Virus record (IMG/VR): IMGVR_UViG_3300044956_000267
Span: 1 to 25,503 of that record
Source: a virus
Strand: one strand, 5' to 3'
DNA: 25,503 bases
The first letter of the stretch is position 1, and every line of letters starts with the position of its first letter. Under the pieces are notes generated by a model. It was given only the letters and a program-made list of their open reading frames with translations. It did no database searches and was not told the origin of the DNA. The position numbers and the translations under genes are program-made. This document shows positions 1 to 25,503 of this stretch, one piece after another.

Positions 1-506
1 CCGCCACCAACGCTCACGCCGACATCAAGCAGTGGGTCGTTCTGTGACAGCGTTTCCTCACTGGCATTGTTTGACGCCCAAATGACCGATTCCACTTCGG
101 CGGCAGACGCACTCAGAATGGCTTCCATGTCTTGTGCTGAATACCCCGTGCCTTCTGCACTGCCCAAGTCGCGCAGCAACTCGGCAAGCAAAACACCGTC
201 ATAGTCCGCTAGGTCGTTGGTCTTGTTGTCCGCGAGAACGATGCGCTTGGCGGCTTCGTCATCAACATCCACGAACACGACAGCAATCTCTTTCCAGCCA
301 AGTGTCTTTGCCGCAAGCCAAGTGTGGTTGCCTGCGAGAATGCGCTTGTTGGATTTCTGCACCACAATGGGGCGGTATTGCTTGTTCACTCGTAGCGATT
401 CTGCAATCGCTTTCACATTGCCACGCCGAGGGTTCTTGTCGTACCCCTGCAAATCACTGACACGCACAAGCGTGGTCTCACCAGCAATAATCTGATTCTT
501 GTTCAT
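1..506 (-). CDS. ParB-like N-terminal domain protein (3' end outside window)
   Basis: The reading frame opens at ATG 506 and runs without a stop to the window edge, giving 168 visible residues. The N-terminal half has the ParB/Srx fold pattern: a 'GYDKNPRRGN' segment, then 'IAESLRVNKQYRPIVV', then 'ILAGNHTWLAAKTLGW', which matches the ParB box with His in place of the usual Glu/Arg. A 'VLADNKTNDLADYD' segment follows, typical of stand-alone phage and methyltransferase-linked ParB-like proteins. Such proteins bind or nick DNA, and many have a ParB-like nuclease or CTPase fold. The start overlaps the end of the upstream whiB-like gene by 29 bases, consistent with one operon. The true function (partition, nuclease or modification partner) cannot be told from the visible part. 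Confidence 0.8.
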   Translation of the reverse strand, partial: MNKNQIIAGETTLVRVSDLQGYDKNPRRGNVKAIAESLRVNKQYRPIVVQKSNKRILAGNHTWLAAKTLGWKEIAVVFVDVDDEAAKRIVLADNKTNDLADYDGVLLAELLRDLGSAEGTGYSAQDMEAILSASAAEVESVIWASNNASEETLSQNDPLLDVGVSVGG

Positions 507-822
507 TTGCTTCCTCGCCCTTCATGATGATTCGTGCTTGCCTGCGCTCTATTTCACTTAGTCCACCAGCCATGCCCTTCAGCAGGTTGGTTTCTATTGA
601 CCAAATACGACAGTGCTCCAATACGGGGCACTGACCACAAATGGCTTTGCATTCTCGCACCACTCTAACTCGTTCACAGCCCCGATGATGTGCCACACAC
701 CGAGCACTACATCGGTGACGAAAGAACTTGGGCGTTTGCCCCTTACACAGCGCGTGTTTGCGCCACTCCCTGTTGGAGTAGTTGTCGTCCGTAGAGGGCA
801 ATGGCGGAAGCGTCATAGACAT
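478..822 (-). CDS. WhiB-family Fe-S transcriptional regulator with extra Cys/His cluster
   Basis: The 114-residue product has the WhiB Fe-S cysteine set: C26, then C62-x2-C65-x5-C71, followed by the family's Gly-rich turn 'GMAGGLSE' near residues 83-90 and a basic tail. WhiB proteins bind a [4Fe-4S] cluster and act with the principal sigma factor; phage copies can interfere with host WhiB regulation. Between C26 and C62 there are additional Cys/His residues (C38, C42, H45, H46, C49, C58), which is unusual. I chose ATG 822 (ATG 816 is possible) because later starts would lose the first cluster cysteine. This forces an overlap of about 80 bases with the RuvC-like gene. No strong ribosome-binding site is visible, so the start is the uncertain part. 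Confidence 0.8.
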   Translation of the reverse strand: MSMTLPPLPSTDDNYSNREWRKHALCKGQTPKFFRHRCSARCVAHHRGCERVRVVRECKAICGQCPVLEHCRIWSIETNLLKGMAGGLSEIERRQARIIMKGEEANEQESDYCW

Positions 823-1279
823 CTTGATTTCCGTTTGCTTCGGCGTAGAGAGCAGGCCATCTAAGTCGTATGTGCTCTGCAACCTGTCGCTTATCGGCGT
901 TGCCTTTGCCCACCACGGCTTTCTTCCAACTGGAGACATTGACTGACTGCCATGCACAGTTCCTCTCATAGAATGTCGCTTGAACTGCGCCCGATGTAAA
1001 ACATTGCACGATTGTGGAGCGAAATCCACCACGCCCTAATACTGGCAACTCGTAGCAGGCGAAGACCGAAACCTTTGTACACATCTGTTGCTCTGCCCAT
1101 TCGCGCGTCCTGTCAATCGTGTCCAGCATTAGTTCTCGTGCGTGAAAGCAAGCCTCTGGGCCGCTCTTGCCAAGGTTCTTTCTCACTGTAACACGAAACT
1201 TGTCACCAAGGAGTGATACCGCCGCGATGTGGGTGGCGGCAGGGTCAATCCCGAGAACTACCCATGGCAGGTTATCCAT
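743..1279 (-). CDS. RuvC-like Holliday junction resolvase
   Basis: This 178-residue protein has the RuvC/RNase H-fold catalytic pattern. D12 lies in 'GIDPAA', E77 in 'YELP', and D153 and D156 in 'NQDVYDASA', close to the spacing of the four acidic residues of bacterial RuvC. The 'KKAVVGKGNADKRQV' stretch also matches the RuvC substrate-binding region. The expected role is metal-dependent resolution of four-way or branched DNA made during phage recombination and before packaging. ATG 1279 overlaps the stop of the upstream gene by 8 bases, so translation is probably coupled. It sits in the same operon as recA and two other nucleases. Confidence 0.88.
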   Translation of the reverse strand: MDNLPWVVLGIDPAATHIAAVSLLGDKFRVTVRKNLGKSGPEACFHARELMLDTIDRTREWAEQQMCTKVSVFACYELPVLGRGGFRSTIVQCFTSGAVQATFYERNCAWQSVNVSSWKKAVVGKGNADKRQVAEHIRLRWPALYAEANGNQDVYDASAIALYGRQLLQQGVAQTRAV

Positions 1280-1736
1280 GGCTCATAGAATAGTCCAGTT
1301 GCGCCCAAGTAACGCGCCGACTGCCAAGTTCAATACACCTTGCCGCGAGTTCGGTAAACGACCGTAGTTCGCCCGTTCGGAACCGATACATACGGCTGTT
1401 CTTGAGAACAACACCGTCCGATTCTGCTCTTTGAAGCACGATGGTCAGTTCCATCGCGCGGCTGTACACGGCGTTGGCATACTCCATCATGGTCATTTCG
1501 CCGTTGTCTATGGGCGGAGCAACACGCCCCATCAAAACTTCTAGATAGCCGTCAATCTCTGTGCGAAGTTCGCCAAGCGAAGGTAGGCCGCTATGCAGTT
1601 TGACGGAGCGTAGCGATGTCGTCGGGGTGGTTGCACCCGTGGCAAATACTCGCGTACGGGCACGACGCGAAGGCTGGCCCGCTCTTGACTTCGCACTCTG
1701 GAAGTCTTTCTGGAAGCGTTTCTTCTTCAATGGCAC
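1272..1736 (-). CDS. Conserved phage protein of unknown function
   Basis: The C-terminal two thirds look like a real helical protein: 'LRTEIDGYLEVLMG', then 'MTMMEYANAVYSRAMELT', then 'YRFRTGELRSFTELAARC' and 'LGSRRVTW'. From memory this resembles a small family found in actinobacteriophage recombination operons, but I cannot name its function. The start is doubtful. The listed start is GTG 1736, which makes the first 48 residues overlap the Cas4-like gene by 146 bases and gives a very basic, low-complexity N terminus that may be an artefact. A GGAGG lies 14 bases upstream of that GTG, further than ideal. The only later starts are TTG 1535 or ATG 1532, which would cut into the first conserved helix. 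The stop overlaps the RuvC-like start. Confidence 0.6.
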   Translation of the reverse strand: MPLKKKRFQKDFQSAKSRAGQPSRRARTRVFATGATTPTTSLRSVKLHSGLPSLGELRTEIDGYLEVLMGRVAPPIDNGEMTMMEYANAVYSRAMELTIVLQRAESDGVVLKNSRMYRFRTGELRSFTELAARCIELGSRRVTWAQLDYSMSHG

Positions 1737-2370
1737 GGTTTAGTTCCTCCAGTATGTTCAGGATTTCTGCTGTGATGGTCGGGTCGCGCTTGACGACAAG
1801 TTCGGCCCACTGCTGTGTGCTCTTGCATTCGTAGACAACGATGGCTTCGTCGTACTTGGCTGCGAGTAGATAAGCGTGTATCTGCTGGATGTGGGCGGGC
1901 ATCACACCACGAGACTGAATGGTGCGAAACTGGCTGGTGCCCTTCAGTTCAAACAGCCAGCGTTCGTCAGAGTTCACGCCGTCAATGGAACCACTAAGCC
2001 TGAGTTCTGGCACACTGGCGGGAACTTCAATGTCCGTAAGGATGCCCGCTTCCATGAGCATGATTTGCCATCGCAAGTGACGGAAGTGTCCGTCGTTGAA
2101 CAGATTTTGGAGCGTTGGGTCGTATTGCTTGGCGGCTGGCGCGTCATGGTAGGCGTAGACCTGCGCCCTCTCGCACGAATACAACTGTGACGGATGGAAG
2201 GCACCAGCGCGTGACTTGACCACCTCTGGTCGCAGAATGGAAACCACCTTGTCGTGAACTTTCACGCTCGTGATGCGCACCTCACCGTTGCTAACCAGCC
2301 ATGGTGCCAGTCGCGGTGTGATGCGGGAGTTCATCTTGGAAAATCGGATGGCTTGCTTCAGTTTGGTCAT
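1591..2370 (-). CDS. Cas4-like PD-(D/E)XK nuclease with Fe-S cysteines
   Basis: The 259-residue protein carries the PD-(D/E)XK nuclease core: H95, D130 in 'GSIDGV', E141 and K143 in 'FELKG', and a QxxxY motif at Q163-Y167. A cysteine at C66 and a C-terminal set C237-x5-C243-x2-C246 match the four-cysteine iron-sulfur clasp of Cas4 and AddB-like nucleases. These enzymes resect or trim DNA ends, and stand-alone phage copies are usually placed in recombination. There are no cas1/cas2 genes or CRISPR arrays nearby, so a recombination role fits best. The ATG start at 2370 has a good ribosome-binding site (AGAGG) and overlaps the upstream stop as ATGA. Confidence 0.85.
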   Translation of the reverse strand: MTKLKQAIRFSKMNSRITPRLAPWLVSNGEVRITSVKVHDKVVSILRPEVVKSRAGAFHPSQLYSCERAQVYAYHDAPAAKQYDPTLQNLFNDGHFRHLRWQIMLMEAGILTDIEVPASVPELRLSGSIDGVNSDERWLFELKGTSQFRTIQSRGVMPAHIQQIHAYLLAAKYDEAIVVYECKSTQQWAELVVKRDPTITAEILNILEELNRAIEEETLPERLPECEVKSGPAFASCPYASICHGCNHPDDIATLRQTA

Positions 2371-2603
2371 TTCTTACCTCTTTGGATTGTCATGGTGGCG
2401 GTTACATCTGCGTCCGTAAAGTAAACCACGAACAACGGCTCCTTGCCAGTGTTCACTGCCTGTTTCCACAGCGCCAACAGTTCGCGCCCTTTGAGCGTGT
2501 ATGTCTTGTTTGCGTCCTTGATTTCGTAGAGAGCGTCCATGGTGGAAGCGTCATGCTTGATGCGCAGTGCGCCCGACGCTGGATGTGCTCTTGCACCCCG
2601 CAC
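2367..2603 (-). CDS. Hjc-like PD-(D/E)XK nuclease (start uncertain)
   Basis: The recognisable part reads 'GARAHPASGALRIKHDAS', then 'DALYEIK' and 'GKEPLFVVYF'. This follows the order of archaeal-type Holliday junction resolvases and phage relatives: a Gly/Ser-rich turn, an Asp, then E-x-K, then a hydrophobic strand. The family cleaves branched DNA. I give GTG 2603, just after the recA stop, as the minimal start (78 residues). In the family a helix with a conserved Glu precedes the Gly turn, and 'EKQIAKV' in the upstream frame would supply it. The real protein may therefore begin upstream inside recA, for example at GTG 2735 or TTG 2840. The stop overlaps the Cas4-like start by four bases. Confidence 0.65.
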   Translation of the reverse strand: MRGARAHPASGALRIKHDASTMDALYEIKDANKTYTLKGRELLALWKQAVNTGKEPLFVVYFTDADVTATMTIQRGKK

Positions 2604-2608
2604 CTTGG

Positions 2609-3652
2609 CTATTTGCTTTTCTGTGAGCCTTCCCGTTTCTTGACGGGTGCGCTTGCGCCATTTGACACGAGATGAGCGCGAATCTGTGCGCTTGCCTTCT
2701 GATTCTTCGCCAGCCAGTCTCTGAACTTTTCCAACCCAACCTGCTTCTCGCTTTCTTCCAACCACCACGACTTCCCTTCGTGCTTGATTATGCCCTCTGT
2801 TAGTCCTTGCGCGATTAGGTATCCCACTTCGTCTACACAACCAAGAGACAGGTCAAAGGTGAACAGCGCTTCCTTGGATGGCGCCGACAACTTGCTCTTT
2901 TCCAGCGTGGCGCGAATCTTGATGCCAGTGATGGAGTTCACCTTGGTCTTGCGCCCTTCGTCGTCGTAGCCGTCAGAGGCGTCCTTGACCTTGCCAGCCT
3001 TGCGAAGCGCCACACGATACGAGGCGTAATACGGCAAAGCCTTGCCGCCAGTCACAACCTCTGGGTCGCCAAACATCACGCCGACACTTATCCGCGTTTG
3101 ATTGATGAAGAGAATGGCGGTGCGCCGATTGGCGGCGGTCAGTTTCCGCATACCCAATGACATGAGCGCCGCCAGTCGTGCTGGCTGAACCGATTCTTTG
3201 GACATTCGCTTCGCACTCTCTGATTGTGGAAGTGTCGCGGCAACGGAATCCCACACGATGAGGTCTACATCTGAACGAATCAGAACCTCAGAAGCGTCAA
3301 TGGCTTCTTCGCCAGTTTCAGGGGCTTGGTAGATGAGAGCGTCAGTGTCCACGCCCAGCGACCGCGCCCACTCAGGGTCGTAGGCGTGTTCCGTGTCAAT
3401 CAAGGCACACACACCTCCCAGTTGCTGTGCCTGCGCGATGGTGGAAAGCCCGATGTACGACTTCAGTGTGCTGTACGCGCCGAAGAGTTCGGTGAACCTT
3501 CCGCGCGGAACACCTCCGTTGAGCAAGTGGTCAATGGGCAGAATGCCAGTCGGGATGTACTCCACCTTCAGGCTGGAATCGTTGCCCATGATGATGGTGC
3601 CACCACCGAGAGTGTCGTTGATTTCCTTGGCCAGTTCCTGTGCCCTGTTCAT
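2609..3652 (-). CDS. recA: RecA-family recombinase with atypical P-loop
   Basis: This 347-residue protein aligns through its core with RecA: an N-terminal helix, 'YIPTGILPIDHLLNGGVPRG', a P-loop region at residues 58-65, 'LIDTEHAYDPEWA' with E88 in the catalytic Glu position, a Walker B strand at 130-135 ('DLIVWD'), and 'LFINQTR' in the loop 2 region. It should form ATP-dependent filaments on ssDNA for strand exchange and replication-coupled recombination. The P-loop reads GAYSTLKS where RecA has GPESSGKT, so the glycine before the lysine is replaced by leucine. ATG 3652 was chosen over an upstream in-frame start because AGGAGG lies directly before it. The stop of the polymerase gene lies inside that ribosome-binding site. 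Confidence 0.92.
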   Translation of the reverse strand: MNRAQELAKEINDTLGGGTIIMGNDSSLKVEYIPTGILPIDHLLNGGVPRGRFTELFGAYSTLKSYIGLSTIAQAQQLGGVCALIDTEHAYDPEWARSLGVDTDALIYQAPETGEEAIDASEVLIRSDVDLIVWDSVAATLPQSESAKRMSKESVQPARLAALMSLGMRKLTAANRRTAILFINQTRISVGVMFGDPEVVTGGKALPYYASYRVALRKAGKVKDASDGYDDEGRKTKVNSITGIKIRATLEKSKLSAPSKEALFTFDLSLGCVDEVGYLIAQGLTEGIIKHEGKSWWLEESEKQVGLEKFRDWLAKNQKASAQIRAHLVSNGASAPVKKREGSQKSK

Positions 3653-3654
3653 AC

Positions 3655-6309
3655 CTACCTCCTGATGCCAAGTGATTCTAGCGCACCTGCTTCTCGCAAG
3701 CACTTGATGGTGCCAACGAACTCTCCTGACTGTTTCCACTGTTTTCCACCAGTGACACTACGGGCTGGGCATCGCTTGATGAGGTCGTCCATGGACGCGA
3801 ATGGTGCGCTTGACACGATTGTCTCGGCGCACCTGAACCCAATCCCCTTGATGGACGACAAGCCGCGCCGAATCGCTCCGTGCGTGGCGTCCAGCGTCCA
3901 AGTCTCTTGGGACACATTCACATCCGCAGGCAGTATCCGAATACCGACACGCCGCACTTCCTTTTCATAGACACGCTCCTTGTTGCTTCCCACCGTGGTT
4001 TCCAAGAGTGCCGTATGGAACTCCAGCGGATGATTGACCTTCAGATACGCCAGTTGGTATCCGAGAAGCCCGTATGCCGTGGCGTGCGCACGGTTGAACC
4101 CGTACGCCGCGAACCCTTCTACGAGTTTCCATGCCGCACTAATACGCCTGCCGTTCATTCCGCTGGCACGACACAGTTCAGAGAACTTGTTCTTGTTGGC
4201 ATCAAAGACCGACGCGGCGTGCTCAGAATAGCCAGCGACGGCGTGTTTGCCCTTGACTGCCTTCAGGAAGGCGTTGAGTTCAGCCACGGGCATTCCCAAG
4301 TCACGCAACACTTCCAGCACCTGCTCTTGGAAACACGGCACGCCGTATGTTTCGGACAAGTGCTTCTCAAACACATCACTTGGATACTTGACGGACGATG
4401 GGTTGCTCCTGTTCTTCAGAAACTGCTTGGTGTAGCCGCTGTCAATGGTGGCGGGTCGGTACAAGGCGTTCACGAGAACGATGTCGTCCACCGTCTTCAC
4501 GCCGATTTCGCGGCATCCACGGGCGGCAGTCCACCCCTCCAACTGGAACACGCCCGTTTCGGTCTTGCCGCGCCGCAGAAACTTGAATGTCTTCTCATCG
4601 TCCAGCGGTATCCAGTCGGTGCCCCGCTTGCCCAGCATGGTGAGACAGCGGTGCAGGGTGGTCAGCGAACGCAAGCCCAGCAGGTCAATCTTGATGTATC
4701 CCGCGTCCTCAACATCGTCCATCATCATCTGCGTCACGGTCGTATCCGAGGAAGGAATAAGCATGGTGGGAATCCAATCCCCGATTGCGTGCGATGGTGG
4801 CGCGGACACGACGAACCCAGCGGCGTGCGCTCCTGCGCTACGGCGCAATGGCATTTCGCCCAACAACCGAAGCCGCTCAGCGTCGCGCGGATGTAGTTCG
4901 TCTAGGTCGTGGAGATTGTTGATTCTGCCTATCTTGCGGGCGAACTGGTCGCCCAGTATTTTGCGCTTCGCGCTCATGTACTGAACGAACAAGCCGCCGC
5001 GTCCAGTCTCTTCGTCGTACGACAACCTGTTGTAAGTGCCTATCTGGACGACTTCGTACCTCTTTTTCAGGTACTCAATGACTTCATCGCGCCGCACATC
5101 TTCAATGTCAAGGTCAATGTCGGGAGGACGAATGCGGTCTACGGACAGAAAGCGGTCAAACGACAAGCGCCAGCGCAACGGGTCTACCTGAGTAATGCCC
5201 AGAAGCCAACAGACAAGCGAACCTGCGGCAGAACCCCGTGCCATAACGAGTGCGTCGTTGTCGTGGCACCACCCAACATAGTCATTCACGAGCATGAAGT
5301 AGTCAGCCATGCCAGTTGTCTCTATCACAGCGAGTTCTGCGTCCAATCTTGCGCAATACTCCGTGCGGGCGCCGCAACCCTTACTCTTGATGCGCGCGTT
5401 GCACAAAAGTCTCAACTGCTGGATTGGGTGCTTGGCGACCTCAGGAATGAAGTACTGATACTTGTCCAGAGGAGGAATCGCCAGCGCGTGATGGTCAAGT
5501 AACCAGCGGCACGAACTCTCTGATGCCGACCACACTTCGGGCTTGAAGTGCATCTTGACCCACTCGGTCGTTGCCAAGTGATAACTGTCTCCTGGATACG
5601 CCAAGTCCTTTTCGTCAGCGGAGTAGGCAATCATCCGCATCATGTTGTGCAGGTCTTTGTCTGCCTTGTCACAGTAGTGCGAATCCTGAGAAGCAATGGT
5701 GGGAAGCCCTAGGCGTTCTGCCATCTGAAACAGTTCGTTCACGAGTAGTTCGTCGTTCCAGCCGTCGCCGTGGTCGGCGCGATGGTTCTGAACCTCCACG
5801 AAAGTCCTGTCAAACAGACCGTCCAGCGTTTTCAGAATCGCCTCCGCCTTGCGATGGTCGCCGCCCACGATTGCCTGCGATACAAGCCCGAAATAACAGC
5901 CGCTTAGCGCCACGATGCCCCTCAACTTGTTGTCCGATGCCAAGCCAGCCAAGTCGTTGAGGTCAAGCAGTGGCTTGTAATAGTAGTGGTCGCGGGAGTG
6001 CGACAGCGACGACAGCGCCGCAAGGTTCTGATAGCCCTCAGTAGTGTAAGCCAACAGGGACAAGTGATTGCGCCGCACCTTGGTGTCCGCACGGTCGGTG
6101 ACGACATACGCCTCCAACCCCACGAACGGCAGAATGGAATGAGACTTGCACGCCTTGTACAACTGGAACGCACCACTCATGTTGCCATGGTCAGTCAGTG
6201 CCAGCGCTGGCTGGCGCATGGCGGCGGCTTTGGCGGCTAGAACAGAAATCTCTGCCATGCCGTCCAGACACGAAAACTCAGAATGGACATGGGTGTGGAA
6301 GAAGTTCAC
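3655..6309 (-). CDS. dnaE: C-family DNA polymerase III alpha subunit (short DnaE-like)
   Basis: This 884-residue replicative polymerase starts with a PHP domain: H5/H7/H9 in 'HTHVHS', D40-H41 in 'LTDHGN', E66, H82, C138 and 'QDSH' at 208-211. The PHP metal ligands look intact. The polymerase core follows, with 'MARGSAAGSL' near 357-365 and the catalytic aspartates D397 and D399 in 'PPDIDLDIED'. A helix-hairpin-helix ('SIKGIGFRCAETI') lies near the C terminus. It is about a quarter shorter than bacterial DnaE (around 1160 residues); the OB-fold and tau-binding tail appear to be missing. PHP domains with full ligands can proofread in mycobacterial DnaE1, so self-proofreading is plausible here. 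GTG 6309 overlaps the upstream stop as GTGA. Confidence 0.93.
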   Translation of the reverse strand: MNFFHTHVHSEFSCLDGMAEISVLAAKAAAMRQPALALTDHGNMSGAFQLYKACKSHSILPFVGLEAYVVTDRADTKVRRNHLSLLAYTTEGYQNLAALSSLSHSRDHYYYKPLLDLNDLAGLASDNKLRGIVALSGCYFGLVSQAIVGGDHRKAEAILKTLDGLFDRTFVEVQNHRADHGDGWNDELLVNELFQMAERLGLPTIASQDSHYCDKADKDLHNMMRMIAYSADEKDLAYPGDSYHLATTEWVKMHFKPEVWSASESSCRWLLDHHALAIPPLDKYQYFIPEVAKHPIQQLRLLCNARIKSKGCGARTEYCARLDAELAVIETTGMADYFMLVNDYVGWCHDNDALVMARGSAAGSLVCWLLGITQVDPLRWRLSFDRFLSVDRIRPPDIDLDIEDVRRDEVIEYLKKRYEVVQIGTYNRLSYDEETGRGGLFVQYMSAKRKILGDQFARKIGRINNLHDLDELHPRDAERLRLLGEMPLRRSAGAHAAGFVVSAPPSHAIGDWIPTMLIPSSDTTVTQMMMDDVEDAGYIKIDLLGLRSLTTLHRCLTMLGKRGTDWIPLDDEKTFKFLRRGKTETGVFQLEGWTAARGCREIGVKTVDDIVLVNALYRPATIDSGYTKQFLKNRSNPSSVKYPSDVFEKHLSETYGVPCFQEQVLEVLRDLGMPVAELNAFLKAVKGKHAVAGYSEHAASVFDANKNKFSELCRASGMNGRRISAAWKLVEGFAAYGFNRAHATAYGLLGYQLAYLKVNHPLEFHTALLETTVGSNKERVYEKEVRRVGIRILPADVNVSQETWTLDATHGAIRRGLSSIKGIGFRCAETIVSSAPFASMDDLIKRCPARSVTGGKQWKQSGEFVGTIKCLREAGALESLGIRR

Positions 6310-6755
6310 GACAACAGTGATGGCCAGAAGTATGGCAGGTTGTCGGGCGTTCTCGCCCAGAACTGACGATAGTGAGTGGGCAACTTGCGCAGGAGATTTG
6401 ACTTGTGCGACTGGTGTACGCGGTCGTCACCCCACCACCAAGGTAGTTCTTCGTTGCTCACCCCGCGTTCGCGCAGAAGGTTGGCAACCGCCCTGATTTT
6501 GGAGGCGCACGAGTCTTGATAGCCACGATTGACCCACTCATCGCAAATGGTCAGTCCGTAGGCGCCCAGCGACAGTTCACGCCCGAGCCACATCTTCGTG
6601 GCGGGATGGTTCTGCCAGCCGTATTCCCGTCCGCAACGGTAATGGTAGAGCGCCGTGATTATCTGAAGCGCTTCTACGCGCTGTTTACCAAGGCGCTGTC
6701 TGTCCAGCACTCTGGCACACGCAAGAAAGGTTGTACATGGCACGAATGTCTGCAT
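6306..6755 (-). CDS. MSMEG_6728-type protein (pyrimidine-dimer glycosylase-like family)
   Basis: The 149-residue sequence opens with 'MQTFVPCTTFLACARVLD', then 'RLGKQRVEALQI', 'GWQNHPATKMW' and 'AYGLTICDEWVNRGY'. I recognise this order from the actinobacterial MSMEG_6728 family, which is often annotated as similar to pyrimidine-dimer DNA glycosylases. If that holds, it would be a small base-excision repair enzyme acting on phage DNA. Its position directly before the polymerase gene, with a four-base overlap, supports a DNA-metabolism role. The start ATG 6755 has an AAGGAG ribosome-binding site and a CA-rich leader. The enzymatic activity is inferred from the family label, not from motifs I can verify. 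Confidence 0.7.
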   Translation of the reverse strand: MQTFVPCTTFLACARVLDRQRLGKQRVEALQIITALYHYRCGREYGWQNHPATKMWLGRELSLGAYGLTICDEWVNRGYQDSCASKIRAVANLLRERGVSNEELPWWWGDDRVHQSHKSNLLRKLPTHYRQFWARTPDNLPYFWPSLLS

Positions 6756-6784
6756 GGTGTTTGCTCCTTGTTGTGTTGGTGTGA

Positions 6785-7048
6785 TTACAGGTCAAAGAAC
6801 GGTTCTAGTGCGAGACTGGATGGTGGAACATCCCCTTCCTTGGCAAGTCTCCGCCAGCGATAGTTGGCTTTGGTGCGTCGTACCTTAGCACAGCGCATCG
6901 CCCAATCCGTGATGTGTTGCGGACACCTCACCACGGTTCCGTCCGCAGACACCAACCAGTTTGGTAGTTGAGACGAAGTAGAAAGAAGTACCCGACCACA
7001 CTTCGCGCAGAAGTGAATGGTCGGGTACTCCCAAGTGCCGCTCTTCAC
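6785..7048 (-). CDS. Small Cys-containing protein, possible zinc finger
   Basis: The 87-residue product has 'FCAKCG' near the N terminus and a later 'RCPQH', which together could bind zinc (C-x2-C...C-x2-H). The C-terminal half is basic ('KVRRTKANYRWRRL') and would suit nucleic-acid binding. I do not recognise the family. The start is GTG 7048, eight bases after the upstream gene's stop, with a weak purine-rich site (AAAGAG) before it. It is the third gene of the polymerase operon. Confidence 0.6.
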   Translation of the reverse strand: MKSGTWEYPTIHFCAKCGRVLLSTSSQLPNWLVSADGTVVRCPQHITDWAMRCAKVRRTKANYRWRRLAKEGDVPPSSLALEPFFDL

Positions 7049-7056
7049 ACGGCTCT

Positions 7057-7365
7057 TTACTTCTTGCTCGCCCTCTGCCGCTTCGCGTCGGGGCCATCTG
7101 CCTTGCTGAGACGGTATCGCTCTTCAAACATCGTCGCTGGGTCGTATCGGTACAGCGTGCCTTGTTCGGGGTCGCGCAACCGAAGAAGTGCCACTCCCAT
7201 GTCTTCTAGCGCCCGTAGTACGAAGCCCATGGAGCGAGGAGAGAAGTGCCCCACCGCTTCATTGATTTCTGACCACGACACCGTGTTACCGCTCAACAAC
7301 AGTTCGGCAACATCGTGACGCTTCGGCTCACGGTTCTTGTCAAACGGGTTCTTGTTCTTAGCCAT
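7057..7365 (-). CDS. Putative winged-helix DNA-binding protein
   Basis: This 102-residue protein has basic, disordered ends and a central segment with a winged-helix pattern: 'DVAELLLSG', 'SWSEINEAVG', 'SPRSMGFVLRALEDMGV', then a strand-turn-strand 'LLRLRDPEQGTLYRYDP'. It is likely a small regulator or DNA-binding accessory protein, and it is the promoter-proximal gene of the polymerase-recA block. I chose ATG 7365 over an upstream in-frame start at 7437 because the upstream part would code across a 14-base inverted repeat. The ribosome-binding site is weak. Confidence 0.62.
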   Translation of the reverse strand: MAKNKNPFDKNREPKRHDVAELLLSGNTVSWSEINEAVGHFSPRSMGFVLRALEDMGVALLRLRDPEQGTLYRYDPATMFEERYRLSKADGPDAKRQRASKK

Positions 7366-7393
7366 ACAAACACTGCTTTCTGTATAGAGGGGA

Positions 7394-7467
7394 TAGCACG
7401 GGAGCGGCATCAATAGATTGGGAAAGGGGGAACCCACCTATCAGATGTCACCACCGCTCCCGTGCTA
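7394..7467. repeat. Perfect 14-base inverted repeat, 46-base loop
   Basis: TAGCACGGGAGCGG at 7394-7407 is exactly reverse-complemented at 7454-7467. The pair lies in the only gap between the ssDNA-binding gene (stop at 7485) and the winged-helix gene (start at 7365). No T-run follows on either strand. It could be a U-less terminator separating the two operons, a regulator site, or an RNA structure in the leader of the polymerase operon. Confidence 0.75.
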
Positions 7468-7484
7468 CGGCTTATTTTATTGTT

Positions 7485-8489
7485 CTACTTCTCTGAGGCT
7501 TCCACGATAGCGGCGAGCATTTCTTCCTTGCTCATGTTTTGGTAGCCCTTGATGTCCATGTCGTCACAAATCACGCGAAGGTCGCGCAACTTCATGGAAG
7601 CGAGCACATCAGGATTCAGTTCGTCGTCGCTGTCCTTCTTGTCTGGCTTGTCTGGCTCTTGGGCAAACTGTTCGTTCAGAATGCCTTTGATGAGAACCTT
7701 CGCGTCGTCGTCCACATCCAGTTTCCACGATTCCGCAATCTCCTGCAACCAGTCTGGCTTGTGCTTCGCAGTCCATTCCAGTTCTGCCAGCGAGTAGTTT
7801 TCGCGGATGGTTTCGTCGGGAAACATGGTGTCGTAGGTGGGCTTCGGAGGTGCCGCCGTTGCCGTGGACTTGCCCGTTGCTACCAACTGGCGCTTGCGGG
7901 GCTGTTCGTCCTCGTCATCGTCGTCTTCATCCGTGTCAATGTCGTCGTCGTCCATGGTGGGCTTGGAAGGCTTGTCTGCTTCGCCCTCCCCCAACGCCGC
8001 TTCACGGGCTGTGATGAGCACTTGTTCCAAGTCCAGAAGTTCGTACTTGGAAAGATTCAGTCTGGAGGGGCCGTCTGGCGTCACATCGTAAGTCGTGTCC
8101 AGCCGTTCACCATGCTTCTGCAACTCGTAGTTGCGGTCGGTCATGGTGCCGAACTTGTCGTACTTGATGATGAGGCTGTTCGCGGCGGTCTTTGCCAACT
8201 TCAGGGGAATCACCCTGTCAGTCTCAATGTCTACCGCGTTTGCCAAGTAGCGGAACGATGGCTTGGCACCGTCGGGGAGAACTTCGCCCGATGCCATGGG
8301 CACGAATGTCCGCGATTCGTCGTTCCAGTATTCGTAGTAGCCGAACCACTCTTCGGGTTCCGTGAGAAACCGAACCGTGATGCCTTCCGCTGGCACATTC
8401 TTGATGAAAGAACTGCCAGAGCCGCCGCCCTTCTTCAGTGAATCTTTCAGGGCTTTGATGTTGCCCATCTTTCTTGCGCTGAGTTTCAT
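7485..8489 (-). CDS. Phage ssDNA-binding protein with C-terminal Rho_N-like domain
   Basis: The 334-residue protein has the look of phage SSB proteins: a basic start 'MKLSARKMGNIKALKDSLKKGGG', then a beta-rich core with 'GITVRFLTEPEEWFGYYEYW', 'FRYLANAVDIETDRVIPLKL', 'GTMTDRNYELQKHG' and 'TTYDVTPD'. A very acidic linker near residues 180-195 follows, then a C-terminal segment 'MKLRDLRVICDDMDIKGYQNM' that resembles Rho N-terminal/SAP domains. It would coat ssDNA during replication, with the acidic part recruiting partners. No zinc ligands like those of T4 gp32 are visible. ATG 8489 has AGGAGG nine bases upstream and follows a near-consensus promoter, fitting high expression. Confidence 0.72.
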   Translation of the reverse strand: MKLSARKMGNIKALKDSLKKGGGSGSSFIKNVPAEGITVRFLTEPEEWFGYYEYWNDESRTFVPMASGEVLPDGAKPSFRYLANAVDIETDRVIPLKLAKTAANSLIIKYDKFGTMTDRNYELQKHGERLDTTYDVTPDGPSRLNLSKYELLDLEQVLITAREAALGEGEADKPSKPTMDDDDIDTDEDDDDEDEQPRKRQLVATGKSTATAAPPKPTYDTMFPDETIRENYSLAELEWTAKHKPDWLQEIAESWKLDVDDDAKVLIKGILNEQFAQEPDKPDKKDSDDELNPDVLASMKLRDLRVICDDMDIKGYQNMSKEEMLAAIVEASEK

Positions 8490-8520
8490 GTTGGTGAACC
8501 TCCTAGGTTCTGTCATTGAC

Positions 8521-8549
8521 ACGATAGGCGCATTGACCCACGGTGTCAA
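8521..8549 (-). promoter_or_regulatory. Sigma-70-type promoter for the ssDNA-binding gene
   Basis: On the minus strand a perfect TTGACA (8549-8544) is followed after exactly 17 bases by TATCGT (8526-8521). Transcription would begin near 8514, leaving a leader of about 25 bases with AGGAGG before ATG 8489. This is the clearest promoter I can see in the window. It implies recognition by the host vegetative sigma factor. Confidence 0.72.
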
Positions 8550-8681
8550 GGAATAGGATAAGTGAGGGGGTTTCGCCCCTTCCCACACGGTCAGTCATGT
8601 CGTTCCGCACAACTAACCTATGAGTTGGGGACAACAGCGCCACGCTCAAAAGGATAAAGCGGGCACCCCCTCATGCTGTCG

Positions 8682-9002
8682 TTACGAACCTGAACGCGCG
8701 CCGTTACTGGTAAAGAATGCGCGTCTCTTGATACGGGGTCGGCGCTTTTTTTCCCGATTGACGATGCGCCTGCGTTCCCGAGGCGTCTTGCCACCGTACA
8801 CGCCATAATCCAGTTCATTGAGACGAAGTGCGTAGTCCAAACACTGCTTCCGAACCGCGCACTTCTTGCAGATTTGAACAGCCTGCTTGTACTCGCGCCA
8901 CGCTACCTGACCGCGCACAATGAGAGGAAAGAACACATCCTTGTCAATGTTGCGGCACTTGGCGCGTTCCATCCACGGTTCAGGCTTACAGAGCAGAATC
9001 AT
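8682..9002 (-). CDS. WhiB-family Fe-S transcriptional regulator
   Basis: The 106-residue protein has the complete WhiB pattern: C16, then C45-x2-C48-x5-C54, with 'DVFFP' after the first cysteine, 'DYALRLN', and the turn 'GVYGGKTPRERRR' at 67-79. A strongly basic C-terminal tail should contact DNA. It is the second WhiB in the window and, unlike the first, has no extra cysteines between the first ligand and the CxxC. ATG 9002 has an AAGGAG site, and the gene overlaps its upstream neighbour by 17 bases. About 190 bases holding the ssDNA-binding gene promoter follow its stop. Confidence 0.88.
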   Translation of the reverse strand: MILLCKPEPWMERAKCRNIDKDVFFPLIVRGQVAWREYKQAVQICKKCAVRKQCLDYALRLNELDYGVYGGKTPRERRRIVNREKKRRPRIKRRAFFTSNGARSGS

Positions 9003-9282
9003 CGGTGTCTCCTTCGTCGGTGTTCCATTGGTGTTTAGACATGAAGTCGTTCCACTCCTGTTGTGTTGGTGACGAGTTGAGAATGCCTGCCCACCAATCG
9101 TCGCTTTCCGAAGTGGCGGTGGAAACCTGAACATACTGCTCAATCGCACCGAAGACTGTCTTTAGCAACGCTGGATGAAGCGTCGTATTAGACACGAGAA
9201 TCTTGCCAAGTGCGTTAGCAAGCGCGTTGGCTACCTCTTGCCACGATGGTAGGTCAGATGGTGTGGGTGTGGGTGTTTTCAT
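8986..9282 (-). CDS. Hypothetical protein
   Basis: This 98-residue product has a Thr/Pro-rich start, a helical segment 'WQEVANALANALGKILV', and an acidic C-terminal end. I do not recognise it. ATG 9282 is supported by AGGAGA eight bases upstream, and that start lies within the end of the upstream gene (29-base overlap). It sits between an HNH endonuclease region and the second whiB and is probably cotranscribed with both. Confidence 0.6.
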   Translation of the reverse strand: MKTPTPTPSDLPSWQEVANALANALGKILVSNTTLHPALLKTVFGAIEQYVQVSTATSESDDWWAGILNSSPTQQEWNDFMSKHQWNTDEGDTDDSAL

Positions 9283-9505
9283 TGGTGTTGTCTCCTGATG
9301 ATAATGGCTTTGGCTGTGCTGACACATTCACGACTTCTACATACGACTCGCCTAAGTCAGATTCCAGATACATGAGATGGTGGACTTCTTCTATCACGAA
9401 ATCGCGCTTACCTGCGATGGTGCGCACTCCACTAGGCAGAATAAGCCGAACAACGATTGATTCGTCAGGATTGATAACTTCTCCTTTGCTTGGTATTGAC
9501 ATCAT
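9254..9505 (-). CDS. Hypothetical protein
   Basis: The 83-residue product has a beta-rich centre ('ESIVVRLILPSGVRTIAG', then 'FVIEEVHHLMYLESD') and an Asn/Thr-rich tail. Function unknown. No good ribosome-binding site precedes ATG 9505 or ATG 9502. A TTG at 9529 directly after the HNH stop could instead restart translation. It overlaps the next gene by 29 bases. Confidence 0.5.
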   Translation of the reverse strand: MMSIPSKGEVINPDESIVVRLILPSGVRTIAGKRDFVIEEVHHLMYLESDLGESYVEVVNVSAQPKPLSSGDNTNENTHTHTI

Positions 9506-9529
9506 ACATTCGTATTGGCGCCAGTGCAA

Positions 9530-9814
9530 CTACCGATACGCCACTCCACGGCGCGTGTTTTCTTCCATGGTCGCTGGCTCCAAATGCGAAGGGCGCACAC
9601 AGGCGCGATTACGGCACAAATGGTCAATGGCAACATCGGGAGGCAGGTCGCCGTTCTTGACAGTCCAAATCCAGCGGTGTGCCCGATACTTGCACCCACG
9701 GTGCTTGAACTCACCGTATCCATGGGGGTCGCGCCTACCCGCCCACACCCAGCATTCCCCCTCTACACGCACATGGCGCTTGAAGTTGTCTAGTTCGCGC
9801 CTAGTTGCTCTCAT
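9530..9814 (-). CDS. HNH endonuclease (homing-type)
   Basis: The 94-residue protein shows the compact phage HNH pattern: 'CWVWAG' (21-26), 'GYGEF', 'AHRWIW' (45-50), then 'IDHLCRNRACVRPSHLEP' (63-80) with D64-H65, paired cysteines and H77. Such stand-alone enzymes nick or cut DNA and are often mobile genes that sit between phage genes. Its start overlaps the upstream gene by 14 bases, so it is integrated into the operon without an obvious insertion scar. Confidence 0.85.
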   Translation of the reverse strand: MRATRRELDNFKRHVRVEGECWVWAGRRDPHGYGEFKHRGCKYRAHRWIWTVKNGDLPPDVAIDHLCRNRACVRPSHLEPATMEENTRRGVAYR

Positions 9815-10094
9815 CTAGGTTGATTGCATCTAGGTCAATCCCCAAGTGTTTGAACAGCCACTCAAAAATGTCGTTCACTTGGGAAAACAAAATCGCCTGT
9901 TGCATGAGCATGGCGGTCAGTTGCTCTATGCGGTCTAGCACGGCTAGAAAGGATTCGGATGTAAGTTCCACCATCTCGGCGGGGTCTAGTTGTTCATCCC
10001 GAATGGAAAGTTCACGAGCGCGTTCCACCTGACCGCGAATGGAATCGCACAACTCGTCAAAGTTGCGCGGGGTGGTCGTGTACTCAATGCCCAT
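9801..10094 (-). CDS. Hypothetical helical protein
   Basis: The 97-residue protein is acidic and mostly helical ('FDELCDSIRGQVERAREL', 'SFLAVLDRIEQLTAMLMQQ', 'IFEWLFKHLGIDLD'). No family is recognised. ATG 10094 lies just downstream of a GC-rich hairpin that closes the lysozyme-like gene. The ribosome-binding site is weak. Confidence 0.58.
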   Translation of the reverse strand: MGIEYTTTPRNFDELCDSIRGQVERARELSIRDEQLDPAEMVELTSESFLAVLDRIEQLTAMLMQQAILFSQVNDIFEWLFKHLGIDLDAINLDESN

Positions 10095-10119
10095 CTAGCC
10101 CAACAATAGCAGTAGTCTC

Positions 10120-10137
10120 GGTGCGGGCGCGCCCACC
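10120..10137 (-). terminator. GC-rich hairpin after the lysozyme-like gene
   Basis: The minus strand reads GGTGGGCGCGCCCGCACC, a short stem around a GGGCGCGCCC palindrome, 14 bases after the stop of the gene ending at 10151. There is no T-run, so it would be a U-less terminator at best. Confidence 0.4.
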
Positions 10138-10150
10138 TTCACTCGTGGCG

Positions 10151-10678
10151 TCAGTCGCGCACCATCCACGGTTGCCAGCCGTCGCCGTTGTTCTCTTGGG
10201 CGCTGTACTTGAAGACCGCCAGCCCAGCCGCCAGCGCAACTGAGGGCTGGTACAGGTCAGCGCATCGCACTAGCACTCCATGTGCTTGCAGGTATCCCGT
10301 CGGATAATAACGCGACGGTGAGCACCAAAAGCCATTTACTTGGAGCAGTCCGTAACTACCTCCGTTCGGGTCGCCAGCGTTGTACACGGTGGGCAAACAT
10401 CTGGATTCGCGCCAGATTACTGCGTCTAGCGTCAGCAGTTGCTTTTTCTCCCAGCCGACTAGCCGCGCCAGTTGCCACCAATGAGGGCACTTGGCATTGG
10501 CAGGCACCGCCACGGTCGTAGTCGGTGTCACGGTCGTGGTAGTGGAAACCACTGGTCGCCATACTCTTGCGTCATGAAAATGATGTGACGGACTAAGTAC
10601 TTCGTCGCTTCCTGCTCCTAAAAACGCGAACAGAAACGCGAACGCGGCACTCAACCCACTTGCGACTATCCTAGTCAC
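10151..10678 (-). CDS. Secreted lysozyme / transglycosylase-like protein
   Basis: This 175-residue protein starts with a signal-peptide-like segment (residues 1-22) and continues with a Thr/Val-rich linker (43-58). A lysozyme/SLT-like domain follows, with 'WRESRC' placing the likely catalytic glutamate at E91 and 'GGSYGLLQVN' at 106-115. Cysteines at 64, 94 and 119 may form disulfides. It should cleave peptidoglycan outside the membrane, either for lysis or to aid DNA entry. GTG 10678 has AAGGGG upstream. No holin is certain nearby, although a small membrane protein is encoded three genes upstream. Confidence 0.75.
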   Translation of the reverse strand: MTRIVASGLSAAFAFLFAFLGAGSDEVLSPSHHFHDARVWRPVVSTTTTVTPTTTVAVPANAKCPHWWQLARLVGWEKKQLLTLDAVIWRESRCLPTVYNAGDPNGGSYGLLQVNGFWCSPSRYYPTGYLQAHGVLVRCADLYQPSVALAAGLAVFKYSAQENNGDGWQPWMVRD

Positions 10679-10688
10679 AGAACCCCTT

Positions 10689-11075
10689 TCAGCGAGTGAT
10701 TTTCAGGTATGGCTTCGTTGCCACTTCTTTGCTGTTTTCGCTCACCACGGAGATGTCTATCTTGCCGCGTGATACCGCATCCTCTAACGCCTTCTTGTCT
10801 AGCACACGCTTCGTGACTTGTCTCCACAGCGCTTCGGACAGTGCTTTTTCCAGTCCTGCTTCGTTGAACTCCAATCGTGTTGGGCGCACGACCGTCACCT
10901 TGATGGTGTCGTCTTCTTCGCCTACCGTGACCGTCTCCACTTCCTGCCGTTCCAGCAGTTCGCGGATGCGCTGATGGTTCTCTGTCAGTTGTTCTTCATG
11001 TTTCTCAATCAGCCCCTTCAGGCGGAAATGTTCCTCCGCCAATCGCTTGATTGCTTCGGTTGTGTTGTGTTGCAT
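10689..11075 (-). CDS. Hypothetical coiled-coil protein
   Basis: The 128-residue protein begins with a long charged helix ('AEEHFRLKGLIEKHEEQLTE', continuing with 'RIRELLERQEVE'), predicted coiled coil over about residues 10-50. A beta-like segment and a C-terminal 'ALSEALWRQVTKRVLDKKAL' follow. Family not recognised; it could be a structural or scaffold-like factor. ATG 11075 has GGAGGAG upstream and overlaps the upstream stop as TAATG, so coupling is likely. Confidence 0.62.
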   Translation of the reverse strand: MQHNTTEAIKRLAEEHFRLKGLIEKHEEQLTENHQRIRELLERQEVETVTVGEEDDTIKVTVVRPTRLEFNEAGLEKALSEALWRQVTKRVLDKKALEDAVSRGKIDISVVSENSKEVATKPYLKITR

Positions 11076-11251
11076 TACTTGCTCCTCCGTTTTGTGTTGT
11101 TGGGTTGATACAGTTTTGCGCCGAGACTGAGCGATAGCCAGCACATCGGCGCAGGATGGAGATACTGTCCGATGTCGTAGTCAAAGTAGACACGGGAACC
11201 GCAGTCTGGACAGTTGCTCGCACGCACTACTTGTCGTTGTGATTTTTCCAT
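11075..11251 (-). CDS. Small zinc-ribbon-like protein
   Basis: A 58-residue product with 'NCPDCGS' near residue 15 and a single later cysteine in 'APMCW'; this may be half of a zinc ribbon. Its function is unknown. ATG 11251 is preceded by AAAGGAGGAAG, one of the best ribosome-binding sites in the window. The gene fits tightly between its neighbours, which supports it as real despite its size. Confidence 0.6.
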   Translation of the reverse strand: MEKSQRQVVRASNCPDCGSRVYFDYDIGQYLHPAPMCWLSLSLGAKLYQPNNTKRRSK

Positions 11252-11253
11252 GG

Positions 11254-11472
11254 TTACTTCCTCCTTTGCTTGTTGTGTTTGTTGCCGTCGCTGAAGTGCT
11301 GAAAAGCCGCGCGGATGAACACGGACAGAACCAGTCCGAGAACGATGCCGTACAGCACCCACGAAAGCGTGCTGACCTCATCGCCAACTTTCTCTTCCGC
11401 AGGCAAAAACGCCATGACAATCAGGACTGTCAGCAGTCCACCCGAGAACCACATTCTGTCTTTCGTATTCAT
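11254..11472 (-). CDS. Small two-helix membrane protein (possible holin)
   Basis: The 72-residue protein has two hydrophobic segments, 'GGLLTVLIVMAFL' (about 11-23) and 'LSWVLYGIVLGLVLSVFI' (about 36-53), joined by a short polar turn with both ends charged. That is the size and layout of a class II holin. Its position three genes before the lysozyme-like gene is compatible with a lysis role, but nothing else shows it. ATG 11472 has AAGGGAGGAAG upstream. Confidence 0.6.
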   Translation of the reverse strand: MNTKDRMWFSGGLLTVLIVMAFLPAEEKVGDEVSTLSWVLYGIVLGLVLSVFIRAAFQHFSDGNKHNKQRRK

Positions 11473-11522
11473 CTTCGTCTTCCTCCCTTATGTGTTGTTG
11501 GTGTGTTGCTGGTGTATGAGAC

Positions 11523-11556
11523 GGGGTGGCGGCGCCCGTATGAGCACTTCCACCCC
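11523..11556 (-). repeat. Intergenic hairpin element, copy A
   Basis: On the minus strand GGGGTGG pairs with CCACCCC, and the inner GTGC pairs with GCGC through one G-U wobble, around the loop TCATACGG. It lies 13 bases after the stop of the regulator gene and before the small membrane protein gene. It belongs to the same family as the elements at 14687, 15734, 16098 and 16929. Confidence 0.7.
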
Positions 11557-11569
11557 GCCCTGTGTCTGA

Positions 11570-11797
11570 TTAGGAAATCTTGCTCGTGAAACTTGACAGT
11601 GAGATGCCCAACGCCACACAGAAGCGTTGGAGGGTGTCCATGGACGGTGAGAAGTGACCGCACTCAATGCGGTTCACGGTCTTCCTGTCCACGCCTGCGG
11701 CAGTTGCCAACTCGCCTTGCGTCAGGTTCTGTTCCTCGCGCAAGTCTTGTATCAGTGTCGCAATCCGCTGTCTCAGTTGCTTGTCTTGGTATCGCAT
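11570..11797 (-). CDS. Cro/CI-type helix-turn-helix regulator
   Basis: The 75-residue protein is a single XRE-type HTH domain: 'LREEQNLTQGELATAAGVDR' followed by 'KTVNRIECGHFSPSMDTLQR'. Small proteins of this kind act as repressors or control switches. ATG 11797 has an AGCAGGA site. Hairpins flank the gene on both sides (11837-11867 and 11523-11556), suggesting that its transcript is separated from its neighbours. It is a candidate binder for the palindromic repeats at 17434-17609, although nothing in the sequence proves that. Confidence 0.85.
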   Translation of the reverse strand: MRYQDKQLRQRIATLIQDLREEQNLTQGELATAAGVDRKTVNRIECGHFSPSMDTLQRFCVALGISLSSFTSKIS

Positions 11798-11836
11798 AGT
11801 CCTGCTTTCTTGTTGGGTTGAGTGTGAAACGAACAA

Positions 11837-11867
11837 CGGCGGCACTCCCTTGTGCGAAGTGCCGCCG
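11837..11867 (-). terminator. Hairpin between the unknown 148-residue gene and the HTH gene
   Basis: CGGCGGCACT (11837-11846) is perfectly complementary to AGTGCCGCCG (11858-11867) with an 11-base loop. It lies just after the stop at 11886. No T-run follows. It is unlike the family A-E hairpins in sequence but occupies the same kind of position. Confidence 0.5.
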
Positions 11868-11885
11868 CCATCGTCGTTGTCTGCC

Positions 11886-12332
11886 TTATTCGTCATCGCC
11901 CCACACGGTTGGCCACTCCGCGTTCCATCCGTTGTTGAGCACATCCCACTCTGATGGGTCGGTTCCGTCCACTTCCAGCGCATCCCACACCAACTGCGCG
12001 AACTCTGGCGACAGTCGGCTGGGATTGAGGATGAGACGAATGACTGAACCATCCGTGTTCTGAAGTTCCGCGAACACCTCTTTCGTCTGCCTGTCAATGT
12101 ACTTGACGACGGTGTTTTCGTCGGTGCCACCGAGGATGTCGTCCAGTGCTTGCTGGGCGAAGTTGCAGAGGCGCTTGAGTTCCTGTAGGGAGAACTCTGA
12201 GGCGTTGTCTGCTTCTTCTTGTGGTTCGGGCGCTTCTGTGTCTTCTGCCGCCTCTGGCTGTTCTTCTGGCGGCGTTGGGTCAGGTGCGAACCCGCGTGAC
12301 GGGCGCTTCACCTTCTTCTTCTTCGGTGCCAT
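11886..12332 (-). CDS. Hypothetical acidic protein
   Basis: A 148-residue product with a Lys-rich start ('MAPKKKKVKRP'), a Pro/Glu-rich disordered stretch (about 17-42), then a folded-looking part with 'LQELKRLCNFAQQALDDI' and 'SRLSPEFAQLVWDALEV'. Function unknown. ATG 12332 is preceded by AAAGGAG and a CA-rich leader. A candidate promoter lies just upstream, so this may be the first gene of its own transcript. Confidence 0.65.
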   Translation of the reverse strand: MAPKKKKVKRPSRGFAPDPTPPEEQPEAAEDTEAPEPQEEADNASEFSLQELKRLCNFAQQALDDILGGTDENTVVKYIDRQTKEVFAELQNTDGSVIRLILNPSRLSPEFAQLVWDALEVDGTDPSEWDVLNNGWNAEWPTVWGDDE

Positions 12333-12365
12333 GGTGTTTTCTCCTTTCCATGGTGTTGGTGTGTG

Positions 12366-12395
12366 ATTGTACCTTGTTCGTGTCTTCGTTGCCAG
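12366..12395 (-). promoter_or_regulatory. Candidate sigma-70-type promoter
   Basis: On the minus strand CTGGCA (12395-12390) is followed after 18 bases by TACAAT (12371-12366), a close match to the -10 consensus. It lies in the 70-base gap downstream of the VWA gene and would drive the 148-residue gene starting at 12332. Confidence 0.5.
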
Positions 12396-12402
12396 TACCT
12401 CC

Positions 12403-14646
12403 TTATTGCCGCATTGCCACCGCCCTGATTACTTCTCGCCCAATCACCTTGGCGATTTCACGGCAGTTAGGTGCCTGTACCAAGTGGGCGTGCCCGCAGT
12501 TGGTGCGCCAAGGTTCATGCGGGTTGTGAGGGGACTGATGGAAGTTGCTGTACTGCCACTTATTTGCATGACTGTACGACTCTGGCAACTGGATGAGGAA
12601 GGACGACGCTCCACCACTACGGGTCGCGTTGTACACCGCCTTACAGAGGTCGCCGTCTATTGTCCACTGCCCGTCGGTGATGGAAAACAGCAACTTGTGC
12701 TTCGCTTCGCTCTTGGCGAGCATACGCAAGGCAATGGAAAGCGCCGTCGTGGGATGAGTGCCACCCTTGCCCTCAAAGAGAGCGAACTGCCCTAACCCAA
12801 CCTTTTCATCGCTGGAATAGAGCGGTGTGGCTGCGTTGTTGTATCCGATGACCGAGCACGGAATGTCTTGTGTCTGACACGCATACTTGATTGCCCACAT
12901 CGCCGCACACGCCTCCGACATGACTGTGCCCCACGCATTCGCTATACCGCTCTTGGGGTCAAACTGAGTGGGGATGTAGGAATCCATGCTTGACGAGCGG
13001 TCAAGAAGAATGACCACTTCGGCATCGGGGCGGTCGTCGCCATCATCCACCCATTCGTCAAAGAAGTCGGTGCTGAGGCCGCGACTGGTGGCGTGCTTCA
13101 GGGCATTCAGGCGCCCAACGAACGAGCCGCGCTCCCACTGGTTGTCCGTGTCAGCACGCAAGCGTTGGAGGGCGCTTGACAAGTTGGTGGCAAGCACCCG
13201 CTCGTTGGCAGAAGTTCCCCTCTTGCCGTTGTCGTTGAGACGATTGCGCCAGAACCGCTCGTCCGAAATCTTTTCGGCAACGGCATTGACCGAGTTCAGA
13301 GTGGACTTGGCGTCTTTGAGCATTTCATCCTTCGCGCTCTTCAGCAAGTCCTTGGCTTGGTCATACGCATCGTCGTAAGGCGAAGAGTTGCTCTCTTGAC
13401 TGCTACCCTGCTTCTTGTCGTCGTTGGAGTCGGTGTGGCGGCGCCCCGACTGAGACTGGTCGCTGTCAGTCTCATCGTCAGCATCACCATCGCCGTCGCC
13501 CTCGCCGTCTTCGTCGGCGTCTTCGTCGTCGTCGCTGTCTTCACCAGCGCCAACGCCGTCGCCCTCGGTGTCTTCATCGTCGTCGCTGTCGTCGCTTCCG
13601 ACACCGCCACCGCTCTCGCCGTCTTCTTTCTCGTCTTCGGCATCGCTGTCATCTATGGCAGGTTGCTGGTCTTCGGCGTCTCGGCTGTCGCCGTCGCGCT
13701 TGCCCTGCGTCCAGTTGCCGTGAGGGCCAGTGGGATTTTCGGGCACGAAACCCTGATGCGGGTCTAACTTCTCCATCAACTTGGCGAACTCAACGACAAT
13801 CGCGGTCGCCTCGCTGTGTTGCTTGGGGGCAAGCGTGAGACGGCGGTACTTGCCAATCAACTCTTCGGCACGAGCCAAATCCTTGTGGCTGAACTTGGCA
13901 GCAAGGGTTGGGGAGAGGATGAACTTGGCAACGAACGCATCACGCAAGGACTTGCGCAAACTCTTGGGCAAGAACTTGCGCCCGTACACGAGCAAGTAGT
14001 TCGCGGCTATCTTGTTGTTCTGGGCGTTGACCGACTCTTGGATGTCCGAACTCGTGGTGCCGCTGCACGCCGCCGTGATGTACTTCGCAACTGCGGCGGC
14101 GAACCAGTGATGAGACTGGGGGAACTTCGCCACGAACAGCGTCTCAATGCGCTGGTCTTCCAAGAGGTTGAACGCCGTACGCACATACTTGATGTCTACG
14201 GTGCCCGCTATGGCATTATGCCTTGAAGTGTGCGAGTGCGCTTCTATCCGCTTCCACAACTTGCCGTTGATACGAGGGCTGTACAAGACATGGGCAAGTT
14301 CGTGATAGTTCAGCCCTCTGAACCAAGCCAGCCTGCTCAGGATTTCTTCGTGCGACCGTCGTGTTGAGAACGCCCCGCCGCCCCTAGCAAGCACATCTAC
14401 CGCGAAGATGTCCTTGAGGGCGAAGTTGGAGAACCAAATGGTTGAGCCATCGGTCATGGCGGGCGCGTTGATGCTCAACCCCGCCGCTGGGTTGGCAATG
14501 TCCGTTCTCACACTGCGCCCCGCCAGCACGCTGTTCACGCGCGTGAAGAGGGAGAGCAGTGCTTCCACAAGTGTCCCCGTGGAAATCTGTTGAGGGTCGT
14601 CCGTCCATTCGGTCGGTTCAGCCGCACCTACCTTGGGATACCGCAT
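12403..14646 (-). CDS. VWA-domain protein with N-terminal HExxH metallopeptidase-like region (CobT-like)
   Basis: The 747-residue protein has an HExxH motif at 115-119 ('YHELAHVLYSP'), a helical region, and a long Asp/Glu/Gly/Ser linker over about 320-405. At the C terminus is a von Willebrand A domain with a full MIDAS: D549, S551 and S553 in 'DRSSS', a Thr near 630 and 'ITDG' near 656-659. VWA proteins of this layout work with MoxR/CobS-type AAA+ ATPases in insertion of metals or remodelling of target proteins. Such an ATPase is encoded immediately upstream. The acidic linker resembles that of CobT, while the HExxH part suggests a metal-dependent peptidase or a structural zinc site. ATG 14646 is preceded by GAAAGG and the ACGAATACC leader. 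Confidence 0.8.
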   Translation of the reverse strand: MRYPKVGAAEPTEWTDDPQQISTGTLVEALLSLFTRVNSVLAGRSVRTDIANPAAGLSINAPAMTDGSTIWFSNFALKDIFAVDVLARGGGAFSTRRSHEEILSRLAWFRGLNYHELAHVLYSPRINGKLWKRIEAHSHTSRHNAIAGTVDIKYVRTAFNLLEDQRIETLFVAKFPQSHHWFAAAVAKYITAACSGTTSSDIQESVNAQNNKIAANYLLVYGRKFLPKSLRKSLRDAFVAKFILSPTLAAKFSHKDLARAEELIGKYRRLTLAPKQHSEATAIVVEFAKLMEKLDPHQGFVPENPTGPHGNWTQGKRDGDSRDAEDQQPAIDDSDAEDEKEDGESGGGVGSDDSDDDEDTEGDGVGAGEDSDDDEDADEDGEGDGDGDADDETDSDQSQSGRRHTDSNDDKKQGSSQESNSSPYDDAYDQAKDLLKSAKDEMLKDAKSTLNSVNAVAEKISDERFWRNRLNDNGKRGTSANERVLATNLSSALQRLRADTDNQWERGSFVGRLNALKHATSRGLSTDFFDEWVDDGDDRPDAEVVILLDRSSSMDSYIPTQFDPKSGIANAWGTVMSEACAAMWAIKYACQTQDIPCSVIGYNNAATPLYSSDEKVGLGQFALFEGKGGTHPTTALSIALRMLAKSEAKHKLLFSITDGQWTIDGDLCKAVYNATRSGGASSFLIQLPESYSHANKWQYSNFHQSPHNPHEPWRTNCGHAHLVQAPNCREIAKVIGREVIRAVAMRQ

Positions 14647-14667
14647 TGTGAGTAAGCCTTTCGTTCG

Positions 14668-14681
14668 GGTATTCGTGGATG
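14668..14681 (-). promoter_or_regulatory. Start-associated leader motif, copy 1
   Basis: The minus strand reads CATCCACGAATACC, directly after hairpin copy B and 22 bases before ATG 14646. The same 14-mer occurs in front of the next three upstream genes. Confidence 0.7.
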
Positions 14682-14686
14682 TGAGC

Positions 14687-14722
14687 GGTGGTGGCGGCGC
14701 TTTTGTGAGCACCACCACCACC
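14687..14722 (-). repeat. Intergenic hairpin element, copy B
   Basis: The minus-strand RNA pairs GGTGGTGGTGGTGC with GCGCCGCCACCACC (14 pairs, two of them G-U) around the loop TCACAAAA. The same arms on the plus strand would give A-C mismatches, so the structure favours minus-strand RNA. It starts 17 bases after the stop of the MoxR gene. Confidence 0.8.
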
Positions 14723-14739
14723 GTATTCGCATTGGATGA

Positions 14740-15693
14740 CTAGGAGTTGCTGTCGGACTTCTTCTTCGTGATGGCGAACTCCGATGACTGCTGGAAGTCG
14801 CCCTCGTTGAGGTCGTCCCAGATTTTCGGTGCGTAGTTCACCAAGACTTCGTGTACGACCTGCTGCTCTTCTTGCGGGAACGCCGCGATGAAGTTGTGGA
14901 GTGCGAAGTCAAACCCGAGGGTTTCGTTCCACTCTTCCACCTCCATCAACAGGTTCGTGCTGATTGGCGTGGACAAACTCCCGATGTCCACCTGCCCACG
15001 GAGGGCACCAGCCAGTTCCTGCAACGCCGTGCTGTTGAGCAACTTTCGCTCAATCGCGTCGTCGTACGGGAAGTACAACTTGACTGCGAAGCGGTTCTTG
15101 AACGCTTGGTTGAGCGGTCGGGTGCCTGCGTAGTCGGGGTTGTACGCTCCGATGACGACGCAATCGGGATGCACCGCCACATGGGATGGGCAGGACGAAC
15201 CTTCCGCCTCTTGGATGGTCAGCACCCTGCGGCGGTCAAGGAGACCGTGCAGGTACGACGCAATCTTGGGGGGCAGGAAGTTCACCTCGTCCAAGTACAC
15301 GATGCCGCCATGTTGCGCGGCGAGCACCATTGGGCCAGGAACGAAGTCCAGAGTGCTGTCTGGCTTCGGTGTCCACTTGCCGACGAAGATTGAGGGTTCG
15401 GCGGCACCGTTACACGGGATGTTCACGACGGGCAGGTTGTGCTCTGCCGCGTATGCGTACACGCACGAAGTCTTGGCCGACCCCGTGGGGCCGTACAGGA
15501 GGACATTGTGCTTGGACTGACGCGCGGCATCCAGAATGTCAATGTCGCGCACCCCTCCGATTTCGCGGCTGATGTAGGCATCGCCAGCCCACTTGTCCTT
15601 GTCAGGGATGAGTGTTGCCAGCGGGTGTTGGGTGGTATTCAGTGTCGCCTCCTTGGGCTTGGTCTTGGTGTTGGTGCTTACCTTAGCAGTCAT
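14740..15693 (-). CDS. MoxR/CobS-type AAA+ ATPase
   Basis: The 317-residue protein has a Walker A motif at 68-75 (GPTGSAKT), a Walker B at 131-138 (IVYLDEVN), a sensor-like 'VVIGAYNPDYAGT' and 'FKNRFAVKLYF' with the arginine-finger-like Arg. This is the layout of MoxR and CobS ATPases, which form rings that act on a VWA-domain partner. The partner is the next gene downstream. The protein carries a disordered Thr/Lys-rich N terminus. ATG 15693 was chosen because AAAGGAG precedes it, with a conserved leader and hairpin upstream. In-frame sequence further upstream runs through the hairpin and is not coding. Confidence 0.88.
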   Translation of the reverse strand: MTAKVSTNTKTKPKEATLNTTQHPLATLIPDKDKWAGDAYISREIGGVRDIDILDAARQSKHNVLLYGPTGSAKTSCVYAYAAEHNLPVVNIPCNGAAEPSIFVGKWTPKPDSTLDFVPGPMVLAAQHGGIVYLDEVNFLPPKIASYLHGLLDRRRVLTIQEAEGSSCPSHVAVHPDCVVIGAYNPDYAGTRPLNQAFKNRFAVKLYFPYDDAIERKLLNSTALQELAGALRGQVDIGSLSTPISTNLLMEVEEWNETLGFDFALHNFIAAFPQEEQQVVHEVLVNYAPKIWDDLNEGDFQQSSEFAITKKKSDSNS

Positions 15694-15712
15694 TCGGTGT
15701 TCTCCTTTGGTT

Positions 15713-15726
15713 GGTATTCGTGGATG
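15713..15726 (-). promoter_or_regulatory. Start-associated leader motif, copy 2
   Basis: CATCCACGAATACC on the minus strand, followed by AACCAAAGGAGAACACCG and ATG 15693. It directly follows hairpin copy C. Confidence 0.7.
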
Positions 15727-15733
15727 TTGGAGA

Positions 15734-15769
15734 CACGGTGGCGGCGCTTTTGTGAGCACCGCCACCGTG
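15734..15769 (-). repeat. Intergenic hairpin element, copy C
   Basis: The minus-strand RNA pairs CACGGTGGCGGTGC with GCGCCGCCACCGTG (14 pairs, one G-U) around the loop TCACAAAA. It begins 12 bases after the stop of the Cys-rich gene. Arm bases differ from copy B but remain paired. Confidence 0.82.
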
Positions 15770-15781
15770 ACACTCGGATTA

Positions 15782-16057
15782 CTAGCAGTGGTTCTTCTGG
15801 AAGCAGGTCGGGCAACACACTTCTGCCATGAGGTAGCAGGCGTCGTTGACCGACACGCTGGTGCCGCAGGTCTCGCACACCACCGTGTTTGGGTACCTGT
15901 CCCAGATACTCCACCCTTCTTTCTGGACGAGCACGGCGGCGTGCTCATCGCAGAAGTAGTCTGCCCAATCCCCCGCACTCGGGCCACCCGCATAGCAGGT
16001 GGCTGGCTTGGGACACCGCCACTGTCCTCTCCATGAAGCACCGCACTGGTGTGTCAT
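15782..16057 (-). CDS. Small cysteine-rich, zinc-binding-like protein
   Basis: The 91-residue protein has many potential zinc ligands: C5, C15, C21, 'YFCDEH' near 34-39, 'VCETC' near 60-64, and 'CCPTC' near 80-84. The last two CxxC pairs form a plausible zinc ribbon. It could be an adaptor or metal carrier for the adjacent MoxR-VWA pair, but that is inference from position alone. ATG 16057 is preceded by AAAAGGAGA, the conserved leader and hairpin copy D. Confidence 0.7.
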   Translation of the reverse strand: MTHQCGASWRGQWRCPKPATCYAGGPSAGDWADYFCDEHAAVLVQKEGWSIWDRYPNTVVCETCGTSVSVNDACYLMAEVCCPTCFQKNHC

Positions 16058-16078
16058 TCGTATGTCTCCTTTTCTGTT

Positions 16079-16092
16079 GGTATTCGTGGATG
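16079..16092 (-). promoter_or_regulatory. Start-associated leader motif, copy 3
   Basis: CATCCACGAATACC on the minus strand, followed by AACAGAAAAGGAG and ATG 16057. It directly follows hairpin copy D. Confidence 0.7.
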
Positions 16093-16097
16093 TGAGC

Positions 16098-16130
16098 GGC
16101 GGTGGCGGCGCTTGCGCGAGCGCCACCGCC
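16098..16130 (-). repeat. Intergenic hairpin element, copy D
   Basis: GGCGGTGGCG and CGCCACCGCC pair perfectly over ten bases, with further GCGC pairing inside. It begins 15 bases after the stop at 16146. The outer arm differs from copies B and C by compensating changes. Confidence 0.75.
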
Positions 16131-16145
16131 GTATTGCTTGGAGCG

Positions 16146-16577
16146 CTACTTCTTCTTGGACGCCGCGTTGAGGGTCGGGATGATGGCGTCGTTGAAGAAG
16201 TACTTGACGCCAGTGCCCTTCTCCAACACGGTGACTTGGCTTCTGCCTCTGCCGCCCTTGACACCAGCGAACACGAATGTGCGGTTGCCGTGCCTGAACT
16301 GAGTGCCAATCTTGGCTTTCAGCACCAGTTCCTTGAAGTCACTCGTGTAACCCGTGTATCCGTACTTCTGATACAGGGAGACTTCGGGCGACTTCATGTT
16401 CACGCCCGTCGTCTTGTCTGTCTGAACCGCCACTGCTGAAATGGAGATTTTGAACGAATCGCCGTATTGAGCGCTCGTCTTGGTGATTTCCATTCCGTGC
16501 TTGGCGAGCACTGCGCTGGTTGCTTTCTTGATTTCTGCTGCGAGTGCTTTGCACTGCTGTTCCGTGATGGTACTCAC
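16146..16577 (-). CDS. Hypothetical protein, first gene of the MoxR-VWA module
   Basis: The 143-residue protein has an N-terminal helix ('QQCKALAAEIKKATSAVLAK'), a strand-rich middle ('FKISISAVAV') and a C-terminal part with 'IGTQFRHGNRTFVFAGVK', which looks like a small beta-barrel. No family recognised. I chose GTG 16577 because AAAGGAAG and the conserved leader lie just upstream; an earlier TTG at 16619 would place the leader inside the gene. It is the first gene of the four that share the leader. Confidence 0.65.
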   Translation of the reverse strand: MSTITEQQCKALAAEIKKATSAVLAKHGMEITKTSAQYGDSFKISISAVAVQTDKTTGVNMKSPEVSLYQKYGYTGYTSDFKELVLKAKIGTQFRHGNRTFVFAGVKGGRGRSQVTVLEKGTGVKYFFNDAIIPTLNAASKKK

Positions 16578-16598
16578 TAGATGTGTCTTCCTTTCGTT

Positions 16599-16612
16599 GG
16601 TATTCGTGGATG
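16599..16612 (-). promoter_or_regulatory. Start-associated leader motif, copy 4
   Basis: CATCCACGAATACC on the minus strand, followed by AACGAAAGGAAG and GTG 16577. A TTGACA directly overlaps its upstream end (TTGACAACATCC), but no good -10 element follows at the right distance. This copy has no family hairpin immediately before it. Confidence 0.65.
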
Positions 16613-16928
16613 TTGTCAATCGGTCTCACGACCTTGTGCCAGTGAGGGCTTCGCACCCATACACCCCTGATTACGAGCACTGGCGACCGCAGAACGGTTG
16701 AGTATCACAAGTTGCACCCTTTTCCACAGCCCAGTTCTTCCGAGGTACTTGCCGCCGCCGTCATCTTGGACTTATGCGTTCCCAGTTTTTGCGAGTTTGC
16801 AATCACCGATGCTACTTGCTGCCAGAGCAAGTGTCAGCGCAATGCTTGTCGCCCGTACTGCGCGTATCCCCGTGCCTTGCTGAGATTTTTACGAACTGAC
16901 GGCACACCGCCAGCAAGTCGTGAGAATG

Positions 16929-16958
16929 GGTGGCGGCGCCCGTATGAGCACTTCCACC
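16929..16958 (-). repeat. Intergenic hairpin element, copy E
   Basis: The minus strand reads GGTGG-aa-GTGC, loop TCATACGG, GCGC-cg-CCACC, the same inner sequence and loop as copy A. It sits in the gene-free region with no clear gene ending before it. It may mark a decayed gene or act as a site in its own right. Confidence 0.65.
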
Positions 16959-17433
16959 AACTTCACCTTGACAAGAACACAGAAGAGTTTGTAATCAGGC
17001 GGGAATACCACCTGCTTCCAGTCTGTGAGTACGAACTTGTGTGACGGAATCGCACCGTCGCCCTTCCGTGAGGTCAGCCCGTCAGTGTCTTCGGGGCATT
17101 CGGAATGGGTGCCGCTTCGGAATCGGAGTATTCGCTTATCCGTTGGTTGGGTTGAGGCGCCTATCTTGTTGGTCGCCGCACGGTTCACTGCCGTTCACCA
17201 CTAGACCGCCGTTACCCCGTGAGCCTTTCGTTTTGGCAGTGCGGTCGTCCCTTGGTCAGAGGCTTTGTTGTTCGGAACAAGTGTGAGTTCGTGACCCTTG
17301 TTGTCACCGCTTGCCCAGAGGCTTACTGACACTGCCTTGCGAGAGGAAGTTCACGGTCGGGCTGTCCTGAGCCGTTCATCCTTTGCGGTCATCTGAAGTT
17401 GTCAAGGTGCGAATACCAGTGTATCCCCAGAGA

Positions 17434-17609
17434 AAAGCCTTGTCCAGTCAGGGTTTTGTGGGGGTACCCGATAAAAGCCTTATTCCATAAGGGTTTCCTG
17501 TGACCTGAAAGCCTTATGGAATAAGGGTTTCCCGCGACCTGCTCATAACCTGAAAGCCTTATTCCATAAGGGTTTTCCGCGACCTGAAAGCCTTATTCCA
17601 TAAGGGTTT
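17434..17609. repeat. Array of five palindromic 23-base repeats (candidate iterons or operators)
   Basis: Each unit is AAAGCC...GGGTTT around a 15-base dyad CCTTATTCCATAAGG. Units start at 17434 (degenerate), 17474, 17508, 17553 and 17587. The third has the centre inverted (GGA for TCC), as expected if the dyad matters and its orientation does not. Spacers between units 2-3, 3-4 and 4-5 are 11, 22 and 11 bases, about one or two helical turns, so all four good copies lie on the same DNA face. The spacers share a GACCTG or AACCTG end. A dimeric initiator or repressor would be the expected binder. Confidence 0.85.
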
Positions 17610-17706
17610 CCTCAGGGTATCCCCTGTTTCCCTTATTGGGCTTGGGCTGGATAGGGGCGCCAATACCGCCTCTTGGGGCGTTGGCGGGGCACGCCCAGCC
17701 CAGTAT

Positions 17707-17726
17707 GGGCGAACTGGTGTTCGCCC
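17707..17726. repeat. Perfect 8-base-pair hairpin
   Basis: GGGCGAAC and GTTCGCCC flank a TGGT loop. It lies about 100 bases to the right of the palindromic array, within the gene-free region. Confidence 0.7.
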
Positions 17727-17734
17727 GTTATCCC

Positions 17735-17788
17735 GCCAGAACGCGCCAGAACGCGCCCATACTCCCGTTCACACTGAACGACTGAACG
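17735..17788. repeat. Short tandem repeats and dyad beside the array
   Basis: GCCAGAACGC is repeated in tandem at 17735-17744 and 17745-17754 (plus three further bases). CGTTCA-cac-TGAACG forms a small dyad at 17766-17780. ACTGAACG is repeated in tandem at 17773-17788. Such clustered short repeats are common in origins. Confidence 0.6.
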
Positions 17789-17949
17789 AATGTGGGAATG
17801 GTGCGTTGCAGTTGCGCGTGAGAACAGGTGGCGGCGCAAAAATGAGTGCAGCGCATCATCAAGCGCCAGCAGGATTGTATTCATCACTATTGCTAACTAG
17901 ACAGGAGAACAATCGCGCATTACGCTGTCGCGCTACCAAGGCGCGCCTC

Positions 17950-18024
17950 CCTACTGGTACTGATACCAAGTGATTGGCACCAAGAAACAGAAAGAATACT
18001 TCTCTTAGTACGAATACCAGTAGG
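17950..18024. promoter_or_regulatory. Inverted repeat upstream of the helicase operon
   Basis: CCTACTGGTA at 17950-17959 is inverted as TACCAGTAGG at 18015-18024. A smaller GGTA-ctga-TACC dyad overlaps the left arm. The right arm overlaps the ten-base ACGAATACCA motif (18010-18019), which also occurs in the leaders of the MoxR-VWA module. This is where the helicase promoter and its operator should lie; no convincing -10/-35 pair stands out. Confidence 0.55.
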
Positions 18025-18056
18025 AAGCCACACCACCAAGCACCAAGGAGCACCGC

Positions 18057-19325
18057 ATGACAACTTCCGCCATAGAAGCGCTTCTGATTTCCGCAGTGCT
18101 CAGACAGGAAGATTACCGCACACCGCTACTTGAAGGCGTCATGCCAGAGTGGTTCGTGTCGTATCGCGCCGAATGGGAATGGATTGCTCGCTACATAGAA
18201 CGGCACCACAAGGCACCGTCAAAGTCTCTGTTCAAGACGACCTTCCCCGATTTCTCGGTCATGAAGGCGGACGATGTGGAATACTGCGTTCAGGAAGTCA
18301 AGGAGGCGTACCTGCGGCGTTCCATTATCCTCTTGATGGACGACTTGGCAGGAAAGATTCGTGACGGCACTGCTCCAAGCGAGATGATTGATTTCGGCCA
18401 GCGCCAACTCAACCAGTTGCAGGTTCAGTCAGATGGTGCCAAGAACGAGACGGACATCGTGGAAGACTGGTCGTTGGCATACGGCGAGGCGGCACGACGA
18501 TACGAACGCCGAAACGAGAAGGGGCTTGCTGGGGTGCCAACTGGCTTTCCAACTCTGGACAACCTGACTGGCGGTGTACAGGAGGGCGACTACTGGATTG
18601 TGGCGGCCCGTCTCGGTCAGGGAAAGACATGGACGCTTATCCGAATGGCTTGCACTGCTCTGTACAGGGGCATGGTGGTTCAGTACGACGCCTTGGAGCA
18701 GTCACGGGCACAGATTGCGATGCGCTCTCACAGTTTCTTGTCCAGTATGTACGGTCGTCAGGTATTCCGCTCAATGGATTTGATGCACGGAAAAGACTTT
18801 GACCTAAAGGCATACCGAGACTTTCTGAACGGACTGAAAGACAAGATGAGCGGCAAGTTCTTCGTGAACGACACTTCTCGGGGCAGGCTGAACCCAAGCA
18901 TGATTGCCGCACAGATAGAGCGAAACAAACCGAATGTGGTCTTCATTGACTATCTCACGCTGATGAACACGGGCGGCGACGACTGGAAGGCGATTGCGAA
19001 CCTGTCGGCGGAGTTGAAGGGCATCGCCATGCACTATCAAGTACCCATCGTGGCGGCGGCTCAAATCAACCGTATGGCTATCGGCAACGATGTGCCGCGA
19101 GCAGAACACTTGGCTGGTGCGGACGCTATCGGGCAGGACGCCGACTGCGTAGTGACGATGAAACAGATGTCTGCTCATGTCGTCAAGATGCACTTGGCTA
19201 AGTTCCGCCACGGCTCCGACGGTCAGACATGGATGAACGAGTTCCGCCCCAACTCTGGGAAGTTTGACGAAATCAGTACCGACAAGGCAGAAGAAATCAT
19301 GCAGGACGATAAGGAGATGGCGTGA
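18057..19325 (+). CDS. DnaB-family replicative DNA helicase
   Basis: The 422-residue protein has a short N-terminal helical domain and a RecA-like motor: Walker A at 184-191 (ARLGQGKT), 'YDALEQSRAQIAMR' as motif 1a-like, Walker B 'NVVFIDYLTLM' near 290, 'AAAQINR' and a C-terminal 'MKMHLAKFRHG'-like arginine-finger region. It should form a hexamer that unwinds DNA at the fork and recruits primase. ATG 18057 has AAGGAG seven bases upstream. It is the first of two plus-strand genes and reads away from the repeat-rich control region. The GTGA overlap with the primase gene shows translational coupling. Confidence 0.92.
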   Translation: MTTSAIEALLISAVLRQEDYRTPLLEGVMPEWFVSYRAEWEWIARYIERHHKAPSKSLFKTTFPDFSVMKADDVEYCVQEVKEAYLRRSIILLMDDLAGKIRDGTAPSEMIDFGQRQLNQLQVQSDGAKNETDIVEDWSLAYGEAARRYERRNEKGLAGVPTGFPTLDNLTGGVQEGDYWIVAARLGQGKTWTLIRMACTALYRGMVVQYDALEQSRAQIAMRSHSFLSSMYGRQVFRSMDLMHGKDFDLKAYRDFLNGLKDKMSGKFFVNDTSRGRLNPSMIAAQIERNKPNVVFIDYLTLMNTGGDDWKAIANLSAELKGIAMHYQVPIVAAAQINRMAIGNDVPRAEHLAGADAIGQDADCVVTMKQMSAHVVKMHLAKFRHGSDGQTWMNEFRPNSGKFDEISTDKAEEIMQDDKEMA

Positions 19326-20326
19326 TACAAGTACAACACAATGGTGGTCGTTCGGAGACGATTGTTCGCTTCCTGAAGCGGCACCTGAAGGTGACGAGCA
19401 AGAACGGGCTGGAATGGCAGGCATTGTGTCCGTATCACGACGACAAGACCCCCTCGTTCAGTGTGAACATTCGCAAGGGGCTGTTCATTTGCTACGCCTG
19501 TGGAGCCAAGGGCAACATGAAACAACTAGCGGAACATCTCCAAGCCAGCGCCCCAATGGTTCACGAACCGACGATAGAAGAACTAGAAGCAGAGTTGGCA
19601 AATCTGAAGCAGTCAATGGCGCAGGCTGACCGCCCGATTGTCGGACTCAAAGTGCCGCCAATCTACACAACGCCCGAAGCGACCCGCGTGTGCCAAGAGT
19701 ACTTCGGTGCGAAGCGCAATCTGAACACGGAAACAATAGAAAGATACCGTCTCTGTGCTGACACTGTTCACAACGAAGCACTGATTCCAGTGTGTGACTT
19801 GGAGGGGCGCATCGCCTTTTTCATTCGTCGTGCGATTGACTGGGATGGAGCAGGGCTGAAGTATCGCTATCCCAAGGGCGCCAAGGTGTCCGAGTATCTG
19901 TTCGGCGCAGACATCGCTAAGAAGTGGTTCTCAACCACGACTAGCACCAAGCAGACTGTGCTGGTCATTACGGAGGGGACATTGGATGCCATGTCGGTAG
20001 ATAATCCGCCAGTGAAAAGAGATGTCTGGAATAGGCACGACGCTGTGATGTGTGGGGTTGCGGTCATGGGCGCCAAAATCTCTGAAACGCAAGCCCACCT
20101 TGTTCAGAAACTGGCTCCGTCGCTCATCTTCATCGGAACCGACAGTGACCGTGCTGGTAGGGAAGCGGCGATGCAGATAGAAAACGCTCTTCGCGCCGTT
20201 CGTGTTGGTGGCCCGTTCGTTCATCTGGCGTGGAGCAACAACTACAAAGACCTGAACGAACTGCCCGAAGACCAACTACTTGAAACTCTGGACGAGGCCT
20301 TCGCCCGTCATCCGCTTAGCAAATAG
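19322..20326 (+). CDS. DnaG-type DNA primase
   Basis: The 334-residue protein begins with a CHC2-type zinc motif (C36-x2-H39-x17-C57-x2-C60). The catalytic TOPRIM core follows, with 'VLVITEGTLDAMS' near 213-225 supplying the catalytic Glu and 'GTDSDRAG' near 270-277 the acidic DxD. It makes RNA primers at the fork. It is much shorter than bacterial DnaG (about 600 residues) and lacks a recognisable C-terminal helicase-binding domain. GTG 19322 overlaps the helicase stop, with AAGGAG upstream. The gene ends about 107 bases before an intrinsic terminator. Confidence 0.92.
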   Translation: MIQVQHNGGRSETIVRFLKRHLKVTSKNGLEWQALCPYHDDKTPSFSVNIRKGLFICYACGAKGNMKQLAEHLQASAPMVHEPTIEELEAELANLKQSMAQADRPIVGLKVPPIYTTPEATRVCQEYFGAKRNLNTETIERYRLCADTVHNEALIPVCDLEGRIAFFIRRAIDWDGAGLKYRYPKGAKVSEYLFGADIAKKWFSTTTSTKQTVLVITEGTLDAMSVDNPPVKRDVWNRHDAVMCGVAVMGAKISETQAHLVQKLAPSLIFIGTDSDRAGREAAMQIENALRAVRVGGPFVHLAWSNNYKDLNELPEDQLLETLDEAFARHPLSK

Positions 20327-20330
20327 GACA

Positions 20331-20366
20331 ACGGGGTGGAGGGAATGCGCTTCCGCTCCACCCCGT
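20331..20366. terminator. 11-base-pair hairpin at convergent gene ends
   Basis: ACGGGGTGGAG (20331-20341) is complementary to CTCCACCCCGT (20356-20366), and GGAA/TTCC in the loop can extend the fold. It lies just after the primase stop. Without a T-run it may serve as a transcript 3' end or a U-less terminator in either direction. Confidence 0.6.
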
Positions 20367-20433
20367 CGCCAAGGAGGTAATACATCCCGCACGGGAACAC
20401 CACCCCCCATGCGAGACAGATGCTATTGAACAC

Positions 20434-20463
20434 GCTTGAATGGTGCCTTGTCAAGCATTTTTT
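20434..20463 (+). terminator. Rho-independent terminator of the helicase-primase operon
   Basis: GCTTGA (20434-20439) pairs with TCAAGC (20451-20456), followed by A and six Ts. It closes the plus-strand operon just before the converging minus-strand phosphoesterase gene ends at 20474. Confidence 0.7.
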
Positions 20464-20473
20464 GAGATTTTGG

Positions 20474-21532
20474 CTACCAGCCCTCGCGCTTGCGGTCTTG
20501 GACGAAGACGGGCGCCTGCATGGTGATGCCTCGTTCGGGCGTGATGATGGCAAGCGCTTGCTGTGGCTGTTCATACTGGAAGTTTGAGATAGCGGCGTAT
20601 TCGTCGTAGCCCTTCAGCGAGCCATTCACAATCAGATTGGGTGTCTGCACAAGTTGGTGCCAGTGACCGCACCACATGGTAGAGAAGTTCTCGCCCGTAG
20701 CCAGATAGCGCTGTGCCTTGCGTGCTCTAAGCCGCATAATCGGGGGCCAGATACCGCCGATGCCACCACCGCCGCTTGCTTGGTCGCCGTGTGTGAGTAG
20801 GTGCCCATAGCCGTAGACCTGAACCAAACAATCTGCTCCGTCAGGTATCTGGAATGTGACCTTGTTGTTGTTGGCGTAGTGTCGCTCCAACATCTTGGCC
20901 AGTAGCCAGTCGTAGTTCGTCTTCGCCCGCAACTTGGCACGCGGCTTGCGTGAGGTGCGCCCATGGTTGCCTACGACTGACGCGATGTGAATGTGCCCGA
21001 ACTCTTCCTGCAAAAGGCCGATGGCACTACCGATTTGCTCTGACCAGTGCAACAGGGATTCCATGATGGTGGCCGAGTTCGTTTCCGCTAGTTCTTCGTG
21101 GATGTCGCCCGAAAAGATGTCGCCGCCGAGCAATACAACTGCTCCGTCATAGGTAATGCCAGCCAGATAATGACGAGCGACCTTGACCACATTCTGTGAC
21201 CACTTTTGGAGACGAAGTTCTGCGATGTGTCGGTTGTAGGCGTTTAGACCGTCAATCTCTTCGGGCACTACTACTTCGTCAAAGTGTGTGTCTGAGAGCA
21301 TCACGACCAAGGTAGCCGCTGACTTCTTTGGCTTGGTGGGAGACAGCCAGCGTGGTGGATGAATGGACTGCCCAAGGATGTTCTCTGTGGCTTCCAGTGT
21401 TGCCGTCACCTTGTTGAGGCTGTCAGTCAGCCGTGCAGTTTCTGCCACCAGTTTCCGATTGTTCTTGCGCAGACTCTCTACCTCTGTTCGTAGGGCGTCC
21501 TTGCTTTCCATTGCTTCCGTGAACTTGCTCAT
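20474..21532 (-). CDS. Metallophosphoesterase with N-terminal coiled coil
   Basis: The 352-residue protein has the calcineurin-like motif series: D81-x-H83 ('SDTHFDE'), D138 ('GGDIF'), N189-H190 ('GNHGR'), H248 ('THGDQ') and H290-x-H292 ('GHWHQ'). Residues 1-56 form a charged coiled coil. The fold covers Mre11-type nucleases, cyclic-nucleotide phosphodiesterases and phosphatases; the sequence alone does not tell which. The extended N-terminal coil and the position downstream of the terminase suggest a DNA-end role, but this is inference. ATG 21532 overlaps the upstream stop as ATGA and has no ribosome-binding site of its own. Confidence 0.85.
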   Translation of the reverse strand: MSKFTEAMESKDALRTEVESLRKNNRKLVAETARLTDSLNKVTATLEATENILGQSIHPPRWLSPTKPKKSAATLVVMLSDTHFDEVVVPEEIDGLNAYNRHIAELRLQKWSQNVVKVARHYLAGITYDGAVVLLGGDIFSGDIHEELAETNSATIMESLLHWSEQIGSAIGLLQEEFGHIHIASVVGNHGRTSRKPRAKLRAKTNYDWLLAKMLERHYANNNKVTFQIPDGADCLVQVYGYGHLLTHGDQASGGGGIGGIWPPIMRLRARKAQRYLATGENFSTMWCGHWHQLVQTPNLIVNGSLKGYDEYAAISNFQYEQPQQALAIITPERGITMQAPVFVQDRKREGW

Positions 21533-21768
21533 GCTGTTGGGGGTGCGTTGCTTTGAGAGCGGAAGTGCTTGCGCCAGCGTTGTAGCGACGCCTCGGAAGT
21601 TGCCACGCCAAACTCTCTAAGGATGTCCACTAGCACTGGAATCGGCGTTGTTCCCTCTTGTAGTTCGTGAATGAAGTCGCGGTAGGACTCTTCATCAAGG
21701 GTTGCCACCAGCGTTTCTTTGAGTGACAACTTGCGCTTCTGAAGAACCATTTCCGAAAACTTGCTCAT
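21529..21768 (-). CDS. Small helical protein between terminase and phosphoesterase
   Basis: The 79-residue product contains 'ESYRDFIHELQEG', then 'PIPVLVDILREFGVATSEASLQRWRKHF', which could be an HTH-like DNA-binding fold ending in a basic helix. It might assist packaging. ATG 21768 has GGAGGG upstream, and the gene overlaps both neighbours by four bases. Its first residues (MSKFSE) nearly repeat those of the phosphoesterase (MSKFTE). Confidence 0.65.
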   Translation of the reverse strand: MSKFSEMVLQKRKLSLKETLVATLDEESYRDFIHELQEGTTPIPVLVDILREFGVATSEASLQRWRKHFRSQSNAPPTA

Positions 21769-23147
21769 GCTACCCTCCACGGGCTTTCGTCCCGAGTGAT
21801 GTTGGCGGGGTGGATGTTCAATGTGTATGACCTTCTTCTGAGTGACCATGCTAGTGCGCCAGCGATGAAGGTGTCGGGAGGATGCCCCGAACCAAACAGG
21901 TCTTTCTGTGTCACATACTTGTGTTCTGAGTAGGCGAACTGGATGCGCGGGCTTTTCAATCCAAACTGCTCTATGCCAGCGATGTATTCAGTGAATACGG
22001 TTTCTCTTTCACGCCCGCGCAGAACGATTGGGCGAACCTTCTTCTTGTCATACTCAATCATGTCGTCCACTACATTGCCAATACCAGTGGCATCGTGAAT
22101 GCAGAATCCTCCATAGGATTCCATTCTTCGGTTCAAGTCCGCCACCATCTCTGGCCATGACTTGCGCCCAGTTCGCAGGAATGCCACTTCCCGCCAAGGG
22201 TTCTCGTCCACACGGAAGGTGCGGATAATCGTCCAGTCTCTTTCTTTCGCCCAGTCCACACCAGTGATGTAGGAGGCTTCTGCCAATGGTGGTTCCGCGA
22301 TGATGTATTCGTCCACATCTCCAATGTACACGCCCAGTGTTGGGTCGTACGCCGCGTCCACGAACCGAGTGTCAATGGCGCGACCGTCAAACGATGGTTC
22401 TTGCAGGTCGTATTCCACCTCCCACATTCGGGACGAAACTTCTAGTTTCTTGCGCTCAACCATCTCGCTGGACAGCCAGCCGCGTTCTGTGTCTGTGCCA
22501 AGTGATTCGCGCCAGCACCACTCGTAGACTGGCCACCCTTTTTCGTTGGCGCGTTTGAGCAGTTCAGTCATGGTGCCGTCGGGATACTGATGAGTGCTGG
22601 AAATGACAGTCTGTGACTGCAATCCCCGAGCGTCCATTGGTTGCCCTTGTGCGGCTTCAAACAGTTCAATCTCCATCTCGTCCACTTCGTCCAGCCGCAG
22701 GCGTTGCGGGTGCGGCCCACGGACGGACTTCTGAGATGCCATAAGCGCGATAATCCACGCCCCGTTGGTAAGGCGGGTTGAGAAGCGCGTTGGGTCGTCT
22801 TTCAATAGAGACTTGGGTGCATAGTCATGGTGCCACAAGTGTTGTGTGACTTCGTGTACTCGCTGTGACTGTGCCGCAGACCCGCCCAGAATCGTGATTT
22901 GCGCTCCCAGTGTCGTGGCTTCAATGATGGACAGCACGCCCATGAGCGTGGACTTGCCACCGAAGCCGCGACTGGCTTTCCAGATTGTGACGGGATACCT
23001 GCTGAAGTAGGCGTCCGCGAGCGCCCTGAATGGCGCGACATGGTTCTTGCACACCGCCACTCTTGGAATCTTGATGCCCCAGACGACACGGATGTAATGC
23101 CAGAGTTCGTCGTTGTCCTGCGGCAGTCTTCCTAGAAGCAGGCTCAT
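21765..23147 (-). CDS. terL: Terminase large subunit
   Basis: The 460-residue protein has the packaging ATPase motifs: Walker A at 58-67 (ASRGFGGKST) and Walker B at 150-154 (LRLDE), with a likely catalytic Glu. The RNase H-fold nuclease follows: 'GVDWAKERDWT' near 290-300, 'HDATGIGNVVDD' and a C-terminal 'PPDTFIAGALAW' providing the acidic residues. It pumps and cuts concatemeric DNA during head filling. The length is usual for the family. ATG 23147 has no clear ribosome-binding site. A terminase-small-like gene lies six genes upstream. Confidence 0.93.
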   Translation of the reverse strand: MSLLLGRLPQDNDELWHYIRVVWGIKIPRVAVCKNHVAPFRALADAYFSRYPVTIWKASRGFGGKSTLMGVLSIIEATTLGAQITILGGSAAQSQRVHEVTQHLWHHDYAPKSLLKDDPTRFSTRLTNGAWIIALMASQKSVRGPHPQRLRLDEVDEMEIELFEAAQGQPMDARGLQSQTVISSTHQYPDGTMTELLKRANEKGWPVYEWCWRESLGTDTERGWLSSEMVERKKLEVSSRMWEVEYDLQEPSFDGRAIDTRFVDAAYDPTLGVYIGDVDEYIIAEPPLAEASYITGVDWAKERDWTIIRTFRVDENPWREVAFLRTGRKSWPEMVADLNRRMESYGGFCIHDATGIGNVVDDMIEYDKKKVRPIVLRGRERETVFTEYIAGIEQFGLKSPRIQFAYSEHKYVTQKDLFGSGHPPDTFIAGALAWSLRRRSYTLNIHPANITRDESPWRVA

Positions 23148-23171
23148 TTGATTATGGTTTGTGCTAGACCG

Positions 23172-23267
23172 TCACGGCCAGTCGTTTGGATTACGAATGA
23201 GCACATACATCAGCACTACACCAACAACCAAGAGCAAGAAAAAGGCGCGAAACAGCCAGTCAATCAC
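23172..23267 (-). CDS. 31-residue single-pass membrane protein
   Basis: A GTG at 23267, overlapping the methyltransferase stop as GTGA, opens a frame that translates to one hydrophobic helix: 'MIDWLFRAFFLLLVVG', then 'VVLMYVLIRNPNDWP'. AGGA lies eight bases upstream. The amphipathic ends, tight coupling and clean transmembrane segment make it a likely real small protein, perhaps involved in lysis or superinfection control. There is no family evidence. Confidence 0.6.
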   Translation of the reverse strand: MIDWLFRAFFLLLVVGVVLMYVLIRNPNDWP

Positions 23268-24184
23268 AGCAACATCCTACATCTTGTGACGCTTGTGTGC
23301 AGGCGATTCTTGGCAATAGTGACATACTCGCTGTTCAGTTCGCATCCGACCCACCGTCTGTTGAGGCGTTCAGCGACTACGGCAACCGTTCCAGAACCGA
23401 GAAACGGGTCAAGCACAATGTCGCCTTTTCGTGTTGCCGCAAGAATGCACGGCTCCACGAGCGCTTCGGGCATAACGGCGAAATGCGCCCCCTGAAAGGG
23501 CTTGGTGGGAATAGTCCATACGGAGCGGCGGTTGCGTTTGCCGTCAGCACCCCAAACTCTTGCACCTGCCGAAAACCTGTCGCCGTTCGGATAGTCCGCT
23601 TGGTATCCCTCGCCGTGCTTGTCGCGCACCGCTGGTGGCGTTTTGGCCTGCTCTTTGATGGCTTCGTGGTCGTAGTAATACTTCGGTGACTTGCTCAACA
23701 GAAACAAGTATTCGTGGGCTTTCGTGCATCGGTCGCTCACCGACTCGGGCATCGGGTTCGGCTTGTGCCAGATGATGTCTTGTCGCAGGTACCAGCCGTC
23801 GGCTTGGAGGGCGAACGCCACGCGCCACGGGATGCCCACGAGGTCTTTCGGTTTCAATCCTTCGGGAACTATTCCACCAGTCTTGTGCTCTAAGTGTCGT
23901 TCGTTGTGTCTTGCTCCAAGATTTCCAGCAGGCCCTTTGCCGCTACCCGAGTATGAGTCGCCCAAGTTGAGCCACAATGTTCCGTCGTCGCACAACACGC
24001 GCCACACCTTGCGGAACACGGCAACGAGTTTGTTTACATACTCTTCGGGGGTTTGTTCCAGCCCGATTTGACAGTTGCTCCCGTAGTCCCGCAACCCCCA
24101 GTATGGAGGGCTTGTCACGACTGTTTGTATGGTGCTGTTTTCCAGTTTGTGTAACTGTTTGCGGCAGTCACCGACGAGAATCAT
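23264..24184 (-). CDS. Site-specific DNA methyltransferase (N4/N6-type)
   Basis: The 306-residue protein has motif IV SPPYWG at 25-30 early and the SAM-binding motif DPFLGSGT at 259-266 late, the order of beta-class amino-methyltransferases. SPPY favours N4-cytosine or N6-adenine methylation. It would modify phage DNA, either to evade host restriction or to mark DNA. No cognate restriction enzyme is visible. The segment around 85-115 and 'IIWHKPNPMPESV' near 137-149 match related phage enzymes. ATG 24184 overlaps the upstream stop as ATGA. Confidence 0.9.
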   Translation of the reverse strand: MILVGDCRKQLHKLENSTIQTVVTSPPYWGLRDYGSNCQIGLEQTPEEYVNKLVAVFRKVWRVLCDDGTLWLNLGDSYSGSGKGPAGNLGARHNERHLEHKTGGIVPEGLKPKDLVGIPWRVAFALQADGWYLRQDIIWHKPNPMPESVSDRCTKAHEYLFLLSKSPKYYYDHEAIKEQAKTPPAVRDKHGEGYQADYPNGDRFSAGARVWGADGKRNRRSVWTIPTKPFQGAHFAVMPEALVEPCILAATRKGDIVLDPFLGSGTVAVVAERLNRRWVGCELNSEYVTIAKNRLHTSVTRCRMLL

Positions 24185-24339
24185 TGGGGTACTTTTTCAG
24201 TGGGCGGGGCGGGGGCGGGGGTGGCGCGGCGCGTAGCCTCAGCAGCCACCCGTGCCTTCCGTCGTTCACTGCGGCGCCTGTTCTTGTCGCGGAGCCGCTG
24301 CGATTCAGTCCACCACTTTTCGTTGCCTGCGCGTGCCAT
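24181..24339 (-). CDS. Small basic protein
   Basis: A 52-residue product rich in Arg/Lys ('RLRDKNRRRSERRKARVA') with a Pro/Ala-rich tail. ATG 24339 has an AGAGG site. The overlap with the methyltransferase start supports coupled translation. It may be a nucleic-acid-binding peptide; function unknown. Confidence 0.5.
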   Translation of the reverse strand: MARAGNEKWWTESQRLRDKNRRRSERRKARVAAEATRRATPAPAPPTEKVPQ

Positions 24340-24529
24340 GGTGCCTCTTCTTTTCGGATGCCCGCATCTTAGCCAGTTCATCGCCGTCAAGCACGAACAT
24401 GAACACTTCGTCGGAGAGGGTGTTCCGAATGTCCAGCAGAAGGTCTATCACTTCCTGAGCCGTGAACATCGCCAGCGGACGCTTGGAAAGTTCGGTCAGG
24501 CATTCGTCAATAATCATCATCGGAGACAT
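24305..24529 (-). CDS. Hypothetical small acidic protein
   Basis: About 74 residues, with 'FTAQEVIDLLLDIRNTLSDE' and 'FMFVLDGDELAKM', then a basic tail. Possible starts are GTG 24532, ATG 24529 and ATG 24520; none has a clear ribosome-binding site. It overlaps the next gene by 35 bases. The helical pattern suggests a real protein of unknown role. Confidence 0.5.
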   Translation of the reverse strand: MSPMMIIDECLTELSKRPLAMFTAQEVIDLLLDIRNTLSDEVFMFVLDGDELAKMRASEKKRHHGTRRQRKVVD

Positions 24530-24588
24530 CACAAGTGGGATGGTGCCACAACTCCCAATAACGGCAAGGGCACGCCAGCCTAGACATT

Positions 24589-24759
24589 CTACGAGCGCCC
24601 GTACTTGTATTCGTGAACCGCAACCCGAACTCTCCGCGTTTTTCCAGAGGCACCGTCCTGCGGAGGTGCTTCCGACAGCAATGTTCGCGTCACGGTCTTT
24701 CCGCGCGAGTCACTGTCCTGCACTTCCGTTTCGTACATCCAGACCATTCGGCGCCCCAT
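24589..24759 (-). CDS. Hypothetical 56-residue protein
   Basis: ATG 24759 has a strong GGAGG site four bases upstream and opens a frame that translates to 'MGRRMVWMYETEVQDSDSRG', then 'KTVTRTLLSEAPPQDGASGK' and 'TRRVRVAVHEYKYGRS'. The alternating hydrophobic/charged pattern suggests a small beta-rich protein. It fills a stretch that would otherwise look empty. Function unknown. Confidence 0.55.
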   Translation of the reverse strand: MGRRMVWMYETEVQDSDSRGKTVTRTLLSEAPPQDGASGKTRRVRVAVHEYKYGRS

Positions 24760-24860
24760 GATGCCTCCAGAATAGCACTTCCGAAATCCACTCCTGTAAA
24801 AATGGCTGGGGGCAGGCGCTCAGGCGCTCTTGCCGCCAAAATCTCAGGGGGGGGTACCCC

Positions 24861-24986
24861 TCACCACCGTGCCGCACTCGGCGGCAACTGTGAGGCAATC
24901 ACATCAATAGCGGTCAGGAGATGTTCGCGTTCCTTGATTCCGTGAGGTGCGGTGCGGCGCAAAACGCCGAGCAAGCGTACGGCCAC
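24861..24986 (-). CDS. Possible 41-residue protein
   Basis: GTG 24986 lies one base after the stop of the terminase-small-like gene and gives 'MAVRLLGVLRRTAPHGIKER', then 'EHLLTAIDVIASQLPPSAARW'. The helical, leucine-spaced pattern looks protein-like, and the tight spacing fits coupling, but there is no ribosome-binding site. Confidence 0.35.
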   Translation of the reverse strand: MAVRLLGVLRRTAPHGIKEREHLLTAIDVIASQLPPSAARW

Positions 24987-24987
24987 A

Positions 24988-25491
24988 TCAATCGGCAGGA
25001 GCACTTCGCTCTTCGGCGTCTTCGGCAACATCCACTGTCTCCAAGTCGTAGTCGTCTTCGTTCTGCGGGGAAGATGAGTTTACTGCGATGTGCAGTCGTC
25101 TGCCCGCCTCTTCCAATGCCTTTATGTACGAATCCTTGTCTCCGTCCGCAAGAATGACCGTTTCACGACTGCCCACCACATCCAGTTTCTCTGCGGCGTT
25201 CAGGCCGTACAGCCGTTCCATTCTGTCCATAACCGCAAGAGCGGCGGAAACAGAAGGCAAATCACGCTGGTTCACTTCGGGCCACAAAAGCATGAGTATG
25301 TGTTCTAGCCGTCCGTAGTGGATGCGTTTCAGTTCGCTGGCAGTTTCGTGCATCGCGCTCTTCAGTCCACGATGCACCGCCTTCCGTGCTCCGCTTGCGT
25401 CGTGATAGCCCAGTGACTGCGCAATCTGAGAGTACGAAGCACCCGCCAACTTCAATGCCAGCGCACGACGAGTGCGTTCTGCCGCGTTCAT
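24988..25491 (-). CDS. Terminase-small-subunit-like HTH protein
   Basis: The 167-residue protein starts with an HTH ('ALKLAGASYSQIAQSLGY', then 'GARKAVHRGL'). A helical middle with 'MERLYGLNAAEKLDV' follows, a phrase typical of small terminase and related phage DNA-binding proteins, and the tail is acidic. It probably recognises the packaging site and recruits the large subunit. ATG 25491 is near the window edge, so a start outside the window is possible. Confidence 0.65.
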   Translation of the reverse strand: MNAAERTRRALALKLAGASYSQIAQSLGYHDASGARKAVHRGLKSAMHETASELKRIHYGRLEHILMLLWPEVNQRDLPSVSAALAVMDRMERLYGLNAAEKLDVVGSRETVILADGDKDSYIKALEEAGRRLHIAVNSSSPQNEDDYDLETVDVAEDAEERSAPAD

Positions 25492-25503
25492 GTTGCGGCT
25501 GAG

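Follow-up and report, generated by a model that had tools for sequence, protein, structure and literature searches.

Repeated dyads upstream of a phage dnaB gene as a probable origin element with counterparts at Cch and D5 helicase loci

The window, a virus record of 25,503 bases analysed over its whole length, contains at 17434–17609 an array of dyads that is probably part of the replication origin of this phage, its units representing origin-centre dyads of the form AAAnCC-(about 11 bp, usually AT-rich)-GGnTTT. This reading, which is drawn from sequence comparison, is favoured because the array keeps its place upstream of dnaB in six relatives, and because the same dyad lies at the centre of iterons immediately 3' of the genes for Cch and D5 helicases, the established position of the SaPI/PICI, SCCmec and pRN1 origins. 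The preliminary description of this DNA had offered either iterons of an origin or cooperative operators; the positional conservation and the dyad 3' of Cch/D5 strengthen the former, and the latter persist as a rival. What is probably new is that one dyad is shared by probable origins with unrelated initiators. In the open-access literature, we found no earlier report of a shared centre sequence and no relevant paper in which the core sequence is printed; an 'ssNA-helicase' motif was not found by name in a relevant paper.

The core AAAGCCTTATNNNATAAGGGTTT occurs in the array four times exactly and once in degenerate form, and had no match in 100 shuffles. Across the whole record, CCTTATNNNATAAGG is confined to the array, and all five sites of the general form AAAnCC-(9–13)-GGnTTT in the window lie inside it (Table 1). 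The five 23-base units first described were confirmed, but their dyad exceeds the 15 bases assigned to it, reaching out to AAA/TTT and containing a single unpaired position, where G faces G. The asymmetric GCC...GGG points in the same direction in all five units, and the TCC/GGA centre is a free loop, for which other loci have 30 or more different triplets. The flipped centre of one unit, which had been taken to mean that symmetry is conserved instead of orientation, involves this variable loop only. The spacers are indeed 11, 22 and 11 bases long, near multiples of a helical turn. The four good copies nevertheless do not share one helical face, as had been suggested, because the centre-to-centre steps are 34, 45 and 34 bp, which places the copies at 0, 86, 189 and 274 degrees at 10.5 bp per turn; the helical register of repeats expected of an iteron origin is therefore absent. 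No inverted iterons are evident in the window outside the array, and within it there are only the direct GACCTG spacers. A 14-base direct repeat, GTGCGAATACCAGT (17407–17420) and GTACGAATACCAGT (18008–18021), flanks the array on both sides, and its second copy also forms one arm of a 34-base imperfect inverted repeat (17940–17973 and 18001–18034) just before dnaB; these direct and inverted repeats are possibly operators.

Table 1 Array units, spacers and flanking features in window coordinates
Feature	Position	Strand	Basis or remark
Predicted origin region, free of genes and flanked by divergent genes	16681–18056		Small ORFs unmatched in L219–L225
Degenerate dyad unit AAAGCCTTGTCCAGTCAGGGTTT	17434–17456	+	3 mismatches to core; AAAGCC...GGGTTT kept
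Dyad unit AAAGCCTTATTCCATAAGGGTTT	17474–17496	+	Core exact
Spacer CCTGTGACCTG, direct repeat GACCTG	17497–17507	+	Sequence
Dyad unit AAAGCCTTATGGAATAAGGGTTT, loop GGA	17508–17530	+	Core exact; outer GCC...GGG direction as in other units
Spacer CCCGCGACCTGCTCATAACCTG	17531–17552	+	Sequence
Dyad unit AAAGCCTTATTCCATAAGGGTTT	17553–17575	+	Core exact
Spacer TCCGCGACCTG	17576–17586	+	Sequence
Dyad unit AAAGCCTTATTCCATAAGGGTTT	17587–17609	+	Core exact
DnaB-like replicative helicase	18057–19325	+	PF03796 E 2.9e-31; phrog_19 E 1.3e-71
DnaG-type primase	19322–20326	+	PF01807 and PF13155; phrog_47

The array lies in a 1.4-kb gap between a minus-strand ORF on the left (16339–16680), which has no family match, and the plus-strand dnaB on the right. 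The position between divergent transcription units, about 450 bases from the helicase gene, is as first described: the array is 5' of dnaB at a measured distance of 448 bp and is separated from the left ORF by about 750 bp. Among the relatives, the small ORFs of the gap were matched solely in near-identical copies of the same phage, and blastn of the array region against annotated phages returned no match. Cumulative GC skew, a check named at the outset, has its minimum at 13.8 kb, away from the array, in a sequence that is a fragment. The window encodes two WhiB-like regulators (481–1032 and 8685–9149) and its DnaB has actinophages as best hits, which together suggests an actinobacterial host.

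Ten contigs with related DnaB proteins were available, of which three were near-identical to the window (DnaB 100%), one was cut off near dnaB and six had usable upstream DNA. In all six (DnaB 77–81% identical), AAAnCC...GGnTTT dyads are present about 300–600 bp upstream of dnaB, with arms and loops that differ. Absence of the repeats at the same place in close relatives had been named as the result that would count against the initial proposal, and the opposite was found. Within 700 bp upstream of dnaB, the window and the six relatives together hold 20 AAAnCC-(9–13)-GGnTTT sites, counted after merging 25 overlapping pattern matches, versus 0.12 expected from shuffles, and none are found in the 72 kb that make up the rest of these contigs. 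In the nearest named actinophages (DnaB 41–42% identity), the dyad is absent.

Pattern searches revealed the dyad far beyond this group. The exact 17-base core GCCTTATNNNATAAGGGTTT was found at at least 119 viral loci, versus five for a scrambled-arm control, and an exact 20-base form in 114 genome stretches from bacteria and archaea, versus about 0.5 expected by our own estimate assuming even base composition. Iteron-like flanks (at least three copies of some 8-mer) accompany the core at 40% of 63 distinct viral loci and in 1.7% of shuffles. These flanking iterons are phage-specific and often inverted around the core, as with GGTGTAAC...GTTACACC at locus L033; locus L041 has GTAACC repeats. 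DUF927/Cch and DUF5906/D5 helicases are the commonest replication families in the neighbouring genes, and in all eight cases examined the core lies 3' of the Cch or D5 stop codon. Further candidates were DnaA near L236 and two Rep3 neighbours, and one virus contig carries a match to the type II hammerhead ribozyme (L006, 2309–2377) about 480 bp before its primase-helicase gene. A general preference for the asymmetric GCC...GGG over symmetric forms was considered and set aside, the distinct counts (at least 63 versus 57 and 13) fitting independent half-sites by our own estimate.

The exact-match counts are a mixture and do not by themselves prove an origin role, because many of the chromosomal matches are ordinary-looking hairpins that lie near housekeeping genes or tRNAs. 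In one Oscillospiraceae genome (L255, 6590–6612), dnaA and dnaN are separated by a region with the exact core, which has about ten DnaA-box-like sites around it and a DnaA-trio-like stretch next to it and is the sole copy in that genome within three mismatches. We did not adopt a general role in chromosomal oriC, for which this locus is the one clear case: among 146 genomes of the same family, none of 30 hits examined was oriC-like and many were terminator-like. Two further candidate origins were rejected; the DnaA boxes near the core lie within a long ORF at L235, and at L312 the core and its DnaA boxes are beside secA.

Since a pattern search could mislead, Cch and D5/SF3 loci were also gathered by protein similarity alone. 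Downstream of Cch, a site with at most four mismatches was present in nine of 52 distinct regions (one of them, L397, on the contig of L033, which seeded the search), versus none of 52 upstream regions and about zero in shuffles. A half-site matrix trained on the Cch sites and applied to the separate D5/SF3 set gave scores of at least 12 in 10 of 34 regions downstream of D5/SF3 genes, versus one of 34 upstream and 0.45 expected; two of these ten are not independent, as L508 comes from the contig of L006 and L526 resembles L051, both L006 and L051 being earlier pattern finds used as queries. The L051 region had no match in complete E. coli genomes, and L526 had none in phage records. Under half of the Cch and D5 loci have a recognisable dyad. 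The sites occupy the middle of inverted repeats more frequently than expected from pairs taken across loci. Three regions downstream of Cch (L426, L428 and L454) contain two different dyads about 190 bp apart, both within GTTACC-type iterons, a partial parallel to the repeated dyads of the window. The Cch-derived half-site is AAAnCC(T/G)(T/C)AT, and arms at Cch and D5 loci are often mismatched, for example CCTTAT against ATGCGG. In a covariation test on the 16 unbiased Cch sites, a small set, pairing of the variable positions was no commoner than between different loci. This tips the balance slightly towards a duplex site for a symmetric protein, or a melting centre defined by its sequence, and away from an obligate hairpin.

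The array might instead be a set of cooperative operators, with a phage regulator such as the HTH_3 protein (11573–12130) or a WhiB-like protein binding the dyads and controlling both divergent units. HTH and WhiB-like proteins are encoded in the window, the array is intergenic between divergent genes, and symmetric half-sites that vary without covariation are as expected of a dimer site. However, the distances to dnaB and to the left ORF are long for promoter operators, the copies are off a common helical face, and phages whose genes are unrelated have the same site at their iteron arrays, whereas an operator normally evolves in step with its repressor. We therefore regard this alternative as unlikely, though it is the strongest of those considered.

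It is considerably less probable that the units act as RNA hairpins, that is, as intrinsic terminators or transcript elements. A single unit folds at −5.4 kcal/mol as DNA on the GCC...GGG strand (−2.8 kcal/mol on the complement), and hairpins much like it are found after genes and tRNAs in numerous genomes. Yet each unit is followed by just three or four T residues, a terminator scan called none of the five, terminators would be out of place between the 5' ends of divergent genes, and at Cch/D5 loci the arms are often mismatched. A search of Rfam at the family gathering cut-off, covering the window region and 12 core loci, gave no match at the core. A partition, packaging or resolution site, with the palindromes as a centromere-like, pac-like or Holliday-junction target, is the least probable reading: ParA- or ParB-like neighbours are found at two core loci (L337 and L318) and the proteins of the window include one that is RuvC-like and a Holliday junction resolvase of phrog_2002, but replication helicases and initiators, not Par proteins, are the commonest families beside the core, and terminase genes make up three of 107 neighbours and do not show the 3' arrangement of the Cch and D5 loci. 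The ParB-like protein mentioned in the preliminary description was not recovered among the window proteins scanned.

The origin reading can be set against several known systems. Iteron origins such as lambda ori and those of Rep plasmids carry four or five repeats, each about 20 bp long, beside replication genes. Like them, the window has a direct-repeat array that is non-coding, adjoins replication genes and is conserved in relatives; it differs in that its units are dyads, not plain direct repeats, that they are out of helical phase, and that no cognate initiator was recognised. In SaPI/PICI origins, two iteron sets surround an AT-rich centre beside replication genes (PMC6092414), and we found no mention there of a shared centre sequence. 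The Cch/D5 loci with the dyad have this plan and the 3' position in common with SaPI/PICI: they lie immediately 3' of the rep/helicase initiator gene, and many have two iteron sets flanking an AT-rich region. In the window, neither feature is found; the array is 5' of dnaB, no rep gene is beside it, and the centre itself is repeated. The SaPI-like phage PT1028 showed no convincing dyad.

The SCCmec Cch2 origin consists of iterons and an inverted repeat directly downstream of the helicase gene, and deletion of the inverted repeat left Cch2 binding unaffected (PMC7581432). If that repeat is related to the dyad, this result fits a role other than initiator binding, and the dyad may bear on the function of an element that is dispensable for Cch2 binding; the window, in contrast, belongs to a DnaB/DnaG phage. 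The pRN1 origin has a palindromic stem-loop just 3' of the primase-helicase gene, an arrangement also suggested for phage BIP-1 (PMC4234260). That stem-loop is about 100 nt long and conserved in structure, not sequence, whereas the dyad is 23 bp long and conserved in sequence.

Several points count against an origin role for the array. No Cch or D5 initiator is encoded in the window, the array is 5' of dnaB instead of 3' of an initiator gene, and inverted iterons are not evident around it; the dyad is missing from the nearest named actinophages and from more than half of the Cch and D5 loci in recognisable form, many chromosomal matches resemble ordinary hairpins, and GC skew gives no support. 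With no self-loading initiator recognised in this phage, only sequence and context link its array to the Cch/D5 origins. At those origins, we infer that phage-specific iterons would recruit the cognate initiator and that the shared dyad would mark the stretch to be opened, either as a symmetric duplex site bound by a factor that many hosts share or by extrusion as a hairpin, after which helicase and primase would load there. The window phage has DnaB and DnaG and no recognised self-loading helicase, and its dyad is itself repeated together with the GACCTG spacer; here the dyad repeats may act as the iteron, bringing DnaB and primase to melted DNA.

More tentatively, and with odds that we place clearly below even, AAAnCC-N11-GGnTTT could be an origin-centre element in general use among the replicons of phages and mobile elements. 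A host factor found widely, or a particular DNA structure, would act on it, which would let it work with initiators as unrelated as MCM-like Cch, SF3/D5 and DnaB-DnaG systems and the DnaA of at least one chromosomal origin. A near-constant 23-bp centre at origins with unrelated helicases would be unexpected, because iterons differ from replicon to replicon, and raises the question of which common factor or DNA structure needs the dyad sequence. If the generalisation is true, origin prediction in uncultured phages becomes possible.

Several other genes of the window merit mention. The two possible Holliday junction resolvases, RuvC-like and phrog_2002, are encoded at 746–1279 and 2370–2840, a pyrimidine-dimer glycosylase-like protein at 6309–6755, and an SSB-like protein with a C-terminal Rho_N domain at 7488–8588. 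A 772-residue protein (12406–14721), with no Pfam match and only one very weak PHROG match, adjoins an AAA_5 ATPase and is partly conserved in relatives. Outside the DNA methylase gene, nothing in the phage collection closely matches the window; within that gene, 23690–23856 has about 80% DNA identity to Pseudomonas and Shewanella phage genes.
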